This document shows, in pieces, positions 1 to 64,000 of a stretch of 64,000 nt of DNA. Source of the DNA: a virus; IMG/VR virus record IMGVR_UViG_3300034068_000286, positions 1-64,000 of that record; one strand, given 5' to 3'. The number at the start of each line of letters is the position of its first letter. Position 1 is the first letter of the stretch. The position numbers and the translations under genes are program-made. A model generated the notes under the pieces. The model did no database searches. It was not told the origin of the DNA and worked only from the letters and a program-made list of their open reading frames with translations.

Positions 1-55
1 ATTCCTGTTCTACGTTAACGCTTCCCATACCTTCTTGTAATTGTTTGTTTTTCAT
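1..55 (-). CDS. Partial CDS running off the left edge
   Basis: Only the first 18 codons are visible, starting at the ATG at 55 (MKNKQLQEGMGS...). It follows the 214-residue gene at 71-715 on the same strand with a 15-nt gap. Too little is present to assign a function. Confidence 0.5.
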   Translation of the reverse strand, partial: MKNKQLQEGMGSVNVEQE

Positions 56-70
56 AATATTTTCCTATTT

Positions 71-715
71 TTACCACTTACGGCACGACCAATAACGTGC
101 TTTTGTTCTTGGACCCGGTGTCTTGCAATTATGTCTGGCCCTAAAACTACGTCTACGAGCTGGGTTTGACTTCTTGATACGCATGTTAGGGTCACCAAAG
201 TTGACTTTCTTAACATTGCCAGTACCGGGATCTTTAACGTATACTTTAAACTTCTTAACATCACCACGCATGGGACGACCTAGTGGTACTTCGCGTCCTT
301 GGTATTGTGCTTCTTTGACCTGTTGTTGTCCATCTGCAGGAGCATCTGTGGGGAAGAACTTGTCAATTTGATCACGCATGGTACTGGTAGTTACATCACC
401 TGTTAGTGCGCTACTGTAACGTGGGTCTTGCGCTTCTCGACTGTTACGTGGAATGTAGCCACTAGATTCTTCTACACAGCTACCCTTTTCTCCACGCTTC
501 TTACCCGGGACTTTCTTGTAACCAGTCCAGCACTTGTCGTAGATTTTACTGTTGCCATGTGCTTCGTCTAATACAGTATAACCTGTGTCACTGAACTCGT
601 AGATGTAACCATCGTCTGTTTCACCTACAATTAAGCCTTCGACCACTGTGTCTGGGTCAGTTTCGAACTCTACAATGTCACCAACCCTGGGTTGGTCTAA
701 ATCACTAATCTTCAT
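71..715 (-). CDS. Conserved phage protein with basic Cys/Arg C-terminal domain
   Basis: 214 residues. The N-terminal ~60 residues are acidic with an SH3/KOW-like look (VGDIVEFETDPDTVV). The last ~70 residues are very basic and contain GDPNMRIKKSNPARRRSF followed by two cysteines and a terminal YWSCRKW. I recall this C-terminal block as recurring in aquatic T4-like phage proteins, without known function; nucleic-acid or virion binding is only a guess. The ATG at 715 lies directly after a hairpin and U-run whose 3' arm supplies the GGAGG ribosome-binding site (723-746). Confidence 0.8.
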   Translation of the reverse strand: MKISDLDQPRVGDIVEFETDPDTVVEGLIVGETDDGYIYEFSDTGYTVLDEAHGNSKIYDKCWTGYKKVPGKKRGEKGSCVEESSGYIPRNSREAQDPRYSSALTGDVTTSTMRDQIDKFFPTDAPADGQQQVKEAQYQGREVPLGRPMRGDVKKFKVYVKDPGTGNVKKVNFGDPNMRIKKSNPARRRSFRARHNCKTPGPRTKARYWSCRKW

Positions 716-722
716 TAAAAAA

Positions 723-746
723 GCCTCCGCAGTATTTAGCAGAGGC
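723..746 (-). promoter_or_regulatory. Composite hairpin: terminator-like stem, late-promoter-like loop, SD in 3' arm
   Basis: On the minus strand an 8-bp stem (GCCTCTGC / GCGGAGGC, one G-U pair) encloses a loop containing TAAATA and is followed by six Ts and then AATG, the start of the gene at 715. The 3' arm contains GGAGG, 8 nt from the ATG, so the hairpin would hide the ribosome-binding site. The octamer GCTAAATA (733-740) resembles a T4-type late promoter. A second copy with different stem pairs lies at 13855-13880. Confidence 0.7.
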
Positions 747-753
747 CGATAGT

Positions 754-837
754 TTACTTTTTGTCTTCATCCTTAAAGCGTTCAGGGAAGTTTAATCTTT
801 CCCATTCTTCGTCGCTTACCGGCCACCAGTTAGTCAT
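754..837 (-). CDS. Small hypothetical protein, 27 aa
   Basis: MTNWWPVSDEEWERLNFPER... then a charged tail. Its ATG overlaps the stop of the preceding 33-residue ORF (ATGA), which suggests translational coupling in a chain of tiny genes from 1433 down to 754. It is followed by the terminator-like hairpin at 723-746. No function is recognised. Confidence 0.5.
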   Translation of the reverse strand: MTNWWPVSDEEWERLNFPERFKDEDKK

Positions 838-935
838 ATCCAACCACGAAACTCTTCGGCTCCAATGCCGGGATGTACTTCCCAACCATTTCTGGCCCAG
901 CGGAAAAACATAATAAGATCACCGATAAGTTTCAT
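834..935 (-). CDS. Small hypothetical protein, 33 aa
   Basis: MKLIGDLIMFFRWARNGWEV..., preceded by AAGGTAAA before the ATG at 935. Start and stop both overlap neighbouring ORFs by 4 nt (ATGA). Hydrophobic N-terminus, no recognisable domain. Confidence 0.45.
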   Translation of the reverse strand: MKLIGDLIMFFRWARNGWEVHPGIGAEEFRGWI

Positions 936-1015
936 TTTACCTTGCCTGCTTTGTATACTCGATATTCTTGAATTATTTCGGCAATGTTTTTAAAAAATTG
1001 TTTAATTGCGTTCAT
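932..1015 (-). CDS. Small hypothetical protein, 27 aa (amphipathic)
   Basis: MNAIKQFFKNIAEIIQEYRV... with GGAG 8 nt upstream of the ATG at 1015. The pattern of aromatic, Lys and a YR motif is reminiscent of short DUF1127-type proteins, but it is too short to assign. It overlaps the end of the 60-residue gene above by 14 nt. Confidence 0.45.
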   Translation of the reverse strand: MNAIKQFFKNIAEIIQEYRVYKAGKVK

Positions 1016-1184
1016 GATTTTTACTCCAATAGTTACTGTTGCGTTCATAGCGTCCAGATAGTTCACGCTGGCGGCTTTCTAAATCAGCATGGTTCTGTGC
1101 TGAGTTTAAGTATTGTTCTTCCCACCAATTTAGCGTTTTTTGTTCACCAAATTGGGAGAAGAAGTTGATTATCTTCTCCCACAT
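1002..1184 (-). CDS. DUF3563-like small protein, 60 aa
   Basis: MWEKIINFFSQFGEQ... followed by EQYLNSAQNHADLESRQREL. The 'YL..A.D.ADLE.R.R.L' pattern is that of DUF3563, small proteins common in Burkholderiales and related bacteria. The ATG at 1184 is preferred over an upstream TTG at 1190. It lies directly downstream of the phasin-like gene. Function unknown; the family suggests a proteobacterial host or a gene taken from one. Confidence 0.55.
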   Translation of the reverse strand: MWEKIINFFSQFGEQKTLNWWEEQYLNSAQNHADLESRQRELSGRYERNSNYWSKNHERN

Positions 1185-1190
1185 AAGCAA

Positions 1191-1433
1191 TTACTCGCTT
1201 ACCTTGGATTTCTTTGCAGTGGCCTTTTGAGCAAATGCTTCAAAGCCAGGCAACGGTTTGATGTTGCTGTAGGCTTCTGTAAGTTGGTCACGCATTGTAG
1301 CGGCAACTTTACTGTTGGTGTCAACAACAACCTTGCTGAATTCTACAGCGGCAGTAGTTAGTTGTGTAGCAACTTCACGGGCAAATGCCTGGTTAGCTTC
1401 TACGGTCTTTTGAAAATTTTGAAAATCGAACAT
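1191..1433 (-). CDS. Phasin-like protein
   Basis: 80 residues; start at 1433 with AAGGAG upstream. The sequence (KTVEANQAFAREVATQLTT, AAVEFSKVVVDTNSKVA) matches the amphipathic helical pattern of the phasin family, which coats polyhydroxyalkanoate granules in bacteria. Typical bacterial phasins are 110-190 residues, so this is a short version. It heads a five-gene chain down to 754. The assignment rests on pattern only; it could be another coiled-coil protein. Confidence 0.5.
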   Translation of the reverse strand: MFDFQNFQKTVEANQAFAREVATQLTTAAVEFSKVVVDTNSKVAATMRDQLTEAYSNIKPLPGFEAFAQKATAKKSKVSE

Positions 1434-1496
1434 GCTTATTCTCCTTGTATGTTAAGCGAGTACAGTAGCCTCATCATGAGCACTACCACTAGTGAA

Positions 1497-1548
1497 AACA
1501 CTATTAGTGTTTCTACTAGTATAACATTATATATGTTGCGATGCAACA
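1497..1548 (-). promoter_or_regulatory. Possible sigma70 promoter with inverted repeats upstream of the phasin-like gene
   Basis: On the minus strand TTGCAT (1541-1546), a 17-bp spacer and TATACT (1518-1523) form a weak promoter. A 6-bp inverted repeat TGTTGC/GCAACA (1534-1548) overlaps the -35, and a 7-bp inverted repeat AACACTA/TAGTGTT (1497-1511) lies just downstream of the -10, where an operator would be expected. The 150-nt gap 1434-1583 holds nothing else I can identify. Confidence 0.4.
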
Positions 1549-1583
1549 TCAATGTGTACCGTTTTAACGGGTTTTACAGGAGT

Positions 1584-2597
1584 TTAGTGACCATTCACTA
1601 ATTTTGCAAATTCACCACTGGCCAAGTTCTTGCCCTTGCTTTCACATTGGATATCAAAGTTATCGGCAAAGGTAGCGGCCCAAGAATTTACAGCGTGATT
1701 CCAGTAAAAGTCACTGTGTGCTCTAAGCTTTTGCTTTTTGTAGCCTAGCGATAAAAGGGAGGCCATGTCTGGGAGCTCGTCTCGGGCATGATCATTGAGT
1801 ACATCTTCGCGAGAAACACTATAATGCATAGCAGGACGGACACCGCGCCAACTGTCAATAACCCGTTTAACACGTACATCGTCAGGATGTATATATTCTC
1901 CCGAATTGATCCAGTGGTGATGGATGTCCAAAACGATTGGGCATAAGTCTGCAAGTTCGAGACAAGTTTCAAGATTGTGTGAGTTTTCTTCATTTTCAAT
2001 AGTTATGCAGTTACGAGCCTCTGGGCTTAGCCGATTATATGCCCGACGAATACCTTCGGGTCCTTGTTGTCCACTAATGTGTACATTGATCTTAAAGTCC
2101 TGGAATTTCTGTCCATAGCCCATCCAACGTGCTAGATCAGCGTGATACTCAAATTCCAAGATACTACGCTCTACAATGCCAGGATTTACTGAAGCTAGTA
2201 CGCAGAACTGTCCAGGATGGAAACTGAGTCTAACACCTAGTCTACGTGCGGCTTCGCCCACAGGAGCAAAGATCTTTGCACAATGATCTTGTACGTCCAG
2301 TTGCTTCCAAAACGGAATCCATTCTTCATGTGTGTAGCCCTGTAGCATTTCACTACCCAAGCGCACCATGCGTCTATGTTCAGGTAGTGCGGCCACACGT
2401 TCTACTAGCAATAGGGCCGCACGTGCATTGTGGTTCATAATATCCCACTGCCGTTGTTCAGCCTCGCTCTTGTGTTCACGCAACCAGCGCATGGTGGTAC
2501 TACGACCGTTTAAGTCTCGGTCCACAGCACTGACTTTCATACCAGCTACTTCACTTGGATCATTGATCCACTTGCAACAAAAACCTACTCGGCCCAT
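1584..2597 (-). CDS. uvsE: UV-damage endonuclease UvsE (UVDE family)
   Basis: 337 residues from the ATG at 2597, which has AGGAG upstream; an extension to a start near 2693 would cover the promoter and is rejected. UVDE enzymes are TIM-barrel metal-dependent endonucleases that nick DNA 5' to pyrimidine dimers. Visible family motifs are RLSFHPGQFCVL, INVHISGQQG, CITIENEENS and IVLDIHHHWINSG, which carry the metal-binding His/Glu/Asp residues. A consensus sigma70 promoter lies just upstream, so this is probably an early DNA-repair gene. Full length for the family. Confidence 0.93.
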   Translation of the reverse strand: MGRVGFCCKWINDPSEVAGMKVSAVDRDLNGRSTTMRWLREHKSEAEQRQWDIMNHNARAALLLVERVAALPEHRRMVRLGSEMLQGYTHEEWIPFWKQLDVQDHCAKIFAPVGEAARRLGVRLSFHPGQFCVLASVNPGIVERSILEFEYHADLARWMGYGQKFQDFKINVHISGQQGPEGIRRAYNRLSPEARNCITIENEENSHNLETCLELADLCPIVLDIHHHWINSGEYIHPDDVRVKRVIDSWRGVRPAMHYSVSREDVLNDHARDELPDMASLLSLGYKKQKLRAHSDFYWNHAVNSWAATFADNFDIQCESKGKNLASGEFAKLVNGH

Positions 2598-2619
2598 ACA
2601 TTCTCCTGATGTGTATGCT

Positions 2620-2648
2620 ATTATAAATGAAAACAGCGGTTGTGTCAA
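2620..2648 (-). promoter_or_regulatory. Consensus sigma70 promoter for uvsE
   Basis: TTGACA (2643-2648), 17-bp spacer, TATAAT (2620-2625) on the minus strand: a full consensus match, followed by a short leader with AGGAG. The -35 lies in the loop and 3' arm of a 9-bp hairpin (CAGCGGTTG aca CAACCGCTG, 2633-2653) that is followed by TTTT, so a terminator-like structure overlaps the promoter. Confidence 0.85.
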
Positions 2649-2731
2649 CCGCTGTATATAGTGCCACGAAGCAAGGGAAACGAAAACAGTCAAATATCAG
2701 CAATCAAACATCTGGTATCAAACATACGCTT

Positions 2732-2784
2732 TTTGCTCAGATATATCATCAAATATCATTTTAATAGTTTTATATCTGAGCAAA
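2732..2784. repeat. 14-bp perfect inverted repeat with 25-nt spacer
   Basis: TTTGCTCAGATATA (2732-2745) is repeated as its exact reverse complement at 2771-2784; with a two-base bulge the pairing extends to GC on each side. It is not followed by a T-run on either strand, so it looks like an operator pair or RNA element rather than a terminator. It sits in the 284-nt non-coding gap between uvsE and the gene at 2882. Confidence 0.7.
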
Positions 2785-2881
2785 GCTAGTTGAGTTAGTT
2801 TTTCAAGACTAATTCAGGATTTGTTTATCGCATGAAGCGATACTGTATTTTCGCTTTTACCTTGGACCAAGTGTGGCAGTC

Positions 2882-3460
2882 TTAGTCTAGCCCAAGTTCA
2901 GTTAGCACAAGTGCTACCTGTTCGGGTACTTCAATATCTGTGCGGACGTTGATACTGACCATTTCGTCCTTAATCTTGCGTCGACGTCGTCGAATTGCTT
3001 CCAGTTCTTTTTTGGCTTCTGCAATGGCCTCTGCTGGCACAACGTTGACGTCCAAGCTGTAGTCACGACCGTAAATGCTTACCCGTTCGTTGTTGCTATT
3101 GGCCTTGCGGCTTTCAATTTCTGCTGCCAAGGCATCCAAGTTGGGACGAACAGCAGATTCGCTGTAGGCTTTTAACCTAGACTCAGCACTGGCCAACATG
3201 GCTTCTTCAGCCAGGTAATCAGTGATGCCTACTTCGGCATTTTTCTTGGCTACCACACCACGTAGGAACTTGTTTGCGTTAAGCAAACGACCAGCCTGAG
3301 CATGATTTGCTTTTACCTTGGCCAGCTGTTCTTCTAACTGGGCATGTACATTTGTTTCAAACAAGCTGATTTTTGCTGTTGTTTCTTCTGTGCCCAAACG
3401 CTTGATTTCATCAGTGATTGTTTGCTGGACCACACTGGCCTTGCGTAAATTGATTTTCAT
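2882..3460 (-). CDS. Conserved hypothetical coiled-coil protein
   Basis: 192 residues, predicted mostly alpha-helical with long charged heptad-like stretches and an Arg/Lys run (AIRRRRRKIKDE) near residue 160. SD AAGGA precedes the ATG. It is driven by its own sigma70 promoter (3492-3520). I do not recognise the family. Confidence 0.75.
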   Translation of the reverse strand: MKINLRKASVVQQTITDEIKRLGTEETTAKISLFETNVHAQLEEQLAKVKANHAQAGRLLNANKFLRGVVAKKNAEVGITDYLAEEAMLASAESRLKAYSESAVRPNLDALAAEIESRKANSNNERVSIYGRDYSLDVNVVPAEAIAEAKKELEAIRRRRRKIKDEMVSINVRTDIEVPEQVALVLTELGLD

Positions 3461-3491
3461 GGAGTTCCTTAGAGTTTAATGTCTATGTGCT

Positions 3492-3520
3492 AGTATAGCA
3501 AAAGACACGGTCATTGTCAA
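3492..3520 (-). promoter_or_regulatory. Sigma70 promoter
   Basis: TTGACA (3515-3520), 17-bp spacer, TATACT (3492-3497) on the minus strand, about 30 nt before the ATG of the 192-residue gene. Confidence 0.8.
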
Positions 3521-3536
3521 GACTTATTTGTCCAGA

Positions 3537-4352
3537 TTATGCAGGTGGAGGAATTAGTGCAAGCAAAGCGGCAATATCGTATTCATCTGCCAGTGCTATC
3601 CATCCGCCATCGGTATACACTTTAATTTTGCCAGGTGGTCCAGAGCTTATTGGATTCTTTTCAACTGTATTAAAGTACATGGTACCAACTTCACTTGTTG
3701 TTGGATCAGTTGCATAACACGGAAGTTTTGGTAAGCCTGTTACCACTTCTTTTGTTTCGTGTAGATGAACAAGAATATTACCATTCAATGGTACGGAGTC
3801 GCGGTCGTCAAAATTTCTAATTGGATCTATGTATAGACCTTTTTTTGCCGCTGTGATTTCAGAGTCACTTGTACTAATAACAATACTAGATCCCACTTGC
3901 CCATTGGCACCAGCTCGGTTTCCAATTGCGATAGAGTTCGCACCTTGTGCAGTTTGACCTGCCGTTTCACCAATGGCAATAGCACCAGCACCTTGTGCAG
4001 TTTGACCTGCATTTTCACCAATGGCAATGGCCAGCGTGGATTGCGTACTTTTCCCTGCACTGGTACCAACAGCAATGGCTTTTGCACCCTGTGATGTTCT
4101 ACCAGCTTGGTCACCAATGGCAATGGCAAATGTAGACTGTGCAGATTGCCCAGCTGATACTCCAATACAAATAGCATTAAGTGCTTGTGTTTCTTCTCCA
4201 GCACGGTCGCCAATGGCAATGGCCCATTGTGCCTGCGCTGAATAGCCAGCCTTGCGCCCTACAGATACTGTATTCTCAGTATTGCTTTCTTCTCCAGCGT
4301 ATCGTCCGATTGTTACGGAGTCTAGGTTATGTCTACGTCTTCTTCTGTACAT
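3537..4352 (-). CDS. Virion surface protein with YadA-like head repeats
   Basis: 271 residues. After a basic start (MYRRRRRHN) the first ~170 residues contain about ten 14-residue repeats of the type 'AIAIGxxAGxxxQGA', the pattern of YadA-type left-handed beta-roll trimeric adhesins. The C-terminal ~70 residues (GTMYFNTVEK, IKVYTDGGWIAL) form a tail-fibre-tip-like domain ending in PPPA. A role in host-surface binding is inferred. An AATAAATA late-type octamer lies 5 nt before the ATG. Confidence 0.75.
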   Translation of the reverse strand: MYRRRRRHNLDSVTIGRYAGEESNTENTVSVGRKAGYSAQAQWAIAIGDRAGEETQALNAICIGVSAGQSAQSTFAIAIGDQAGRTSQGAKAIAVGTSAGKSTQSTLAIAIGENAGQTAQGAGAIAIGETAGQTAQGANSIAIGNRAGANGQVGSSIVISTSDSEITAAKKGLYIDPIRNFDDRDSVPLNGNILVHLHETKEVVTGLPKLPCYATDPTTSEVGTMYFNTVEKNPISSGPPGKIKVYTDGGWIALADEYDIAALLALIPPPA

Positions 4353-4357
4353 AATGA

Positions 4358-4365
4358 TATTTATT
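4358..4365 (-). promoter_or_regulatory. T4-type late promoter octamer
   Basis: AATAAATA on the minus strand, ending 5 nt before the ATG at 4352 and overlapping the stop codon of the upstream gene. If used as in T4, transcription would start at or next to the ATG. Confidence 0.45.
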
Positions 4366-4819
4366 CCCCATCTGCTAAAACTTTTGGCTTTTTTGGTAAA
4401 GTAAATTTACCATAGCTTTTTAAGATTGGCATACCGGTTGGGTCGTTGGCTCTTATTTCCCCATCTAGCTCTATTGTATCACCTACACTGCGTGGAACAA
4501 CTTTGCAGAATAACCAGCGTTTGATCCTAGCAGGATGTACAAACTTATTATCCAGTTGCATTGTATATGCGGCACCACCCCCGGTTAGATCCCAGATGGC
4601 GGCACTCATGCAGTAGTCCATGTAGGTCATTAGTGCGCCACCATGCGTTACACCTTGGCTGTTACGGTGGTGTATATTGTTGATCCAGGCAAAGTTGCTC
4701 TCACTATGATCTGGTGTGAACTTGTACCACGTGGCCATGGTCCTACTTACAAAGTCATCCCACTTTTCACTGCGGCGAGTATAGCCTAGTAGCTCTAGTG
4801 CGGCAGGGGAATATTTCAT
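4361..4819 (-). CDS. Hotdog-fold thioesterase (PaaI/4HBT-like)
   Basis: 152 residues. The segment GVTHGGALMTYMDYCMSAA matches the 'GxxHGGxLxxLxD' active-site helix of PaaI-type acyl-CoA thioesterases, followed by the expected beta-strands. Enzymes of this family hydrolyse acyl-CoA or aryl-CoA thioesters in the cytoplasm. It overlaps the gene at 4819 by one base, and the region also carries a nitroreductase, so this looks like a small metabolic insert among tail genes. Substrate unknown. Confidence 0.7.
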   Translation of the reverse strand: MKYSPAALELLGYTRRSEKWDDFVSRTMATWYKFTPDHSESNFAWINNIHHRNSQGVTHGGALMTYMDYCMSAAIWDLTGGGAAYTMQLDNKFVHPARIKRWLFCKVVPRSVGDTIELDGEIRANDPTGMPILKSYGKFTLPKKPKVLADGE

Positions 4820-5199
4820 TAGCCTTTGAGTATGTTACGGAAATAACTAAGTGCGGCTTCATGCACCTGTTGTTCAGTTGCGTCATCAGGAACATCCAAT
4901 ATCAAATCCTCTGTACTGGCTTCCAGTTCCCATTCAAGTCCTGCGGGGATAACTTGATCAATTTCATAACTTAGAATATCACCAGCCGCAGAACCTAGTT
5001 CACTGTGCTCAATGTTGGTACTGAGTTGGAACACATAGCACCACATCTCGTCGTCATTCATGTGCTCCAGTACATCATCAGATACAACAATTTCACCAAT
5101 TTCATCGTCAATGATTTCTGTAAGGTCTGTAAACTCTTGATCTGTAAGTTCACGTTCAACGCAAATTCTTACAAAGAATTTTGGTTCTAATTCTTCCAT
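4819..5199 (-). CDS. Acidic conserved hypothetical protein
   Basis: 126 residues, strongly acidic (many Asp/Glu; ITEIIDDEIGE-like stretches). SD AAAAAGGA precedes the ATG at 5199. No domain is recognised. It lies directly upstream of the thioesterase with a 1-nt overlap, suggesting co-translation. Confidence 0.6.
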   Translation of the reverse strand: MEELEPKFFVRICVERELTDQEFTDLTEIIDDEIGEIVVSDDVLEHMNDDEMWCYVFQLSTNIEHSELGSAAGDILSYEIDQVIPAGLEWELEASTEDLILDVPDDATEQQVHEAALSYFRNILKG

Positions 5200-5253
5200 G
5201 ATATATCCTTTTTCTAGTGTTATTTACAATCTACGATTGGATTCAATTGCTCG

Positions 5254-6123
5254 TTATTTAAAATCAAAACCCATTTGCTTCAAGCTTTGTGTCACATACT
5301 TTTTATCATATGCCACAGCCATTCTTTCTATCAGCCGATCAACATAGTCTTTCTTGTACAGAGCAGGAGAGCCATTAAAAGTTTTATGTACTGTATTGTA
5401 TGGGTCTAATCTGTCCATGTCATCAAACGTCTTGTAAGAACCATGATGTAGCACAATATCTGTAGGGAGTCTTGGTTTAGGACGTTTAACCGCCTGCACA
5501 AATGCATTTGGGTAACCTACAGCCATTCCAAAGATGGGAAAGGTGAGAGGAGGTAAATTAAAGTTCTCAATGAAATGTTCTGCAGGAATTTGTCTCACAG
5601 CACCGCAATACATTACACCAAGTCCTTGACTTTCTGCGGCCAGTGCAAATGTTTGTGCGGCAATGGTAGCATCAATAATGGCCTTTAGGTGAAACTCTGC
5701 TCTTGATGTTTGTAGCAGTAAATCAGCATCAATGTTTCTTTCTGTGGCATGTGCTTGTAAAATACTATCTACTCGATGCAGGTCTGCTAACCATATTAAG
5801 AAAACTGCACAATCATTTAATGCAATAACATTATAAGAATCAACACTACCCATTATATTTTGTGAGTATGGTGTATTGATTAATCGTGCCTTGCTTTCTT
5901 TGTCAGCGAGTGCAATGACACTCCAGGTCTGTAGCATGCCGCTTGTTGGCGCACTTTGAGCGGCTGCTACTAGTAGTTCAAGTTGACCAGGTGCTAAGGG
6001 TTGGTCTGTAAATCCCCTGATAGTACTTCTGCCTAGTACCTGTTGTATAAAATCATTGGGAGGATATTTGCTATCTTCTACTGAACCACCAAAACGTTTT
6101 TGATAAGCCGACTTCTCGCTCAT
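5254..6123 (-). CDS. Nitroreductase-family FMN oxidoreductase (NfsA/FRP-like)
   Basis: 289 residues. RSTIRGFTDQPLAPGQLELL and AAQSAPTSGMLQTWSVI are the FMN-binding N-terminal signatures of the NfsA/flavin-reductase branch; GLGVMYCGAVR and PIFGMAVGYP are the second conserved block. Such enzymes use NAD(P)H to reduce quinones, flavins or nitro compounds. It is full length and located between virion genes, so it is an auxiliary metabolic gene rather than a structural one. Substrate unknown. Confidence 0.85.
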   Translation of the reverse strand: MSEKSAYQKRFGGSVEDSKYPPNDFIQQVLGRSTIRGFTDQPLAPGQLELLVAAAQSAPTSGMLQTWSVIALADKESKARLINTPYSQNIMGSVDSYNVIALNDCAVFLIWLADLHRVDSILQAHATERNIDADLLLQTSRAEFHLKAIIDATIAAQTFALAAESQGLGVMYCGAVRQIPAEHFIENFNLPPLTFPIFGMAVGYPNAFVQAVKRPKPRLPTDIVLHHGSYKTFDDMDRLDPYNTVHKTFNGSPALYKKDYVDRLIERMAVAYDKKYVTQSLKQMGFDFK

Positions 6124-6146
6124 AAAATACTAGCCTTTGCTATTGT

Positions 6147-7139
6147 TTAAAAGGCACCACCATCGAGTTCAGCTATATCAATTGCTGTAGTAATTTCAGT
6201 ACTAATCTCTGTTCTTGCTGTGACAATGGCCGCACTGATTGCATCTTCTACATAATCTAGTGTTGCAAAGCCCTGCCCTGCAACAACGTCAGTAATTTGA
6301 TTGTCAACATAACCCTTCGTTGCCGCATGGCTATCACTTGTAGGGTCAGCTGGTAGTGTAAGTGTACCAGTTGTATTGAGTGTAACTTCAAAGCTACCAT
6401 TGGCCAATCTGTTGGTGGGCTGTGCTGAAATTATATCAAGTACACGCTGTTCTGTAAAGTACAGGTTGGTACCCTCGGCCAAATCAGAAGTTGTTTTAGT
6501 AGCCAATGCCGCATCAAAGCGAGCCTGTGTCCAATACAAGTTATCACCTTCGGCTAATGCAGTTGTTGTCTTGGCAGCAAATGCCGAATCAAATCTGGCT
6601 TGTGTGTAGTATAAATTGCTACCTTCAGTTGTGTCCGATGTTGACTTAGAACCCAATGCCGCATCAAAGCGAGCCTGTGTCCAATATAAGTTACTGCCTT
6701 CAGCTACATCTGAAGTTGTTTTGGCGGCCAATGCTGAGTCAAATCTAGCTTGTGTATAATACAGGTTAGTGTCTTCGGCTACATCTGAAGTTGTCTTGCT
6801 AGTTAGTGCGGTATCGAAGTAAGAGTTAAAATCGTTTGATGCTAATTTAGTACCAATCAGTGCTGTAATAGTTGTGGCAAAGTTTTCGTCATTGTCTAAT
6901 GCCGCTGCCAATTCGTTCAATGTATCCAACAGCGCAGGAGCACCATCAACCACTGCATCAACATAGGCCTTGCTGGCCAAGTTGCCAATTGCCACAATTG
7001 ATTCAGTTAGATTCTGTCCAGTAATTTTTTGTGTGATGCGGTCATTTACTAATACAAATTCATCAAGGCTATCAAATTGAACTGTCTCATCTAGTTCTGA
7101 TATTTTGGCAAACATTTTGCCCTGGAAAAAATTACTCAT
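6147..7139 (-). CDS. Tail-fibre-like protein with 24-residue repeats
   Basis: 330 residues. A middle region (about residues 110-230) has five 24-residue repeats of the type 'TSDVAEGSNLYYTQARFDAA', visible in DNA as 72-bp imperfect tandem repeats at ~6450-6830. The same motif is found in the large fibre at 9545-13288. The C-terminus contains AATKGYVDNQI, a motif common in phage fibre and baseplate-associated proteins. Probably a virion adhesin subunit. Confidence 0.75.
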   Translation of the reverse strand: MSNFFQGKMFAKISELDETVQFDSLDEFVLVNDRITQKITGQNLTESIVAIGNLASKAYVDAVVDGAPALLDTLNELAAALDNDENFATTITALIGTKLASNDFNSYFDTALTSKTTSDVAEDTNLYYTQARFDSALAAKTTSDVAEGSNLYWTQARFDAALGSKSTSDTTEGSNLYYTQARFDSAFAAKTTTALAEGDNLYWTQARFDAALATKTTSDLAEGTNLYFTEQRVLDIISAQPTNRLANGSFEVTLNTTGTLTLPADPTSDSHAATKGYVDNQITDVVAGQGFATLDYVEDAISAAIVTARTEISTEITTAIDIAELDGGAF

Positions 7140-7151
7140 TGCGGCCTCTCA

Positions 7152-7550
7152 TTATACTGACACACGAGTCAGTATTACATATATTGTATAGTTTGATTGA
7201 TTTGCACCATCTGGTAAACACTCAATCTTTAATGTTGAACTTGCTGATGTTAGCACAACGTTTGCACTAAAGTCTTCTTGGAATACATCTTCAATTCTGG
7301 TTATTGTTGTGCCTGTAATTGTGCCACGCAAGTGCCTTGCTACAATACCTGTTGTACTAGAAGCAAGAACTTTAATGTCATAAAACTCAACACCACTTAG
7401 ATCAATGTCTGTGCCATCTCTAGTCACAGCAAATTGGTTTGCTCCTGACGTAGATGCAGTCAAAGTAAAATGACGAACTTCAGCGCCAGAACCTTCACCT
7501 AAAGTAAATTGGTTAGAAGTAGTTCCTGCTGTGTTATTATATGTTTTCAT
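7152..7550 (-). CDS. Small virion-associated beta-rich protein
   Basis: 132 residues rich in Thr/Ser/Gly and beta-strand patterns (FTLGEGSGAEVRHFTLTAS). Its ATG overlaps the stop of the 661-residue gene by one base, and it lies inside the tail-fibre block. Likely a fibre or tip component; no family assigned. Confidence 0.6.
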   Translation of the reverse strand: MKTYNNTAGTTSNQFTLGEGSGAEVRHFTLTASTSGANQFAVTRDGTDIDLSGVEFYDIKVLASSTTGIVARHLRGTITGTTITRIEDVFQEDFSANVVLTSASSTLKIECLPDGANQSNYTIYVILTRVSV

Positions 7551-9535
7551 TATATGTAAGATACCTCAACTCTGATGTTGCCTGTTGCTGTATTGCTTGG
7601 AATATTCACAACAACATCTTCTCTTACTGATGTAATTAGATCAGTATCTACTGTGTATGTACCTACCTTGCTAGAACCGTGTTGGCTAAACTGCCAAACA
7701 GTATTGGCACCAACTTCAATTGTAAAGTCTGGAGCATTGACCAAGTCTTGCAGTACAGTAACGCTAACATTTAAAATTCTACGATCTTCGCTTACTGTAC
7801 CAATTGTGGTTGTTGCGCCAGGCAATGCTACCACTTCTTTGATTGTTCTGGCATCTACCGCTACACTTCGTTCACCGCCAACCTTGGTCCATTGACTACC
7901 ACTGTAGACGAAAGTGGCCCATTCACCATTGCCATCATCAATGACATAGCACTGATCTCCAACTAATGCATTTAATGCATCACGAGCTAGCATATTTGCA
8001 ACAACAGTAATGCCACTTGATCTGATACCTTGCTCAATGTTTAGGCCCAGAGCATAGCGTCCATTCTGTCCACTCATCACTCCAGCCGTGTCTAAGAATT
8101 GACCAGAAAAATCTCTTATAGTTAATGGGCCACCATCCAAGCGCATTAAACGTAGCGCACTTGTTGTAGTGTTTGCGGCTGTGGCCAAAGGTAAACTTGA
8201 TAACGAGCTTGCACCAGCAAAGTTATTGCTGTTGGCATCTGCTGTGACATTCACAATAGTAATTGCACCACCAGCATTGTGTCTTAGTTTAATGTCCGTA
8301 CCATTGACCAGGCTAGCAACAACGTCTGGGATTTTGGCCGCATTAATATCTGCTACCATGTCGTTTTGATCAGCAACAACAGGATCACCATATGCCGCAC
8401 TACCACTGGTGGTTGTTGTAAAGTTAACAGTTACTCCGTTGATGCTTGCACTAAAGGGAGTATATCCAGCAATAATACCATACGCACTACCTTGTCCTGC
8501 AATGTCGCTAAACACTTCAGTGGCCGCACCAACTTTAACTGCGGTAACGTTATGATTAGGAGTCTCAGCATTGATTAATGCAACTGCTTCTTCTACGCCA
8601 TATGTACCATTACCGCTGCCTAATGTAATCTGTACTCTATTAATTTCAACCACATCACCATCTGTGCCAGTTGGATCTATACCTGTACCTGTAGTAGATG
8701 TTGTAACCGCATCTGCAATCTTCATGTAAATTGGTCTACGACTTGCATCACTGGCAGTTAAGTCGCCGCTGCCATCTAAACTAGGATACAAGTAATCACC
8801 AACATTACCAGGCAATCCTGGTACAAAGTCAATGATACCATTGGCAGGGCGTAAAATAAATTGATCAGGGCCTGGACCCGGATGTACCACTGTACCAATA
8901 AAGCGATCAATGTTATCAGGATCGCTGAGTGTAAATTCTTCGTCTTCAATACAAATAGAATCGCCTTGTTCAAAGCCATGTGCTGGCTTTTCCAACAAGT
9001 AATTTGTAAGTGGATTCATATACTGGAACCTACTCATTACGTTGGTAAAGAAGTCTGCGCCTGCTTCACCTGGCAATGGGTCTAGCATCGGGAAGCCTAG
9101 TTCATTGATTTGGAAAAAGATAACATCTCCATTGGAACTGAACAAGCCCAGACCCATTGGATCTCGGAATGTATTATAGCGTAGTCTATCTTCTACAATT
9201 GCTACAACTTCTGAATTTGTCTTAGATGAGATGCTTAATATTTGTAAAACTTTTCCATCTAAGGCGCCGCCAACAAAATCACCTACTTCAATATCTTGTG
9301 CATTAAATCTAAAAGGTGTACGTGTTAAGTTACTACCGTGTGTTCTTTCAGTAATACTGAATGAAACTTCCCACTTATAGTATTGCGGATTAGAACTTCC
9401 GCTCCAATAAGGATCGTCGGCACTATTGGGATACGGCCAAAGACTCACAGGAGTTACTGAAGTAACACTACCTGATAGAACTTTTGCCGGTTTGTTTAAA
9501 CCAATAAAGCTGGTTTTCCAAGCATTAATAGTCAT
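7550..9535 (-). CDS. Large virion structural protein, probably tail fibre or baseplate-associated
   Basis: 661 residues, beta-rich, with SD AAGGAATAAG before the ATG at 9535. N-terminal half has compact beta-domain patterns (SVTSVTPVSLWPYPNSADDP); the middle contains low-complexity Ala/Thr/Ser segments; residues ~510-560 (ALNALVGDQCYVIDDGNGEW) match a fibre module that reports 'DGNGEWATFVY', seen in many phage fibres. Sits between the collagen fibre and the 132-residue protein with almost no spacing. Confidence 0.7.
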   Translation of the reverse strand: MTINAWKTSFIGLNKPAKVLSGSVTSVTPVSLWPYPNSADDPYWSGSSNPQYYKWEVSFSITERTHGSNLTRTPFRFNAQDIEVGDFVGGALDGKVLQILSISSKTNSEVVAIVEDRLRYNTFRDPMGLGLFSSNGDVIFFQINELGFPMLDPLPGEAGADFFTNVMSRFQYMNPLTNYLLEKPAHGFEQGDSICIEDEEFTLSDPDNIDRFIGTVVHPGPGPDQFILRPANGIIDFVPGLPGNVGDYLYPSLDGSGDLTASDASRRPIYMKIADAVTTSTTGTGIDPTGTDGDVVEINRVQITLGSGNGTYGVEEAVALINAETPNHNVTAVKVGAATEVFSDIAGQGSAYGIIAGYTPFSASINGVTVNFTTTTSGSAAYGDPVVADQNDMVADINAAKIPDVVASLVNGTDIKLRHNAGGAITIVNVTADANSNNFAGASSLSSLPLATAANTTTSALRLMRLDGGPLTIRDFSGQFLDTAGVMSGQNGRYALGLNIEQGIRSSGITVVANMLARDALNALVGDQCYVIDDGNGEWATFVYSGSQWTKVGGERSVAVDARTIKEVVALPGATTTIGTVSEDRRILNVSVTVLQDLVNAPDFTIEVGANTVWQFSQHGSSKVGTYTVDTDLITSVREDVVVNIPSNTATGNIRVEVSYI

Positions 9536-9544
9536 CTTATTCCT

Positions 9545-12500
9545 TTATTCACTACTCAACAAAAATACCACAACGCAATGAGTTGTTTGGCCAACACCTG
9601 CAGTAGCACCACTGATAGTTTTAGTTAAACCTAATGTTACAATATTGACAGCAGGATCAAATGCGCTAAATGCTGTAGGCGTACCACTTGAGCCGCCACC
9701 TGCCACGTTTCTACCACCAGTTACGTTAAAGCTAGGTGTCACGCCAGTTGTGACATATGAATTACCTGTTCTGTTATAACCATATACCTGTGTATTTAAT
9801 GGAACACCTGTGGCTCCTGTTAGTGTAAATGCCACAGTACATACTGTTGATGTTGCAGTAACAACAGTAGCACTGATTCCGCCATTTAGTACATTTACGC
9901 CAGTTAATGCACCGCTAGCATCATACTCAACTTGAACAGTTGCTCTGAATGTTGTAGATGTACCACTGCCTCCGCCACCACCGCTTGAGCCAATAGTTGT
10001 TGGAGCCCATGCACTACCGTTCCAAGCAAGTGCTTGTCCAGTGGTTGGAGTAGTGTTAGTAACGTCAGCAAGTGCATTTAAATTGCTTTGACCTAAACGT
10101 GTATCAAAACGTCCGCTGGTATAATATAAGTTTGAGCTACCTTCTGTAATATTATCTGTACTTGAGCTTAAACTAAATGTACCTGTTGAACTATTATAAC
10201 TTAAACCAGTTCCAGCAGCCATTGCATTACGAGCAAGTGTGTCACTGAAGTACTTGTTTGTTGTACCTTGATTTAAGTTGTCTGTTGTCTTGGCTGCTAA
10301 TCTTGTATCCCAACGAGTGGCTGTATAATACAAGTTTGTTGAACCTTCTGCTACGTCATCTGTGTTTAATACAACAACGCCTGTTTTAGCATTAACACTT
10401 GATACAGCACCACTGCCACCACTTACACTACTAGGAGTCCACGCACTACCAGTCCAAGTCAATACTTGTCCGTTAGTTGGGGCCGCTGTAACTGTGTCAA
10501 CGTCTAATAATGCATTGATACTGCTTGCACCAATACGAGTATCTGCACGAGCATCAGCTCTGGTGTTTGTGAAGTATAAGTTACTACCTTCTGTGATATA
10601 ACTTGTGTTAGCACGATATTTAATTTGACCTGTTGTATCATCATAACTGATCAAGCTAGTAATATTACTATCACTAATAGAACTCAATGACAGTCTGGCT
10701 CTAGCATCCGTATAGTATAATCTAGTACCTTCTGTGATGTCACTGGTTGTAACAGCATTCAATGCTGTTGTCATTGTAATGTTGCCGCTACCATCAAAAC
10801 TTGTTAAGCCAGTAACTTTACCACTTAAAGTTAATGTGCGAGCAGTTGTCCATTTGTTGGCTTTGTTGGCTAAATCAACTTCTAAATCATAGCCTGGTTG
10901 TGTTGTATTGCCTAGGCCATAGACTTGTACAGCACCTGCCTTGCCATTGACTGTATAACTTGTCCCAGTGGCACCTGTATCACCTGTATCACCTTTGACA
11001 CCCTGAATACCTTGTGGTCCTGTAGCGCCTGTGGCGCCTGTGCTACCTTGTGGACCAACTACATAGCCTGCATTAATTGTGCTTCCATCTGACAATGTGA
11101 CTTGTAAGTAACCACCAGCATCAACTACTACACCACTGTCAGCGACACTTCGTCCGGCTGGACCGGCTGCACCTTGTGGACCTTGTGGACCAACAGTACT
11201 ACCAGCATTGATAGTACTAGCGTCAGTTAATGTAACTTGTAAATTGCCGTCACCATCGACTACTACGCTGTAAATTCCAAGTCCAGTAGCACCAGTAGAA
11301 CCTTGCGGACCCTGGGCACCAGTTGTACCTGTATCACCTTTTGGTCCAATTACACTACCAGCATCGACTGTTGTAGAATCTGTTTTTGTAATGATTAAGT
11401 TGCCACTGCCATTTACTGCGGCGGTTGTGATACCTACACCATTTGATCCATTGGTACCATTTGAGCCAGCAGGTCCTGTGGCGCCAGCTTCACCTGTATC
11501 ACCCTTGATACCTTGTGCGCCAGTTGGGCCAACTACACTACCAGCATCAACTGTTGAGTTGTCTGATTTAACAATCAATAAACGACCAAAGCTGTTTACA
11601 CTTGCAGATGTTACTGATAGGCCTGCAGGTCCTTGCTCTCCGGTGTCGCCTTTGATACCCTGTGTACCTTGGGAGCCTGTGGCACCTTGAGGGCCAATTA
11701 CGCTACCTACATTAATTGTTGTATTATCTTGTTTGGTTAAAACTAATTCACCACTGCCATTAACTAGAGCAGATTTAATACCAGATACATTACCAGCATC
11801 AACAACGCTATTGTCTGTCAATGTTAATTGTAAGCGACCTAATAATGTTACTGTGGCGGCACTGATACTTAAACCTGCTGAGCCTGCGGCACCAGCTGGG
11901 CCAGCGTCACCTGTATCACCTTTGGCTCCACTATTAGCAACTGGTACAAAATTTGTACCATCAAAACCTAGGATTTGCCCTGCACTAATTGCACTTACGT
12001 TTACACCAGAAAGTGAATTTAGTGTTACTTGACTTGCAACTGCATTGGCAAATGTAGGATTGACTGATGAAGATACATTGGCTGTAAATTGGTCATCAAC
12101 ATATTTCTTAGTTGCGGCTTGTAGATCTGCTGTAGGAGCACCTGACAATGTCAATGCACCTGTCATTGTGCCACCTGACAAGTTTACCTTACTGGCTAGG
12201 CTGTTTGTAATTGTTGTAGCAAAACTAGCATCATTGCCTAATGCGGTAGCCAGTTCGTTCAAGGTATCTAATGCCGCACCTGCGCCATTTACTAAATTAC
12301 TTACTTGACCTTGAACATAAGTTTGTGTGGCATAGCCATTGTTGTTTAGATATGTACCAACATCAGTTAATGTGACTCCGCCACCTGTACCACCAACAGA
12401 ACTGATAACACCATTGCTGATAGTAATAGTTGAACCATCAACTTTAACTCCACCAAGTACACTTGTACTTGCTGTTGGCAATGTATAGCTTCCGCCGCCT

Positions 12501-13288
12501 CCACCAGAACCTACGTCACCTGGTTGCCATCTTAGATTAGTCTGACTCCACACAAGAGCTTGGCCGTCTGTAACACCTGTCACATAAGTGTCTGTTAAAT
12601 CTTCCAAGTTCAATGAGCTTAACTGTTGATTGACATAACTTTCTGTTGCATATCCAGCAAGACTAGGAATAGTTGGTTTATTAGTTAGATCTGTATATGA
12701 ACCACTGAATATAGTTGGCTTGTCAGTCAACTGTGAATACGAAGTAACCAGTGTTGGCTTGCCAGTTAGGTCAGCATAAGCACCACTGAATAGAGTTGGC
12801 TTGTTTGTTAAGTCAGCGTAACTACCGCTAAAACTGCTACCAATTATTGTTACGTTGGCAGTGCCATCGTCAACAGTAACACTTGCACCACTTACAAAGT
12901 TGATACTTGTAAAGTTGCCGCGATTTGAAGCATTTTCATATATTGAAACAGAATCTAGTCCACCGGTAATAGTGGCTACGTTGTTAACTACATCAACCCC
13001 TGGACCAACAAAGTTTAATACTGTTGCTGTGCCGCGAGCAGTGCCATCTTCTTTAATGCTGATGGAACCTGGCGTGCCACTTCCTGATCCACCGCCACCG
13101 GCTAGGCTGATCATTAGTTTACCAGTTGCGTCGTCGTAGCTTGTTTGCAGACCGATACTGATATCTGTGCCTACTTCAATTTGACTAGCTACAATATCTT
13201 GGACATCTTCCTCAGTCAAGCCGCCACCGCTGCCTGGCCCGTTAGTTCCACCTTGTAGTTGTCCTCCTGAGGATGCGTTAATCGCCAT
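9545..13288 (-). CDS. Collagen-repeat tail fibre, 1247 aa
   Basis: Start at 13288 with GGAGAAACACA upstream. Residues ~1-440 have repeated 'YADLTNKPTLFSG'-type units and a KKYVDDQF motif. Residues ~453-776 alternate collagen-like Gly-X-Y runs (GPQGPQGAAGPAG) with a ~30-residue beta module of the type 'SxxVNSxGxLxxTxxDxSTxxAGSVVGP', at least six times. Residues ~790-1090 carry 'EGSNLYYT..R.D.R' repeats as in the protein at 6147. The C-terminus (~150 residues, GVNVLNGGISATVV) is probably the tip domain. Gly-X-Y blocks form triple helices, fitting a trimeric adhesin. Confidence 0.85.
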   Translation of the reverse strand: MAINASSGGQLQGGTNGPGSGGGLTEEDVQDIVASQIEVGTDISIGLQTSYDDATGKLMISLAGGGGSGSGTPGSISIKEDGTARGTATVLNFVGPGVDVVNNVATITGGLDSVSIYENASNRGNFTSINFVSGASVTVDDGTANVTIIGSSFSGSYADLTNKPTLFSGAYADLTGKPTLVTSYSQLTDKPTIFSGSYTDLTNKPTIPSLAGYATESYVNQQLSSLNLEDLTDTYVTGVTDGQALVWSQTNLRWQPGDVGSGGGGGSYTLPTASTSVLGGVKVDGSTITISNGVISSVGGTGGGVTLTDVGTYLNNNGYATQTYVQGQVSNLVNGAGAALDTLNELATALGNDASFATTITNSLASKVNLSGGTMTGALTLSGAPTADLQAATKKYVDDQFTANVSSSVNPTFANAVASQVTLNSLSGVNVSAISAGQILGFDGTNFVPVANSGAKGDTGDAGPAGAAGSAGLSISAATVTLLGRLQLTLTDNSVVDAGNVSGIKSALVNGSGELVLTKQDNTTINVGSVIGPQGATGSQGTQGIKGDTGEQGPAGLSVTSASVNSFGRLLIVKSDNSTVDAGSVVGPTGAQGIKGDTGEAGATGPAGSNGTNGSNGVGITTAAVNGSGNLIITKTDSTTVDAGSVIGPKGDTGTTGAQGPQGSTGATGLGIYSVVVDGDGNLQVTLTDASTINAGSTVGPQGPQGAAGPAGRSVADSGVVVDAGGYLQVTLSDGSTINAGYVVGPQGSTGATGATGPQGIQGVKGDTGDTGATGTSYTVNGKAGAVQVYGLGNTTQPGYDLEVDLANKANKWTTARTLTLSGKVTGLTSFDGSGNITMTTALNAVTTSDITEGTRLYYTDARARLSLSSISDSNITSLISYDDTTGQIKYRANTSYITEGSNLYFTNTRADARADTRIGASSINALLDVDTVTAAPTNGQVLTWTGSAWTPSSVSGGSGAVSSVNAKTGVVVLNTDDVAEGSTNLYYTATRWDTRLAAKTTDNLNQGTTNKYFSDTLARNAMAAGTGLSYNSSTGTFSLSSSTDNITEGSSNLYYTSGRFDTRLGQSNLNALADVTNTTPTTGQALAWNGSAWAPTTIGSSGGGGGSGTSTTFRATVQVEYDASGALTGVNVLNGGISATVVTATSTVCTVAFTLTGATGVPLNTQVYGYNRTGNSYVTTGVTPSFNVTGGRNVAGGGSSGTPTAFSAFDPAVNIVTLGLTKTISGATAGVGQTTHCVVVFLLSSE

Positions 13289-13310
13289 TGTGTGTTTCTC
13301 CTGTTATTCT

Positions 13311-13679
13311 TTATAGGCTTAGTACAACTCTTTCGCATGTGCCTAACGCAGATGCTGGTTGTCCTAAATGACTTCTTTGGATTTTTGCTCTTAAAAAAAC
13401 AAAATTTCCAACAATATTAAATGCTTCAACTCTCGTCTCAGGTGTCTCAACTTGATAAAAATCTGTGTTTGCACCTATTCCAACGGGAAACCAGTCAGTC
13501 TCCCTTGGTTCATCACTTAATGTAGCTTCAATGTAAAGATTACCTTTGAAACCTTTAAGATAGAACGCTACTGTGTGCATTCCGTCCGCAAAACCATAGT
13601 AGCCGTCAGCACGAGTTGCTGGACCTGTTTGATTCAAATTTCCATCTGCAACCATCATATTAGAATTACGCATTGACAT
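13311..13679 (-). CDS. Virion structural protein (conserved T4-like phage type)
   Basis: 122 residues. GNLYIEATLSDEPRETDWFP is a pattern I recall from a small conserved virion protein of aquatic T4-like phages. It lies directly upstream of the collagen fibre gene and downstream of a 54-residue gene. Function within the particle unknown. Confidence 0.6.
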   Translation of the reverse strand: MSMRNSNMMVADGNLNQTGPATRADGYYGFADGMHTVAFYLKGFKGNLYIEATLSDEPRETDWFPVGIGANTDFYQVETPETRVEAFNIVGNFVFLRAKIQRSHLGQPASALGTCERVVLSL

Positions 13680-13683
13680 GCTG

Positions 13684-13848
13684 TTATTCCTTGATTACTT
13701 CAACTATCACATCTTCGCCAACAAGCTGTTGGATAACTGCTTCTAGATTAGATACAGTTTCGTCACCTGCAAGGGTGCCTACACTTTGCGATTCTTTGTG
13801 TAATTTGCTGAGTTTGATTACGATTAGTTCTTCGTGTATTTTTGCCAT
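13684..13848 (-). CDS. Small hypothetical protein, 54 aa
   Basis: MAKIHEELIVIKLSKLHKES... ending EDVIVEVIKE. A strong SD (GGAGG, 7 nt from the ATG) lies in the 3' arm of a hairpin at 13855-13880. Five nt separate it from the next virion gene, so it likely leads the late fibre transcript. Alpha-helical; no family recognised. Confidence 0.75.
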   Translation of the reverse strand: MAKIHEELIVIKLSKLHKESQSVGTLAGDETVSNLEAVIQQLVGEDVIVEVIKE

Positions 13849-13854
13849 TAAAAA

Positions 13855-13880
13855 GCCTCCACACTATTTAGCGTGAAGGC
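13855..13880 (-). promoter_or_regulatory. Composite hairpin, second copy
   Basis: On the minus strand GCCTTCAC/GTGGAGGC form an 8-bp stem around a loop with GCTAAATA (13865-13872), followed by five Ts and AATG. The 3' arm carries GGAGG as the SD of the 54-residue gene. Stem pairs differ from the copy at 723-746 while the fold, loop and distance to the ATG are kept, which supports selection on structure. Confidence 0.7.
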
Positions 13881-13902
13881 TTATTGTTTATGTATTATAA
13901 AA

Positions 13903-14529
13903 TTAGGGTTTGCGTATTCGCTCGAAGCGTTCTATACAATCACCGCATGTTAAACGCAATAAAGCGGCATCTTCTGCGTTTTCTAGATATAAATGCAAAG
14001 GTTGTCCCCATCCGTATGCCCTGGGTAACGACTCGTTTTCAATGATATCTTTTAACAAACCTGCCGCATGCCACGCACCATCTAGTGATGCAACTGCCTG
14101 CTTAAAATTAGGGACATGTATTCTTCTAAAATCATCATTGTAACGAATTCTAGCTCTAATAGGATACTTGCCATACCATGGTCTATCCCTAATTACATCA
14201 TGCCCATGCTCAAGTAGTAAATCTTTTGCAGAATTGTTCTCTGGTTTCCAAACTTCTAAAATACGGCCGTCAACATTGTTGATTAGGTCATTTAGTTCTT
14301 CTTCATTTGAAAGAAATATACTTAGGTGTGTCTCTCTTCTAATTCCGGCATCGGGAAACCTAGATTTGCACCAACGCAATAATCTATTAAATTCATCATG
14401 TCGAAGTCTTCGATCTGCATCACTTACTCTACGCCAGCCATAGTGTCCATACAGTTCGGGTTTAATTTCAATGATGGCTTTATAAGGCCACTGTTTCCAA
14501 AATAAACGCTGTGTATTATGAATTTTCAT
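13903..14529 (-). CDS. Conserved hypothetical protein
   Basis: 208 residues from the ATG at 14529, which overlaps the end of clpA by 14 nt. Contains YGHYGWRRVSDADRRLRHDEF and ends with TCGDCIERFERIRKP. Rich in Arg, Trp and His and not membrane associated. I do not recognise the family. It is the last gene before the 54-residue gene and its hairpin. Confidence 0.6.
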   Translation of the reverse strand: MKIHNTQRLFWKQWPYKAIIEIKPELYGHYGWRRVSDADRRLRHDEFNRLLRWCKSRFPDAGIRRETHLSIFLSNEEELNDLINNVDGRILEVWKPENNSAKDLLLEHGHDVIRDRPWYGKYPIRARIRYNDDFRRIHVPNFKQAVASLDGAWHAAGLLKDIIENESLPRAYGWGQPLHLYLENAEDAALLRLTCGDCIERFERIRKP

Positions 14530-16741
14530 TGGCAATTAAAAGTTCTGTACCATTGCTGGTAACATGGTGTTTAGTAATGCCGTCTCGGATAATACGTTTA
14601 GCAATTGGTAATCTAATTTCTTCGTTGATCAAACGTTTCATTGGACGAGCACCCATTGTTTCACTGTAGCCGTGTTCTGCCAAGTAATCAAGTGCTTTAT
14701 CATCATAAGTTACGTACTGGCTTTGAGCATTAAGTTGTTCACGAATTTGATTCATAAACTTGTCGGCAATGCGTCGAGTAACATCTTTCTGTAAGCGATT
14801 AAATTTAACAGTGGCATCTAAACGATTGCGGAACTCTGGACTAAAGAACTTTTTAACTGCTTCATCGCTGGCATCATTGTTAAGTCCACCACCAAAGCCA
14901 ATCACGTTCTTTTCACTGTCAACTGCACCCAAGTTTGATGTCATAATAACAAAGGCATTACGAGCACTGGCTTGTTTGTTATCGCTACCTGTGACAATAC
15001 CATTGTCCATTATACCAAGCAGGACTTGGATAACATCTGGGTGTGCTTTTTCAATTTCGTCAAACAACAGTACACAGTTAGGCACACGCTCTAGTTCGTT
15101 AATCAACTTACCAGAACCAGCTTTGCCCTCGCCATAGCCAACATAGCCAGGTGGGCTACCAATCAGGCTAGCAATCTTGTGCGGCTCTTTGTATTCACTC
15201 ATATCAAAGCGAACCATTTCCATGCCCAAGCCCTCTGCAAGTTGGTTAGCAAGTTCTGTTTTACCAGTACCTGTTGGTCCAACAAACAAGAAGTTGGCCA
15301 TTGGACGATTTACTTCTTTGAGTCCTGACTTGGCAATATACACCATGTTCATTAGGCGTTCAATTGCTTCGTCTTGTCCAAACACGTTTGTACGCATACG
15401 GCTTTCAAGTTCAGTGACAGCAACGTTTTTCTGCTCACCTAGCTGTTCGATTGGCACACGAGTCAAGTCACTAATTTCTTGACGGATGTGATCCTTGGTA
15501 ACATCTGTACCTGCTGGTGAGTTTGTAACACGTAAACGTGCCATTGCCGCATCAAGGATGTCGATTGCTTTGTCAGGCAACTTCTTGTCCAACATATACT
15601 TCATTGACAAGTCAATTGCCAAGTCAATAGATTCTTCACCAACTGCTAAGTTATGGAACTTGGCATACACAGGCATTACTTGACGCAACATCAATTTGGT
15701 TTCTTCAACTGTGGGTTCATTGATGTCAATCTTGGTAAAGCGGCGTAGTAAGGCACGATCCTTCTCAAAGTGTTCACGGAACTCTTCGTAGGTTGTGCTA
15801 CCAATGCAACGTAGCTTGCCTTTTTCTAAACTTGGCTTCAACAAGTTGGCAACGTCCATGCTACCTTGACCGCCTGCACCTGCACCCATGATCATGTGAA
15901 TTTCATCAATGAACAAGATAGCATCATCACGTTCTTCTAGTGCTTCCAACACATGTTGCATACGTTCTTCAAAGTCACCGCGATAACGTGTACCAGCCAG
16001 CAACTTGCCCATGTCTAAACTATAAACAGTTTTCTTCTTTAGCACTTCAGGAACTTCGTTGCGAATAATAGCAACAGCTAGTCCTTCTACAATGGCAGTC
16101 TTACCCACACCAGGTTCACCAACCATGATAGCATTGTTTTTCTTTTTACGAGTAAGTGTTTGTGCAAGACGGAACACTTCCTTCTCACGCCCAATTAGTG
16201 GGTCAATCATTTGCTTTTCAGCACTCTTGTTCAAGTTTGTTGTGTACTTGCTTAGAATCTTTTCGCTGTCACGTTTCTTGGCAGTTTTGCTTTCTTTACT
16301 ACGGCCATCTTTTAAACGACCTATGTGAGCAATGATAGCATCCTTGGTAACACCATTTTTAACTAGGAAAAAGTTAGCATGGCTATTTTTTTCTGCGGCA
16401 ATACTGATCAGCAGATCTAGAGGCTCCATGTGTCCACGACCTGTAAAGATAGCCTGTGTGTAAGCACGATTAAAGCAACGCTCTAGGGTTGCAGTCTTGC
16501 GCGGCTTAGTGATACCTTCTACTCGAATATCTTCTTGCTCACGCAACCATTGATCAATTTCATCTTTGAGAAGTCCAACGTCAAGTTCTAGTTCAGTGAG
16601 AACATCTTTTACTTCTTCTTCGTCTAGCATCACACGTAGGATATGCTCCAGCGTGACATATTCATGTTCTCTGTTGAGTGCTTCTTGGAAAGCACGAGCA
16701 ATGACTTCGTTGATACGACCGTTGTTTTCTTCTTGACTCAT
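14516..16741 (-). CDS. clpA: ClpA-type AAA+ unfoldase
   Basis: 741 residues from the ATG at 16741 (SD AAAAGG); an upstream extension would overlap dnaJ and is rejected. Order: Clp_N domain (residues ~1-140, with AFQEALNREHEYVTLEHIL), AAA-1 with Walker A GEPGVGKTAIVEG and Walker B ILFIDEIHMIMGAG, AAA-2 with Walker A GPTGTGKTELANQ, then FSPEFRNRLD and a Clp D2-small domain. KNVIGFGGG in D2 is the IGF loop that docks on ClpP. No ClpP was seen here, so host ClpP is the probable partner; ClpS is encoded at 59412. A late-type AATAAATA lies 20 nt upstream. Confidence 0.95.
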   Translation of the reverse strand: MSQEENNGRINEVIARAFQEALNREHEYVTLEHILRVMLDEEEVKDVLTELELDVGLLKDEIDQWLREQEDIRVEGITKPRKTATLERCFNRAYTQAIFTGRGHMEPLDLLISIAAEKNSHANFFLVKNGVTKDAIIAHIGRLKDGRSKESKTAKKRDSEKILSKYTTNLNKSAEKQMIDPLIGREKEVFRLAQTLTRKKKNNAIMVGEPGVGKTAIVEGLAVAIIRNEVPEVLKKKTVYSLDMGKLLAGTRYRGDFEERMQHVLEALEERDDAILFIDEIHMIMGAGAGGQGSMDVANLLKPSLEKGKLRCIGSTTYEEFREHFEKDRALLRRFTKIDINEPTVEETKLMLRQVMPVYAKFHNLAVGEESIDLAIDLSMKYMLDKKLPDKAIDILDAAMARLRVTNSPAGTDVTKDHIRQEISDLTRVPIEQLGEQKNVAVTELESRMRTNVFGQDEAIERLMNMVYIAKSGLKEVNRPMANFLFVGPTGTGKTELANQLAEGLGMEMVRFDMSEYKEPHKIASLIGSPPGYVGYGEGKAGSGKLINELERVPNCVLLFDEIEKAHPDVIQVLLGIMDNGIVTGSDNKQASARNAFVIMTSNLGAVDSEKNVIGFGGGLNNDASDEAVKKFFSPEFRNRLDATVKFNRLQKDVTRRIADKFMNQIREQLNAQSQYVTYDDKALDYLAEHGYSETMGARPMKRLINEEIRLPIAKRIIRDGITKHHVTSNGTELLIANENS

Positions 16742-16761
16742 AATTACCTTTTCCGTTTGAA

Positions 16762-16769
16762 TATTTATT
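16762..16769 (-). promoter_or_regulatory. T4-type late promoter octamer upstream of clpA
   Basis: AATAAATA on the minus strand, 20 nt before the clpA ATG, with the SD in between: the expected layout for a T4-like late promoter. Confidence 0.5.
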
Positions 16770-16772
16770 GTA

Positions 16773-17567
16773 CTACTTTTCTGCTTGCAGGTCAACGATT
16801 GTTTTAAGCTGATCCTCTTCATCAAGGGCAGGTATTTTAACTCGAACATTGACATATCCGTTACCACGGGCACTTGATCCTCTTATGTTAAATCCTCTGT
16901 TTCGTAATCGAAGTTGTGTACCATGCTGAGTGCCAGCAGGGATAGTTATTTCAATTTCAGTTTCATCAATGTCAATGATCTTGGCAGTTGCTCCGCACAT
17001 GGCTTGCCACACACTGATTACAATATCTATATACAGGTCTTTACCGTTTAGAACCCAAGTTGAATCGTTGGAGATATCTAGTTTGACATATAGGTCACTA
17101 GGTGGCAAGTTGGATATCAATTGCCCACCTTCACCAGTGTATCTAATTTTAATATCTCTGTTGCATCCTGGTGGGAATGTAACTGATAATTTTTTAGATG
17201 TTTTGTCGGGCAAGGTGAATTCAACAGTCTTAGTAAATCCAGTGTGTGCTTCTTTTAGGGAGCAAGGAATACTGATGTTAACGTCAGGATTCTTAACGTC
17301 ATTGTCCCAACCTGTATTAAACGTCCAACTACGGGCACCTGCTTTGCGTCCCATGTTGAACATTTCATGCAGGTCATTAAATCCGCCGCCTTGTGTCTGG
17401 TTAGCCTTGCCGCTTGTAATGGCTTCGTATGCGGCTTGTATTTCTTGGAACTTGGCAGTATCACCGCCTTTGTCGGGGTGATGTATGCTTGCTAATTTAC
17501 GGTACGCCCGCTTGACATCATCTTCACTAGCACCACGTTCAATCCCAAGAGTCTTGTAATAATCCAT
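16773..17567 (-). CDS. dnaJ: DnaJ/CbpA-like co-chaperone
   Basis: 264 residues. N-terminal J domain with the HPD motif (LASIHHPDKGGDTAKFQEIQ) that stimulates DnaK ATPase, a short Gly-rich linker, and two C-terminal substrate-binding beta domains (SIPCSLKEAHTGFTKTVEF; PAGTQHGTQLRLRNRGF). The zinc-finger domain of true DnaJ is absent, so it is of the CbpA (type II) kind and shorter than bacterial CbpA (~306). Immediately upstream of clpA, fitting a proteostasis operon. Confidence 0.92.
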   Translation of the reverse strand: MDYYKTLGIERGASEDDVKRAYRKLASIHHPDKGGDTAKFQEIQAAYEAITSGKANQTQGGGFNDLHEMFNMGRKAGARSWTFNTGWDNDVKNPDVNISIPCSLKEAHTGFTKTVEFTLPDKTSKKLSVTFPPGCNRDIKIRYTGEGGQLISNLPPSDLYVKLDISNDSTWVLNGKDLYIDIVISVWQAMCGATAKIIDIDETEIEITIPAGTQHGTQLRLRNRGFNIRGSSARGNGYVNVRVKIPALDEEDQLKTIVDLQAEK

Positions 17568-17585
17568 AATTACAGCATTACGCTG

Positions 17586-17870
17586 TTAGTTTATTTCGTC
17601 AAAGACTTTTTTCTGTTCTTTGTACCATTCCTGCCAGGCTTCTGTGACAGCGGCACAACCGTGATACTTAGAATAGTTTTTAGAAACTGTGTCCATTAGT
17701 TCACTTAGCTTTACTTCTGGTTTATTGATAGTGCTAAGTGCTTCACACTCTTTAAGAAGCAATTCTGGAACAACAGGGAATGTTCTCTTAACAGGAACTG
17801 TTGTGCTACAACCTGTTAATAAGATTCCTAATAAAGATAGGGTAATTACTTTGGTATGTAGTCTCGCCAT
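17586..17870 (-). CDS. Rz1-like outer-membrane spanin lipoprotein
   Basis: 94 residues. Basic N-terminus, hydrophobic core and lipobox LLTGC (Cys at residue 21) give a type II signal peptide; the mature part has Pro residues and two further Cys. It overlaps the end of the preceding gene by 25 nt in another frame, the classic Rz/Rz1 arrangement. With the i-spanin it would fuse inner and outer membranes at lysis of a Gram-negative host. Longer than lambda Rz1. Confidence 0.65.
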   Translation of the reverse strand: MARLHTKVITLSLLGILLTGCSTTVPVKRTFPVVPELLLKECEALSTINKPEVKLSELMDTVSKNYSKYHGCAAVTEAWQEWYKEQKKVFDEIN

Positions 17871-18379
17871 GATTTCTTCGCTTTAGGTGCTGCCAGAGCA
17901 TTGTGATCAGTAGTGCCAATAACGCTGGTTGGGGTTAAAATTATCTCATCTACGGCTTTGTTCATAGCACTGGCATCATGTGCTCGAATAGCCACTTGCG
18001 GAATTTTACATTCAGCATCATACTTGGCAACTTCACGATCAATGTAACGAACCACATCGTCGCCTTTTTCTTTAATAACTTGTGTTTTTGTAACAACCTT
18101 TGTAACAACCTTGGTGTTTACTTTTGCAGATTTTACTTCAGCTTGTGCAACTTTAGTTTCCAATTCAGCAACACGGGCCTTCCATTCAGCATCCTTTGCA
18201 ATGCCGCCTTCATACCACACACCCAGTATTGTTAATAGCACACCAGCTACCTGAATTGGCAATGAATATTTTGCTACTACCGGAACCATTCGTAATGCCC
18301 AGCCAGCCAAGAGGGCAAGCACACCTACAATTAATATTAGGTGAAATACAAAATCAGGTAACCAGTTTAGTATCCACAT
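17846..18379 (-). CDS. Rz-like inner-membrane spanin
   Basis: 177 residues. Two hydrophobic segments at the N-terminus (residues ~5-30 and ~40-58), then a long coiled coil rich in Lys, Val and Glu (AELETKVAQAEVKSAKVNTK) predicted periplasmic. The overlap with the downstream lipoprotein gene supports the i-spanin call. It starts one base before the IF-1 gene stop. Confidence 0.65.
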   Translation of the reverse strand: MWILNWLPDFVFHLILIVGVLALLAGWALRMVPVVAKYSLPIQVAGVLLTILGVWYEGGIAKDAEWKARVAELETKVAQAEVKSAKVNTKVVTKVVTKTQVIKEKGDDVVRYIDREVAKYDAECKIPQVAIRAHDASAMNKAVDEIILTPTSVIGTTDHNALAAPKAKKSWRDYIPK

Positions 18380-18637
18380 TTATCTATGCCTGTAAACAAT
18401 CCTGCCCTTGGAGATATCGTAAGGACTCATTTCAATGTCGACCTTATCACCAGGGATAATTGTAATGCGATTCACTCGCAATTTTCCTGCCAATAGCCCT
18501 AGCACCTCTTGTCCTGTTTCCAGTTTAACCATAAACTGTGCATTAGGCAATGCTTCGGTCACATGACCTTTTAATTTAAAACCTTCTTCTTTAGCCACTA
18601 TTAATATTTTGTTAAATGTTTCATTCTTAGATACCAT
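18380..18637 (-). CDS. infA: Translation initiation factor IF-1 homologue
   Basis: 85 residues against 71-72 in bacteria; the extra ~14 are N-terminal. The OB-fold is clear: GHVTEALPNAQFMVKLETG, then GKLRVNRITIIPGDKVDIEM and SPYDISKGRIVYRHR, which align with the bacterial 'L.G.V.E.LPN..F.V.L.NG', 'GDKV.VE..PYDL.KGRI..R' blocks. Bacterial IF-1 binds the 30S A site and helps IF-2 and IF-3. It overlaps the upstream gene by 37 nt and lies beside the lysis genes. A phage copy could alter start-site choice; see bS21 at 60343. Confidence 0.92.
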   Translation of the reverse strand: MVSKNETFNKILIVAKEEGFKLKGHVTEALPNAQFMVKLETGQEVLGLLAGKLRVNRITIIPGDKVDIEMSPYDISKGRIVYRHR

Positions 18638-19080
18638 GCACGGCTAGCTTCTGGCAAGCTGTACAACTTGGCATCTTGTACAATTTTAGCATTTAAATTG
18701 CCTAATGTCAAGTCATTTCTTTGGCCATCCATGCCTACAAACTTCCATTGTTGTGACTCTGTTGCATGTTCGGTATCTTCTACAATGTCAATGATCTTTT
18801 GGCATAGTCCAGGTAGGCGTTTTAATTCAATATAGACATGGTACTTGCCATCTACATCACTAGCATCACTGACTTCAACATCTTCAATTTTGGTTCCGGA
18901 CCACTCTAGATATGCACCAAGGTCCTTGGCTGAATCAGGCGAGCTGGCTTTAAAACAAACTACTACAGTTTCTGCTTCTGATCCAATTTTTGGCTTGTAA
19001 CGATCAATTTCAATTAGTTCGTCAATAGTGCCACGCAAATCGCCTTCACGAAGGCTTTCTTTAAGCTGGTACTTCTTCAC
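18601..19080 (-). CDS. Conserved hypothetical protein, 159 aa
   Basis: Starts at the ATG at 19080, overlapping the 188-residue gene by 20 nt, and overlaps infA by 37 nt. Mixed alpha/beta with TVVVCFKASSPDSAKDLGAY and KYHVYIELKRLPGL, and a Trp/Tyr-rich C-terminus. No family recognised; the overlaps suggest one transcriptional unit with infA. Confidence 0.65.
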   Translation of the reverse strand: MKKYQLKESLREGDLRGTIDELIEIDRYKPKIGSEAETVVVCFKASSPDSAKDLGAYLEWSGTKIEDVEVSDASDVDGKYHVYIELKRLPGLCQKIIDIVEDTEHATESQQWKFVGMDGQRNDLTLGNLNAKIVQDAKLYSLPEASRAWYLRMKHLTKY

Positions 19081-19627
19081 TTGGTTGCTCCGGTGTTGGT
19101 GCGGCAGGTGCTTGATCCTGTTCGTTATTATCTTGTAAACCTTGCTCGCCGTCTAACTCGTCTTCATATGCCGCATCTACGCTGTCATAATCAACATCAT
19201 CGGTATCTTTGACATCCTCGCTTACGTCTAGCAGGGTTTTTGGTATGCGAATATTGACCAACCAAACAGGCTTTTTAACTGTACGTGGAACTCTTGCGCC
19301 TTCTTTGTTTGTTACAATATCGTCAGGATTCTCTACCTTGGCAAATGTTTCTAGCACATCTTCGCCAAATTTGACTTTACATCCATTCTTGATAAGACGC
19401 ATGGCTGCATCAGGATTGGGCATCATTTTCTTGGGATACATTACTGTTAGTTCAACCCAGTGTCTTTCAACAAATGGGCCATCTACAATCTCACCCTTAA
19501 TCCAGTTTTCATAGGCATATACGTCCATACGATCTAGAATACGATCAATTTCAGCTAAGGTATCAATAACATTAGGACTATTGTGAATAGTGTCTAAGTT
19601 TTGATATATTGAATGTTGTTTTGGCAT
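19061..19627 (-). CDS. Conserved hypothetical protein with acidic tail
   Basis: 188 residues. A folded N-terminal part (YENWIKGEIVDGPFVERHW) is followed by a Pro-containing beta region and an Asp/Glu/Gln-rich tail ending EQPSEEVPA. It begins the minus-strand unit that is divergent from phoH. A GCTAAATA octamer (19635-19642) lies 7 nt before the ATG. Similar acidic-tailed proteins occur in T4-like phages of aquatic bacteria; function unknown. Confidence 0.6.
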   Translation of the reverse strand: MPKQHSIYQNLDTIHNSPNVIDTLAEIDRILDRMDVYAYENWIKGEIVDGPFVERHWVELTVMYPKKMMPNPDAAMRLIKNGCKVKFGEDVLETFAKVENPDDIVTNKEGARVPRTVKKPVWLVNIRIPKTLLDVSEDVKDTDDVDYDSVDAAYEDELDGEQGLQDNNEQDQAPAAPTPEQPSEEVPA

Positions 19628-19634
19628 AGTTAGA

Positions 19635-19642
19635 TATTTAGC
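19635..19642 (-). promoter_or_regulatory. Late-promoter-like octamer
   Basis: GCTAAATA on the minus strand, ending 7 nt before the ATG at 19627. The same octamer occurs in both composite hairpins. Confidence 0.4.
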
Positions 19643-19707
19643 ACTTTAGCACCTTATACCTAGCCAACTTGCCGGTATGAGTTAAATACTTTTGGTTCAG
19701 CGATGAA

Positions 19708-19733
19708 TCAACCCTGACGTAGTTGGGTTGACA
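19708..19733 (+). promoter_or_regulatory. Inverted repeat overlapping a -35-like TTGACA upstream of phoH
   Basis: TCAACCC (19708-19714) and GGGTTGA (19725-19731) form a 7-bp inverted repeat; TTGACA (19728-19733) lies in its 3' arm. The -10 is weak and not clearly placed. The 169-nt divergent gap 19628-19796 also holds the SD AAAGGAG before the phoH ATG. Confidence 0.45.
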
Positions 19734-19796
19734 TTTGAAGAAATCTAATATTTTTAACATAAATCAGCCCTTTGCGTCAGTTAGTAAAGGAGCAAG

Positions 19797-20552
19797 ATGA
19801 GAAAACAGCAAAAACGTGTCCAACAGGACCGTAAAGTAGCGTTCGACGGCAACGCTGTAATTGATTTAAATCACTTTAGAGACACAGACACACGCCCTTC
19901 CAAGTATAAACGAGTGGAAATCATGCCTCGTAATTTACGACAAGAAGACTATCTAGCACATCTCGAAAACCCTAAAAAAGACATGGTATTTGCACTAGGC
20001 CCAGCGGGCACAGGCAAAACTCTCATCGCCACGTTATGGGCAATCAAGCAACTCAAATCCAGAGAAATTGAAAGAATTGTGATTACCAGACCAGCAGTCA
20101 GTGTTGATGAACAACACGGCTTCTTACCAGGTACACTAGAGCAGAAAATGGCTCCTTGGACACGCCCAATTATGGATGTGTTTCGCGAATTCTGGGACCT
20201 AAAACAAATTGAGTCCATGCTTGAGAATGAAGTTATTGAAATAGCACCGCTTGCTTACATGCGTGGTCGCACATTCAAGAACTGTGTTATTATCGGCGAT
20301 GAGTTGCAAAACTCAACTGTTAGTCAAATGAAAATGTTGCTGACACGTATTGGTGAAGGATCTAAAATGGTCATCACCGGAGACTTAAACCAACATGATC
20401 GAGGATTTGAACTAAACGGACTAGCTGATTTTATCAAGCGTCTTGCTGAAGATCCAAGCTCTAGAATGGCTTTGGTGGAGTTTGAACGTCAACACGTTGA
20501 ACGACATCCTGCTGTTGCCGAAGTCTTGCGTATCTATGGTGATGAGGATTGA
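19797..20552 (+). CDS. phoH: PhoH-family ATPase
   Basis: 251 residues, plus strand, SD AAAGGAGCAAG. Walker A is GPAGTGKTLIA, Walker B region CVIIGDELQNSTVSQMKMLL, and VITGDLNQHDRG is the conserved PhoH motif III. PhoH proteins are RecA-fold ATPases/helicase-like proteins linked to RNA metabolism and phosphate stress, and are very common in aquatic phages. Divergently transcribed from its neighbours, so separately regulated. Confidence 0.93.
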   Translation: MRKQQKRVQQDRKVAFDGNAVIDLNHFRDTDTRPSKYKRVEIMPRNLRQEDYLAHLENPKKDMVFALGPAGTGKTLIATLWAIKQLKSREIERIVITRPAVSVDEQHGFLPGTLEQKMAPWTRPIMDVFREFWDLKQIESMLENEVIEIAPLAYMRGRTFKNCVIIGDELQNSTVSQMKMLLTRIGEGSKMVITGDLNQHDRGFELNGLADFIKRLAEDPSSRMALVEFERQHVERHPAVAEVLRIYGDED

Positions 20553-21116
20553 TTAAGAATTTACAATATTGTAAATTTCTTGCCAATCATTAACTCTAGG
20601 GACTGCGCCACTATACGATAAGTTATGTGGCGCAGTCATTAATAGGGGCTTCAATCCGTACTTGAAACCCAAGTCAGCATTGCTGGGTTTATCTTCAATC
20701 CAGTAAAGTCCACTGTCTTTGTACTTCACTAACTCAACACCTTTGTCTCCGTGTAATGGAAGTATGTGCAAACTTTGGAAAACGTCTTTTCCAAATACAT
20801 TTTCTAAGTTGTTCAATCGTAAACCGTATGTGTCTGGATGCTCTCCTGCTGTGGTAATAACAACAAATCTCCAACCTTCACTTGCTAACTTTAGCACATG
20901 CTCAACAGCATCACGCCATGGTTCTAAATATTCAAAGTCACTGCTGTGATTAAAGTCACCAATAATGTCAGAACCTTGTTTATGCGGAATATCATAACGA
21001 GCATTTATACTGTACTTGTCATCATTGAGAGGATTAAACTTGTAGCCTTGCCGGCCAATCCAACGAGCAAAGCTGGCCTCCCAATCTAGTATAACGCCAT
21101 CGCAGTCTATCAACAT
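20553..21116 (-). CDS. HAD-superfamily phosphatase-like protein
   Basis: 187 residues from the ATG at 21116. The N-terminus MLIDCDGVILDWE is HAD motif I (DxDG); VVITTAGEHPDT fits motif II and IEDKPSNADLG motif III/IV. The family hydrolyses phosphates, often nucleotides. It follows the clamp-loader gene and converges on phoH, stopping right after it. Substrate unknown. Confidence 0.75.
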   Translation of the reverse strand: MLIDCDGVILDWEASFARWIGRQGYKFNPLNDDKYSINARYDIPHKQGSDIIGDFNHSSDFEYLEPWRDAVEHVLKLASEGWRFVVITTAGEHPDTYGLRLNNLENVFGKDVFQSLHILPLHGDKGVELVKYKDSGLYWIEDKPSNADLGFKYGLKPLLMTAPHNLSYSGAVPRVNDWQEIYNIVNS

Positions 21117-21120
21117 AATT

Positions 21121-22047
21121 TTATGCGCCACGTGTAAGCCTTTCAAGCTCGACAAATGTAGCACTTAGATTAATCTCTGGATCTGCTACCAAGCCGTGAT
21201 TGACAAGTCCTTTACGAATTAACAATAATGCTTGGTCTTTTGTGTCCTCATCTGAACCCCATAAGTCAAGATTACGATACATGAAACGATACATGTCTGT
21301 GTATTCTTCTAAGCTGATCTGTTTAATGATCAAGTTGCGGGCTTCCCGTAGTCGGCCTTGCCGGAACAGATCTACCATGGCAATCTTATAGTCACTTACT
21401 GAATCCTCATTTTGCGGGGCTTCTAGGTGCCCACTGGTGCTACGCATCTGTACTGTATTGATGGCCTTACGCAAATCTGGATAGCAGGCCCTTACATATA
21501 ATTGTAGAGTTTCAGCATCAAGATCAACACCTTCTGTGACCAAAATCTCAGCTAGCCTACGTGTAAAGTCTGTTTCATCCAATGTCCTAAACGTAATTGT
21601 TTGTAATCGACTATGCAATGCAGGAAGAATCTTGTTGGGGTAGTTACAAGTTAAAATAAAGCGCACACCCTCATGATACTGCTCCATCATGCCACGTAAG
21701 ATGGCCTGTGCATTGGGAGTAATGTAATCTGCCTCATCCAACAACACAATCTTAAACGGACCATTTGCCATTGTGCTACAGAAATTTGTAATCTTAGTTC
21801 TTAGTACATCTACACCGTTATCCCTACTAGCGTTAATATGTAAACACTCAGCAGGATCAATACCTAGTTGGTTAACTAGAATTTTAGCAAGTGTAGTCTT
21901 ACCTGCGCCTGCGTTACCTGCTAGCAACAATTGAGGAATGTATCCTTCTTTGATCCAAGTTTCAACCATTTGTTTTTGATTGCGATCAATCCAGACATAG
22001 TCATCTGTTGTTTTTGGTCTATACTTTTCTACCCATAGTTCTTTCAT
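21121..22047 (-). CDS. 44: Sliding-clamp loader large subunit, gp44/RFC-small type
   Basis: 308 residues. AAA+ ATPase with Walker A LAGNAGAGKTTLAKIL, Walker B IVLLDEADYI (DEAD-type), and an SRC-like sensor region PALHSRLQTITFR. N-terminal ELWVEKYRPKTTDDYVW is the classic RFC/gp44 opening. It loads the DNA-polymerase clamp at primer-template junctions. In T4 the small subunit gp62 follows gp44; here the downstream gene is a HAD protein, and gp62 was not recognised in the window. Confidence 0.93.
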   Translation of the reverse strand: MKELWVEKYRPKTTDDYVWIDRNQKQMVETWIKEGYIPQLLLAGNAGAGKTTLAKILVNQLGIDPAECLHINASRDNGVDVLRTKITNFCSTMANGPFKIVLLDEADYITPNAQAILRGMMEQYHEGVRFILTCNYPNKILPALHSRLQTITFRTLDETDFTRRLAEILVTEGVDLDAETLQLYVRACYPDLRKAINTVQMRSTSGHLEAPQNEDSVSDYKIAMVDLFRQGRLREARNLIIKQISLEEYTDMYRFMYRNLDLWGSDEDTKDQALLLIRKGLVNHGLVADPEINLSATFVELERLTRGA

Positions 22048-22059
22048 TTGCTTATCCTA

Positions 22060-22251
22060 TTACCAATTGGAAACATCAGTTATATCAATCTTAGTGTCTG
22101 CTGGTTCAAACAAATCAAATCTAACAGTTATAGTTGGACCAATGCCACTTAAACTTTCTGATTCAATTGTGAAGTTTTGTGTTTCTACAAACCTCTCAAC
22201 AATTTCTCTCAACTGATGAAGTTGTTTTCTAGTTAGTGTTATGCTATTCAT
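22060..22251 (-). CDS. Small hypothetical protein, 63 aa
   Basis: MNSITLTRKQLHQLREIVER... A helix followed by a beta-hairpin. Overlaps the next gene's stop by one base and lies 12 nt upstream of the clamp-loader gene. No family recognised. Confidence 0.65.
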   Translation of the reverse strand: MNSITLTRKQLHQLREIVERFVETQNFTIESESLSGIGPTITVRFDLFEPADTKIDITDVSNW

Positions 22252-22472
22252 TATAGTTTTCCTTCTAGTTTTTCTAGGAACACATCTTCTTCGTGCTCAC
22301 GCAACCATTCGTCTTCATCAACAAATGTTGAACACCTATCAAGTTGCCGTTTAACGGCCCAGTAAATTTTGTAGAGTTCTTGTTTGGCTGGCCAGTTCTG
22401 CCAACCTGTCAAGTGCATATCAGTAGCTGTATTTCCCAGCTTCTGAATTCCCCAAATGATATCGTTTGTCAT
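22251..22472 (-). CDS. Small hypothetical protein, 73 aa
   Basis: Helical, Trp- and Glu-rich (TGWQNWPAKQELYKIYWAVK; DEWLREHEEDVFLEKLEGKL). It overlaps the Cys-rich gene by 4 nt and the 63-residue gene by one, so the chain 22636-21121 is probably one transcript from the promoter at 22643. Confidence 0.65.
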   Translation of the reverse strand: MTNDIIWGIQKLGNTATDMHLTGWQNWPAKQELYKIYWAVKRQLDRCSTFVDEDEWLREHEEDVFLEKLEGKL

Positions 22473-22636
22473 TTTACAAATAACTTTCTAATGTTATTAA
22501 ACAAATTAAGAAACCTAGCCTTGTACGGATCAGACATAATCTGTTCTGCTAGGCTAGGGTGGTGTGGGCAACGGCCCTGTCTGTAATCACACTGTGGTGA
22601 ATATGTCTTGCGGCATGTTGTGCAGTTAGTATTCAT
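22469..22636 (-). CDS. Cys/His-rich small zinc-binding protein, predicted leaderless
   Basis: 55 residues from the ATG at 22636. CTTCRKTYSPQCDYRQGRC then PHHPS gives four Cys and two His in zinc-finger-like spacing, a motif I recall from small proteins of T4-like aquatic phages. There is no SD; the -10 box TACAAT ends only 6 nt before the ATG, so the mRNA is predicted to start at the start codon. An upstream in-frame start would lie inside the GroES-like gene and is rejected. Confidence 0.7.
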   Translation of the reverse strand: MNTNCTTCRKTYSPQCDYRQGRCPHHPSLAEQIMSDPYKARFLNLFNNIRKLFVK

Positions 22637-22642
22637 GTTACT

Positions 22643-22671
22643 ATTGTAGCATACATGAATACTAAAGTCAA
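22643..22671 (-). promoter_or_regulatory. Sigma70 promoter giving a leaderless transcript
   Basis: TTGACT (22666-22671), 17-bp spacer, TACAAT (22643-22648) on the minus strand; 6 nt separate the -10 from the ATG at 22636. It sits in the 37-nt gap after the GroES-like gene. Confidence 0.75.
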
Positions 22672-22673
22672 TG

Positions 22674-23048
22674 TTATCTTGCGCCGAAATCTTCCGCTTT
22701 GGCACCATCTGGCTTGGTATTAATACCAACGCCTACAAAGTCGTCATCTGGTAATTCATCTGTAACAATCAGACATTCTTTATTGTCCAAGTGAACCAAC
22801 TTTATTTTTTCACCGTCGTGTTCACATTCAAACTGACGGCTCCAACGACCGTGTGCTACCAGTACATACTGTCCAGGCTGTACCCAATCGATACCTTCAC
22901 CAACTAAGCGTACCTTGGCCCAGCGAGGACGAATGCCACGGTCCTTGCCGTTTTCGCCTTGGATGATAATACCACTGGCAGTGACTCGTTGTTCGAGTCC
23001 CATAAGTTCTGCTAGTACACGTTCTTTTAAAGGTTTAATTATAGGCAT
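22674..23048 (-). CDS. GroES/gp31-like co-chaperonin
   Basis: 124 residues. The start IIKPLKERVLAELMGLEQRV, then ASGIIIQGENG (mobile-loop position), VRLVGEGIDWVQPGQYVLV and the closing ECLIVTDE fit the GroES fold. A ~25-residue C-terminal extension is extra. T4 gp31 replaces host GroES so that GroEL can fold the large capsid protein; this is the likely role here. Its start overlaps the neighbouring gene's stop by one base. Confidence 0.8.
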   Translation of the reverse strand: MPIIKPLKERVLAELMGLEQRVTASGIIIQGENGKDRGIRPRWAKVRLVGEGIDWVQPGQYVLVAHGRWSRQFECEHDGEKIKLVHLDNKECLIVTDELPDDDFVGVGINTKPDGAKAEDFGAR

Positions 23049-23455
23049 TAGATATCTTCTTTAGGAATAATTTCAAGGCTACCATCCGAGTATTCAACTT
23101 CTACGGCTGGTCCATTTTCGGTTTCAACGTCACGGGAAGCAACAATAGACAAGTCTTCGTTGAATGATTCCTGTGGAGTAACAACAGGTTCTTTGGCAGG
23201 TGCTGGTGCAGGTGGAGCAGAAATTTTATCATCTGCTTTTAAGCTAACATGTTTGGATTCGCCGTTTTTAAGATCGGCAGCCATTCTTGAAATAGTTTGA
23301 GTTGGAATTTTTACATTACCTTTGGCATCAATAATGTCGCCACGGGCGTTCATTGATACATTGCCCACTACTTTGGTGTCACCATTTTTCTCTGCGAATG
23401 CACTCATGTTGAACTCACGTCCACGATGGGTCTTGTATCTTGAATTGGCACTCAT
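23048..23455 (-). CDS. Conserved hypothetical phage protein
   Basis: 135 residues: a beta-rich N-terminal half (TKVVGNVSMNARGDIIDAKG), an Ala/Pro linker near residue 80 and an acidic C-terminal strand region (VEVEYSDGSLEIIPKEDI). Between the DnaE-like fragment and the GroES-like gene, overlapping both slightly. Function unknown. Confidence 0.65.
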   Translation of the reverse strand: MSANSRYKTHRGREFNMSAFAEKNGDTKVVGNVSMNARGDIIDAKGNVKIPTQTISRMAADLKNGESKHVSLKADDKISAPPAPAPAKEPVVTPQESFNEDLSIVASRDVETENGPAVEVEYSDGSLEIIPKEDI

Positions 23456-23928
23456 CTAATAAACTCCTTAATATCTAAATTATACTTAATCGAATCGACC
23501 TGGTGTAGTCCTGCCAAGAACAACAAATATGAGCTAACTGAGCTTCCTCGGCCGACTCCCCATAATATGTTGTTGTCTTGCATTACCTTGACTAGGTAAA
23601 TCATAAATCTCAGCATGGGTTCTAACCCATGCTCTTCGAATAGTGCCAGTTCTTCAACTACTCGAACGGCTTGCTCATTGGTGCTTATCTTATTAGCAAA
23701 GTAAATGTCTAAGTCTAACTCCAAGTATTCTGTTGGCAAGTTCCATTGCTTGATTGCTTCTTCTGCGGACTCTGGCAAATTGGCAATTTTAAAAACTGTG
23801 TCTTGACCAAGTTCCTTACAACCTTCATTGTATACATCTAATAATTCTGCAGGTGCAGTTAACATACCTGCTTTGCCCTGGTAAAGAAGTTCAACCAGGT
23901 CAGTCTCTGCTATGGTAGTCATTGGCAT
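23452..23928 (-). CDS. DnaE-like polymerase fragment (C-family Pol III alpha)
   Basis: 158 residues from the ATG at 23928. The C-terminal third, NNILWGVGRGSSVSSYLLFL and HQVDSIKYNLDIKEF, matches the Pol III alpha palm segment 'GPGRGSAAGSLVAYxLxIT..DP..YDLLFERF'. The protein ends exactly there, so the catalytic aspartates that follow in real polymerases are missing. It cannot be a polymerase by itself; it may be a remnant or a repurposed binding domain. Same-strand neighbours abut it closely. Confidence 0.7.
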   Translation of the reverse strand: MPMTTIAETDLVELLYQGKAGMLTAPAELLDVYNEGCKELGQDTVFKIANLPESAEEAIKQWNLPTEYLELDLDIYFANKISTNEQAVRVVEELALFEEHGLEPMLRFMIYLVKVMQDNNILWGVGRGSSVSSYLLFLAGLHQVDSIKYNLDIKEFIR

Positions 23929-23929
23929 A

Positions 23930-24154
23930 TTAGACGATGCTGTCTTTAAATGGGTCACTGTCTTTACTTGCTTCAAAACTTTGTTTGTATCCTATTTCCC
24001 ACATGGCATGCCTAATTGCATCCATGTGTCCTAGCATTTGATTCATAACTTCTTGGCTTGCACCACCACCATAGGCGGCATTGTAACGTTTGGTAATCAT
24101 TCGTTGTTGTTCCATTAGCTCATCAAATGTCATAGTATAATATCTAGAATACAT
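23930..24154 (-). CDS. Small helical hypothetical protein, 74 aa
   Basis: MYSRYYTMTFDELMEQQRMI..., Met-rich and helical. A start at Met8 (24133) is also possible. Ends 1 nt before the start of the DnaE-like fragment. No family recognised. Confidence 0.6.
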   Translation of the reverse strand: MYSRYYTMTFDELMEQQRMITKRYNAAYGGGASQEVMNQMLGHMDAIRHAMWEIGYKQSFEASKDSDPFKDSIV

Positions 24155-24170
24155 GATTTTCCCTTAAAAG

Positions 24171-24500
24171 TCAATTGGGGCTAAAACTACTGCCACATCC
24201 ACATGTTGTTTCGGCGTGTGGATTTTCAATAATAAATCTGCTGCCTGATATGTCCTCTTTGAAGTCAATTACTGCTCCGCTGAGATATTGCATACTTAAT
24301 GCGTCTATCAACAAGGTCTTTGCATCAACCAATGGAATTTCAAAATCATCTTCATTTTTAGCCTCATCAAGAGTGAAACCATATGACATACCTGAGCAAC
24401 CACCACCTTGTACAAATGTGCGTACATGCAGGTTGGGATTGCTTTCTTCTGCAAGTAACTCTAGCACTCTTGCTTTTGCGCTTTCTGTAATGGTTAACAT
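24171..24500 (-). CDS. A-type Fe-S cluster carrier (IscA/ErpA/HesB family)
   Basis: 109 residues. [18 protein letters not shown] opens the family fold; the three cluster-binding cysteines are visible in [12 protein letters not shown] and TTCGCGSSF. These proteins hold and transfer Fe-S clusters to apoproteins. In this phage possible clients include the radical SAM enzyme (45522) and host proteins. Full length for the family. Confidence 0.92.
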
Positions 24501-24503
24501 AAT

Positions 24504-24704
24504 TTAGGACCTTATAATAATTTCTATTAGTTCTTCTTTTTTCTTCCTGGAATTAATAGTAATCCCATGGGCATAAGCATAAGCTAGTACCTCTTTCTTA
24601 GTTAGCTGATTTAGTGATTCAGCGTCATGCCTTAGCTCAACAACCAGTGGCTTTTCCTGATCTTTTTTGATCTGTGTACCTAACCAAGACTTAATCTTTT
24701 CCAC
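24504..24704 (-). CDS. Small SAP/Rho-N-like protein
   Basis: 66 residues from a GTG at 24704 with AAGG 5 nt upstream; longer readings overlap the next gene heavily. The segment LNQLTKKEVLAYAYAHGITI with the following KKKEELIEII fits the helix-extended-helix SAP / Rho N-terminal motif, which binds nucleic acid. Start overlaps the 91-residue gene by 14 nt. Confidence 0.6.
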   Translation of the reverse strand: MEKIKSWLGTQIKKDQEKPLVVELRHDAESLNQLTKKEVLAYAYAHGITINSRKKKEELIEIIIRS

Positions 24705-24966
24705 TAACACCTTCTCCAAAAAATAACTTAGCAAATACAGCGTCTTCTTTGTTTTCAAACAACAACCAACTTTGGCTCTCGTCAAAACCCCAACCTGTCC
24801 ATTCTTTTGTTAAGCCCAATGCTTGCTCTAGCACCAGTTGCGGAATGCCCTGTATGCTCTCCATGCCAGTTTGATTTACTACTGACACAGCCCAAGCCTT
24901 TTCAGGCTTGTACCCTTCAAGGAAGCTATACGTTTGATAAAAATCTCTAACAGTAATAGATTTCAT
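24691..24966 (-). CDS. Small hypothetical protein, 91 aa
   Basis: Alpha/beta, with EWTGWGFDESQSWLLFENKE. Its start overlaps the queD stop by one base, so it is probably co-expressed with queD from the promoter at 25487. Not recognised. Confidence 0.65.
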   Translation of the reverse strand: MKSITVRDFYQTYSFLEGYKPEKAWAVSVVNQTGMESIQGIPQLVLEQALGLTKEWTGWGFDESQSWLLFENKEDAVFAKLFFGEGVSGKD

Positions 24967-25469
24967 TAAGCAAACAAGTCTTCATTCCATTCACGATGAC
25001 CTTCTGTAAAGGCCATGTTGCTTTGTGTCTCACGTACTTCTACACGATAGCACCATAAGCGAGCCGCTTCACCTGGTCCCCACATCTCTGGAATGTAAAC
25101 TCCGTTAACATACTTATAAAGCATGTCACTAAGACCTTCACATCCTAACTTGGGTAGTACAACTACCTTGGCCATGTTCCGCTCTTGTAACAGTTTGTAT
25201 GTGGCCATCTCTGGATCATCTGCCGCTACAATAAGTGTATGATCAAACTGGTCTTCTAGGATTTTCTTTAGTTCTTTTAAGCCGCCATAGTCTGCCGCCC
25301 AATTGCGGACATCTAAGTCGTTGGTGCCAAAGTAGAACTTCATACTAAATGAATATCCATGAATTAAATTACAATGGCTATCGGCCCTCCACTGTCTGTA
25401 CGCACATGGAAAGGCGTCGTGATACTCTTTAGTACTTGTGTACTTGTATGTTACTGGTTGGAATGACAT
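24966..25469 (-). CDS. queD: QueD-like 6-carboxytetrahydropterin synthase
   Basis: 167 residues. YHDAFPCAYRQWRADSHCNL then IHGYSFSMKFYF follow the pattern of the 6-pyruvoyl-tetrahydropterin synthase fold (zinc-ligand His, 'H.C..HGH.Y'), and FDHTLIV is the second conserved block; the catalytic Cys/His network is partly altered. The enzyme makes CPH4, the second step to preQ0. QueC is at 54894; QueE, FolE and a DNA or tRNA transglycosylase were not seen here. Confidence 0.8.
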   Translation of the reverse strand: MSFQPVTYKYTSTKEYHDAFPCAYRQWRADSHCNLIHGYSFSMKFYFGTNDLDVRNWAADYGGLKELKKILEDQFDHTLIVAADDPEMATYKLLQERNMAKVVVLPKLGCEGLSDMLYKYVNGVYIPEMWGPGEAARLWCYRVEVRETQSNMAFTEGHREWNEDLFA

Positions 25470-25486
25470 GCTTTTCTCCTATGTTA

Positions 25487-25516
25487 ATTATAGCATAGGC
25501 TTGCAGAATTTGTAAA
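25487..25516 (-). promoter_or_regulatory. Extended -10 sigma70 promoter for queD
   Basis: TTTACA (25511-25516), 18-bp spacer, TGC-TATAAT (-10 at 25487-25492) on the minus strand, followed by a leader with AGGAG. Confidence 0.75.
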
Positions 25517-25547
25517 GCGGGATGAATGCCGGAAAGGCCGCTGTTGA

Positions 25548-25555
25548 TATTTATT
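25548..25555 (-). promoter_or_regulatory. Late-promoter-like octamer upstream of queD
   Basis: AATAAATA on the minus strand, 78 nt upstream of the queD ATG and just after the exonuclease gene stop. With the sigma70 promoter it would give queD both early and late expression. Confidence 0.4.
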
Positions 25556-25561
25556 GTAATG

Positions 25562-26146
25562 TTAGCGTGTTTGTAGTTCGTTAATACCTAATGCTTTGAA
25601 AGAACGTTGAACACCAACCAACTGACTCCAGCAGTCCCATAGCGCATGATGCGCGGCGCCTTGTGGCCGTTGCAGTCCAGGAACCAGTGCGTACAGTGTG
25701 CGAGCGTCACGGGCTTGCCAGTACTGCCAGGCCACACCACGTTTTAGTTCTCGACTAAAGTGTTCCAAGATGTTTAAGTCAAAGCCTGTACCATTGGCCC
25801 AGATAGCATCAACGCCGCCACACCACCGATGAAAGTCTTTGAGCACGTTACGGATGTCATGGCGATCATGTTCGTTAAAAGCTTCACCGCGTACTTCTTC
25901 ACTTTGTTTGCCCCACCATGCTAGTGTATCGTCATCAATAACATGGTCAAGACCTTCAAAGCTTTCAAAGCTAACACGACGGTAAAATGTATCCATCTTC
26001 TCCATTGGGTTGTCAGTATCATCAGCCCAAGGATTAAAACGAATTGCGCCAATAGTTAGCATTAAACTGTTTGGCTTTGTTCCTAGCGTTTCCAAGTCAA
26101 CCATGATGTGATTACCTGGTCGATCAAAATTATATACTTTATTCAT
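25562..26146 (-). CDS. DEDD-family 3'-5' exonuclease
   Basis: 194 residues. HIMVDLETLGTKPNSLMLTI supplies the first Asp/Glu pair, WANGTGFDLNIL the second Asp, and AHHALWDCWSQ the His and last Asp of the DEDDh set. The arrangement resembles the Rv2179c/DexA-like exonucleases of phages. Probable role in DNA or RNA 3' trimming. Overlaps the AbrB-like gene by 8 nt. Confidence 0.85.
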   Translation of the reverse strand: MNKVYNFDRPGNHIMVDLETLGTKPNSLMLTIGAIRFNPWADDTDNPMEKMDTFYRRVSFESFEGLDHVIDDDTLAWWGKQSEEVRGEAFNEHDRHDIRNVLKDFHRWCGGVDAIWANGTGFDLNILEHFSRELKRGVAWQYWQARDARTLYALVPGLQRPQGAAHHALWDCWSQLVGVQRSFKALGINELQTR

Positions 26147-26327
26147 TGTTATCGGTAACTTTCTGTTTGCTCAAAGTAAACGAACCGTTTTGATTATCTT
26201 TCCACAATATGATGTCACCAAAGTCCCATCCTACCTGTGCCAACATGTCAGGCGAAAAGGGAATGACCAGTTCTTTAGTTTCTGGATCTTCCTCAACTGT
26301 AACAGTCCAGCGTTTGTTTTCTGTCAT
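26139..26327 (-). CDS. AbrB/SpoVT-like small protein
   Basis: 62 residues. VTVEEDPETKELVIPFSPDM and WDFGDIILWKDNQNGSFTL match the swapped-hairpin AbrB-type fold often seen as a lone small gene in aquatic T4-like phages. DNA binding or an antitoxin-like role is possible but unproven; no toxin neighbour is seen. Confidence 0.6.
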   Translation of the reverse strand: MTENKRWTVTVEEDPETKELVIPFSPDMLAQVGWDFGDIILWKDNQNGSFTLSKQKVTDNNE

Positions 26328-26545
26328 TTTATTGTGTTTCCGTGATAGTCTTTAATTGAAAGCATGTCTGGCACCTTTGATGCTAATCGTGTTAATTCGT
26401 TTTGGCTTGGATGGTGGCGCATGATCCATCGAGCACGTTCTCGCACATCACCTGGTACTCGTGGAGTAACTTGTGGAATCAACAAGTCCTCAATTAGCTT
26501 TAGGCCTTCTACCATGGCGCGGTAGCGTTCATCTGGCATAGTCAT
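26324..26545 (-). CDS. BPSL0761-like small protein
   Basis: 73 residues. The start MTMPDERYRAMVEGLKLIED and the helical RARWIMRHHPSQNEL region match a small family found mainly in Burkholderiales chromosomes. Overlaps both neighbours by 4 nt (ATGA). Function unknown, but the family is a clue to the host range. Confidence 0.6.
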   Translation of the reverse strand: MTMPDERYRAMVEGLKLIEDLLIPQVTPRVPGDVRERARWIMRHHPSQNELTRLASKVPDMLSIKDYHGNTIK

Positions 26546-26715
26546 AGTTCACCTCTCATTTCCGGCACGTTGGGCCTATTGGTACAGTATTCGCATGTTG
26601 GATCATCACATTTATCTTCTAACCATTTATTACAAGATTTGCAATAGTAAGCGTCATACTCTTGCGAGTAAGATTTTTTATTCTCACAATCACAATAGTT
26701 TAGGTTCAAGTCCAC
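26542..26715 (-). CDS. Small zinc-ribbon protein
   Basis: 57 residues, starting at the GTG at 26715. Cys pairs at 8/10, 25/28, 36/41/44 (YYCKSCNKWLE, CDDPTCEYC) suggest one or two zinc sites. It overlaps the stop of the 279-residue gene and the start of the BPSL0761-like gene. The start codon is not certain because no strong SD is visible. Confidence 0.6.
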   Translation of the reverse strand: MDLNLNYCDCENKKSYSQEYDAYYCKSCNKWLEDKCDDPTCEYCTNRPNVPEMRGEL

Positions 26716-27545
26716 AACGAGTCTCTTGCTTTAATCAGTCGTATCATCATTGCTTCATCTTCTTTTTCGTAGGCAGCTTCTATCTTTTGTAATTCTTTAT
26801 GAGCTAGCTTACTGGCTTTTTTAAGCTCAGGTGTTTTATCTGTACCCCAATTTAGTTTGCCACCATTTGCTAAACGACTAAGTTCGCAATAAGCAGTCCA
26901 ACCACTGGCATCATGTGGATCGGGGCGGTTGGGATATACAGTGGTCCACCATGTGTAAAGCTCTTTTATTTCTTTTGCACGGATAGCTTGCAATGTAGGC
27001 TTGCCGTAGTCGGGGTGCTCCGGACCACACCAGTCACTGTTGGTTAGTGACATAGCCCAGTCTAGATGATCTAATCCTGCTTGCGGACAACGCCAAGTTC
27101 TCCAACGCCACCAACCACTTGCATAGAATGGAGGATTGTACTTTACACGGTCTTTCTCGTCGCCCCAAGCAATGTGGCTCCATGCCGTTTCTATCTCGAC
27201 AAAGTCCACAAGCTCATTGAATAAACAAGGCAAAAAGCGATTACCCACATCCTGCCACTGACCAGGTTTGATGTCTTTGGCATGAGCAGTAAGAGCATGA
27301 GTGCGAGTAATCCAACGGTTGTTAATGTAGTATTTGATGTCATATAAAGTCCTTGCAGGCCAAGTAACGAAATCTTGGATATAGCCTAGCCCTTCTTCTG
27401 CTAGCCAGTAGCGAAAATTGTGTTTCATCTGTGCGGCAGTGTTCCATTCATCCCATTCCTCGCTGGTACCGGCACTGAGTTTTTTAGTGCCGCGAACCCA
27501 ATCTGCAAAAGGTGTGCATGACCAGTAACGTGTATGATGTGCCAT
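26706..27545 (-). CDS. Trp-rich conserved phage protein
   Basis: 279 residues, very rich in Trp and Tyr, beginning MAHHTRYWSCTPFADWVRGT. This opening and the segment HTRYW...GTSEEWDEW occur in conserved hypothetical proteins of T4-like aquatic phages. No catalytic motif recognised. Directly downstream of dCMP deaminase. Confidence 0.65.
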   Translation of the reverse strand: MAHHTRYWSCTPFADWVRGTKKLSAGTSEEWDEWNTAAQMKHNFRYWLAEEGLGYIQDFVTWPARTLYDIKYYINNRWITRTHALTAHAKDIKPGQWQDVGNRFLPCLFNELVDFVEIETAWSHIAWGDEKDRVKYNPPFYASGWWRWRTWRCPQAGLDHLDWAMSLTNSDWCGPEHPDYGKPTLQAIRAKEIKELYTWWTTVYPNRPDPHDASGWTAYCELSRLANGGKLNWGTDKTPELKKASKLAHKELQKIEAAYEKEDEAMMIRLIKARDSLWT

Positions 27546-28049
27546 TTATTCTTCAACCTTGTTAATTGTAACACCTGCCTGCTTCAAAAAAGCAATGCCT
27601 GCTTCACTTCTATAATTATCCCGATAAAACACTTGTTTGATACCACTTTGGTATATCAGCTTGGCACATTCAATACAAGGTGCATGTGTAACAAATAGCA
27701 CAGCATTTTCTGCAGACTCTGGACTACGTGCTACCTTGGCAATAGCATTTGCTTCTGCGTGAAGTACTTCTGGTTTGGTCACAGTTTTTGCCCAACCTGC
27801 TGTATCCTTGTCTACTCCAAAAGTATAACCTTCTGCTATCATGCTGTCATGGTCTTTGGCATTAGACTCTGTAATAAACACAATATCTTCACAGTTGTTG
27901 TCCCAACCGCTGGGCATGCCGTTGTAACCAATACTGATAATCCTGTCCTCTTTTACAATAAGGGCACCAACTTGCAGGCGTCTGGCAGTACTGAGTCTAG
28001 CATAGGTGCCAGCCACTTCCATGTGTGCTTTGATGTATTTTGGTTTCAT
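27546..28049 (-). CDS. dCMP deaminase, predicted leaderless
   Basis: 167 residues. LHAEANAIAKVARS carries the HAE zinc/catalytic motif, THAPCIECAKLI the PCxxC zinc ligands, and GYNGMPSGWDNNCED the family signature. It converts dCMP to dUMP for thymidylate synthesis. The ATG at 28049 lies 6 nt after a sigma70 -10 box and has no SD, so the mRNA is predicted leaderless; the family's conserved N-terminus supports this start. Confidence 0.94.
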   Translation of the reverse strand: MKPKYIKAHMEVAGTYARLSTARRLQVGALIVKEDRIISIGYNGMPSGWDNNCEDIVFITESNAKDHDSMIAEGYTFGVDKDTAGWAKTVTKPEVLHAEANAIAKVARSPESAENAVLFVTHAPCIECAKLIYQSGIKQVFYRDNYRSEAGIAFLKQAGVTINKVEE

Positions 28050-28055
28050 AGTATA

Positions 28056-28084
28056 AGTATAACATCAAAGTAGAAAGAAGTCAA
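28056..28084 (-). promoter_or_regulatory. Sigma70 promoter for dCMP deaminase (leaderless)
   Basis: TTGACT (28079-28084), 17-bp spacer, TATACT (28056-28061) on the minus strand; 6 nt to the ATG. The -35 overlaps the start codon of the divergent hydrolase, so the two genes may exclude each other's expression. Confidence 0.75.
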
Positions 28085-28677
28085 TGAAAATAATTTTTAT
28101 TCACGGTGCCAATGCATCCAAAACATCTTGGAATTGGGTTGGTTCTCAGGTAGAAAATCATGACAGATTTGAGTGGGGCATGATGACTGATCCTGAAAAG
28201 AACCTTGAATCAATGGAAGCAAAGTTAACCGAACCTTGCTTTATTGTGGGACACAGCATGGGCGGTTTGTATGCTTGGCACTTGGCTAATCGTAATCCTG
28301 ACCTGGTGGTTGGTGGTATGAGCATTGGTACGCCGTTTGGTGGATCTATACAAGCAGGACTTTGGCAAATGTTCAACATCAATGTACCTTGGTTGCAAAT
28401 GTTAGCAAGACACGAACCATGGACTGCTCAAACAAGGTTACTTGATACACCTGTGGCCTGGACCAATGTAGTAACTACACATGGATTTGATTTGTTTGCT
28501 GTTGGTAAAAACGATGGTGTGGTCACTGTAGCAAGTCAAAGAGAATTGGGCGGTGAGCATAAAGAAATAACTCTAGACTATGGTCACAATGAAGTGCTAC
28601 AAAGTCTAGAGTTAGCGTCTACCATACTAGATGTTTCTAGTCGTTGTTTCTCCCGCCAAACAAATTTAGTAAGTTAA
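28084..28677 (+). CDS. Alpha/beta hydrolase (lipase/esterase-like)
   Basis: 197 residues, plus strand. KIIFIHGANASKTSWNWV is the oxyanion-hole strand, IVGHSMGGLYAWHL holds the nucleophile Ser in GHSMGG, and GKNDGVV and LDYGHNEV supply the Asp and His. Substrate unknown; could act on lipids or esters of the host. Its 3' end overlaps the convergent Bax-inhibitor gene by 41 bp. Confidence 0.85.
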   Translation: MKIIFIHGANASKTSWNWVGSQVENHDRFEWGMMTDPEKNLESMEAKLTEPCFIVGHSMGGLYAWHLANRNPDLVVGGMSIGTPFGGSIQAGLWQMFNINVPWLQMLARHEPWTAQTRLLDTPVAWTNVVTTHGFDLFAVGKNDGVVTVASQRELGGEHKEITLDYGHNEVLQSLELASTILDVSSRCFSRQTNLVS

Positions 28678-29338
28678 GAAAGATATTGATAAAGTCCATG
28701 TAAAGTGTCAAGGCACCACGGATTTCTGCAATACCATCATTCTCTACACTAACTTCTTCTCGGATCTGTTGCGTATCATAAGCAGTCAAGCCAAGGAAGA
28801 TGATAATAGCCAATGCTGAGATTACCATTTGCATTACTGTACTGCCAATAAAGATATTAACAATGCTGGCAATAACAATAGCAATCAATCCCACAAACAT
28901 AAATTTACCTAAGCTATCTAAACTACGTTTGGTAAAGTATCCGTAGCCACTCATGACACCAAACAAGACTGCGGCAGCCATAAACGCACTTACAATACTA
29001 CCCATGGTAAAAATAGCAAAGATAGTAGCAAAGCTCAGGCCCATTAATGCCGCAAAGCCATGTAAGCATAATTGAGCTGTACTCTTAGTAGGGCTTGCAT
29101 TTAGTACAATGGTGACACCAAAGATTGCTACCAAGGGTGAAAAGATTACAATCCATTTCATCCAGCCTGTAAAAAAGAAGGCCAATAACTCTGGGCTAGA
29201 TCCTACAAAGTAACTGACAATCATTGATACAATGACAGCAAGACTCATGTGTCCATAAACACGACCCATGGCCGAATTGATTTCTTCTGCTGAACGGTAA
29301 GGCACATACTGGTTACCGGTATAAGTTGTTCCAAACAT
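28637..29338 (-). CDS. Bax-inhibitor-1/YccA-family membrane protein
   Basis: 233 residues with seven hydrophobic segments. GRVYGHMSLAVIVSMIVSYF opens the first helix, and GLTAYDTQQIREEV near the end is the family signature with its conserved Asp. Bacterial YccA is a substrate and modulator of FtsH; the phage protein might protect phage proteins or the membrane from FtsH. That role is inference. Ends in ILNLFGGRNND. Confidence 0.9.
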   Translation of the reverse strand: MFGTTYTGNQYVPYRSAEEINSAMGRVYGHMSLAVIVSMIVSYFVGSSPELLAFFFTGWMKWIVIFSPLVAIFGVTIVLNASPTKSTAQLCLHGFAALMGLSFATIFAIFTMGSIVSAFMAAAVLFGVMSGYGYFTKRSLDSLGKFMFVGLIAIVIASIVNIFIGSTVMQMVISALAIIIFLGLTAYDTQQIREEVSVENDGIAEIRGALTLYMDFINIFLNLLNLFGGRNND

Positions 29339-29350
29339 TGTTTTCTCCTT

Positions 29351-29680
29351 TTAAACAATAACTGATTTCTCTCTTGCATATTTAAACAAATTCGTGCCCT
29401 TCTCTCTGACCGAATCTGCTACCACTTGCGGTGAGTCTGTCCACATCTCACGCATGTTTTCATATGTATAATCTTCTTCTGTATCATATGCCCATACTTC
29501 TGGAAAGCGTTGGTGGTTGGCCTTAGCTCTCATGATCATCATGTTAACACGTTGACCAACATGGTCCTTGGGTTTCCGGCCCGACAGCACAGCCAGCATG
29601 TCATCACCTTTAAGGTCATCCCAAGGTATCAAGGTATCAACACCCAAGGTGTCAAAAAGTACAACCCATTGCTTAGCCAT
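29351..29680 (-). CDS. Conserved hypothetical protein, 109 aa
   Basis: Start at 29680 (MAKQWVVLFDTLGVDTLIPW) with AGGAG 6 nt upstream; the preceding ATG is too close to the SD. Alpha/beta with an Asp/Glu/Tyr-rich middle (DTEEDYTYENMREMW). Overlaps the 64-residue gene by 8 nt. Not recognised. Confidence 0.65.
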   Translation of the reverse strand: MAKQWVVLFDTLGVDTLIPWDDLKGDDMLAVLSGRKPKDHVGQRVNMMIMRAKANHQRFPEVWAYDTEEDYTYENMREMWTDSPQVVADSVREKGTNLFKYAREKSVIV

Positions 29681-29867
29681 CATTCTCTCCTGTTTCAAGA
29701 ACATGCATGGCATGTTTCATGTTATCAAAGTTTGATTCACATGCCCGCATCAAGGTTTGTCCTGAGTGTTCATCATAAACACTGACCATTGGAATACTAT
29801 CTGGTCCTTTGATTAAAAGTAACTGCCGAGAATCATAGCTGGCAATTTGAGCAACATTATAAAACAT
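29673..29867 (-). CDS. Small hypothetical protein, 64 aa
   Basis: MFYNVAQIASYDSRQLLLIK... a beta-hairpin-like repeat (SVYDEHSGQTLMRACE) then a helix. Overlaps both neighbours, so part of the chain 30912-29351. Not recognised. Confidence 0.6.
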   Translation of the reverse strand: MFYNVAQIASYDSRQLLLIKGPDSIPMVSVYDEHSGQTLMRACESNFDNMKHAMHVLETGENDG

Positions 29868-30156
29868 TAGGAGTCTCCTCTGCTTCTATAAGAATACCAC
29901 GTCGGTTGGGATAACGTATCCCAAAGTTTTTGTTTAGTTCTTCCATGGTTGTACCTTGGCATATGAATTCATCAGTTGTTGCATCATAAGCAAATATCTT
30001 ATCACCATGTTTTTCTACTCGCATGAAAAGTATTTTGTTGAGTATATTATGAACGTCTTTTTCTACTTCTCTTAAATTGCGCTCAACTTTGCGGAACCAC
30101 AGCCAAACACCAATGAGCACGGCCCAGCAAATAATAATCCAAAACCAGTCGTCCAT
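29857..30156 (-). CDS. Small membrane-anchored protein, 99 aa
   Basis: One N-terminal transmembrane helix (DDWFWIIICWAVLIGVWLWF), a basic coiled stretch, and a soluble C-terminal part (YDATTDEFICQGTTMEELN). Overlaps its neighbours by 1 and 11 nt. Function unknown. Confidence 0.65.
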   Translation of the reverse strand: MDDWFWIIICWAVLIGVWLWFRKVERNLREVEKDVHNILNKILFMRVEKHGDKIFAYDATTDEFICQGTTMEELNKNFGIRYPNRRGILIEAEETPNVL

Positions 30157-30431
30157 TATACAGCCCGCACACTGATCACATTGTCAACACGGAAGCTACG
30201 CCATTGTTGTTTGTCTGTACAAAACACACTCATAACTTCTAGCTTGGGTTCTTTCTTTTTCTTACCTTCAACTATTTCCACATGCGGTAGCAATGCAGTT
30301 TGCAAAGTACAAGGCATAGTACGAACCTCACCATCCACCTTGGTAAAGGTAACTTCTACAATACCAGTGTTAAGTTGTTCACTGAGAACTAGTCTACGCT
30401 GTTCTAGTGTTTCTTTATCAAATTGAATCAT
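30156..30431 (-). CDS. DUF2693-like small protein
   Basis: 91 residues from the ATG at 30431 (MIQFDKETLEQRR). EVTFTKVDGEVRTMPCTLQ and WRSFRVDNVISVRAV match the DUF2693/SH3-like protein found widely in T4-like phages. SD AAGG is nine nt upstream. A longer reading would use a TTG start and is less likely. Confidence 0.7.
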   Translation of the reverse strand: MIQFDKETLEQRRLVLSEQLNTGIVEVTFTKVDGEVRTMPCTLQTALLPHVEIVEGKKKKEPKLEVMSVFCTDKQQWRSFRVDNVISVRAV

Positions 30432-30444
30432 TCCGGTTACCTTA

Positions 30445-30912
30445 TCAATTAAATTTAAAATCAGTTGAGTCAAAAATATCTAAGGCTTTGTCTCTTCCAA
30501 ACTTTTCCATTACTCTAATGCTACACCAGGCTCCTGCAAGGTGTTCTGTCGGTGCGCCCAATGGACATATACCACTACTTGATGCGCTATATGACTTGCC
30601 AGCATTATCAACCTCAATGTCTAAATTTTCAATAATGTCATTAATCATGTTTTCTAAATCATTGAATTTAATTTTGAACAGTTCTCGTTGACCATAATTT
30701 CCTATAGCGCAATATTCCAGCTTCCTTTTAAGAGTATCTTCGAGAGTTTTGATATCTCTACCTCTGCCAAAATATACTTTGTCAAGCTCAAATCGTTTAG
30801 CTAAAAATCGTTGCCGCAATCTTACAGCTGAATATGGTGTTATGGAAATTCCTATTTTCCATACATCTGCCTGTCCAGATAACTCTTTATGAATATAAAA
30901 AAAGTTAGACAT
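30445..30912 (-). CDS. GIY-YIG/T5orf172-like nuclease-type protein
   Basis: 155 residues. FFYIHKELSGQADVWKIGIS resembles the first two strands of the T5orf172/MUG113 GIY-YIG branch (Y-I-x10-KIG), with R...F at the catalytic Arg position and a Glu in ETLKRKLEYC-like helix. The C-terminal half is unrelated. May be an active nuclease or a degenerate one. Overlaps the next gene by 8 nt. Confidence 0.5.
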   Translation of the reverse strand: MSNFFYIHKELSGQADVWKIGISITPYSAVRLRQRFLAKRFELDKVYFGRGRDIKTLEDTLKRKLEYCAIGNYGQRELFKIKFNDLENMINDIIENLDIEVDNAGKSYSASSSGICPLGAPTEHLAGAWCSIRVMEKFGRDKALDIFDSTDFKFN

Positions 30913-31231
30913 TTTGTTCCTTTACAATATTATATAATACATCAAATTCTTTTTTGGCTTCTGCTAGGTTTGGATACTTGGCGCAAAGTTCTTTGATGGC
31001 AAGTTCTTCGGCTTTCATGTTTTCAAACCAAATAATCATCTCTCGTAGCTTGGGTCCAACATTGATGTTGGCTGACCCCTGTGGCACAGACTGTGCGTTT
31101 CCATTTACATCAATAATTTTATATTGACGAGTGTTGGCGTCCCAATAAAATGCGCCACTTGTGTATGCCCCGTTGTTGAAAGACGATACTTCAAGGATGC
31201 TTGGATCTGAACTTATAATGTAATCAATCAT
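30905..31231 (-). CDS. Hypothetical protein, 108 aa
   Basis: N-terminal beta part with SGAFYWDANTRQYKIIDVNG, C-terminal helical coiled part (NMKAEELAIKELCAKYPNLA). Located between two GIY-YIG-like genes with 4-8 nt overlaps. Not recognised. Confidence 0.6.
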   Translation of the reverse strand: MIDYIISSDPSILEVSSFNNGAYTSGAFYWDANTRQYKIIDVNGNAQSVPQGSANINVGPKLREMIIWFENMKAEELAIKELCAKYPNLAEAKKEFDVLYNIVKEQNV

Positions 31232-31539
31232 CGTATTTGAGTTAGTTTAAAATGTCTTTCATCGATAAGGCTTTTAACAAACTCTAGTAGTTGCTCAGCT
31301 GTCCACCCATTGTCAAGCCATTCAGTTTCCCACTCGTCTATTTTCCAAAGCATCTCTTTATTTTGAATTTTGATAATGTTTTCTAGTCGCTCAACATGTG
31401 TACGTGCCCCTTTAAACAAATACGCAAATTGTGCTACATCTCCCCATGCGCCAGTGTAATCTTTTTCTCGTCGATTATAATCGCTTGTGATACCAAATCC
31501 AGTTCTAAACGGCCCAGGCAAAATGTAGAAGTAACTCAT
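31228..31539 (-). CDS. Short GIY-YIG-like protein
   Basis: 103 residues. YFYILPGPFRTGFGITSDYN has the strand-turn-strand of GIY-YIG proteins (Y-I ... FGIT) with RR following; THVERLENIIK could supply the catalytic Glu. Similar in outline to the gene at 30445, so they may be diverged paralogues. Overlaps the DGQHR-like gene by 4 nt. Confidence 0.45.
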   Translation of the reverse strand: MSYFYILPGPFRTGFGITSDYNRREKDYTGAWGDVAQFAYLFKGARTHVERLENIIKIQNKEMLWKIDEWETEWLDNGWTAEQLLEFVKSLIDERHFKLTQIR

Positions 31540-32675
31540 ACAGCTTCTACTTCTTCATATAATGCTTTAATTTCATCGTCAAGGAAGTCAATGATCTTTT
31601 CAAAACGATCTAATAAATGTTTTGGAATACGTTGAGTACCACCAAGACGCTGATATAACAGCATCAACACAGAGGCAATAGCTTCATCTTGCCAAGGAAA
31701 CTCTTCATATCCATAATAGTATTTGCCCCATTTTTTATGAGCACTGTGTACCGCCTTATGAAAGCCAGCAAGTCCCATAAAGTAGCCTTGCAATATGCCA
31801 GCAAGTTCACTTAGAAACTCTTCTGTGATTTTAATATTTGCCGCTTTAAATGCCTTAAAAAGATCTTCAATGATAAACCATAACGAGCCGTTAATTTCGT
31901 CGAAATGAAAATATGTGTCATGAAACTTACAGGCCATTTCTAAGATATCATCGTCAAGATTCAATGCCTGCATGTGAGTAAATGTACCCGGCTTGCCAAT
32001 GAGGCTATCATGTTCTTTATCCACTGGATAGCAATTATATTTTTCACATATAGATTGCTTACGTTCTGCCTCAATGTCATCTTCGTCTGTGCTATTATCA
32101 ATGCGAACACTCATTACCTTGGTACGATGGTCATACCAAGCACTTATTTTCTTTTTGCCTTTGCCGTTAATAAGGGCAAATGCCTTGCGGGCAAATGCCT
32201 TATTATTAGTTTCCATGTAGAGCACCGGCATCTCAACCTCTTGCCAATCTGTTTCACCAGTAAACACACCAGCATCAATTAGTGCCGCAACCAGCGTGGC
32301 AGTATGTTGGGCATCAACAGAATGGTATTCCTCTTTGCCAGGTACTTTAACACAATAAAATACCTGAAGGTACATTGGATTAAATGTACCAATGGAAGCA
32401 ATATTTGTACAATGCTTTGCATCTAATGCTCGCTGAATATCCTCGTCAATGAATAAGAACTTTAGTTTAACCATCTTGATCAATGGACGTAGATTGGGAT
32501 TAATCTGAATCCCTTGCTTTTGATACTCAGCAATTAACTTTTGCCAACCTTTATAGTTTTGTAATTCTTTAACACGGTCAATTAAGGCAACTATACGACT
32601 ACTCTTTTGCTTCAATGGGTTTAAATTTTTCATGACGTTGGGCTTACGCACAACATCTTCATAAACTGGAATCAT
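31536..32675 (-). CDS. DGQHR/ParB-like protein
   Basis: 379 residues. YHSVDAQHTATLVAALIDAG resembles the 'DGQHR' motif of DndB/ParB-like nuclease-fold proteins, followed by ETNNKAFARKAFALINGKGK, a pattern common after that motif. The C-terminal 150 residues are helical. In other phages such proteins are of unknown role, some linked to DNA modification. It has its own sigma70 promoter and begins a chain with GIY-YIG-like genes. Confidence 0.5.
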   Translation of the reverse strand: MIPVYEDVVRKPNVMKNLNPLKQKSSRIVALIDRVKELQNYKGWQKLIAEYQKQGIQINPNLRPLIKMVKLKFLFIDEDIQRALDAKHCTNIASIGTFNPMYLQVFYCVKVPGKEEYHSVDAQHTATLVAALIDAGVFTGETDWQEVEMPVLYMETNNKAFARKAFALINGKGKKKISAWYDHRTKVMSVRIDNSTDEDDIEAERKQSICEKYNCYPVDKEHDSLIGKPGTFTHMQALNLDDDILEMACKFHDTYFHFDEINGSLWFIIEDLFKAFKAANIKITEEFLSELAGILQGYFMGLAGFHKAVHSAHKKWGKYYYGYEEFPWQDEAIASVLMLLYQRLGGTQRIPKHLLDRFEKIIDFLDDEIKALYEEVEAV

Positions 32676-32696
32676 ATATTTCTTTCTAAAGATTGT

Positions 32697-32725
32697 ATTG
32701 TATACTATTTTAGGTTAACTGTCAA
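32697..32725 (-). promoter_or_regulatory. Sigma70 promoter
   Basis: TTGACA (32720-32725), 17-bp spacer, TACAAT (32697-32702) on the minus strand, 22 nt before the DGQHR-like gene start; the leader has AGAAAG as a weak SD. Confidence 0.75.
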
Positions 32726-33163
32726 TCACCAACTTGCTCGGTAGTAAAAGTCCCATCCGGTCCATTCTTTAGACAAGATGTCCTCTAAGCGTTCTTTGGT
32801 CTGAACCAAGTCTTCCCAGTACCAGTCATCTACATCCTTGCTACCAAAGAAGAAACCCGATGCTGGTGGAAGTAGTAACAAGGCCTTTGAACGTTCAACT
32901 AGGACCTCATCAATAACTGCCAACAGGGCTTCCAAGTGTTTGCGTTCAACCCAGGACTCTTGGCACTCGTCTGCACCATCTTGTACGTTATCCACAAACC
33001 ACTTATGGATTGCATTTGACTTGCGCCAGTACATGAGTTCTGCTGTGATTTCTTTAACACGTGCAGATCCAAGTTCGGGGAATACCTCACCTACCTGGTC
33101 GGCCAGTTTATCTTCGGTTTGCCAAAGAAACCGTTTGGCATTCAAGTACATGTCCAAGCCCAT
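32726..33163 (-). CDS. Conserved phage protein, 145 aa
   Basis: Start at 33163 (MGLDMYLNAKRFLW) with AGGTG upstream. The opening MGLDMYL and the segment NAIHKWFVDNVQDGADECQE are typical of a conserved phage/prophage hypothetical family. A Trp-rich C-terminus follows (WTGWDFYYRASW). Function unknown. A longer reading would swallow the 57-residue gene above. Confidence 0.7.
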   Translation of the reverse strand: MGLDMYLNAKRFLWQTEDKLADQVGEVFPELGSARVKEITAELMYWRKSNAIHKWFVDNVQDGADECQESWVERKHLEALLAVIDEVLVERSKALLLLPPASGFFFGSKDVDDWYWEDLVQTKERLEDILSKEWTGWDFYYRASW

Positions 33164-33164
33164 T

Positions 33165-33338
33165 TCATGCACCTGCATAAGGACTGTAAACTTCTTCATC
33201 TGCGGTAACTTCAGCACGACCAAACCAAGAGTTCACTGCGGCTGTTAGTGCAGAAAAATCATAATGTACTGCCTTGGGGCGAATTACTTCACGGTTATCG
33301 TGTGCATTGTTTTTTTCGCGATTAGTAAGTGTTGACAT
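33165..33338 (-). CDS. Small hypothetical protein, 57 aa
   Basis: MSTLTNREKNNAHDNREVIR... with an aromatic middle (YDFSALTAAVNSWFGRAE). SD AAGGAAAC lies upstream of the ATG at 33338. It stops one base before the next start, so the two are likely coupled. Not recognised. Confidence 0.7.
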   Translation of the reverse strand: MSTLTNREKNNAHDNREVIRPKAVHYDFSALTAAVNSWFGRAEVTADEEVYSPYAGA

Positions 33339-33347
33339 TGTGTTTCC

Positions 33348-33542
33348 TTAAAGTGATTTAATATGATTGATAACTTGGTTTGCTTCTGCGTAACCAGAAT
33401 CTTCTAGCATTTGATCTTCATTAATCTCTGCTATCATTTTCCTGGCTATCATTTCTAGGTCTCTTGCTGTCAACTGACCATTCAGTTTGTAAGCTTGTAC
33501 CCAACGAATCTTATAACCTTTGAGTGGATCGTTTTCTTCCAT
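33348..33542 (-). CDS. Small hypothetical protein, 64 aa
   Basis: MEENDPLKGYKIRWVQAYKL..., acidic and helical. Its ATG overlaps the stop of the next upstream gene (TAATG). Not recognised. Confidence 0.65.
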   Translation of the reverse strand: MEENDPLKGYKIRWVQAYKLNGQLTARDLEMIARKMIAEINEDQMLEDSGYAEANQVINHIKSL

Positions 33543-33715
33543 TAGGCCGCCTCCGGTTGTTCCATCAGTTGCTCGTTGCGTTTTTGTGCAAGCCCTGCAA
33601 TACTTGCAATGGCTCGGAAAATTTCAGCTTCTTGTTTTAGTGTAAGCTCTTCAGATTTAAGACGAGCAACACCAAATTCAATACGCTCAATCAGTTCACT
33701 GTTTGAGATATTCAT
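33542..33715 (-). CDS. Small helical protein, 57 aa
   Basis: MNISNSELIERIEFGVARLK..., fully helical with Glu/Gln. Overlaps both neighbours (ATGA / TAATG), a member of the chain 34465-33165. Not recognised. Confidence 0.65.
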   Translation of the reverse strand: MNISNSELIERIEFGVARLKSEELTLKQEAEIFRAIASIAGLAQKRNEQLMEQPEAA

Positions 33716-33855
33716 TTTGCAGTCTCACCTGATTCTGTAGCAAGAGCCTGAACAAAGCGAGCTAGAATACTTTGAGTGTCTTCCATTTGATCTAAAGGAT
33801 CACGGTCTAGAATTTCTGCAAACTTGACGATAAGATTGTCCACGTTTGAGTTCAT
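33712..33855 (-). CDS. Small helical protein, 47 aa
   Basis: MNSNVDNLIVKFAEILDRDP..., with start and stop overlapping neighbours by 4 nt. The coding frame is supported by the unbroken overlap chain. Not recognised. Confidence 0.6.
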   Translation of the reverse strand: MNSNVDNLIVKFAEILDRDPLDQMEDTQSILARFVQALATESGETAK

Positions 33856-33992
33856 GCATCTACTCCTTGACTTTCAATCCAACCCAATACAATTTCAATT
33901 GGGCACTCTAGTTCTGTTGCAATTTGTTTTGGGTTCAAGCCATCAATGTATAATTGCTCAATGTCCCATGCCAGGTCCTTCATTGCACTCAT
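33852..33992 (-). CDS. Small helix-turn-helix-like protein, 46 aa
   Basis: MSAMKDLAWDIEQLYIDGLN followed by PKQIATELECPIEIVLGWIE: the 'I..LY..G..P.QIA..L..P...V..W' pattern is that of a small HTH of the sigma-like type often seen in T4-like phages. Possible DNA-binding regulator. Overlaps both neighbours by 4 nt. Confidence 0.6.
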   Translation of the reverse strand: MSAMKDLAWDIEQLYIDGLNPKQIATELECPIEIVLGWIESQGVDA

Positions 33993-34465
33993 GCTGTCAC
34001 CTCTTCTGCGGCAATTGCCTCGGTTAATACTGTTAATTTTTTAGCTAGCGAATGGCCAACTTCGTAAGTTGTTCCGCAATACCAAACACCATCTTTCATG
34101 ATGTAATAATACTCAGCGGCACAGTTGTCACATTGTTCCAGGAACTCTTCAAAAGTGTGTGCTACTTTAAAGTCTGTACCTGTCTCACCACGGTCACGTC
34201 CGTAAAAGGTACACATGTTGGCTGTAGTGGCTTTGAAGGCTTCAACTTCATCTTTGGGCAAGTCGTGATAGCTAAAGGCATGTGCTTCGCCAATCTCTGC
34301 TCGCAAGGTTGACAAGTCACCTAGTGCCACTAAGTTGTTGGCTTTAGCAGAGTCAAAATGTTCTTGCAAGATTTTACCATTGTGAGCCAAATAGCCGTCC
34401 CAATGACAGTAAACACTTTTGACTTTGTCACCGTGCATGACACCAATTCTTGAACGTGTACTCAT
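33989..34465 (-). CDS. Conserved phage protein, 158 aa
   Basis: MSTRSRIGVMHGDKVKSVYC then HWDGYLAHNGKIL: this opening is shared by a widespread phage protein of unknown function. SD CAGGAG. First gene of the small-gene chain and driven by a strong sigma70 promoter (34498-34526). A Cys pair (EQCDNCAAEYYY) is present. Confidence 0.75.
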   Translation of the reverse strand: MSTRSRIGVMHGDKVKSVYCHWDGYLAHNGKILQEHFDSAKANNLVALGDLSTLRAEIGEAHAFSYHDLPKDEVEAFKATTANMCTFYGRDRGETGTDFKVAHTFEEFLEQCDNCAAEYYYIMKDGVWYCGTTYEVGHSLAKKLTVLTEAIAAEEVTA

Positions 34466-34478
34466 TTTAAACTCCTGT

Positions 34479-34562
34479 TTTGTTTGTGTATGTATGTATT
34501 ATAACACTGAACCAATAACCCGTCAACCGAACGGGCTATTGAGTGTTGTTTTTAAGCAACAA
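34479..34562 (-). promoter_or_regulatory. Regulatory cassette A with sigma70 promoter and hairpins
   Basis: TTGACG (34521-34526), 17-bp spacer, TATAAT (34498-34503), minus strand. The -35 overlaps a 10-bp stem (34514-34540). Three blocks are identical to cassette B (34817-34910): a 25-mer covering the -10 and leader (34479-34503), a 12-mer (34510-34521) and a 19-nt hairpin sequence (34544-34562). Confidence 0.75.
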
Positions 34563-34575
34563 ACTGAGATTAGAA

Positions 34576-34803
34576 TCAGCCTTGGAATGCTGGCAAAATG
34601 CCTTTTGGCAATTCAGTAGCCAACCATGCATGAGCATCTTCCTTGGGCATTGGTTGGGGCAAGTTATAAAGAGTAACTCCAGTATTGCCAGTCTTCAAAA
34701 GGACTTTGCCGCGCAATTCTGCCTTGCCTGCTGAAACTCGAACGCGATGTTTGCCGCCACGAGTTGAGTGTCCAACTACTGTAAAAAGCTTTGATGTTTT
34801 CAT
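34576..34803 (-). CDS. Small basic hypothetical protein, 75 aa
   Basis: MKTSKLFTVVGHSTRGGKHR..., beta-rich and basic at the start, with PMPKEDAHAWLATELPKG near the end. SD AGGAATT. Driven by cassette B. Not recognised. Confidence 0.7.
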   Translation of the reverse strand: MKTSKLFTVVGHSTRGGKHRVRVSAGKAELRGKVLLKTGNTGVTLYNLPQPMPKEDAHAWLATELPKGILPAFQG

Positions 34804-34816
34804 AATAAATTCCTAG

Positions 34817-34910
34817 TTTGTTTGTGTATGTATGTATTATACTGCTCTTTTGGGTTCTGGACAACCAATAACCCTGAAAACTGTATGGTTTTGTTGTTTT
34901 TAAGCAACAA
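34817..34910 (-). promoter_or_regulatory. Regulatory cassette B with sigma70 promoter
   Basis: TTGTCC (34859-34864), 17-bp spacer, TATAAT (34836-34841) on the minus strand. It shares with cassette A the same 25-mer (34817-34841), 12-mer (34863-34874) and 19-mer (34892-34910, overlapping the stop of the upstream gene), in the same order. Confidence 0.75.
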
Positions 34911-35193
34911 CTTCTAGCATGTTAGCAGGCACTCTCCACAAGCCGCTGGTGTAAGAACCAGGGTTGTTGTCGCGAACTGTGACATACTTGATGGCAATCT
35001 TTTCAACTGTACCAACAATGGTCACACCACGTTTGGTGCTACTGAACTTGACCTTGGAGCCCAGAGTCAGACTACGTTTGGTCTGGTCTGTCAATTGTGA
35101 CCGAGCAAATTTGATAGCATCAATGATGCTGGACAATTCGGTGTTGTTGAGATTGCCAGTGATAATGGCACGGTTGATTTCATGAACAGTCAT
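34900..35193 (-). CDS. Conserved phage protein with SH3/KOW-like domain, 97 aa
   Basis: N-terminal helix (NNTELSSIIDAIKFARSQL) then a beta barrel-like segment: SLTLGSKVKFSSTKRGVTIV and GTVEKIAIKYVTVRDN. Similar small proteins occur in many phages; function unknown. SD AAGGAG precedes the ATG at 35193. Confidence 0.7.
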   Translation of the reverse strand: MTVHEINRAIITGNLNNTELSSIIDAIKFARSQLTDQTKRSLTLGSKVKFSSTKRGVTIVGTVEKIAIKYVTVRDNNPGSYTSGLWRVPANMLEVVA

Positions 35194-35208
35194 TTGAGTC
35201 TCCTTGAA

Positions 35209-35442
35209 TTAACAGTAAAAATCTTCACCGCGATCGTAAGCACCAATCGCTTCGTAAACAACTTCGCGAACAGCGGTGTCCATTGCTTCACCAAACTTTT
35301 CGTAATCACTATCAGCCAAGTCACGCAGGTTTTGTTGAACCAGGCTCCAAGGGCTTTTGCGATAAGTGTGATACTCGATAATGCCTGCAACAGCTTGATC
35401 GCCTGCTTCGCTGAACATACCAAAACTTTGAACTACTTGCAT
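35209..35442 (-). CDS. Small hypothetical protein, 77 aa (alternative start at 35466)
   Basis: The ATG at 35442 has AAAGGAG 6 nt upstream and is preferred. An in-frame ATG at 35466 lies exactly 6 nt after the -10 box and could be used from a leaderless 5' end, giving 85 residues. Acidic, helical (FSEAGDQAVAGIIEYHTYRK). Not recognised. Confidence 0.7.
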   Translation of the reverse strand: MQVVQSFGMFSEAGDQAVAGIIEYHTYRKSPWSLVQQNLRDLADSDYEKFGEAMDTAVREVVYEAIGAYDRGEDFYC

Positions 35443-35472
35443 ACCCAACTCCTTTTTGCTTAACATGTATTG

Positions 35473-35501
35473 ATTATAAGCGGTTTTTGAGTTTTGGTCA
35501 A
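35473..35501 (-). promoter_or_regulatory. Sigma70 promoter
   Basis: TTGACC (35496-35501), 17-bp spacer, TATAAT (35473-35478), minus strand, with ACGGT directly upstream of the -35 as in several other promoters of this phage. Confidence 0.8.
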
Positions 35502-35511
35502 CCGTTTTCGT

Positions 35512-35539
35512 AAAAAACCCTACTTAAAGTAGGGCTTTT
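35512..35539. terminator. Bidirectional Rho-independent terminator
   Basis: CCCTACTT/AAGTAGGG stem (35518-35534) flanked by A6 on one side and T5 on the other, so it can work on either strand; it ends the unit above 35545. Confidence 0.8.
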
Positions 35540-35544
35540 TGGGG

Positions 35545-35832
35545 CTATTTTGTGGCTTTTTTGCGACTTTGTAAGTCATTGATTTTTAACACTTTTTTGT
35601 ACCCAGTTTTTCGTGGTTTTTTCACGTTAAATTCCAAATCTGTGTAATATTTTAGCATTTTCTTGCTCATATTATGAACCACATCCATACTGTCGTCGTC
35701 AATGACCCATTGGTAAGGACACAATTTCCAAGTCTTGGTAACTGAAAATTTATAGTATAAACTACGATGCTCTGCGTCTGTGGCATCAAATATTCTTAAT
35801 GGTCGTTGCCCTAAAATAAAAGATTTTAACAT
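35545..35832 (-). CDS. Hypothetical basic protein, 95 aa
   Basis: MLKSFILGQRPLRIFDATDA..., with many Tyr/Lys and a very basic C-terminus (KKPRKTGYKKVLK). Followed by a strong terminator. Not recognised. Confidence 0.65.
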   Translation of the reverse strand: MLKSFILGQRPLRIFDATDAEHRSLYYKFSVTKTWKLCPYQWVIDDDSMDVVHNMSKKMLKYYTDLEFNVKKPRKTGYKKVLKINDLQSRKKATK

Positions 35833-35836
35833 AGGC

Positions 35837-36037
35837 TTACCCTCCGTTGATGGCTTTTATCTTTTCACGTTTCTCATTGTCATCCCTGCACTCGGGACTA
35901 CAGAAAGTGAACTCTGTTGGTACTTCACATTCGATACAGAATCCTGTTCGGACCGGTACAAATGGTTTTGCGGTTGCACGTCGAAACTCTTCGGCTGCCT
36001 CCATTGCTTCTTGTGCGTCATCAATTATATCTGCCAT
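35837..36037 (-). CDS. Small zinc-ribbon protein, 66 aa
   Basis: Helical start (DDAQEAMEAAEEFRRATAKP) then VRTGFCIECEVPTEFTFCSP ending ECRDD: four Cys in a DksA/TraR-like zinc finger spacing (CxxC-x9-CxxxC). TraR-like proteins bind RNA polymerase or act as structural zinc ribbons. Start at 36037, 4 nt upstream of the next gene. Confidence 0.65.
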   Translation of the reverse strand: MADIIDDAQEAMEAAEEFRRATAKPFVPVRTGFCIECEVPTEFTFCSPECRDDNEKREKIKAINGG

Positions 36038-36055
36038 TATCTTAGTTTCCTTTTT

Positions 36056-36322
36056 TTAACTTCCATTACTTAGTACCCACATAAAAATGTCAGGTCCTTC
36101 AAGTATTACCATTTCATTTGCGTACTTCAAGCATTTGAATCTATATTTACGATCAATAACTATAATCTCTACCATCTTGGGAGTAAAACGTTGAATCTGT
36201 GCAACATGTAAGCTTCCATCACTCACTGCCACATACTGACCTTCTTTAAGAGTGCGACCAAGCAAGTCTAGATGACAGCCATTGGTTGGTACACTTTTAA
36301 TTGGTCGCCTGGTCTGCAACAT
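36056..36322 (-). CDS. Hypothetical beta-rich protein, 88 aa
   Basis: From the ATG at 36322 (MLQTRRPIKSVPTNGCHLDL), overlapping the stop of the upstream gene. LKEGQYVAVSDGSLHVAQIQ suggests a small barrel. Not recognised. Confidence 0.6.
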   Translation of the reverse strand: MLQTRRPIKSVPTNGCHLDLLGRTLKEGQYVAVSDGSLHVAQIQRFTPKMVEIIVIDRKYRFKCLKYANEMVILEGPDIFMWVLSNGS

Positions 36323-36323
36323 T

Positions 36324-36587
36324 TTATTCCCACTGACCCAGTTTATGATCCCAATGTCTAGCATCATAAATTTGAAATTCAATTTCTAAACCCAACGCAC
36401 CTAATCTAAATTTGCCTCCGGCATGATCTCGCTTGACAGAAAAATCAAGTGCAATCAGAAAAATAGTATTTGTACGATATACATTCAACTCCCATGACTT
36501 AACTTTGGTAAGCCGTCCATGCTTAATAAAAAGTCCTGAAAACTTTCTACTAAAGGGATTGACGATTTCAAATATAAAATTTATCAT
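36324..36587 (-). CDS. Hypothetical basic protein, 87 aa
   Basis: MINFIFEIVNPFSRKFSGLF..., beta-rich with FRLGALGLEIEFQIYDARHW. Controlled by a sigma70 promoter overlapped by an 11-bp inverted repeat (36589-36642). Not recognised. Confidence 0.65.
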   Translation of the reverse strand: MINFIFEIVNPFSRKFSGLFIKHGRLTKVKSWELNVYRTNTIFLIALDFSVKRDHAGGKFRLGALGLEIEFQIYDARHWDHKLGQWE

Positions 36588-36588
36588 G

Positions 36589-36642
36589 TAGTAAATGTAC
36601 CTGGTGTGCGTGTATTGTACACGAATACATTTACTATGTCAA
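36589..36642 (-). promoter_or_regulatory. Sigma70 promoter overlapped by an 11-bp inverted-repeat operator
   Basis: TTGACA (36637-36642), 17-bp spacer, TACAAT (36614-36619), minus strand. The repeat TAGTAAATGTA occupies the spacer (36626-36636, as reverse complement on plus) and its partner lies between start site and ATG (36589-36599). Two perfect 11-bp half sites flanking the -10 are what a repressor operator pair would look like. Confidence 0.75.
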
Positions 36643-36649
36643 GTCTTTT

Positions 36650-37378
36650 TTAATCTATTTTAATGATCCAGGCATCCGTCAGTTGATTGTTAAGGTAGTT
36701 GAATGGAATCCAAAGATGTCCACGTTCTCCCCAACTACTACCAAAACTATTACGGGCCAGGATCAGCCTCCGTTTCAAGTCGTATCCTACAAATAGGACA
36801 GCGTGAGCACCAAATGGTTCTTCGTTTGGTTCAGGTAATTTGAGTATTGGATCACTTGGACTTATTTCTTCAAATGCTTTGAACACTCGAATGCTAGCTA
36901 TAACTGGATTTCCTGCATTTAGCGCATCTGTTATATCATTGACACCAGTTAGTCGATAATAGTTTTCAACGGTGGAGTTTAATGCATCTACATAACATTC
37001 ATCAGTGGGGCGAACATTAAACTTTGAAATGTCATACGGCCATAATTCTTCTGTACAAATACCATACTGCTTTGCGGCTTTTAGGGCATCGCGTGGGTAA
37101 GCACCAATATCTTCATTGATGGTTCCATCTTGTAATCGTGTGTTATAATACAAAAACAATGGACTCAAATCTACGTATGACTCTGGATAGTCTCTTTTTA
37201 CAATTAACTCATATGCCCCGACTATGGCTTGACTTGCACAGCTTCCTAAATTGTATTGCTGTTCAACATCGCTGGCCATTGGTCGGAGGTCAACACTTTC
37301 GCGTATTGGCTTACGAGTAAGGTTATAATATAGGTCTCGCCAATCTGTTTTATCTATGGCAAGATTATATTTTAACAT
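36650..37378 (-). CDS. Papain-like (C1 family) cysteine peptidase
   Basis: 242 residues. DVEQQYNLGSCASQAIVGAY places the nucleophile Cys at ~47 with Gln and Ser as expected; GAHAVLFVGYDLKRR carries the His and LARNSFGSSWGERGHLWIPF the Asn and the GSxWGxxG motif. Short pro-region or none, no signal peptide, so cytoplasmic or virion associated. It overlaps by one base the structural-type gene at 37378. Substrate unknown. Confidence 0.9.
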   Translation of the reverse strand: MLKYNLAIDKTDWRDLYYNLTRKPIRESVDLRPMASDVEQQYNLGSCASQAIVGAYELIVKRDYPESYVDLSPLFLYYNTRLQDGTINEDIGAYPRDALKAAKQYGICTEELWPYDISKFNVRPTDECYVDALNSTVENYYRLTGVNDITDALNAGNPVIASIRVFKAFEEISPSDPILKLPEPNEEPFGAHAVLFVGYDLKRRLILARNSFGSSWGERGHLWIPFNYLNNQLTDAWIIKID

Positions 37379-38061
37379 TATTGAATAAATTTATTTGGAT
37401 ACTGTTGAATTACACTATTTGCAAACGAATTTGCAAAGGTTGATATTCTTTCAGCTGCCTGTGTATGAGCTGATGCACTTGTTGTATCGTCTTGATTTAT
37501 AATAGCTGTTACTTCGCCGACCAAAGATTCTCGTATCGCAACCCACATGCGCTTGCCTGAACCAGGGAACCAATTGTTATTATACTGATTTAGTAACAGA
37601 TCAAATCCATCAAAATTTGAATCTAAGTTTGTAATTTGATTTTTAACATCAATTTTAAATTTTAGATTACGACAAATGCCAACCATGCCAAGCCCAACGC
37701 CTCTAAAAACTTGAGTTAATCTTTCGTTGAATTCAATACCATAGTATGGTCGAAGCATTAGGCCAAGATCATTGACTTCATCAAAATACGCTGTTTCCTC
37801 TGTTAGCAATGCGTCCATGTCGCCATTTTCTGTTGCGGTTGCGAAGCTTGTTAATCTTTGATGCATTGTTGTAAAGTACGCATTTACATCTGCTCTAAAT
37901 TTGTCAGCAGTTGTTGCGCCAACCATTGGACGCATGTCGTCATATCCGTTATATCCGTTATTTCCGTTATTTCCGTTGTCCAGCATACGTTTAATTTCAG
38001 TGTCTGCTGGGAGATCGAAGTGCTCTTCTTCGGTAATTGTATGAGTAATTTTCTTGTACAT
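37378..38061 (-). CDS. Hypothetical protein with Asn-Gly repeat, 227 aa
   Basis: Start at 38061, SD AAGGAA. Residues ~30-40 are an Asn/Gly repeat (NGNNGNNGYNGYDD) encoded by 9-bp tandem repeats. The rest is helical (VNAYFTTMHQRLTSFATATE; ADVNAYF). Adjacent to the C1 peptidase and downstream of virion-surface genes; could be the peptidase's partner or substrate. Not recognised. Confidence 0.6.
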   Translation of the reverse strand: MYKKITHTITEEEHFDLPADTEIKRMLDNGNNGNNGYNGYDDMRPMVGATTADKFRADVNAYFTTMHQRLTSFATATENGDMDALLTEETAYFDEVNDLGLMLRPYYGIEFNERLTQVFRGVGLGMVGICRNLKFKIDVKNQITNLDSNFDGFDLLLNQYNNNWFPGSGKRMWVAIRESLVGEVTAIINQDDTTSASAHTQAAERISTFANSFANSVIQQYPNKFIQ

Positions 38062-38072
38062 AATGTATTTCC

Positions 38073-38624
38073 TTATACTATAAACCAATGACCACCACGG
38101 CTAAGCAGGTGTACTGATTGCCAAGGTTCTGTCATTGTATAACTTAAAGCACCATCTATGGTGCTGTCATTATTTGTTTCTATCGTCACATGCTGGCCGG
38201 CTGCTAATTTAGACATTTCTATCTTTAGTGCTATTTGGTAACCATCGCCAGGATAAAGGGGAAGTGTAATAGTAATCGGTCTATCACAATTAATACCAAT
38301 ATAGCAATCATCGTTCGTGCATCCATAATCTTCCGATACTAAAATTGTACCGAAAGTTGATTCCTGCGTATCACTGGAATCTCCTTGCGGTCCTGCAGGG
38401 CCTGCTGGCCCTACTACATGTCCAGCATTTAATTCAGTACCGTCGTTGTAAACTAAAATTAAATCACCATCTCGTGTTAGTCCTGCACTGACAATAATTT
38501 TTGCAGATGCGCTTATAACACCATCTGGTGTAATATTAATACCAGCACCAATCTTTACAACACCTAAAGATGTTTTGGTGGCAATGTCATCCTGCGACAA
38601 AACTGTTTTGGTATTGTATGACAT
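38073..38624 (-). CDS. Virion surface protein with short collagen segment
   Basis: 183 residues. Residues ~45-80 repeat the fibre module: GLTRDGDLILVYNDGTELNA then GHVVGPAGPAGPQGD, as in the 1247-residue fibre. The C-terminal ~90 residues (RPITITLPLYPGDGYQIALK ... GGHWFIV) are a variant of the beta module shared by the next genes. Probable head or tail decoration. Confidence 0.65.
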   Translation of the reverse strand: MSYNTKTVLSQDDIATKTSLGVVKIGAGINITPDGVISASAKIIVSAGLTRDGDLILVYNDGTELNAGHVVGPAGPAGPQGDSSDTQESTFGTILVSEDYGCTNDDCYIGINCDRPITITLPLYPGDGYQIALKIEMSKLAAGQHVTIETNNDSTIDGALSYTMTEPWQSVHLLSRGGHWFIV

Positions 38625-38653
38625 AGTTTTATATCGTGTTACTGTATGCTATA

Positions 38654-39058
38654 TTAGATTAAGATCCACTGTGCGCCATCAAAGATAAACGTCAATGAAC
38701 CAAATGGTACATCAATAGTAGCAGTTGCGGCGCCATCTACTGTGTCAGGGACTGTTGGTGTAATAGTAATAGGTGTTGCTGGTGCAGCCAATCCTAGTCC
38801 GTCTTTGATTGTGAATACTTTACCAGCAACACCTGCTGGCAATGTAACTGCTACAGCAACTGGTCCAGGAACTTGTACGCTGATTACTTCATCTGTGGTT
38901 GCACTGGCTACGACTGGAGTTGCAACTGCAATTCTAACTGCCACTGGATTAATACCATTAGTGCTAAGAGTAATTGTATTTGCACCTGTACCTGTTGTTG
39001 GTGTAACTGTGATACCTGCTCCGGCAAGTATCGATGTTGGATTATTTGTATATGACAT
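38654..39058 (-). CDS. Virion surface protein, beta module paralogue
   Basis: 134 residues; module 'VTLPAGVAGKVFTIKDGLG ... TPITITPT ... DGAATATIDVPFGSLTFI ... AQWILI'. Closely similar to the module at 40020 and more distantly to 38073 and 39100, indicating tandem duplication. N-terminus ILAGAGITVTPTTGTGANTI is a typical fibre linker. Confidence 0.65.
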   Translation of the reverse strand: MSYTNNPTSILAGAGITVTPTTGTGANTITLSTNGINPVAVRIAVATPVVASATTDEVISVQVPGPVAVAVTLPAGVAGKVFTIKDGLGLAAPATPITITPTVPDTVDGAATATIDVPFGSLTFIFDGAQWILI

Positions 39059-39099
39059 TTTTAGTTTTCCTTTATATTAACTAATTTCGACTGGAATGG

Positions 39100-39459
39100 T
39101 TATCCTATAATCTTCCAGTTTGTACCGTCATACACTACCTGTATATGACCATATCCACCATTGATGATTGCAAATGGATTGCTGTCAATGGTCTTGGATC
39201 CTGCTGATGTAATAGTAACTGGGTTCGCCACTGAGTTACCTGAAATATCTTTGATGTAATATGAACGCTTTAGCACTGGCTTTTTTTTGCCGTTGTAGTC
39301 GTCGTCTTCATCGCCGCAACAATCTTCACCTGTGGCCAGGCCATTGGCTGGCAATATAACAGACGATGGTCCAACAACATTCATAAAAATTACTTCATCT
39401 GATGATAACACGGTGTAAGGTGTTGTTGTAACTATTTTTGTGTTTAAATTTGAAGACAT
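39100..39459 (-). CDS. Virion surface protein, beta module with Cys/Asp insert
   Basis: 119 residues. Same module order (VILPANG ... YYIKDISGNSVANPVTITSA ... DGTNWKIIG), but with an insert rich in Cys, Asp and Lys (EDCCGDEDDDYNGKKKP) between the first two strands; the insert could bind metal. Probably a decoration protein. Confidence 0.6.
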   Translation of the reverse strand: MSSNLNTKIVTTTPYTVLSSDEVIFMNVVGPSSVILPANGLATGEDCCGDEDDDYNGKKKPVLKRSYYIKDISGNSVANPVTITSAGSKTIDSNPFAIINGGYGHIQVVYDGTNWKIIG

Positions 39460-39468
39460 ATTATTTCC

Positions 39469-40020
39469 TTAACTGATTCTTGTTAGTGTAACTTTTACAC
39501 TGGCGCCGCTTGGACGCACTGGACCAACTCTTGCTGGCAATGCCAATAACTGCATGGTAGTGTCAGCACTACTCCAGCATAGTTCTACATTGCCCCCAGC
39601 AGGTATATCCAATGTATAATTGCCTGTAACGAAGATTGTATCCAATGCTCCTGTTAAAATTAAATCTTGTGCTGAGCCTGCAATGTCTGCTCCATTTAGA
39701 CGTAGCCATATGCTAATAGTGCTAGCGCCACCGGATGTTTTGTTTACATTCATTGTAAACACCGTGTTGTATGTTCCAGCGTTGACTACTGTAAGTTGAG
39801 TACCCCCGACTATACTAATTCCATTTGCGGGACCAGTTTCACTAAATGTTGCCAAGTTAACTGCACTGGCCACTGGGTTAGTTTGTGTTCCGTTTTCAAA
39901 AAATCCATAGTTAAGTAAGCCTGTTGATGCGTTAACGGTTCCATCAGTAACTGATAAACCAGTGCCGACTTTCATAATTCCAAAATCGGTGGTTGAAGTA
40001 AGTGGTGCTTTGTAGCCCAT
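39469..40020 (-). CDS. C1q/TNF-like jelly-roll virion protein
   Basis: 183 residues from the ATG at 40020. After a fibre linker (TTDFGIMKVGTGLSVTDGTV) the sequence NAGTYNTVFTMNVNKTSGGA and ISIWLRLNGADI is the C1q-like jelly roll often at phage fibre tips. Likely trimeric receptor-binding or decoration protein. Confidence 0.7.
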   Translation of the reverse strand: MGYKAPLTSTTDFGIMKVGTGLSVTDGTVNASTGLLNYGFFENGTQTNPVASAVNLATFSETGPANGISIVGGTQLTVVNAGTYNTVFTMNVNKTSGGASTISIWLRLNGADIAGSAQDLILTGALDTIFVTGNYTLDIPAGGNVELCWSSADTTMQLLALPARVGPVRPSGASVKVTLTRIS

Positions 40021-40490
40021 TATACGATACTCCACGCACTTCCATTGAATACAAAAGTTAAGCTTCCGAAATTAGTATTAATTGTGGCCGTATTTCCATC
40101 GACTAATTCCCCGCCAGTGCCTTGAATAGTAATTGGATTAGTGACTGCATCACCATCGCAATCTTTGACTATGTAAACTGTGCCTAATATACCAGTAGGC
40201 AATGTAATTGTCACTGGCGCGGCTACATCAACGCAAAGGAAATAATCCTGTGCGGTGGCTGTGTATGTTGCTGTTGTTACTTGTGTGACTGTGACTGGAC
40301 TTGGGTTTCCTCCAGTAATAATATTTCCGCTCCCGATATTAATAATGTCATTATCATTGCCTGTATTACTTCCAGGAATGTACAATGGTATTGGTACAAA
40401 CGGAGGGAATGGTGGGTAAAAACCTGCTGGTGCAATACCTTGGGTTTGATTTTGATACGGATATTGATCCTGAAATTGATCTTGTGACAT
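40020..40490 (-). CDS. Virion surface protein, beta module paralogue with Gln/Pro-rich start
   Basis: 156 residues from the ATG at 40490 (SD GGAG). Gln/Asn/Pro-rich N-terminus (MSQDQFQDQYPYQNQTQG) then the beta module (VTITLPTGILGTVYIVKDCD ... GSLTFVFNGSAWSIV). The N-terminus may anchor to the virion. Overlaps the next gene by one base. Confidence 0.65.
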   Translation of the reverse strand: MSQDQFQDQYPYQNQTQGIAPAGFYPPFPPFVPIPLYIPGSNTGNDNDIINIGSGNIITGGNPSPVTVTQVTTATYTATAQDYFLCVDVAAPVTITLPTGILGTVYIVKDCDGDAVTNPITIQGTGGELVDGNTATINTNFGSLTFVFNGSAWSIV

Positions 40491-40506
40491 AGGTTCTCCA
40501 AAAAAA

Positions 40507-40533
40507 AGCACTCGCCCTTGTGAGGCAAGTGCT
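40507..40533 (-). terminator. Rho-independent terminator after the Gly-rich coiled-coil gene
   Basis: On the minus strand AGCACTTGCC/GGCGAGTGCT (one wobble) form a 10-bp stem with a 7-nt loop followed by eight Ts; GGAG, the SD of the next gene, follows directly. Confidence 0.8.
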
Positions 40534-40543
40534 TTAATAACAA

Positions 40544-41302
40544 TTATCGAATGTTAGTATTGTTGTTCAATGGATTGGCCGTTTGTGTGCCAGTTCCAAC
40601 ATTGATAGCTTGGTTAGTAGCCTGAATGCCTTGCGCTAGTGAGTAAATAGCGTGGTACAACTGGCCATACTGTTGCTGTTGCTGAGTTTGTTGTTGCATC
40701 TGATTGATGTTATTAGTTGTAGTAACTTCAACACCACGAGTACGCTCGGCATTATCAAAGCGATTCTGCAAAGCAATAACTGCGGCATTAGCATCAGATA
40801 GTTGACGATTCAACATTGCTTCGTATTGTGATGTAATCAATGCACGAGTTTTGTCACCGTCATCATAAACTGCACGTTGTGTTTCATTAGCTGTTGTCAT
40901 CAAGTTAGTATTGATGGTGTTCAACTGTTGTGCAAGTACCATTGCATTTGCATTAACTGCTTCTCTTGTGCCGTCAATACGAGCTGCCAAACTGCCTGTG
41001 ACATTGTTCAATTGTGATGTGATAGCCGCTGATTGGTTAGCTTGACTGCCTTCCATTGCCGCTGTGCCAACTGCCACTGCTTTGTCAACTGCTCCAACGC
41101 TGGCCATCAAGTCCATGTTAGCTTGAACTTGCTCAGGTGGACTGCGTAAAACTGCTCCGCCTGCACCATCGTTGCCTAATAGATTGCCGTTGTTACGTAG
41201 TAATGATCCTAAAATCAAACCACCAATCAGGCCACCGCCTACGCCCATGCCACCGCCGCCAAGGATGTCGCCACCGCCTGTTACTGTAGATAAATCTGCC
41301 AT
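40544..41302 (-). CDS. Gly-rich and coiled-coil protein, 252 aa
   Basis: Residues 1-55 are Gly-rich and hydrophobic (GGGMGVGGGLIGGLILGSLL); the rest is a long Ala/Gln/Asn-rich coiled coil including a poly-Gln run (QMQQQTQQQQQ). SD TAGGAG. Virion-associated or scaffold-like role is possible; similar proteins occur in T4-like aquatic phages. Ended by a strong terminator. Confidence 0.6.
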   Translation of the reverse strand: MADLSTVTGGGDILGGGGMGVGGGLIGGLILGSLLRNNGNLLGNDGAGGAVLRSPPEQVQANMDLMASVGAVDKAVAVGTAAMEGSQANQSAAITSQLNNVTGSLAARIDGTREAVNANAMVLAQQLNTINTNLMTTANETQRAVYDDGDKTRALITSQYEAMLNRQLSDANAAVIALQNRFDNAERTRGVEVTTTNNINQMQQQTQQQQQYGQLYHAIYSLAQGIQATNQAINVGTGTQTANPLNNNTNIR

Positions 41303-41323
41303 TTTTTAATTTCTCCTATTTAA

Positions 41324-41348
41324 ATATGAGACTTAGAAGTTCTCATAT
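41324..41348. repeat. Inverted repeat upstream of the Gly-rich gene
   Basis: ATATGAGA and TCTCATAT form an 8-bp stem with a 9-nt loop just upstream of the SD of the gene at 41302; no T-run, so a leader hairpin or operator is more likely than a terminator. Confidence 0.5.
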
Positions 41349-41418
41349 CTACTTAGGGGGAAATCTTAATAGTAATGGTAGCTTTTAGTATTACGGTATA
41401 CTCCAGTACTAGAAAAAG

Positions 41419-42123
41419 TTATGCTCGCAATCCAAATTCTGAACCAGACAATGCCAATTGTGTTCTGTTGCGTACCTTGTATGCTTTTAGGATTGCGCTG
41501 ATATGGACCTTGACTGTACTTTCACTTATGTTTAATATTTGTGCTATCTTTTTATTACTCAATCCGCGTTTACACACTAGGTCAAAAATTTCGGTTTGTC
41601 TATTTGTCAATGCAATTTCATCTTTGGCATTTTTTGTTTTTATTACAGCGCCTGGTAACTGATCTAAAATATGTTTAGGCCAATATGATATTTGATTAAC
41701 CAGCATTGTCAGGCCCTGAGTCATTTCACTTATTCCAAATGATTCAGCCGATGGCACTATTCCTACCAATGACGTTCGTTTTAAATCCCTTATCACCGCA
41801 TATGGTGTTTCCTTATCTATACTAACGCCAATGGGAATCGTTCTTCCTGGTGTGGTAAATTTGATAAGTGTTTCAAGCATTGACACAAATTCAAAAATAG
41901 TAGTACCCTCTTGCACAAGCATACCAATATGAAATATAATTTGAGATGGCTCTGAACTTAACACATCACTGAGATCCTTCCAGTGACCACAAAACTTGGT
42001 TTTAAATACAGCATCTTCTCTTGTTAGTAGTGCCAGAGTTGTTGCTGGTATTTGTGTTTCCCAGTCTTTACGAAAATAAACACTTACTGGTTTATGATTT
42101 AAATTTGGTATTACGTTTGACAT
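41419..42123 (-). CDS. LuxR/NarL-type regulator with degenerate receiver
   Basis: 234 residues. The C-terminal ~65 residues are a GerE-type HTH: LTNRQTEIFDLVCKRGLSNK then KIAQILNISESTVKVHISAI. The N-terminal ~150 residues follow a receiver-like fold (SQIIFHIGMLVQEGTTIFEF, RTSLVGIVPSA) but lack the phospho-accepting Asp, so activity is probably not phosphorylation dependent. Possible regulator of phage late/structural genes or host genes. The 11-mer TACTCCAGTAC occurs on both sides of the gene. Confidence 0.85.
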   Translation of the reverse strand: MSNVIPNLNHKPVSVYFRKDWETQIPATTLALLTREDAVFKTKFCGHWKDLSDVLSSEPSQIIFHIGMLVQEGTTIFEFVSMLETLIKFTTPGRTIPIGVSIDKETPYAVIRDLKRTSLVGIVPSAESFGISEMTQGLTMLVNQISYWPKHILDQLPGAVIKTKNAKDEIALTNRQTEIFDLVCKRGLSNKKIAQILNISESTVKVHISAILKAYKVRNRTQLALSGSEFGLRA

Positions 42124-42181
42124 TGTTATGCTTTCTTGTACCAATACTTAAAAGCATATAAGCATAATAGTGGTAAGCAAT

Positions 42182-42205
42182 AGTACTAGATAGTACTCCA
42201 GTACG
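42182..42205. promoter_or_regulatory. Candidate operator upstream of the LuxR-type gene
   Basis: AGTACTAGATAGTACTCCAGTAC contains three GTAC/AGTACT half-sites in inverted and direct arrangement. The sub-sequence TACTCCAGTAC recurs at 41399-41409, just beyond the 3' end of the same gene. Confidence 0.4.
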
Positions 42206-42224
42206 ATATGATCAGCCATAAAAA

Positions 42225-42242
42225 ACGCACCCTAGGTGCGTT
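42225..42242 (-). terminator. Rho-independent terminator
   Basis: AACGCACC/GGGTGCGTT stem on the minus strand followed by T6, placed 20 nt after the stop of the 74-residue gene. Confidence 0.75.
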
Positions 42243-42262
42243 GTAATTTAAGAAAGACTAGA

Positions 42263-42487
42263 TCAACCCCAGTCTTTTTTATCGCCGTTGGCTTCGTTAT
42301 CACGATAGCCTGCGGTGTAAGCCGCAAGCTCTGCCGGCGTCATTTGATCCATGTCAACACGACGGCTTCTATGAGTGTCACCTGCAAAGTAATGAGGCCA
42401 GTAATCACGACCATAATATGAATCGGCTGTACCGCGATCGTAAGGGCCACCATGACGTTGATCGTAAGTTGTAGTTTCTTTAATCAT
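42263..42487 (-). CDS. Small hypothetical protein, 74 aa
   Basis: Start at 42487 with AAGGAGAAACAA. Gly/Tyr/Asp-rich (TTTYDQRHGGPYDRGTADSY; GRDYWPHYFAGD). MTPAELAAYTAGYRD near the end. Not recognised. Confidence 0.65.
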   Translation of the reverse strand: MIKETTTYDQRHGGPYDRGTADSYYGRDYWPHYFAGDTHRSRRVDMDQMTPAELAAYTAGYRDNEANGDKKDWG

Positions 42488-42497
42488 TTGTTTCTCC

Positions 42498-42695
42498 TTA
42501 AACAGTTGACACTTGTGGATGGAATTCAATACGGAAACCTAACCTAGTAGGATAGAGTTCGTATTGTAGTTCTCGGACTTCACGCTTCATTTCAGCTGAG
42601 TCACGATGTTGCCAAACAGAGGTACTAAAAAGTCTTTCGCCAGTTTTAGTACGCCTGTCTGTTTTGTAGATGTACATGGTATGAATCTGTTTCAT
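42498..42695 (-). CDS. Small hypothetical protein, 65 aa
   Basis: Start at 42695 (MKQIHTMYIYKTDRRTKTGE) with AAGGAG. Beta then helix. It overlaps the end of no gene but lies 10 nt below the GIY-YIG gene. A CTAAATA octamer at 42714-42720 lies upstream. Not recognised. Confidence 0.65.
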   Translation of the reverse strand: MKQIHTMYIYKTDRRTKTGERLFSTSVWQHRDSAEMKREVRELQYELYPTRLGFRIEFHPQVSTV

Positions 42696-42705
42696 AATCA
42701 TCTCC

Positions 42706-43032
42706 TTATAGTGTATTTAGAGTGGGCTTCAATAATGCAGTCAGTTCACGCTCACGAGCATGAGCCGCTGTCTTGCCACGCACCACTTCCAACAAGTAAG
42801 GAGTGAAACCTTCACGTCCATATGTACGAAGTGCTTCGCACAGGTTCCAGTTCTTGCTTTCTGTATTGGCACGGCTCAAATGACGGTTAAAACGTCCACG
42901 CACAGAGCTCAATGCAGAGCCATCAACTACAGTGATACCAATGTAGCTGTCACCTGTAACTTCGCAAAACAATTCGTAAATTGCGTGGTTACGGTCTGTA
43001 CGTCTTTTGCGGGATACTGTTTTGCTGTTCAT
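42706..43032 (-). CDS. GIY-YIG endonuclease, predicted leaderless
   Basis: 108 residues. HAIYELFCEVTGDSYIGITV is the GIY-YIG strand pair (IYE...YIG), RGRFNRHLSRA carries the catalytic Arg, and ARERELTALLKP the Glu. Compact, like phage segment or homing-type nucleases. The ATG at 43032 lies 6 nt after the -10 with no SD. Next to a 10-bp tandem repeat array. Confidence 0.8.
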   Translation of the reverse strand: MNSKTVSRKRRTDRNHAIYELFCEVTGDSYIGITVVDGSALSSVRGRFNRHLSRANTESKNWNLCEALRTYGREGFTPYLLEVVRGKTAAHARERELTALLKPTLNTL

Positions 43033-43038
43033 GTGTTT

Positions 43039-43067
43039 ATTATAACGCACTTTGAGCCAGACGTCAA
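43039..43067 (-). promoter_or_regulatory. Sigma70 promoter giving a leaderless transcript
   Basis: TTGACG (43062-43067), 17-bp spacer, TATAAT (43039-43044), minus strand; AAACAC then ATG. Preceded by AAAACGGT as at 35501 and 53831. Confidence 0.8.
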
Positions 43068-43107
43068 CCGTTTTCTGGGCTTTTGAGCCAGATTTCTGAG
43101 CCTATTT

Positions 43108-43127
43108 TTGTTGTATTTTAGCAACAA
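43108..43127. repeat. Small AT-rich hairpin (TTGTTG/CAACAA)
   Basis: Six-bp inverted repeat with an 8-nt loop, related to hairpins at 34544, 34892, 53845 and 54217 in this window. Confidence 0.5.
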
Positions 43128-43153
43128 ACTAGATTATCGATAATATTATATGG

Positions 43154-43223
43154 AATTATTATCAATTATTATCAATTATTATCAATTATTATCAATTATT
43201 ATCAATTATTATCAATTATTATC
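43154..43223. repeat. 10-bp tandem repeat array (ATTATTATCA)
   Basis: About seven copies of a 10-bp unit in register, nearly perfect, ending in the stop codon of the amidinotransferase gene and bounded on both sides by GATTATCGATAAT-like sequence (43132-43144 and 43217-43229). Ten bp equals one helical turn, so bound proteins would lie on one face. No ORF of interest in it. Confidence 0.9.
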
Positions 43224-44280
43224 GATTATCGGGGAAATAATCTTCCATTGTACCTTCTCTGTGTAAATCAGTAGTGATACAATGTAATCCACCATCCCAG
43301 AAATAACGATGTCTAAAATTGCAAATATGTGGAGTAATATTATATCTACCGAATGCATCAAATACTGTTTTATTATATCCATTAACGATTACATTATGTT
43401 TGTCAATAACCAGCATATTAACATCAAACACACTTTCTTCAACATAACCTACCCAATGACTCATCCACTTCTCAACGTAGCTGGTAAAGTCATCATTTAG
43501 TTCTTGTCCAGGAACCCACCACTTGCCTTCATTTTTGTATTTCATTTGAAGGAACGGATCTACTTTATTCATCTCACCAGTTAGTGCAACTACCTCCCAG
43601 CCAGGAAATGTTTTCCCATATTGTAAAGGTTCTTGATTAGATATTATCAATCCTGGTACCACAGGACAAAATGTACCATCAGTGTGTCCCTGAGTATCTA
43701 TATTGTGAACACGATAATCGGGCAATTTGTCTTGTAATTCGTTTGATACTCTTGCCAGATCTTCAGCGGTGTTGTTGAATTCGAATCTACCCGGCGTCCC
43801 AACTATTAAGTCTCGACCAATACGACTAATCATTGCGGCATTTAAAAAATGCCATGTATCCAACTTAGGTTCACTTGAACCATAATCTGGCCCTCGTTCT
43901 GTAGTATTGCCCTGAGCTTGTACTAAATCTACTATGGGTTCATTGGTTGCAGGTACGCCTCGCCAGTAAAACTTATCGCCTAACATGGCACAGTAATCTC
44001 TAGGTTGCATTTCACTTGGTCGCGGAATAAATGTATTGGTTTCAATACCTCGTTGTGATTCTGCAATCCGTTCGGTCATGTCAGGTCTAACTGTTTGCAC
44101 ACCAAAACTATGTAATAGATTAATTAGTTTTTGATAGTCTTCTTCAGTTTCTTCTGCTATTTGATAAAATACCTTGCGAACCTTTTCGTTCTTGATATAA
44201 TCATAAAGTTCTGGGGGATACGATTTTCCCACTGCACAGACTTTGAGTCTGTCCCAATGTTGATAAACTGAATATGTCAT
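43219..44280 (-). CDS. Amidinotransferase-like protein
   Basis: 353 residues from the ATG at 44280. The pentein fold of glycine/inosamine amidinotransferases is indicated by NTFIPRPSEMQPRDYCAMLG, IDTQGHTDGTFCPV (His/Asp), and DGGLHCITTDLHREG, where Cys is the catalytic nucleophile. These enzymes move an amidino group from arginine to an amine; arginine deiminase relatives are an alternative. It ends in the tandem repeat and overlaps the DUF6614-like gene by 4 nt. Confidence 0.85.
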   Translation of the reverse strand: MTYSVYQHWDRLKVCAVGKSYPPELYDYIKNEKVRKVFYQIAEETEEDYQKLINLLHSFGVQTVRPDMTERIAESQRGIETNTFIPRPSEMQPRDYCAMLGDKFYWRGVPATNEPIVDLVQAQGNTTERGPDYGSSEPKLDTWHFLNAAMISRIGRDLIVGTPGRFEFNNTAEDLARVSNELQDKLPDYRVHNIDTQGHTDGTFCPVVPGLIISNQEPLQYGKTFPGWEVVALTGEMNKVDPFLQMKYKNEGKWWVPGQELNDDFTSYVEKWMSHWVGYVEESVFDVNMLVIDKHNVIVNGYNKTVFDAFGRYNITPHICNFRHRYFWDGGLHCITTDLHREGTMEDYFPDNR

Positions 44281-44609
44281 AGTGCGTCTGGCCAATCTCT
44301 AAAAAGTGCATGTTGTATATTGCCGCTTACAAACTGATTGAAACTCTTGTGCTTGACTTCCAATTCACCTTCTAGCGGTGCTACTCGTTGGAATGCAGTA
44401 TCCATTTGAGCCATGCCTGTAAACTCCATCATGACGTGCCATTCGGGCATGTCTGCGATGCTACGAAATCCCATCTTACATCTAGTAATACGATATGATT
44501 CCATTTTCTTTTCTGCAACAAGATGATCTAAAAAAGACTTCATGTTGTTGACCCATTCAAGGTCTGGTATGTTTTCTGTTTTGTCACACCATATGTGGTA
44601 AATGTCCAT
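44277..44609 (-). CDS. DUF6614-like small protein
   Basis: 110 residues. MDIYHIWCDKTENIPDLEWV and YRITRCKMGFRSI fit a small ferredoxin-like dimeric fold family (DUF6614). Overlaps the GNAT-like gene by 26 nt and the amidinotransferase by 4 nt, so tightly linked with them. Function unknown. Confidence 0.6.
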   Translation of the reverse strand: MDIYHIWCDKTENIPDLEWVNNMKSFLDHLVAEKKMESYRITRCKMGFRSIADMPEWHVMMEFTGMAQMDTAFQRVAPLEGELEVKHKSFNQFVSGNIQHALFRDWPDAL

Positions 44610-45033
44610 TAAAAGGTCCTAATAGTTCAAAGCCCTGCATACTCAGCATGTAGGGTTCTACTGATTCAAAATACATAAATTCATAGCCTCGATCTCTGTA
44701 CAAGGCACATTCATTTTCTAAACTCCGTAAACCTATTCTTAACTTGGGATTACTATAGTCCCAGGCATGATGATCTATAACAATACTTTTGCTGTCCCAA
44801 ATACGATACATGCTCCAGGCTATCAATTTGTTTTGATCGTAATAACCAAGCACTTCAGTCCCTGGTATTGTGAATCGGCCAGGTACTAGTGGCATGACAC
44901 TTTTAAAGTTTTTATATAAACAATATGTTTCATATACCTGGTTTATTTCATCAATTGGTACAGGATTTAGCAAGTGTGCATCTAGTATAATATTGTATGT
45001 GGTTTTTGTTAAATCTAAGCGTCCAAATTTCAT
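44584..45033 (-). CDS. GNAT-like acyltransferase
   Basis: 149 residues. VLGYYDQNKLIAWSMYRIWD and DYSNPKLRIGLRSLENECAL then YRDRGYEFMYF follow the GNAT strand/helix order, though the pyrophosphate-binding loop is not canonical. A perfect TATAAATA late promoter ends 5 nt before the ATG. Part of the amidinotransferase cassette. Confidence 0.6.
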   Translation of the reverse strand: MKFGRLDLTKTTYNIILDAHLLNPVPIDEINQVYETYCLYKNFKSVMPLVPGRFTIPGTEVLGYYDQNKLIAWSMYRIWDSKSIVIDHHAWDYSNPKLRIGLRSLENECALYRDRGYEFMYFESVEPYMLSMQGFELLGPFNGHLPHMV

Positions 45034-45037
45034 GCGT

Positions 45038-45529
45038 CTATTTATATCGCCATGAAACTACTGAATCTAAATCTTCTTTAGTCCAAGAATTATAGTAACC
45101 TTTTTCACGTAGTTGGTCACTTGCGTTGTTTAGCTTATCTAGCTTCTGAATAATCAGCAACCCACAATGGCCAAAGTTCATACACACACCATTGATGTAT
45201 TCAGGTGTCCATGGATGATCTTCTAATATAACATAGTTTGCTGGAATTAACGTCTTGTTCATTCCTTCAACATATTCTTGAAGTTCAACTGGATTAATGT
45301 TATTGTGGTCAAAGCATACCACTACCACCTCTTTAGAAGCTAACAAGTCAACTGATTCATGTACCGCTTGTGTTAACTCTGCAATATCAGCAAATTTAAT
45401 ACTGATATTGTTGTTGACTCTGGCTTGTCTAGCATACGGACAAGGAGCCCAGTCACCTAACTTAGGATTTGGCGATTCAATAAACTCGGTCATCCATTTT
45501 GTTAGTTTTGCTATAATATCATTATGCAT
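45038..45529 (-). CDS. Conserved hypothetical protein, 163 aa
   Basis: PNPKLGDWAPCPYARQARVN and NGVCMNFGHCGLLIIQKLDK are compact Cys-containing blocks; the middle is alpha/beta (VVVCFDHNNINPVELQEYVE). It overlaps the radical SAM gene by 8 nt. I do not recognise an enzyme family; its position suggests a role with the radical SAM enzyme. Confidence 0.65.
   Translation of the reverse strand: MHNDIIAKLTKWMTEFIESPNPKLGDWAPCPYARQARVNNNISIKFADIAELTQAVHESVDLLASKEVVVVCFDHNNINPVELQEYVEGMNKTLIPANYVILEDHPWTPEYINGVCMNFGHCGLLIIQKLDKLNNASDQLREKGYYNSWTKEDLDSVVSWRYK
45039..45046 (-). promoter_or_regulatory. Perfect T4-type late promoter TATAAATA
   Basis: On the minus strand; 5 nt (GACGC) separate it from the ATG of the GNAT-like gene, so the transcript would begin at or very near the start codon. 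Confidence 0.65.
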
Positions 45530-47015
45530 TGTTTAAATGTTTACCTGTGATCAAATTATAATTATAACTGGCTCGTGCCATTGAGTTTTCTACAGACTTC
45601 TCATTGAGATTGGTCTGATTAAATGGCATATTTTCTACAATATATTCTGGTATGTCATGAAACCAAGCACTTGCAACTTCCCAGCCGCCAATTTTTATAT
45701 GATGTCTAGCAGACTCAATGCATTTGTTAGAAATTTCTTGTGCCTTATTTGCAGTCATTCCAGAGGTATGCACCCAATCCAATGACCGTGTGTTGTATGC
45801 TAATTCTTTAGTGGTATACCCATAAGATTTTGGGTCCTTTTCAAACAAGCTGTATGGAACTTCACCCTTTGCTGTTCGGTGCATTCCAAGTGCATTGAAA
45901 TTCCAACTTCTGAATAGACGATTCTTGTTTTCAATTAAGTAATCACTCCATTTATAAATTTCTTCTTCAGTGTCACCTGGTAGTCCAGCAATCAAACTGG
46001 CATGCATTTTAACACCATTCTCATTGAGAGTTTGTGCAATTTCAAGCACCCGGTCAACTGCGATGCCTTTTCCGACTATCTGTCTAGATTCTTTTCGCAT
46101 AGATTCAAGGCCAATAAATCCACCCTTAATACCCAAGTCAAGTAACATAGAAAGCATGTTGGGTTTGGTAATAATTAGTTCAGGCCTAATATAACCCACA
46201 AATTCAAAATTTGATAATTTAGCAATTTCAATTGCTCGTTTAACTATATCTAGTTTTTCGTAGCTGTCGTTAAATGTGTCATCAGATATCATGTATCGGT
46301 AGGTACCAAACAATTCATAATTTCTTTTAAGTTCGCGACCAATGCTTTCTGCTGTTCGTATATAATCGTATGACTTTTTACCCAGGAATGGATGTGTGCA
46401 AAATGCACATTTAAAAATACATCCCCTGCTTATTTCAATAGGTAAAGGTTGATGAGATAAGAATCCATCTTCTTCCTTAAAGACTGTTTCAATTTCGTCT
46501 ACATTTATTACTGGATAATCTCTGTCAGCTGATACTATTTTAATTTCGCCTGAATTGGGACCTGGAATACCGTGTGCATCTGTTATATAAATCAAATCTG
46601 ACGTTTTTCCGTAGAGATAATCAACAAGCTTGACAAATGCAATATCACTAAACCCACTAACAAACCAGTCGCAATAGTTATATAACAATGCCGGTGGGGT
46701 AGTACTAGTGCCTCCAACCACAATTGTTATATCTGGAAAGAGTCTCCTAAATCTTCTAAAAAAAGAAAGATCCTGTGCCCACTTATTGGTTGGGAAATGA
46801 TACCAGGCAGCACTGATACCTAATATTTTTGTTTCCGTTGTAACAAGTGTTGACAGCAGTTCAATCATTTGATCCTGATTAAGTGCCCATGCGTAGTCAA
46901 TGATTTTTAGCGAATATCCTGCATTTTCAAATGCTGTTCTTAATCTAAAAGAGCCAATTGCTCTACCTACTCGATCAAACGTGATACCACCAATCAGTAT
47001 TACGTTATAACCCAT
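45522..47015 (-). CDS. B12-binding-type radical SAM enzyme
   Basis: 497 residues. The N-terminal ~180 residues form a cobalamin-binding-like Rossmann domain (IIDYAWALNQDQMIELL, ITIVVGGTSTTPPAL), and EISRGCIFKCAFC is the CxxxCxxC motif for the 4Fe-4S cluster at residue ~205. GLESMRKESRQI and SLIAGLPGDTEEEI are further radical SAM blocks. No DxHxxG is seen, so B12 may not be bound. Probable C-H functionalisation; substrate unknown. Linked to the amidinotransferase cassette. Confidence 0.92.
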   Translation of the reverse strand: MGYNVILIGGITFDRVGRAIGSFRLRTAFENAGYSLKIIDYAWALNQDQMIELLSTLVTTETKILGISAAWYHFPTNKWAQDLSFFRRFRRLFPDITIVVGGTSTTPPALLYNYCDWFVSGFSDIAFVKLVDYLYGKTSDLIYITDAHGIPGPNSGEIKIVSADRDYPVINVDEIETVFKEEDGFLSHQPLPIEISRGCIFKCAFCTHPFLGKKSYDYIRTAESIGRELKRNYELFGTYRYMISDDTFNDSYEKLDIVKRAIEIAKLSNFEFVGYIRPELIITKPNMLSMLLDLGIKGGFIGLESMRKESRQIVGKGIAVDRVLEIAQTLNENGVKMHASLIAGLPGDTEEEIYKWSDYLIENKNRLFRSWNFNALGMHRTAKGEVPYSLFEKDPKSYGYTTKELAYNTRSLDWVHTSGMTANKAQEISNKCIESARHHIKIGGWEVASAWFHDIPEYIVENMPFNQTNLNEKSVENSMARASYNYNLITGKHLNNA

Positions 47016-47305
47016 TATCGTCCATAGCCGCGTCGATATGCTTCTGCTTCTCGCTTGCGTTGTTCTTCGTAGTGGCGCTGACGTGTACCACGTTCACATG
47101 CGGCTCTTTCGCTGTGCAGTTGATATTGAGTGCAGGTGCTGTTTACAATAATCACTTGCTCGTGTGTTACCACTCTGTGCTGTGGCTGTGCCATTGCATT
47201 GCCAATGATAAGTCCAGTGGTGCCTGCAAGTACTGCTGTACCTGTTCTACTTGCACAACCTGTTAGAGCCAAGGTCGCTACGATTGCAATTAAAAGTTTT
47301 TTCAT
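47015..47305 (-). CDS. Small lipoprotein
   Basis: 96 residues. Signal peptide MKKLLIAIVATLALTGC with lipobox LTGC (Cys17), then Gly/Ala-rich and basic/Glu-rich tail with Cys pairs. SD AAAGGAG and a GATAAATA octamer (47323-47330) precede it. Outer-membrane or periplasmic lipoprotein; may be a superinfection or envelope factor. Confidence 0.7.
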   Translation of the reverse strand: MKKLLIAIVATLALTGCASRTGTAVLAGTTGLIIGNAMAQPQHRVVTHEQVIIVNSTCTQYQLHSERAACERGTRQRHYEEQRKREAEAYRRGYGR

Positions 47306-47322
47306 TATAAACTCCTTTGAAA

Positions 47323-47330
47323 TATTTATC
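47323..47330 (-). promoter_or_regulatory. T4-type late promoter octamer
   Basis: GATAAATA on the minus strand, 17 nt before the lipoprotein ATG with AAAGGAG in between. Confidence 0.5.
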
Positions 47331-47718
47331 GACGCATTGTTGAAATTGCTATGGCTTCTTCATCGCTGAAAATAGGAACAGCATTTGACTTGTGCATAGT
47401 GCCAATACCTTTAACCTTGGTACCTGTGTACTGCGGTGATGCTCGGTATGTTCCGGCACCAGTTTCGCCTGTGTTACGAGATGGGATATGTGCAGACGTT
47501 CTACCTGCTGGTGCGCCAAGATTATACACCAACGGCTCAGCACTCATTGCTCGCCGGCGTTTACGTTCTTCTTGCTCTACGCCCTGACGCTTTAGTAAGT
47601 CATTCCAAGATTCTTCCAATTCTTCTGCCTTTCGTTTAGCTTCAGATGAGGCAAATTTCTTTTTGCCTCGCATCTTGCCTGTTGTACTAAGCCACGGACC
47701 TTCCATATGCATCGACAT
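47326..47718 (-). CDS. Conserved phage protein, 130 aa
   Basis: MEGPWLSTTGKMRGKKKFAS, a basic coiled middle and the C-terminal YTGTKVKGIGTMHKSNAVPI block, which recurs in many phages in small proteins of unknown function. SD AAAGG; driven by the consensus promoter at 47752. Confidence 0.7.
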   Translation of the reverse strand: MSMHMEGPWLSTTGKMRGKKKFASSEAKRKAEELEESWNDLLKRQGVEQEERKRRRAMSAEPLVYNLGAPAGRTSAHIPSRNTGETGAGTYRASPQYTGTKVKGIGTMHKSNAVPIFSDEEAIAISTMRR

Positions 47719-47751
47719 ATTAGCCTTTCAAAGTTGCTTGCTCATTGTGTT

Positions 47752-47780
47752 ATTATAGCGTATAATTAAGTACTTGTCAA
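47752..47780 (-). promoter_or_regulatory. Consensus sigma70 promoter
   Basis: TTGACA (47775-47780), 17-bp spacer, TATAAT (47752-47757) on the minus strand. A 5-codon ORF lies in the leader before the SD. Confidence 0.85.
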
Positions 47781-47818
47781 ATTTCTTGATAAGTATAGTT
47801 TTATCCTGAACCACTTTT

Positions 47819-48376
47819 ATGATCCACGATTCACAATATCCAGCTTTACTACTAAATGCTGACTTTCAACCGGTCCACATGCATCCTTTGAGTACTATCT
47901 CTTGGCAGGATGCAATTAAGTCTGTCTTTACGGACCGTGTAAATGTTGTAGCTGAATACGATATAGAGGTCCATAGTGCTACACGAAGCTGGAGACTACC
48001 CAGTGTAGTGGCCCTAAAAGACTATGTCAAGCGAGACCAAACTCCTACATTCAGTCGTTACAATGTTTATCTTAGAGACCAGTTCACTTGTCAATATTGT
48101 GGTGGCGAATTTGAAGCCAAGCACTTGACATTTGATCACGTTATCCCAAGAGCACATGGTGGTATCAGTTCGTGGCAAAATGTTGTTGCGGCATGTAGCC
48201 CTTGTAATCATCGCAAAGGGGCGAAGTTACCGCAGGAGGCTAAAATGTTTCCGTTAACAAAACCCGTGCCACCTAGTGCATGGGATTTGTATGCACGTGG
48301 TAAACGCAGGCCTCAAAGCAATCTCCATGAAACGTGGAGAGATTATTTGTACTGGGATATTGAGTTAGATGCTTAG
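47819..48376 (+). CDS. HNH endonuclease
   Basis: 185 residues, plus strand. FTCQYCGGEF and ACSPCNHRKGAKLP provide two CxxC zinc pairs, and LTFDHVIPRAHGGISSWQNV is the HNH core (DH...N). This zinc-ribbon HNH type is found in phages as restriction-like, homing or packaging-linked nucleases. Convergent with the 2OG oxygenase gene, overlapping by 4 nt. No clear promoter upstream on this strand. Confidence 0.88.
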   Translation: MIHDSQYPALLLNADFQPVHMHPLSTISWQDAIKSVFTDRVNVVAEYDIEVHSATRSWRLPSVVALKDYVKRDQTPTFSRYNVYLRDQFTCQYCGGEFEAKHLTFDHVIPRAHGGISSWQNVVAACSPCNHRKGAKLPQEAKMFPLTKPVPPSAWDLYARGKRRPQSNLHETWRDYLYWDIELDA

Positions 48377-48969
48377 TACTCGCCAGGAGCATCAACAAGG
48401 CCAATTGGGTTAATTCCTAGTTGCCTTGATTCTTGCCATTTGCTTTCGGGCATGATGTCCAAGATCAAGTGAGTTCTAAACTCTGTGCCTCTGTTGGTTG
48501 CACTATGAGTCACACGATTGTTTAGCTCATACAGATAGCCCATTTCCATGTGATACTCTTCAGTTTTCCAAAGTTGTACACACTGGTCGTTGGTATAAAT
48601 TGGCACATGCAAACGCACACAATTGTCATGGAACCACTGCGGATCTTTATGCCAACCTAGTGTTACTCCTGGAAGTAGCGTAGCAACTTCACCACGAATC
48701 CATTTGTATCCTGCAAATCTAGGCAAGGTCAAGATCCAGTCTAACAGTGGCTTACTTGCTCTTAGTATCTCTGTTTGTTCTGGTGTGTAGTTTTTATTGG
48801 GCTTGCTGATAGGGAACGGATATTCTACTAACTTACCATCAGATAGGACTTTTTCAAACCGGTCATATGTTCCATTGCCCCAGTTTGCTTTTTTGCAGGC
48901 TTCAATGATTGGGTCTACTAGGCCAGCATCAATAGTTTCTACCACACGATAATTTAATTCAAATAGCAT
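48373..48969 (-). CDS. 2OG/Fe(II) oxygenase, Asp/Asn beta-hydroxylase type (1)
   Basis: 198 residues. LGWHKDPQWFHDNCVRLHVP gives the HxD pair (H107, D109); ELNNRVTHSATNRGTEFRTH gives the distal His (155) and 2OG-binding Arg (165). The pattern (VTHS..N.G...RTHLI.D) resembles the aspartyl/asparaginyl beta-hydroxylase branch and is closely similar to the partial gene at 63465. Substrate unknown. Confidence 0.85.
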   Translation of the reverse strand: MLFELNYRVVETIDAGLVDPIIEACKKANWGNGTYDRFEKVLSDGKLVEYPFPISKPNKNYTPEQTEILRASKPLLDWILTLPRFAGYKWIRGEVATLLPGVTLGWHKDPQWFHDNCVRLHVPIYTNDQCVQLWKTEEYHMEMGYLYELNNRVTHSATNRGTEFRTHLILDIMPESKWQESRQLGINPIGLVDAPGEY

Positions 48970-48970
48970 A

Positions 48971-49678
48971 TTACCAATCCAGTATAGTTGGGATAGTTCT
49001 TTTATTGCGAGGGAGATATTCTCTCACTGGCCAAGTCTTAGCATACGGCTGAACTGCACTTTTTAAAATGTCAATCAACATGATTATTCTAGGCTCTGTT
49101 CCTGTATGCTTTGTGCCATGGAATACATTACAATCATCAAAACCAAACAACTCACCATCTACCCATTCGTGCCGTTCGTTTTCAATGTCAAATACACAAC
49201 CTGTTGCTTGCTTTAGCACCAAGTGAAAACGAATATATTCATTTACCAATCCCCAGTGGTGATTCAGTTTACTTCCTGGCAATGAAATATTAAAAGTGAC
49301 TGCGCCAAGTACTTCAATATTTTTATACATCCACTGTTGTATAAATGGCATATGGTGTATCCTTGCATCATTGAATGATATTTTGGCACCACCTGGTTGC
49401 TTCCAATTCTTCCAGTCCATTGACTTTGCTTCATGATGGTCAACAAAATCTTCTCTAAGCATTATTGGCATGGCTTTAAAGTCACCAACGTATAATTCTT
49501 CGCCTGTTAGGTCAGTGATATAATTTGCCTTGATGCCTTTTACTTCTGTTATTTTTTGCTTTACCCAATAAGTCTCTCTTACACATTGTTTGACAAACTC
49601 GTCACGAATTGTGGTCCAATTGTTGGTCAATGGATCTAGTAATTTACAAGGATTAAAATATATGTAGTTACTTTCCAT
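48971..49678 (-). CDS. AspH-like beta-hydroxylase with HxG in place of HxD (2)
   Basis: 235 residues. LNHHWGLVNEYIRFHLVLKQ and GELFGFDDCNVFHGTKHTGT, PRIIMLIDIL match aspartyl beta-hydroxylase, in which the Fe is held by two His only (H141 region, H187). The ligand Asp is absent as in AspH. Overlaps the next gene by 11 nt. Confidence 0.82.
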   Translation of the reverse strand: MESNYIYFNPCKLLDPLTNNWTTIRDEFVKQCVRETYWVKQKITEVKGIKANYITDLTGEELYVGDFKAMPIMLREDFVDHHEAKSMDWKNWKQPGGAKISFNDARIHHMPFIQQWMYKNIEVLGAVTFNISLPGSKLNHHWGLVNEYIRFHLVLKQATGCVFDIENERHEWVDGELFGFDDCNVFHGTKHTGTEPRIIMLIDILKSAVQPYAKTWPVREYLPRNKRTIPTILDW

Positions 49679-50528
49679 ACAGGGTTTCTTTTAAGCTTTC
49701 ATCATGTTCAATGTTACAACGCCACATTAGTCGTTCGTCTTCGGCTTTCAAATCCAAGAATGTACGACTATGTACAAATGGCCAGTTGTCATACAGCACC
49801 ATGTCATTGGGGCTCCAAGTATGCGTGTACACACACTCTGGTACAGCCGTCATTGCTTCCATAAGTTCTTCTACAATGCCAGTGCCCATGCTTTTACCGT
49901 TCATCTTGGTGTCAATGATCCAAGAGTCTGTTGTCCCGTGAAAGTTACATCTAGGGCTCCAACGTCCGGTAATTGGTTGCTGTTTCATTGAAGGCCACTC
50001 AATAATATCTTTGCCTAAGTGATGCCAATTTTGTTGAATAATAGTACGCTTCTCCCATCGTGCCCTAAGTTTAGGATGCACTTCAGGATAAGCTTTTTCC
50101 ATATCTAACCAAACAGTTAAACCTGCTCTAGGATTAGGAACAGTTTTCATATAGATGATACGATGCGGAAATTGAATGCCGCCGTCAACACGATTGGCAA
50201 TATCAGCATGCCATGGCATTTCTTTATCACCAAGTCGTACGCTAATTTTGTTACTAATTGCTGTAATGAATTTTGGTTCTGTTGGGTTATCCGGATCGCT
50301 GACTACCTCCCATTTTTCCGTACTGTCGTGATAGTTTTTATTTGTCCAAGGTTGACCCCATAGCGCACAGAATTTCCAATAGGTTAACTTGTCCCATTCA
50401 GGGGCATGAAGTACTATCATCTTTCGATCGTAAAGTAGCTTACGTAGTTCACGTGTATCTTGATCAAAAATATCACTCATATCTGTAACTTCGGTGCCCC
50501 AATCAGAGAAAATGTTTTTTGTTTGCAT
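49668..50528 (-). CDS. TauD/TfdA-like dioxygenase (3)
   Basis: 286 residues. DKEMPWHADIANRVDGGIQF gives HxD (H107, D109); the distal block DNWPFVHSRTFLDL (H253) and the Arg ~17 residues later (MWRCNI) complete the facial triad and 2OG site. TauD-type enzymes oxidise small substrates such as taurine or carnitine precursors; the real substrate is unknown. Confidence 0.85.
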   Translation of the reverse strand: MQTKNIFSDWGTEVTDMSDIFDQDTRELRKLLYDRKMIVLHAPEWDKLTYWKFCALWGQPWTNKNYHDSTEKWEVVSDPDNPTEPKFITAISNKISVRLGDKEMPWHADIANRVDGGIQFPHRIIYMKTVPNPRAGLTVWLDMEKAYPEVHPKLRARWEKRTIIQQNWHHLGKDIIEWPSMKQQPITGRWSPRCNFHGTTDSWIIDTKMNGKSMGTGIVEELMEAMTAVPECVYTHTWSPNDMVLYDNWPFVHSRTFLDLKAEDERLMWRCNIEHDESLKETLYGK

Positions 50529-50559
50529 AATTGTATTTACGACAGTTTATTTGTTCAGT

Positions 50560-51144
50560 TTATCTTATCAACCACTCTGCTACAGATTGTCCACCTAGTT
50601 CGCCTGACAATAGTTTTAATCTTTTCCATAATGGATTGCATACTGATCCTTCTCTAACGACTGCTCTACCTAATATTACTACTATTCCCCACTCTTGTCT
50701 TTCCCATCTTGGTTCATACACAGGTAAGGTACCGTGTAATTGTTTATACTCCTCAGACAAAACTTCTCTACGCAAAGGATACCCATTTATCTCTGTCAAT
50801 CTAACAGCATAGTCAGGTACAGTTATACTGTCTGGAATCCTATCAGCCTCATACCAATGTCGGTATCCTTTATCAATCCACTCAATCATAACTTGGTCTT
50901 CCCATTGCAAACGCCCGGCAACATCGCGTATGTGTTTTCCATGCCATTCTTGTGGGCTAGCATTACTCACTGCGGCCACGCTGGTGTTGTCTCCACCAAC
51001 GACTCCAATGGGTACATCATTGGTCTTTGCTACTCTAATTTTATCGCCATTATAAAGTGCCACAGTCAATCCTGTACGATCTTCTTTGTTAGGATTACCA
51101 TCTTCCCATTCAAACATTTCAGCATAGCCGCTTGCTATTTTCAT
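50560..51144 (-). CDS. Stand-alone Peptidase_G2-like intramolecular chaperone domain
   Basis: 194 residues. SGYAEMFEWEDGNPNKEDRT, VALYNGDKIRVAK, PIGVVGGDNTSV, WERQEWGIVVILGRAVVREG follow the autoproteolytic chaperone domain normally fused to the C-terminus of phage tail-spike or fibre proteins. Here it is a separate gene, with the overlap ATGA to the nucleosidase. In fibres, this domain cleaves itself off after trimer folding; here it could act in trans. Confidence 0.75.
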   Translation of the reverse strand: MKIASGYAEMFEWEDGNPNKEDRTGLTVALYNGDKIRVAKTNDVPIGVVGGDNTSVAAVSNASPQEWHGKHIRDVAGRLQWEDQVMIEWIDKGYRHWYEADRIPDSITVPDYAVRLTEINGYPLRREVLSEEYKQLHGTLPVYEPRWERQEWGIVVILGRAVVREGSVCNPLWKRLKLLSGELGGQSVAEWLIR

Positions 51145-51698
51145 TTGGATTCCAATTTGATTTTTAATTCTTTTAGTACTTCTCGGTAAAGTTCTTCACC
51201 TGCTGACACTTGTTCTTTCCAAGTAGTACCTGCGCCTGTATCTGCAGGGTCGCTGATGTATTTCCATATTTCAATGTCAAGTCCAAGTTTATTTGCTACC
51301 TTGGCCACACTATAAGCTTCCATGTCAACCACATCACACTCTACTCTAAGCTTCTTGGGCTCTGTAATAAACATATCACCTGACGCACAAGTCTTGCCTA
51401 CACCGGGCATGATAATCATGCTCTCAGGATCGTTAAAATGTATGCCCGGCTTCATGCCAAGTGCCATCAAGTTAACATCATGTTGCCATACTGTATTAAT
51501 GCGGTGTACTCCGTGGCCCAATCTAATGCCACCTGCTGTACCCATGTTGATAATACGCCTGGGATGATACATGTGACACAGTCGCATTGTATTGATTGCT
51601 GAGTTTACCTTGCCTACACCAATACAATGCACATTAGAGTATTCTTTAAAAAGGTTTGGTGCTTCATCTTCTAAAGCAAATACAATTAGATCATTCAT
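51141..51698 (-). CDS. mtnN: MTA/SAH nucleosidase-like protein
   Basis: 185 residues (bacterial MTAN ~230). IINMGTAGGIRLGHGVHRIN is the phosphate/ribose-binding strand, CDVVDMEAYSVAKVANKLGL the substrate loop with Glu, and YISDPAD the catalytic Asp region. It hydrolyses 5'-methylthioadenosine or S-adenosylhomocysteine to adenine. Overlaps the adenine phosphoribosyltransferase gene by 8 nt, which would recycle the adenine. It also relieves SAH inhibition of SAM-dependent enzymes. Confidence 0.82.
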   Translation of the reverse strand: MNDLIVFALEDEAPNLFKEYSNVHCIGVGKVNSAINTMRLCHMYHPRRIINMGTAGGIRLGHGVHRINTVWQHDVNLMALGMKPGIHFNDPESMIIMPGVGKTCASGDMFITEPKKLRVECDVVDMEAYSVAKVANKLGLDIEIWKYISDPADTGAGTTWKEQVSAGEELYREVLKELKIKLESK

Positions 51699-52242
51699 CT
51701 AGTAGTCCATGTACCGTAACACCCTGCTCGGTTAAAAGAGTTTCGCCACCCAAGAAGGATAGGTTAATTAATACAGCAACTGTCATTGATGAATATGCGA
51801 TGCCTAAGTTGTTGTGTAACAACTTGCAAATTGCTTCTGCCGTACCACCTGTTGCTAGTACATCATCAACAATGAGTACCGGCCTATCACCTACTTCTAT
51901 GTTTTGTTGTATTTCTAATGTGTCTGTACCATATTCCAACTTGTAACTTTGACTCCATACATCTCCTGGTAGCTTCCCGGGTTTACGTACAACATTCATT
52001 GGCAAGTGTGATTTGATTGATAGTGCCGAACCAAATATGAAACCACGAGCATCGGGTGCAAATATTTCTTTGGCAACTGATTGTCTTGCTACCAAAGAAA
52101 ACCAGTCTATAGCATGTGCAAATGCAATTGGTTGCTTGGCCAGTTCTACCGTATTCTTGTATGAGACGCCTGTCTTGGGCCAATCTTTATAAACCGGTAT
52201 TGCATTCTTTACGCTAGATATAATATGAGATGGAATATACAT
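51691..52242 (-). CDS. apt: Adenine phosphoribosyltransferase, predicted leaderless
   Basis: 183 residues. DARGFIFGSALSIKS and VLIVDDVLATGGTAEAICKL, the PRPP-binding motif, are those of Apt; KNTVELAKQPIAFAHAIDWF is typical of its N-terminus. Adenine + PRPP gives AMP. A TATAAT -10 (52250-52255) ends 7 nt before the ATG and no SD is present. Confidence 0.9.
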   Translation of the reverse strand: MYIPSHIISSVKNAIPVYKDWPKTGVSYKNTVELAKQPIAFAHAIDWFSLVARQSVAKEIFAPDARGFIFGSALSIKSHLPMNVVRKPGKLPGDVWSQSYKLEYGTDTLEIQQNIEVGDRPVLIVDDVLATGGTAEAICKLLHNNLGIAYSSMTVAVLINLSFLGGETLLTEQGVTVHGLLDE

Positions 52243-52249
52243 GTATGTA

Positions 52250-52255
52250 ATTATA
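52250..52255 (-). promoter_or_regulatory. -10 box of a likely leaderless promoter for apt
   Basis: TATAAT on the minus strand, 7 nt before the ATG at 52242. No good -35 at the normal distance; a TTGACT lies 21 nt upstream of the -10, so the promoter is weaker or of another type. Confidence 0.45.
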
Positions 52256-52284
52256 CATTTGTCACCTGCTGTGTTTAGTCAAAA

Positions 52285-52295
52285 GCCCGACGGGC
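52285..52295. terminator. Small GC hairpin, probable terminator
   Basis: GCCC/GGGC stem with a three-base loop flanked by A4 and T4; it lies right after the stop of the gene at 52299 and before the apt promoter. Confidence 0.6.
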
Positions 52296-52298
52296 ATT

Positions 52299-52997
52299 TT
52301 AAATTGCAATCTTGACTCTGGTCAATCGAGTTTCTTGGGCTCCATCCCTATCTTGTCCGTGTGCTTTAACAACGGCAACAATGGGAAACTGTTCAGGAGT
52401 ATCGGGCCACATGTCAATTGTTTTGCTACTGGTCCAAAAGTATAGGTTAGTGCCGTCTGTAGCACGAACTACACTACCAGCAAACACTTTGCCTGCAAAT
52501 TTATTGATTACAGTAACATCGAGTCGAACATGCTGGCCTACAGCACCTTGGTGAATACTGGTTGCAATAACTTTATTTAGAGTTTCTTGCCGTTGTTCTT
52601 TTACAACTTCTTTATGATAGCGGGCACCAAGGCAGGCCATATATGCCAGGCCCATGTTAGCGTCAATGTCTTCTTGTGTAATAAAATTCATGATCTTTTG
52701 ATCAAAGTCATTTGCTTTACCACCTAGCATACTAAATGCAAGCCCTTGAAAATGCTCTGCCATTTTAGCACCAAGTTCTCTGTCGGCTGTAGTAACATTA
52801 GGAAAGCTCAGTGCAACCTGCGTCTTAATAAGTTCGCGATTGGGGTGCAGTTTAACATTGCCAGTATCTTGATCCATCTCTGGAAACTTGATATACTTTC
52901 CTTCGTTGATGCGGTCAGCAAAGGCCACCAAGGCCCACGCATCTGCAATAGGTAATTTCTGTTCTTTGAGAAAACGCTTTTTTTGTACTTGATCCAT
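52299..52997 (-). CDS. Hypothetical phage protein, 232 aa
   Basis: Start at 52997 (MDQVQKKRFLKEQKLPIADA) with GAGG upstream. N-terminal helical half; C-terminal part VRLDVTVINKFAGKVFAGSV and TNLYFWTSSKTIDMWPD is beta-rich. I recall a related C-terminal block in phage proteins of unknown role. Not recognised. Confidence 0.65.
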   Translation of the reverse strand: MDQVQKKRFLKEQKLPIADAWALVAFADRINEGKYIKFPEMDQDTGNVKLHPNRELIKTQVALSFPNVTTADRELGAKMAEHFQGLAFSMLGGKANDFDQKIMNFITQEDIDANMGLAYMACLGARYHKEVVKEQRQETLNKVIATSIHQGAVGQHVRLDVTVINKFAGKVFAGSVVRATDGTNLYFWTSSKTIDMWPDTPEQFPIVAVVKAHGQDRDGAQETRLTRVKIAI

Positions 52998-53004
52998 GGT
53001 GTCC

Positions 53005-53199
53005 TCAAAAGGCAAAAGTTCTAATCCAATCAAAACGAGTGCTAGCAGGCACCCACTTGAATTGTTCTTTCTTACGTTCGGGCTTTTCAAAGTCCATGCA
53101 AACCATTACCCAACCACGTTCTGTGGAGAACGGAACTGTGTCAGCAACACGAATGACTTCGACTAACCTATCTTTCATTCTTGCTATAGTAATGGTCAC
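53005..53199 (-). CDS. Small hypothetical protein, 64 aa (GTG start)
   Basis: GTG start at 53199 with AGGAGG 5 nt upstream, a strong site. Beta-rich with GWVMVCMDFEKPERKKEQFK. Next to the 232-residue gene. Not recognised. Confidence 0.65.
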   Translation of the reverse strand: MTITIARMKDRLVEVIRVADTVPFSTERGWVMVCMDFEKPERKKEQFKWVPASTRFDWIRTFAF

Positions 53200-53208
53200 G
53201 ATGACCTC

Positions 53209-53592
53209 CTATATTAACTTTTCATATTCCAAACTGACACTCTCCGAGTAGTAGCCGTTTGACTCACCTAACCAGCGAACATCAACCCAACCTTTGAAGG
53301 TTGCAAATTTGTAGAAAGTCCATGTAGACGATTCATACGACTCGTGGTCAGCAGGAATCTCACCAGACACTTCGTCTGCTATCAAAATTGGTGTGTTTGC
53401 CAGATCCTCTATGTCACCGACAATGTCATAGATTTCAACGGACTCACAACAATCTTGCTCGTGTAAAAACACAAACCGCTCAGTGGCGTTTTCAAAAATC
53501 ATTTCACGACCAGTGCTGGTCACTGAAGTGAATACTTTGCCTATCATGTTGGCTAGGCCTTCTTTGGTTCCAATTACGTTATCATATGACAT
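53209..53592 (-). CDS. Hypothetical protein, 127 aa
   Basis: Start at 53592 (MSYDNVIGTKEGLANMIGKV), SD TAAGGA; an in-frame ATG at 53634 would add 14 residues. Cys pair EQDCCESVEIYD and acidic middle (GDIEDLANTPILIADE). Expressed behind a structured leader of ~200 nt. Not recognised. Confidence 0.65.
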   Translation of the reverse strand: MSYDNVIGTKEGLANMIGKVFTSVTSTGREMIFENATERFVFLHEQDCCESVEIYDIVGDIEDLANTPILIADEVSGEIPADHESYESSTWTFYKFATFKGWVDVRWLGESNGYYSESVSLEYEKLI

Positions 53593-53802
53593 TTTAAGAT
53601 CCTTACTAAAATAGATTGGCTGGGCTAGGCCCATTTAATGTTTCGTGCTTGCCTTTTTGCTTTCGCGTAGCTTGCGTTTTGAAACAACCTTAATTAACCG
53701 TTGCCCCATCTAAGTGCCCCAGTGCTCTGGGGCTTTACCGCTGTTCCTCAAGCGGACTTAAATGCTCTTTACTTCAACAACCTTATTTCTTACTATGTGT
53801 TT
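53593..53802 (-). ncRNA. Structured leader RNA, possibly a small RNA or leader peptide region
   Basis: Minus-strand transcript from the promoter at 53803. It holds hairpins GCCCCAG/CTGGGGC (53716-53733, 7 bp), CCGCT/AGCGG (53738-53755) and TGGGC/GCCCA (53621-53633), and a 24-codon ORF (53635-53709) rich in Lys and Arg whose stop abuts an in-frame ATG. The length and structure exceed what a normal phage leader needs. No tRNA fold was found. Confidence 0.5.
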
Positions 53803-53831
53803 ATTATACTGGATCTGGACTAATTGGGCAA
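53803..53831 (-). promoter_or_regulatory. Sigma70 promoter for the structured leader
   Basis: TTGCCC (53826-53831), 17-bp spacer, TATAAT (53803-53808), minus strand; the -10 region shares ATGTGTTTATTATA with the promoter at 43039. Confidence 0.75.
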
Positions 53832-53844
53832 CCGTTTTTTGGGA

Positions 53845-53872
53845 AAAGTTGTTGTATTTTTACAACAACTTT
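53845..53872. terminator. AT-rich 12-bp terminator-like hairpin
   Basis: AAAGTTGTTGTA and TACAACAACTTT pair perfectly with a 4-nt loop; a short T-run follows on the minus strand. It lies immediately past the stop of the gene at 53875. Confidence 0.65.
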
Positions 53873-53874
53873 GC

Positions 53875-54159
53875 TTACTTTTTAGGCAAATCTTTTGCCA
53901 TCTCGAACCACCGTGTAGCTTGTTTATAGTTAAAATTTGGGTGTCTGTACATGTAATCTCGTTTGCGCTCTGCCGCCTCTAATGCATCTAGCATACGCAT
54001 TTTATCGTTAAATGGTAATGCCATTAACACTTTATTCATATCTGTAATGTCTAGCATATACTCTACCCATTTTTCCGTAGCTTTTATATTATAAAAACTC
54101 CCATATGCTTTACGATTATTGGCACTTGTATATTTGCTTATAAAGTTTTTAGCTTGCAT
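53875..54159 (-). CDS. Hypothetical helical basic protein, 94 aa
   Basis: Start at 54159 (MQAKNFISKYTSANNRKAYG) with AAAGGAG. Helical and basic, with LDALEAAERKRDYMYRHPNF. Not recognised. Driven by a sigma70 promoter at 54180. Confidence 0.65.
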   Translation of the reverse strand: MQAKNFISKYTSANNRKAYGSFYNIKATEKWVEYMLDITDMNKVLMALPFNDKMRMLDALEAAERKRDYMYRHPNFNYKQATRWFEMAKDLPKK

Positions 54160-54179
54160 ACTTTCTCCTTTAATTAAAC

Positions 54180-54208
54180 AGTATAACACAAACTGGCTCA
54201 CCTGTCAA
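54180..54208 (-). promoter_or_regulatory. Sigma70 promoter
   Basis: TTGACA (54203-54208), 17-bp spacer, TATACT (54180-54185) on the minus strand, followed by a normal SD-containing leader. Confidence 0.8.
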
Positions 54209-54233
54209 GGTACGCTGTTGCATTTTTACAACA

Positions 54234-54240
54234 CTAAATA
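54234..54240 (+). promoter_or_regulatory. Late-promoter-like CTAAATA on the plus strand
   Basis: ends 7 nt before the ATG at 54248, next to a GTTG/CAAC hairpin (54217-54232). Confidence 0.4.
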
Positions 54241-54247
54241 TTTCACT

Positions 54248-54916
54248 ATGAACCCTAGCATACTTGATCCGCTTACAGAAGAACAGCGGCTGGCATTGAT
54301 TTCTTGCTTTGAAAATAACAGCCAAATAAAAATTCTACCACAACGCAAGTTTGCGCTTGACTTAGAACCTGCACTAGAAATTGTCAAGCCCATCATCGAC
54401 GGCGTACTTGGCGAAGGCACATGGGAAGTTACTGGTGGCAACTTTTTTGAAACTGAAACAGGATATCGTGTTCATGCTGATACAGGCAAAGAAGGCCCTG
54501 AACGTGTGTTACAGACTTTTGTTTTTCCACTGCGGCAGGAACTACGTGACGACATTCCTGTAAGATTAGAGCGAAATAGATTTTTGGTTTTAAACCAAAC
54601 CTGGTCTGGTGATGCGGCATTCTTCCTACGTGGTGAAACTGTAGAGCCCAACGAATATAATCAGGTCATAACAGATTATCAAGATGTTGAAAACTTAGAT
54701 GATATAGAAACACTAGACGGCATACTACTAGATCATTGTCCTCACTTGAACATTAAAAACTTTGCTGGCCTTACCGTGGATAAGCACTGGCAGTGGATTC
54801 CTGGCATCCCAATGACTTTCCCTCGCAATCGTTTACATGTTAGCAGTGCGTTTCCACGTAATGGAATTAAACGCAAATTAGGTTTAAGTATTTTTACTTC
54901 ACGCCTGGGTCAGTAA
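54248..54916 (+). CDS. 2OG/Fe(II) oxygenase (4)
   Basis: 222 residues, plus strand. GGNFFETETGYRVHADTGKE gives HxD (H76, D78) and FPRNRLHVSSAFPRNGIKRK the distal His (197) with a basic residue near. Distinct from the others: an N-terminal helical part and a mid-domain rich in Asp/Glu. It converges on queC with a 23-bp overlap. Substrate unknown. Confidence 0.82.
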   Translation: MNPSILDPLTEEQRLALISCFENNSQIKILPQRKFALDLEPALEIVKPIIDGVLGEGTWEVTGGNFFETETGYRVHADTGKEGPERVLQTFVFPLRQELRDDIPVRLERNRFLVLNQTWSGDAAFFLRGETVEPNEYNQVITDYQDVENLDDIETLDGILLDHCPHLNIKNFAGLTVDKHWQWIPGIPMTFPRNRLHVSSAFPRNGIKRKLGLSIFTSRLGQ

Positions 54917-55541
54917 ATTCTAACTGGCTCAGTGCCCACTCTCGTTCCTTGCAGTTGTAACATTCTCCGCATCGACCTACTGTAAGTGCGGTACACGAAT
55001 GAGTAAGTTCAATTAGCGGCCATACATCAAATATGTCGTACAGACTTAGTGTATGACGTTTATCAACCAAAGCAAAGGGACACGTAGTACCAGGCAACTC
55101 TACACTGGCAGGTCGACTGGGATATTCACCGGGCAATTCAATTAGTGCTCGATCAGGGTGTGCTTGACTACCATAAAAAATATGTTCAATTCCATATTTT
55201 GTTCTTGCTTCATGCTCACCAGTGCGACCTTGTTGACTGTGGTGTACTGTTGGGTCTCCGACTTTGATGGGATCGGATAATTGTTCAATGGTAAGATTAA
55301 GTTGATTTCTAACCCACTCTACAATAGGTTTAACATAATCCCATGCGCCGTCAGGACGGGCAACAGTGAACGGAATAATTTCTTGTGTACTCTTATCCAT
55401 CCTACGCTCTAAGCAGACTAGATACAGTAGCACCGCAGAATCTGCACCGCCGCTTAACATTACTCCAATTCGTTGCTTGCCTTCAGGTAGCTTGATGTCT
55501 ACCTGTTTGATAAAATCATTTTTGCCTACTGTAATTCTCAT
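54894..55541 (-). CDS. queC: QueC-like 7-cyano-7-deazaguanine synthase
   Basis: 215 residues. VMLSGGADSAVLLYLV is the N-type ATP-pyrophosphatase P-loop (SGGxDS), and THSCTALTVGRCGECYNCKE carries the four Cys zinc site of QueC. The enzyme converts CDG to preQ0, precursor of queuosine and of 7-deazaguanine DNA modifications. With QueD at 24966 it suggests base or tRNA modification, but a complete pathway is not seen in the window. Confidence 0.85.
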   Translation of the reverse strand: MRITVGKNDFIKQVDIKLPEGKQRIGVMLSGGADSAVLLYLVCLERRMDKSTQEIIPFTVARPDGAWDYVKPIVEWVRNQLNLTIEQLSDPIKVGDPTVHHSQQGRTGEHEARTKYGIEHIFYGSQAHPDRALIELPGEYPSRPASVELPGTTCPFALVDKRHTLSLYDIFDVWPLIELTHSCTALTVGRCGECYNCKEREWALSQLEFTDPGVK

Positions 55542-55542
55542 C

Positions 55543-56301
55543 TTAGTGCCTATGTTGTAAATGTTTTAGTACCTTGTCAACGTTTGCTGGTGTAAACGGT
55601 ACATTAAGAATTAGATGCCAGCTATCATTGACCCAAGATATAGTGCGATGTGTCATGCGAGTGTTTACATAGTAAACCCTACCTAGTTCAATGTTTGCTT
55701 TACGTTCATCCATCCACCAGTCATAATCCAGTGGCCCACAATTCTTTAAAAATGCCACCAATCTAAAACAAGGACGCGGTAGGCCAGGATGGTCTCGATG
55801 CGGGACAAAGTATCCACCGATGCCTGAATTAATTAAAAATGTTCTTCCAAGGGGATTCCATTCATCTAAAAATCCTTTAAGGCTTGTTAGCCCTGGACTT
55901 GCTCTATCGCAATCGTTGTATAGTTGTGTGGGGTTACAGAATTCTTCTTCGTTTGGTGTACGACCAAGTTTGTTTGTTGCTTCTGGTATACTGGGTGCTT
56001 GGCGATGATCCCATCCGTCAATTGTTGTCAAGGTCATTGACCTGCGATTGTTTGGCCGGTCAGTTCGGGGCAAATAATCTACCCAATCACTGCTGTATTT
56101 TTCGTTAATGACACTTTCAATGCCAAATGTATCCAGCTTCCAATCCAATGGTTCAAAGTTTCCAATTTGACTTAATGCCAGTTCAGATGCCACAGCGCCT
56201 GGCATTTGTTGCAGTCTATCAAAATTAAGTCCTTGGCGACTTCCGCTAACACCTGCGCCTTGCACAGCGTTGGGATTGTTTTGATTGAATATGTTTGTCA
56301 T
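55543..56301 (-). CDS. Asp/Asn hydroxylase-type 2OG oxygenase (5)
   Basis: 252 residues. GYFVPHRDHPGLPRPCFRLV (H168, D170) and RMTHRTISWVNDSWHLIL (H218) supply the triad; GRVYYVNTR precedes the distal His as in the family. Gln/Asn-rich N-terminus. Directly upstream of queC by 1 nt gap, so probably co-transcribed. Confidence 0.82.
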   Translation of the reverse strand: MTNIFNQNNPNAVQGAGVSGSRQGLNFDRLQQMPGAVASELALSQIGNFEPLDWKLDTFGIESVINEKYSSDWVDYLPRTDRPNNRRSMTLTTIDGWDHRQAPSIPEATNKLGRTPNEEEFCNPTQLYNDCDRASPGLTSLKGFLDEWNPLGRTFLINSGIGGYFVPHRDHPGLPRPCFRLVAFLKNCGPLDYDWWMDERKANIELGRVYYVNTRMTHRTISWVNDSWHLILNVPFTPANVDKVLKHLQHRH

Positions 56302-56350
56302 GCAAATAGTTATCTACTGTATGATAACCCTGCATCGTCTAATTCCGTTG

Positions 56351-56800
56351 TTATGGAATTTTTTTAGTTTGTACCTTGTCTAGTCTATAGTGTTTCATTC
56401 TATAGCATCTACTGAGTGTGATGTTATAGTTTGCCAACTGGTTTCGCCATAAAAAGAATTGAGGACCATGTGTCATATTATCGTTGGTCAACCATTCCCA
56501 TTGATGTACCATTTCATGCGCCATGGTGTTGATGAATAATCGTTTGCTCAAGAAGCTTTTGTTGATTTTCATTTTACATTTGGTTTGATCACCAAGTACA
56601 CCCTGACACTCGCCCCAGAATGCTTTGGTATAAACTAGTCTAAAACTAGGCATTTTGAGTTCGTTGTTAAAAACATTGCGATTAATGTTTCTAAATGCTT
56701 CCCTACAATCAGCAATCGTAGGTCTAAACTTAGCATCATGCTCATCAAAGCTTTGAACCATCTTAAATAATTTGGTTCTAGTAATATCCTTCTTGCCCAT
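56351..56800 (-). CDS. SprT-like zinc metalloprotease
   Basis: 149 residues. INTMAHEMVHQWEWLTND is the HExxH zinc motif and THGPQFFLWRNQLANY the third-His region of SprT/Spartan proteins. Bacterial SprT-like proteins act on DNA-bound or cross-linked proteins. A late octamer AATAAATA (56840-56847) lies upstream. The overlap of functions with DNA repair is inferred. Confidence 0.8.
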   Translation of the reverse strand: MGKKDITRTKLFKMVQSFDEHDAKFRPTIADCREAFRNINRNVFNNELKMPSFRLVYTKAFWGECQGVLGDQTKCKMKINKSFLSKRLFINTMAHEMVHQWEWLTNDNMTHGPQFFLWRNQLANYNITLSRCYRMKHYRLDKVQTKKIP

Positions 56801-56839
56801 TGGATAAAAGCCCCATGTTGTTACTCTTAGCGAGTAGTA

Positions 56840-56847
56840 TATTTATT
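56840..56847 (-). promoter_or_regulatory. T4-type late promoter octamer
   Basis: AATAAATA on the minus strand, 39 nt before the SprT-like gene. Confidence 0.5.
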
Positions 56848-56897
56848 GATGACCTACTTTAGTTTAAACACCAGTTGCTTGCGTAATAACTACTTAC

Positions 56898-57812
56898 TTA
56901 ACTGCTTATTAACTTGATGCCTTCAATGATGTCCCCATCTACTAACATGTCTAGCGGATGCTTTACTCCGGCAAATTTGTTAGTATTCCAAACTTTGAAG
57001 TTTTCGTTATAATGCCACCAGGGGCTAATGCCTAACATCAAGTGTATACGTGGGGGTGCGGTACGAGTTCGAGCATACGCACGATGCAGAGTATTTGTGT
57101 CCCATGAATATGCATGTCCTGCTTCTAAATGTAAAGGGTTGTAACCTTCTTGTTCCAGGACATAGTCAGGGTGAGTAACTAGCGGAATGTTAATTCGCAA
57201 ATTTGTTGTCATTGGTTCGTCTTTATGCCATGTAACTCCTGCATATTTGTCATCTCCAACTGGTCCTTCTTGTTCTGCATATATGATACGAATAGCTGTT
57301 CTAACCATGGTACATTTAAAAGAATCTAAGAATGTACCCAATGATTTAAAGCGACTAGCCGGTGTTCTTGTAGCAAACCCAAATGTATCATAGTGGGTAT
57401 TTCTTTTAACACTTGGCATATTTTCATTGGAATACGTAGAGTAAGGATTTGATACTCCTATCGTGCCAGGATTGTGATTTCCTTGTACCTGTTGATGTAC
57501 GTCACCGCTGTTACCATCAATATGATCAGGATTGTATGTTAGACCCATACCACCATAACTCATATCCATGTGTCCTTCTCCTAATAATCTATAATTCCAT
57601 TGACCAAATGTCAGTAATGCTTCGTGTGTATCATCAACTAGTTGTTGAAAATTTACCGACTCGGGCAATTGAAATTTTAAAAGAGGCGCATATTCTCTTG
57701 AAGGTGGTGCATATAACTCTGACTTGTTAATTTTAAATGGTGTTAATGAGTCAAAATAATTTGCTCTAGTTTCTGTCAATGGTGCTTTATCTGTTTCTCT
57801 AACAATAATCAT
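56898..57812 (-). CDS. 2OG/Fe(II) oxygenase, phytanoyl/AspH-like (6)
   Basis: 304 residues from the ATG at 57812, overlapping the upstream gene by 4 nt. AGVTWHKDEPMTTNLRINIP (H196, D198) and TLHRAYARTRTAPPRIHLML (H243, R255) supply the triad and 2OG Arg. The first ~190 residues are an extra domain with Tyr/Gly/Asn-rich segments. Substrate unknown. Confidence 0.8.
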   Translation of the reverse strand: MIIVRETDKAPLTETRANYFDSLTPFKINKSELYAPPSREYAPLLKFQLPESVNFQQLVDDTHEALLTFGQWNYRLLGEGHMDMSYGGMGLTYNPDHIDGNSGDVHQQVQGNHNPGTIGVSNPYSTYSNENMPSVKRNTHYDTFGFATRTPASRFKSLGTFLDSFKCTMVRTAIRIIYAEQEGPVGDDKYAGVTWHKDEPMTTNLRINIPLVTHPDYVLEQEGYNPLHLEAGHAYSWDTNTLHRAYARTRTAPPRIHLMLGISPWWHYNENFKVWNTNKFAGVKHPLDMLVDGDIIEGIKLISS

Positions 57813-58795
57813 TTTGTAATCCAATCTTTGTATTTTTCATAACTTGGCTCTAATGCTTTGAGCCATTCTGTAATCTTTGGTCTACCCTTAACTGCCATAA
57901 TAATCTTTGGCTTGGCTAGATCGGCGCCGTGCATGAATGCGCCGTTGTTGAATACAAATGTATTTGTGTCTGGTGGTAATTCTACATAAGTTCTATTTTT
58001 CATAGGAACTCGTTCTGCACTAACACCATATGCCGCACCTGTTCTTACTGTGATAGGTTTAGGGTCATAATCTGCTGTGCGTTCTGGCCAGCGACTTATC
58101 CAGAATGTAGGGCCATCGTTGGTGTCCCAAATCATAATACGCAGGCTATCAGGCCACGGATAAATGACTGCGTCTGGATCTATGTGTGGAGTCACCTCAT
58201 TAATGTTTGACCAAAGTACAACCTTTTCAATACTGTGGAAAGGCAAGCAGTCAAAAATCTGTTGGAACATTTTAGGAAAGTGTCCTGTCCAATCATCCAC
58301 CACTGTGTTTTTATAGTTAAATTTAGTATGGTCTACTTCCGGGTGCAGGAAGCAACATAAGCCTTTCCAGAACTGTGTCTCTGCTTGACCACGAGTGATG
58401 TCAGCTTGCTTTTCATTCCATAGCTTCCAAAACAAATCCCAGTCATCTGGTTCAATTTTAGGTATATCAAGTGGCACCCATTTGATAGGAGTCCATTTTT
58501 CGTCAACCAAGGCAATCTCAGGCCATGCCGCAGGACTAATGCGACTTAAAAAGTCAACGTTGGTATCGGGCATGTGTACTACCCTGGCACCCAATCTAAT
58601 CCATTCATGCCATGGACTACGACCGTTCATTAAATGCATTGCTGAATGTATATCAAGCACAACCCATTCTCCTGGATGTTGATCAGCTGGCAATGATTCT
58701 CCTGCTGGCAGTGTTAAGGTTCGGCCTGTTAGTCGATTAGTGCGCCAATTTACATGGGCTACTATTGTTACTTTCGGTGGTGTAATGGGGTTCAT
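57809..58795 (-). CDS. 2OG/Fe(II) oxygenase (7)
   Basis: 328 residues. INEVTPHIDPDAVIYPWPDS (H204, D206) and NNGAFMHGADLAKPKIIMAV (H289) supply the metal site. The N-terminal ~190 residues, Trp- and Asp-rich (WVPLDIPKIEPDDWDLFWKL), look like an additional domain. Overlaps the next oxygenase by 4 nt: the two are probably translationally coupled. Confidence 0.82.
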   Translation of the reverse strand: MNPITPPKVTIVAHVNWRTNRLTGRTLTLPAGESLPADQHPGEWVVLDIHSAMHLMNGRSPWHEWIRLGARVVHMPDTNVDFLSRISPAAWPEIALVDEKWTPIKWVPLDIPKIEPDDWDLFWKLWNEKQADITRGQAETQFWKGLCCFLHPEVDHTKFNYKNTVVDDWTGHFPKMFQQIFDCLPFHSIEKVVLWSNINEVTPHIDPDAVIYPWPDSLRIMIWDTNDGPTFWISRWPERTADYDPKPITVRTGAAYGVSAERVPMKNRTYVELPPDTNTFVFNNGAFMHGADLAKPKIIMAVKGRPKITEWLKALEPSYEKYKDWITK

Positions 58796-58825
58796 AATAG
58801 TAATTATGATTGCAAACCCGCTATG

Positions 58826-59431
58826 TTACTTCAATAGTACTGTTGCAACATCGTTCCAGTTGTTAAATCTGCGAACTGAAATATCGGAAAAATTGTAATT
58901 CCAAGGCTGTGACAAAATATAAGTTGCATGTCCTGCTTCTGCACTTGCCTTTGCCGCCGATTCAGTTGCTGTAACACAAAATGCCGGCTCGTGTTCTTTA
59001 AACATTGGGTACATGTTTGCATGCCTATTCACAACATATAATTCATGAAACACATTAGGAAATAGTAACTCTAAGTTTGCTCTACGTAGTGTGGCGCGAT
59101 GCATGTCTTTTGATGATCTGCTGTAGCCCACAATGTACCAACCTGCTTTAACAAATTCTGTTAGTATTTTTTCTGCCCCAAGACAAGGATACATTGCACC
59201 CCATTGCCATGAATGCTCACAGAAATCGCTCATCCATAAATCGGCCAATTCATCTGGAACACTCAACCAATTACCCAAGTGTTCTCTACTGGTTAATGTA
59301 TTACCAGCAACATTTTTTAATCTGTCGTGTTGTGCTAACCATTTTACAAAAGCAGTTATTGTATCTATGCAAGTATCATCTATATCAATGATCAGCTTGT
59401 TTTTATAATCATCAACCAGCAAGCTCAACAC
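58826..59431 (-). CDS. HAD-like hydrolase
   Basis: 201 residues. KLIIDIDDTCIDTITAFVKW carries the HAD DxD motif; GWYIVGYSRSSKDMHRA the motif II Ser. Starts at a GTG at 59431 or a TTG at 59428, the latter with a better SD spacing, overlapping clpS by 20 nt. Phosphatase or nucleotidase of unknown substrate. Confidence 0.7.
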   Translation of the reverse strand: MLSLLVDDYKNKLIIDIDDTCIDTITAFVKWLAQHDRLKNVAGNTLTSREHLGNWLSVPDELADLWMSDFCEHSWQWGAMYPCLGAEKILTEFVKAGWYIVGYSRSSKDMHRATLRRANLELLFPNVFHELYVVNRHANMYPMFKEHEPAFCVTATESAAKASAEAGHATYILSQPWNYNFSDISVRRFNNWNDVATVLLK

Positions 59432-59723
59432 TTACTCCAAGCGGGTGACCATTGGTACGAGCAATTTGAGTTGACTCCATGGCTTTTTGTTCAGCTACTT
59501 CGTATGTGTAAATTCCAGCGGTACCTTTACCATTTTGATGTACCTGCATCATGATTTGTAAAGCGGCTTCTTGCTGATGGTGAAAAATTACTTTAAGTAA
59601 CTCAATGACAAATTCCATTGGCGTGGAATTATCATTTAAAATGACGACACGGAATTTTTCTGGTTCTTTTACGCCAGTTGTATTATCTGTTTTCTTAACT
59701 GTTTGAATTGCTGTTTCTGACAT
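59412..59723 (-). CDS. clpS: ClpS N-recognin adaptor
   Basis: 103 residues. FRVVILNDNSTPMEFVIELL and HQNGKGTAGIYTYEVAEQKA are clear ClpS motifs, including Asn-Asp-Asn of the N-end pocket. ClpS delivers N-degron proteins to ClpAP. With the phage ClpA at 14516 this forms an adaptor/unfoldase pair. A GATAAATA octamer (59750-59757) lies upstream. Confidence 0.95.
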   Translation of the reverse strand: MSETAIQTVKKTDNTTGVKEPEKFRVVILNDNSTPMEFVIELLKVIFHHQQEAALQIMMQVHQNGKGTAGIYTYEVAEQKAMESTQIARTNGHPLGVSVELAG

Positions 59724-59749
59724 ATTGTTATACCCGTGTTCTTGTCTAA

Positions 59750-59757
59750 TATTTATC
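59750..59757 (-). promoter_or_regulatory. T4-type late promoter octamer upstream of clpS
   Basis: GATAAATA on the minus strand, 26 nt before the clpS ATG. Confidence 0.5.
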
Positions 59758-59799
59758 TAAAGGGTGGGATTTTTAATTCCCACCCATGTGAAAAGTTAA

Positions 59800-60216
59800 T
59801 TATTCCTTGATTAGAGGAATCTTCTTAGCCTTGTATTCTTCAGCTACAAGTTGTTCGAAGTCAATTATCAACATGCCATCTTTAAGGCTTGCAGTTCGTA
59901 CTTCTACATGGTCTGCAAGCACAAACTCCCTACGGAAGTTGCGTTTTGCTATACCACGATATATGTAGTTTGCTGTTGATTCATCATTGGACTTTTCACC
60001 TTTTACAACCAAGGTGTTATCCTGGTGTGTAATATCAATTTCAGATTCGTTAAAACCAGCGACAGCCATCGTAATACGATGCTTGTTATCTTCTAGTTTT
60101 TCTACGTTGAATGGCGGGTATCCATTTGCTGTTGCACCACTGATTAAGCGGTCCAACTCTTTGAACATGCTATCGAATCCGATACCAAATTGTGAATAAG
60201 GTAATTGCTTTGACAT
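59800..60216 (-). CDS. Hsp20 small heat-shock protein
   Basis: 138 residues. YPPFNVEKLEDNKHRITMAV and GIAKRNFRREFVLADHVEVR (Hsp20 'F.R.F.LP...V' type) and DGMLIIDFEQLV match the alpha-crystallin domain. Common in T4-like aquatic phages, where it may protect virion proteins during folding. A late octamer lies at 60315-60322. Confidence 0.92.
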   Translation of the reverse strand: MSKQLPYSQFGIGFDSMFKELDRLISGATANGYPPFNVEKLEDNKHRITMAVAGFNESEIDITHQDNTLVVKGEKSNDESTANYIYRGIAKRNFRREFVLADHVEVRTASLKDGMLIIDFEQLVAEEYKAKKIPLIKE

Positions 60217-60314
60217 AATTTAATCTCCTTTGTAAAGCGAGTTTATTTGACAACCCCTTCATGGGCATTATCAAGTGAATCACTAGCCCTCATGGCACTA
60301 GTATATCACTATTA

Positions 60315-60322
60315 TATTTATT
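60315..60322 (-). promoter_or_regulatory. Late-promoter-like octamer
   Basis: AATAAATA on the minus strand about 98 nt before the Hsp20 ATG. Confidence 0.4.
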
Positions 60323-60342
60323 TCTTAGCGAGAAGTCAAGTA

Positions 60343-60615
60343 TCAATACATCCGGCGTTTGATACCATCACGCGGTACACGCTTGCCGTTTAGTTCGTCT
60401 GTTTCTACTTGTTTTAAATGACGACGTCTTGCTTTATTAGCGGCAACTCTGCGCTCTGTGGTTGGCTTAACGTATTCTCCACGCTCGCGAACTTCGTCCA
60501 TTTTACCACTATCTTGTATCTTGTTTTTAAATTTTCTAAGTGCTTTTTCAACTTGGTCATCTTTGACTAATACACTTGTGCCACGTATTTTAGGGCGTTG
60601 ATTATCTCTACTCAT
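60343..60615 (-). CDS. rpsU: Ribosomal protein bS21 homologue
   Basis: 90 residues against ~71 in bacteria. DQVEKALRKFKNKIQDSGKM, DEVRERGEYVKPTTERRVAA and NKARRRHLKQVE align with bS21 (ALR.FKR...E.G.L.E.R....Y.KP..ER). Extra residues lie at the N-terminus and near the end (GKRVPRDGIKRRMY). bS21 binds near the anti-SD of 16S rRNA, so a phage copy could bias initiation. It overlaps clpX by one base. Confidence 0.93.
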   Translation of the reverse strand: MSRDNQRPKIRGTSVLVKDDQVEKALRKFKNKIQDSGKMDEVRERGEYVKPTTERRVAANKARRRHLKQVETDELNGKRVPRDGIKRRMY

Positions 60616-61844
60616 TATGCTACTATTTCTAAGTTTTTATAAATTTTGACTGTGCTATGGTCTTCCACAGACTGTTCAGTGATTATAACTTTACTTAATC
60701 CTTCTTGTACCAACTCGGGCAAATTGAACTGTACATCCAGTAACACTTGCTCAATTATGCTTCTTAATCCACGGGCGCCTGTTTTTTTGGCAATGCTTAA
60801 ATTGGCAATAGCTACACGTGCTTCTGGCATAAATTCAAGTTCAACCCGATCTAGTTCAAAGATTGCTTTATATTCTTTTTCAATGCTGTCTTCTGGATCA
60901 GTCATAATATGTACCAAGTCATTGGCAGTCAATGTATCTAATGCGGCAACAACTGGAATACGTCCCATAAACTCAGGAATCATACCAAACTTGACAAAGT
61001 CTTCTGGTTCCACTTCAGCTAGCCATACATCTGTTTTAACATCAGCGCAATCTACTTCTGCTCCAAACCCAATTTTGGCTCCACCACTTATACGTTTTTT
61101 AACCTGTTCGTCTAGGCCTACAAATGCACCACCTAGAATAAACAAAATGTTTTTTGTGTTTACTACGTTTGTTTCACTACCAGGGTGCTTGCGACCACCA
61201 TTTTGTGGAACACGACATTCTGTCCCTTCAATTAGTTTAAGCAAGGCCTGTTGCACACCTTCTCCACTTACATCTCGAGTAATACTAGAGCTTTCGCTTT
61301 TACGACCTTTTTTATCAATTTCGTCAATGTAAATAATACCAGTCTCAGCTTTTTTAATGTCGCCTCCAGCGGCTTGGACTAGACGGTGTATAACACTTTC
61401 AACATCGTCACCTACGTAACCTGATTCTGTCAGTGTTGTGGCATCGGCAATAGCAAAAGGCACATTGATCTTTTCAGCTAGTTTTTTTGCTAAAAGCGTT
61501 TTACCTGAACCAGTGGGGCCGATTAACAATACATTTGATTTTTTAATAAGGTCCGTGCTGCCTTGACTCAGTCGTTTGTAGTGATTACGCACAGCTACAC
61601 TCAAACTTCGTTTGGCAAGGTCTTGTCCAATGACAAATTTATCTAGGTATGCTTTAATTTCACTTGGCGTTGTTGAATTAATAAATTCACCAGGTTTATC
61701 TTTTACATCAGACGCAATGGCATCTACACAAAGATTAATACACTCATCACAAATGTATGCGTTTTCGCCAGCAATTAATGCTTTGACTTCGTCTCTGCCT
61801 TTACTGCAAAAACTACATGTTAATTTTTGAACTTTATCTACCAA
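60615..61844 (-). CDS. clpX: ClpX unfoldase
   Basis: 409 residues. N-terminal C4 zinc-binding domain ([13 protein letters not shown] ... [10 protein letters not shown]), then [20 protein letters not shown], Walker [16 protein letters not shown], Walker [20 protein letters not shown] as the ClpP-docking IGF loop, and [13 protein letters not shown] in the small domain. Full length (E. coli 424). ClpP itself is not in this window, so host ClpP is the probable partner. Confidence 0.96.
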
Positions 61845-62256
61845 GGGTCAACTCCAAGATAGCAAGCAAGTGATCAAAGTCTTCAAAGTGAGGAATGTCA
61901 ACTGCATTTAACAATGCTACCAATTCGTCGTTGCCAGTTTTAACATGGAACACAACTGGTTGGTCAATTTTAGACATTGCCAGGGCCATACGGATTTCAT
62001 GTTCAGTACAACTTGCTGTATCTACAAACACCATACTGCAATTGTCAACTACATGCCAATACCAAACCCAAGCCTTGGGGTCTTTGGCTGCGGTTTCATT
62101 GGCATAAAATGTTAACTGATTTTGTATTCCCTTTTCTAATATATCAATAATAGTATCTTGCCATACCTTGTCATTGCTAACCAAACAAAATGCAAGACCG
62201 CCACTTGGCATATAAAGAGTAGGCGGACTTACAACATAAACACTTGAATCACTCAA
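61834..62256 (-). CDS. Conserved hypothetical phage protein, 140 aa
   Basis: Alpha/beta with TASCTEHEIRMALAMSKIDQ and VVFHVKTGNDELVALLNAVD. Overlaps clpX by 11 nt. Similar proteins recur in T4-like aquatic phages; function unknown. Confidence 0.65.
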   Translation of the reverse strand: MSDSSVYVVSPPTLYMPSGGLAFCLVSNDKVWQDTIIDILEKGIQNQLTFYANETAAKDPKAWVWYWHVVDNCSMVFVDTASCTEHEIRMALAMSKIDQPVVFHVKTGNDELVALLNAVDIPHFEDFDHLLAILELTLGR

Positions 62257-62269
62257 AATAAACCTTTAG

Positions 62270-63463
62270 TTAATTAACATCATCGCGGCCAGGATAGGTA
62301 ACATTGAACCAACCTCTACTGCGCTTTCGTTTAGCAATATCTTCTTTGCTTGCTGTATATATTTTATCTTCTTTTAAAGGTTGTTGTTGCTCGGATTGAA
62401 CAGGGGCGTCCCATGCTTCACCGGGTGTTCCCGGAGGTGCTGTAATCAAATCACTAGCGTATTGCTCACCAATTACTTCTTCCTTGGCATCAGCTTTGGC
62501 ATCAGCAAGTTCTTCTACTTCTGTTTCTGTGGCTGGATATACTGGGTCTAAGTTGCTGGTAATGCTTTCGCTGTGTGTTTCTGGTTCTTCGTACACAGGT
62601 GTAGGTGCTGTGTCAATTGGTGGTTCTGTAGCAGTTGGTTGAGATAGTATTGGTTTGCTATCTTCTTCTTCTTCTTCTTCTTCTTGTTGGCGGAACCATT
62701 GGAAGCTATATTGACTTGCCAACAATAATATAACTGCTAGTGGATCAAAAACTGACACAATAATAATAATTACCCATGTTACAGCTTTCTCTAATAAGTT
62801 AGCATCGGGATTATCACCATAGATAAATGCCGCAATGTATTTGACAGGCCCTACTTCAGCTTCTACTTTACGTACTTCTGCACGAATTGGTGCGGCTTCG
62901 TCGTTGAGTTTAGCAATAAGCTTTTGGTTAGCTTCAATGTCCTTGGCCAATGCAGAACGATCACGTTGCTGACTCTTGCGTATATTAACTGCTTTGTCTG
63001 CACCCTTTTCATCTGCGCTTCGACCCATGACTTGGTCAACTGCCTCATCCATCTGTTTGAGTTGCTTGCGGTTAGCTTCAATATTTTCTCGTGCGGTTTT
63101 GATCTTTTCATCATAGATTGCAATCCTACTTTGTACATCACCTGACACTAAACTTTGGTCGCTGTGTGCCTTAGATAAGAATCCAAAGATACCCATTGAG
63201 GTAATGATCATTAAAATAGCTACGGCCAGCGACATGTATGCTTTAATAAAGAATGGGGCTCGACTCCAGTTTAGCTTTAGCCAAATTGTGGCAATCAGTT
63301 TGCTAACTTCAAGTGCTACACCCATAACAATAATAGGAATAACCGCGGCAGCAAAGATGCTTACTAGGCCTGCCACTGAATAGTATACAGCCACAGCCGA
63401 TATACTTAGGCCGCTTAGTAGTGCCAAATAGGCAACTAACTTGTCTGTGCGTGTGATTTTCAT
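62270..63463 (-). CDS. Membrane-anchored coiled-coil protein
   Basis: 397 residues from the ATG at 63463. Three hydrophobic segments near the N-terminus (LALLSGLSISAVAVYYSVAG; SIFAAAVIPIIVMGVALEV; YMSLAVAILMIITSMGIF), then ~120 residues of charged coiled coil (SRIAIYDEKIKTARENIEAN), another membrane helix pair (VTWVIIIIVSVFDPLAVILL) and an acidic Pro-rich tail with Glu runs. Found in T4-like aquatic phages. Function unknown. Confidence 0.75.
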   Translation of the reverse strand: MKITRTDKLVAYLALLSGLSISAVAVYYSVAGLVSIFAAAVIPIIVMGVALEVSKLIATIWLKLNWSRAPFFIKAYMSLAVAILMIITSMGIFGFLSKAHSDQSLVSGDVQSRIAIYDEKIKTARENIEANRKQLKQMDEAVDQVMGRSADEKGADKAVNIRKSQQRDRSALAKDIEANQKLIAKLNDEAAPIRAEVRKVEAEVGPVKYIAAFIYGDNPDANLLEKAVTWVIIIIVSVFDPLAVILLLASQYSFQWFRQQEEEEEEEDSKPILSQPTATEPPIDTAPTPVYEEPETHSESITSNLDPVYPATETEVEELADAKADAKEEVIGEQYASDLITAPPGTPGEAWDAPVQSEQQQPLKEDKIYTASKEDIAKRKRSRGWFNVTYPGRDDVN

Positions 63464-63464
63464 T

Positions 63465-64000
63465 TTAAATGTGTGTCCTTGCTGGGAAGCAGTGTGGTAA
63501 ATCGTCAAATAAAGGTGCTTCAATTCTTTTTCCATCGACATCATAGTCGTATGTTTGATTCTTGCTTTGTGGGTTTGGTACTTTGCCGTACGGATCATAG
63601 AGTTCGCACATACGGTCATAGTAATTTTTTGGCATTACATCAATGATCAAATGTGTTCTCCAAGTTTCCCCATAGTTTACTGCGGTGTGAATAATTTTGT
63701 TGTTTAATTCCCAGACTTCTCCAGGTTCAATGTGGTCTCGCATTCCACCATTATTTAAATCATAACTGTAATGATACAACCAGCATTCAGCATTAGTACT
63801 AATTGCAATATTGTATCGGCGAGCATAGCGTTGATTAAATCTAGTATCAGTATGAAATACTGTATCACCTTCGCGTGGCCGCATTCTTGCAATATCTGCT
63901 TGTACAACAACCGGGTCAGCAATGCCAGTTAAACTGGCCAGGTATTCGCATTTTGACTTTAGTATATTATCCCACATGTCCTGTATACCCGGTGGGTAGC
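63465..64000 (-). CDS. Asp/Asn hydroxylase-type 2OG oxygenase (8), running off the right edge
   Basis: At least 178 codons; the reading frame stays open to the window edge beyond the ATG at 63977 (…YPPGIQD before it), so the gene likely starts outside the window. DTVFHTDTRFNQRYARRYNI (HxD) and ELNNKIIHTAVNYGETWRTH (His, Arg) give the triad, and the order matches the protein at 48373 closely, making these paralogues. Confidence 0.82.
   Translation of the reverse strand, partial: YPPGIQDMWDNILKSKCEYLASLTGIADPVVVQADIARMRPREGDTVFHTDTRFNQRYARRYNIAISTNAECWLYHYSYDLNNGGMRDHIEPGEVWELNNKIIHTAVNYGETWRTHLIIDVMPKNYYDRMCELYDPYGKVPNPQSKNQTYDYDVDGKRIEAPLFDDLPHCFPARTHI

What the first reader, a model, noticed from the sequence alone, without database searches (positions are those of the whole stretch)
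723..746. Hairpin that combines terminator, late-promoter-like loop and Shine-Dalgarno
Both this site and 13855-13880 have an 8-bp stem, a loop containing GCTAAATA, a U-run and then AATG, with GGAGG in the 3' arm. Read-through RNA would either terminate or hide the SD; RNA starting from the loop octamer would carry only the free 3' arm. This would switch the gene off in early and on in late transcription. The two copies differ in stem pairs but keep pairing.
Basis: partly seen in the sequence, partly recalled or inferred. Interest (0 to 1): 0.75.

Follow-up and report, generated by a model that had tools for sequence, protein, structure and literature searches.

The report
Phage terminator-promoter-ribosome-site hairpin
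In T4-related environmental phages, one ~35-base hairpin in front of a late gene appears to end the transcript arriving from upstream, hide that gene's ribosome-binding site in any RNA that reads through, and hold the late promoter that makes a fresh, open message; the principle is known from T4 lysozyme, but the built-in terminator and the wide use are new here.

Summary
On the minus strand, hairpins at 747-722 and 13882-13853 (MFE -16.9 and -19.6 kcal/mol, z -5.5 and -6.0) carry TAAATA at the apex and the Shine-Dalgarno GGAGG in the 3' arm, followed by U6 or U5 and AATG. Shuffles of the window never reproduce the full combination (0 in 300; observed 2). GCTAAATA matches the Aeh1-type T4 late promoter. 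A gp55-like late sigma factor occurs in the four largest related records. A 285-kb relative has both hairpins before the same two gene families. Across viral contigs the combination precedes 24 protein clusters, among them head-tail connector, terminase and amidase. TAAATA and GGAGG are constant while the other stem pairs covary. The predicted +1 falls on the Shine-Dalgarno itself. Relatives show the functions separated or paired differently (T4 gene e: promoter plus hidden SD, no terminator). The mechanism is therefore T4 gene e-type control with a terminator built in: a new variant of a known kind. No transcription or translation data exist. An early/late switch is less certain than insulation plus late restart, because the operon upstream of site 2 may itself be late.

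The parts
722..747 (-). Site 1 hairpin: 5' arm 747-739, loop TAAATACT 738-731, 3' arm 730-722
   Evidence: 9 bp, -16.9 kcal/mol, z -5.5
733..740 (-). Site 1 late-promoter octamer GCTAAATA (-13 to -6), Aeh1-type variant
   Evidence: consensus and position from PMC1524935 and PMC2988020
724..728 (-). Site 1 Shine-Dalgarno GGAGG, fully paired in the long RNA; predicted +1 at 727 (inferred)
   Evidence: unpaired probability 0.00 in long RNA; truncated RNA has no structure
717..722 (-). Site 1 U-run (T6) directly after the stem: intrinsic terminator tail
   Evidence: terminator-like hit 747-722
71..715 (-). Gene under site 1, 214 aa (MKISDLDQP...), C-terminal phrog_7595 domain, unknown function
   Evidence: composite hairpin also before relatives L064, L019, L021, L298
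13853..13882 (-). Site 2 hairpin: 13-bp fold, apex within TAAATA
   Evidence: -19.6 kcal/mol, z -6.0
13865..13872 (-). Site 2 late-promoter octamer GCTAAATA
13856..13860 (-). Site 2 Shine-Dalgarno GGAGG; predicted +1 at 13859 (inferred)
13850..13854 (-). Site 2 U-run (T5)
13684..13848 (-). Gene under site 2, 54 aa (MAKIHEEL...), first gene of an operon reaching a 1247-aa tail fibre gene (9545-13288)
   Evidence: same gene order in 285-kb relative G001
13903..14535 (-). Upstream co-directional gene (210 aa) whose transcript would end at site 2

Best explanation
Each hairpin is a compact stop-and-restart element of a T4-related phage. (1) RNA arriving from the upstream gene folds the GC-rich hairpin and tends to end at the U-run, so it acts as an intrinsic terminator (inferred from sequence). 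(2) RNA that reads through keeps the hairpin, in which GGAGG is fully paired, so the downstream gene is poorly translated (folding computed, effect inferred). (3) Late in infection gp55-RNA polymerase recognises GCTAAATA at the hairpin apex and starts about 6 nt downstream, on the Shine-Dalgarno. The new RNA lacks the 5' arm, cannot fold or terminate there, and is translated from an open leader of about 15 nt (inferred). The gene, and at site 2 the tail-fibre operon behind it, is then made only from its own late promoter. It works like T4 gene e control with a terminator added.
For: Both sites fold strongly, with SD unpaired probability 0.00; RNAs from the predicted +1 have no structure. 0 of 300 shuffles match the combination. 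GCTAAATA is the Aeh1-type late promoter; the same octamer precedes genes of relative G001 without hairpins (90870, 54814). gp55-like sigma in G001-G004. G001 has both elements before the same gene families, with the same gene order at site 2. The composite recurs before 24 protein clusters, SD 4-5 nt after TAAATA in 50 of 61. Swapping 5' arms among 33 elements raises mean MFE from -18.1 to -12.9 kcal/mol (sd 0.43, 0 of 300 reach native). Inner stem pairs switch among A-T, G-C, C-G and T-A while TAAATA and GGAGG stay constant. T5 spacers are confined to these two genes in the record. Relatives of the site 2 gene have the functions split: UUCG-loop hairpin with T-run, then CTAAATA, then free SD (L249, L253). 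The same scanner recovers T4 gene e and I-TevII.
Against: No 5' ends, 3' ends or protein data. The stretch after TAAATA is GC-rich (CTGCGGAGG, GTGTGGAGG), whereas T4 late promoters are AT-rich there (PMC2988020), so the promoter may be weak. Loops longer than the usual 4 nt and U5-6 may terminate only partly. The predicted +1 at both sites leaves GAGG rather than GGAGG. The 86.5-kb record itself holds no detected gp55 (it is a fragment). Eight of 34 relatives of the site 2 gene have neither promoter nor hairpin upstream, and most phrog_7595 relatives lack the hairpin (2 of 38 have it). The operon upstream of site 2 may itself be late.
Confidence: 0.7

Rival explanations
1. Terminator plus late promoter only: the hairpin insulates operons and restarts transcription; SD burial is a by-product of using the same G-rich arm.
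For: In L249/L253/L254/L265 terminator and promoter are kept but the SD is not in the terminator hairpin. Isolates ACG-2014f (CCACCTCTAAATACTAGGGGTGGTTTTTT) and avDM6 (GCCTCCCCTAAATATGGGTGAGGCTTTTTT, SD after the U-run) have a TAAATA terminator with no GGAG in the arm. The operon upstream of site 2 may be late too.
Against: GGAG in the 3' arm with a start codon 5-9 nt later recurs in 24 protein clusters (found with patterns that required GGAG, so not an unbiased count); T4 e and the G001 connector gene bury the SD with no terminator at all.
Confidence: 0.2
2. Plain T4 gene e-type translational switch: late promoter in a hairpin that hides the SD; the U-run is only an unstructured spacer and no termination occurs.
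For: T4 e has the same layout, CCTTCTA-TAAATACT-TAGGAGG, with no U-run.
Against: T5 spacers are otherwise absent in the record and rare in G001, yet occur exactly where the hairpin is; split relatives retain a terminator at this place.
Confidence: 0.07
3. Ordinary intrinsic terminator whose loop happens to contain TAAATA, or a loop bound by a protein; no promoter.
For: Terminator-like by scan at site 1.
Against: TAAATA is kept while stems change (the searches required TAAATA, but the relatives found by protein did not and also keep it); it also precedes genes without a hairpin in the same genomes; 22 of 30 window copies lie on the gene strand, 8 of these 10-35 nt before an ORF start versus 0 on the other strand; gp55-like sigma present in relatives.
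Confidence: 0.03

Closest known systems
T4 gene e (lysozyme) leader, and the similar soc, gene 49, I-TevI/II/III, segB and Aeh1 mobE leaders
   Same: Hairpin in long early RNA pairs the SD; a late promoter in the 5' part of the hairpin yields short RNA without the 5' arm (PMC3014915 section 29; PMC2988022). T4 e even has the loop TAAATACT and SD TAGGAGG.
   Different: The T4 e hairpin runs into the start codon with no U-run; here a U5-6 tail turns the same hairpin into a terminator-like element, and it precedes structural, packaging and tail-fibre genes.
T4-type late promoter, Aeh1 variant ((A/G)CTAAATA)
   Same: Octamer GCTAAATA and its distance to the predicted start (PMC1524935, PMC2988020).
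   Different: Promoter lies inside a hairpin; the downstream stretch is GC-rich.
Intrinsic (rho-independent) terminator
   Same: GC-rich stem followed directly by T5-T6.
   Different: Loop of 6-8 nt carries a promoter box; the U-run also serves as the SD-AUG spacer of the next gene.
PeSL cassettes of T4-type phages (promoter early stem-loop; recalled from memory, paper not read)
   Same: A promoter and a stem-loop combined as a compact regulatory module between genes.
   Different: There an early promoter lies beside a stem-loop; here a late promoter lies inside it and the SD is part of the stem.

Membership tests
T4 gene e-type late switch | SD and/or AUG paired in RNA that starts upstream | tested here: met
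   SD unpaired probability 0.00 at both sites (computed fold)
T4 gene e-type late switch | Late promoter placed so that late RNA lacks the 5' arm | tested here: met
   GCTAAATA at apex; predicted +1 in the 3' arm; the start site itself is not mapped
T4 gene e-type late switch | Reduced translation from long RNA, mapped late 5' ends | not testable with these tools
   needs infection RNA and reporters
T4-type late promoter | TATAAATA or known variant at -13 to -6 | tested here: met
   Aeh1-type GCTAAATA
T4-type late promoter | AT-rich stretch directly downstream of the box (a tendency in T4, not an absolute rule) | tested here: not met
   site 1 CTGCGGAGG, site 2 GTGTGGAGG
T4-type late promoter | gp55-type sigma encoded by the phage | tested here: inconclusive
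   found in G001-G004 (E 1e-21 to 4e-88), not in the 86.5-kb fragment that holds the window
Intrinsic terminator | GC-rich stem directly followed by U-run | tested here: met
   site 1; site 2; missed by the scan, probably because its stem absorbs part of the U-run
Intrinsic terminator | RNA 3' ends at the U-run | not testable with these tools
   needs Term-seq or in vitro transcription
Rfam RNA families | match to a curated family | tested here: not met
   no hit

The most novel reading that the evidence does not exclude
A standard trifunctional relay of T4-related environmental phages: one ~35-bp element ends the upstream transcript, silences read-through RNA and restarts transcription with an SD base as the first RNA base, and it has arisen or spread repeatedly in front of late genes across several phage lineages.
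Probability: 0.4. Interest if true: 0.75.

Novelty: new variant of a known kind. Interest (0 to 1): 0.6.

Why it matters
It shows a terminator, a promoter and a ribosome-binding site compressed into one sequence in which most bases serve two or three roles, and it extends T4 gene e logic from lysis and homing genes to connector, packaging and tail-fibre genes of uncultured phages. It gives a DNA signature for late genes in phages whose late promoters are hard to find: pelagimyophage late promoter prediction was reported unsuccessful (PMC7029224). Isolated cyanophages S-CAM1 and S-CAM3 carry it, so it can be tested.

Tried and rejected
Rfam gave no family. tblastn of the 54-aa protein found no isolate. 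The composite pattern was absent from T4, HTVC008M, S-PM2, syn9, C48C1, Melnitz, Aeh1 and immuto; single pattern hits in P-SSM2 and KVP40 have no flanking stem. Upstream regions of the connector gene in Atu_ph07, Phosso and PA5oct show no such hairpin, nor do S-RIM44, S-RIM32 and Sf-CH11 before the relatives of the S-CAM1 gene. The LuxR/sigma region 4-like protein at 41419-42144 was considered as a late sigma and set aside (best match GerE). Hits of the loose pattern without matching arms were treated as chance. Literature searches in the open-access library found no description of the three-part element; most subscription papers are not held, so absence is weak.

Full report
What is there. 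The window is part of an 86,543-base IMG/VR virus record. Genes run mostly on the minus strand. On that strand, 747-713 reads GGCCTCTGC TAAATACT GCGGAGGC TTTTTT A ATG and leads into a 214-aa gene (71-715); 13881-13846 reads AAGCCTTCACGC TAAATA GTGTGGAGGCTT TTT A ATG and leads into a 54-aa gene (13684-13848). RNA folding gives -16.9 and -19.6 kcal/mol, z-scores -5.5 and -6.0 against shuffles, with the SD in the stem.

Chance. In 300 dinucleotide shuffles of the window, hairpins of at least 8 bp around TAAATA arise about 1.3 times per shuffle, with SD and start codon 0.01 times, and with a U5 as well never; the window has two. Among 116 SD-ATG events in the whole record (overlapping SD motifs counted separately), only these two genes have T5 in the spacer. 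So the U-run belongs to the hairpin rather than to ribosome sites of this phage in general.

Promoter. T4 late promoters are TATAAATA at -13 to -6; Aeromonas phage Aeh1 uses (A/G)CTAAATA (PMC1524935, PMC2988020). GCTAAATA fits the latter. In the window TAAATA occurs 22 times on the gene strand and 8 on the other; 8 and 0 respectively lie 10-35 nt before an ORF start. In relative G001 (285 kb) the same octamer precedes genes with no hairpin (90870, 54814). A gp55-like late sigma factor is present in the four largest related records; the G001 protein matches phrog_12791 'sigma factor for late transcription' at 5.6e-45. The window's record is a fragment and has no detected copy. With T4 spacing, +1 is the sixth base after TAAATA, i.e. 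window 727 and 13859, the second G of GGAGG. Across 61 distinct composite elements the SD begins 4 or 5 nt after TAAATA in 50, so the predicted start falls on the first or second base of the SD. RNA from there has no predicted structure.

Conservation. The pattern TAAATA-N1-8-GGAGGCTTTTT-N0-5-ATG gave 58 stretches in the viral collection, many before relatives of the same two genes. Of 34 relatives of the 54-aa protein, found by protein and not by the pattern, 17 loci (12 distinct upstream sequences) have the composite hairpin; four have a separate UUCG-loop hairpin with a T-run, then CTAAATA, then an SD outside that hairpin; eight have neither element and sit directly behind another gene; five have other arrangements. 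G001 has both window elements, and the gene order around site 2 is conserved: Clp-like ATPase, 209/210 aa, element, 54 aa, 122 aa, tail fibre. Pair tables show inner stem positions switching among A-T, G-C, C-G, T-A and G-U while TAAATA and the SD stay constant; swapping 5' arms among 33 elements weakens the mean fold from -18.1 to -12.9 kcal/mol, with 0 of 300 swaps reaching the native value. Related sequences are among the 33, so this is not a formal probability. The scans required SD bases next to TAAATA, so they cannot show how often TAAATA hairpins occur without an SD.

Modularity. The functions occur apart and in pairs. T4 gene e and the G001 connector gene (95416, where even the AUG is paired) have promoter plus hidden SD without a U-run. 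ACG-2014f and Aeromonas phage avDM6 have terminator plus TAAATA loop with no GGAG in the arm. L249 and L253 have all functions side by side. The window sites, G001, and isolated Synechococcus phages S-CAM1 and S-CAM3 have all three in one hairpin. This is the strongest argument that the combination is functional: each part stands on its own elsewhere.

Mechanism. Shown: sequence, computed folding, conservation, covariation, related sigma factor. Inferred: termination, late initiation on the SD, low translation of read-through RNA. The known precedent is T4 gene e, where long early RNAs hide the SD and late RNAs lack the 5' arm, with about 100-fold less lysozyme from structured RNA (PMC3014915). 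The addition here is the U-run. At site 2 the upstream Clp operon has its own late-like promoter (16767), so the element may mainly separate two late operons; at site 1 the timing of the upstream genes is unknown. Weak points: GC-rich melt region, loop longer than in classical terminators, a GAGG-only SD if +1 is exact, and no expression data.

Verdict. A real, conserved, widely used element; a new variant of a known kind; worth a direct test in S-CAM1.

Noticed in passing
window 41320-41350 (-), before gene 40544-41302: A hairpin (AATATGAGA-ACTTCTAAG-TCTCATATT) abuts TTTAAATA-GGAG-ATG: another tight hairpin/late-box/SD arrangement, here side by side.
   Followed up: no
G001 95416 (-), L304 14642-15394: A 16-bp hairpin around TAAATA buries both SD and AUG of the head-tail connector gene (phrog_211), without a U-run.
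   Followed up: partly
L004 3175-15826 (record about 67.2-79.8 kb): Run of large genes including five radical-SAM-like proteins next to a Nol-like carbamoyltransferase: looks like a biosynthetic or modification cluster carried by the phage.
   Followed up: no
window 1584-2693 (-): UV-damage endonuclease-like protein; nearest isolates are Erwinia/Dickeya jumbo phages (46% identity).
   Followed up: no
window 41419-42144 (-): Protein with a LuxR/sigma region 4-like helix-turn-helix at its C terminus; possible phage regulator.
   Followed up: no
window 48373-48969 and 63465-63977 (-): Two aspartyl/asparaginyl beta-hydroxylase-like proteins (the second match is weak).
   Followed up: no
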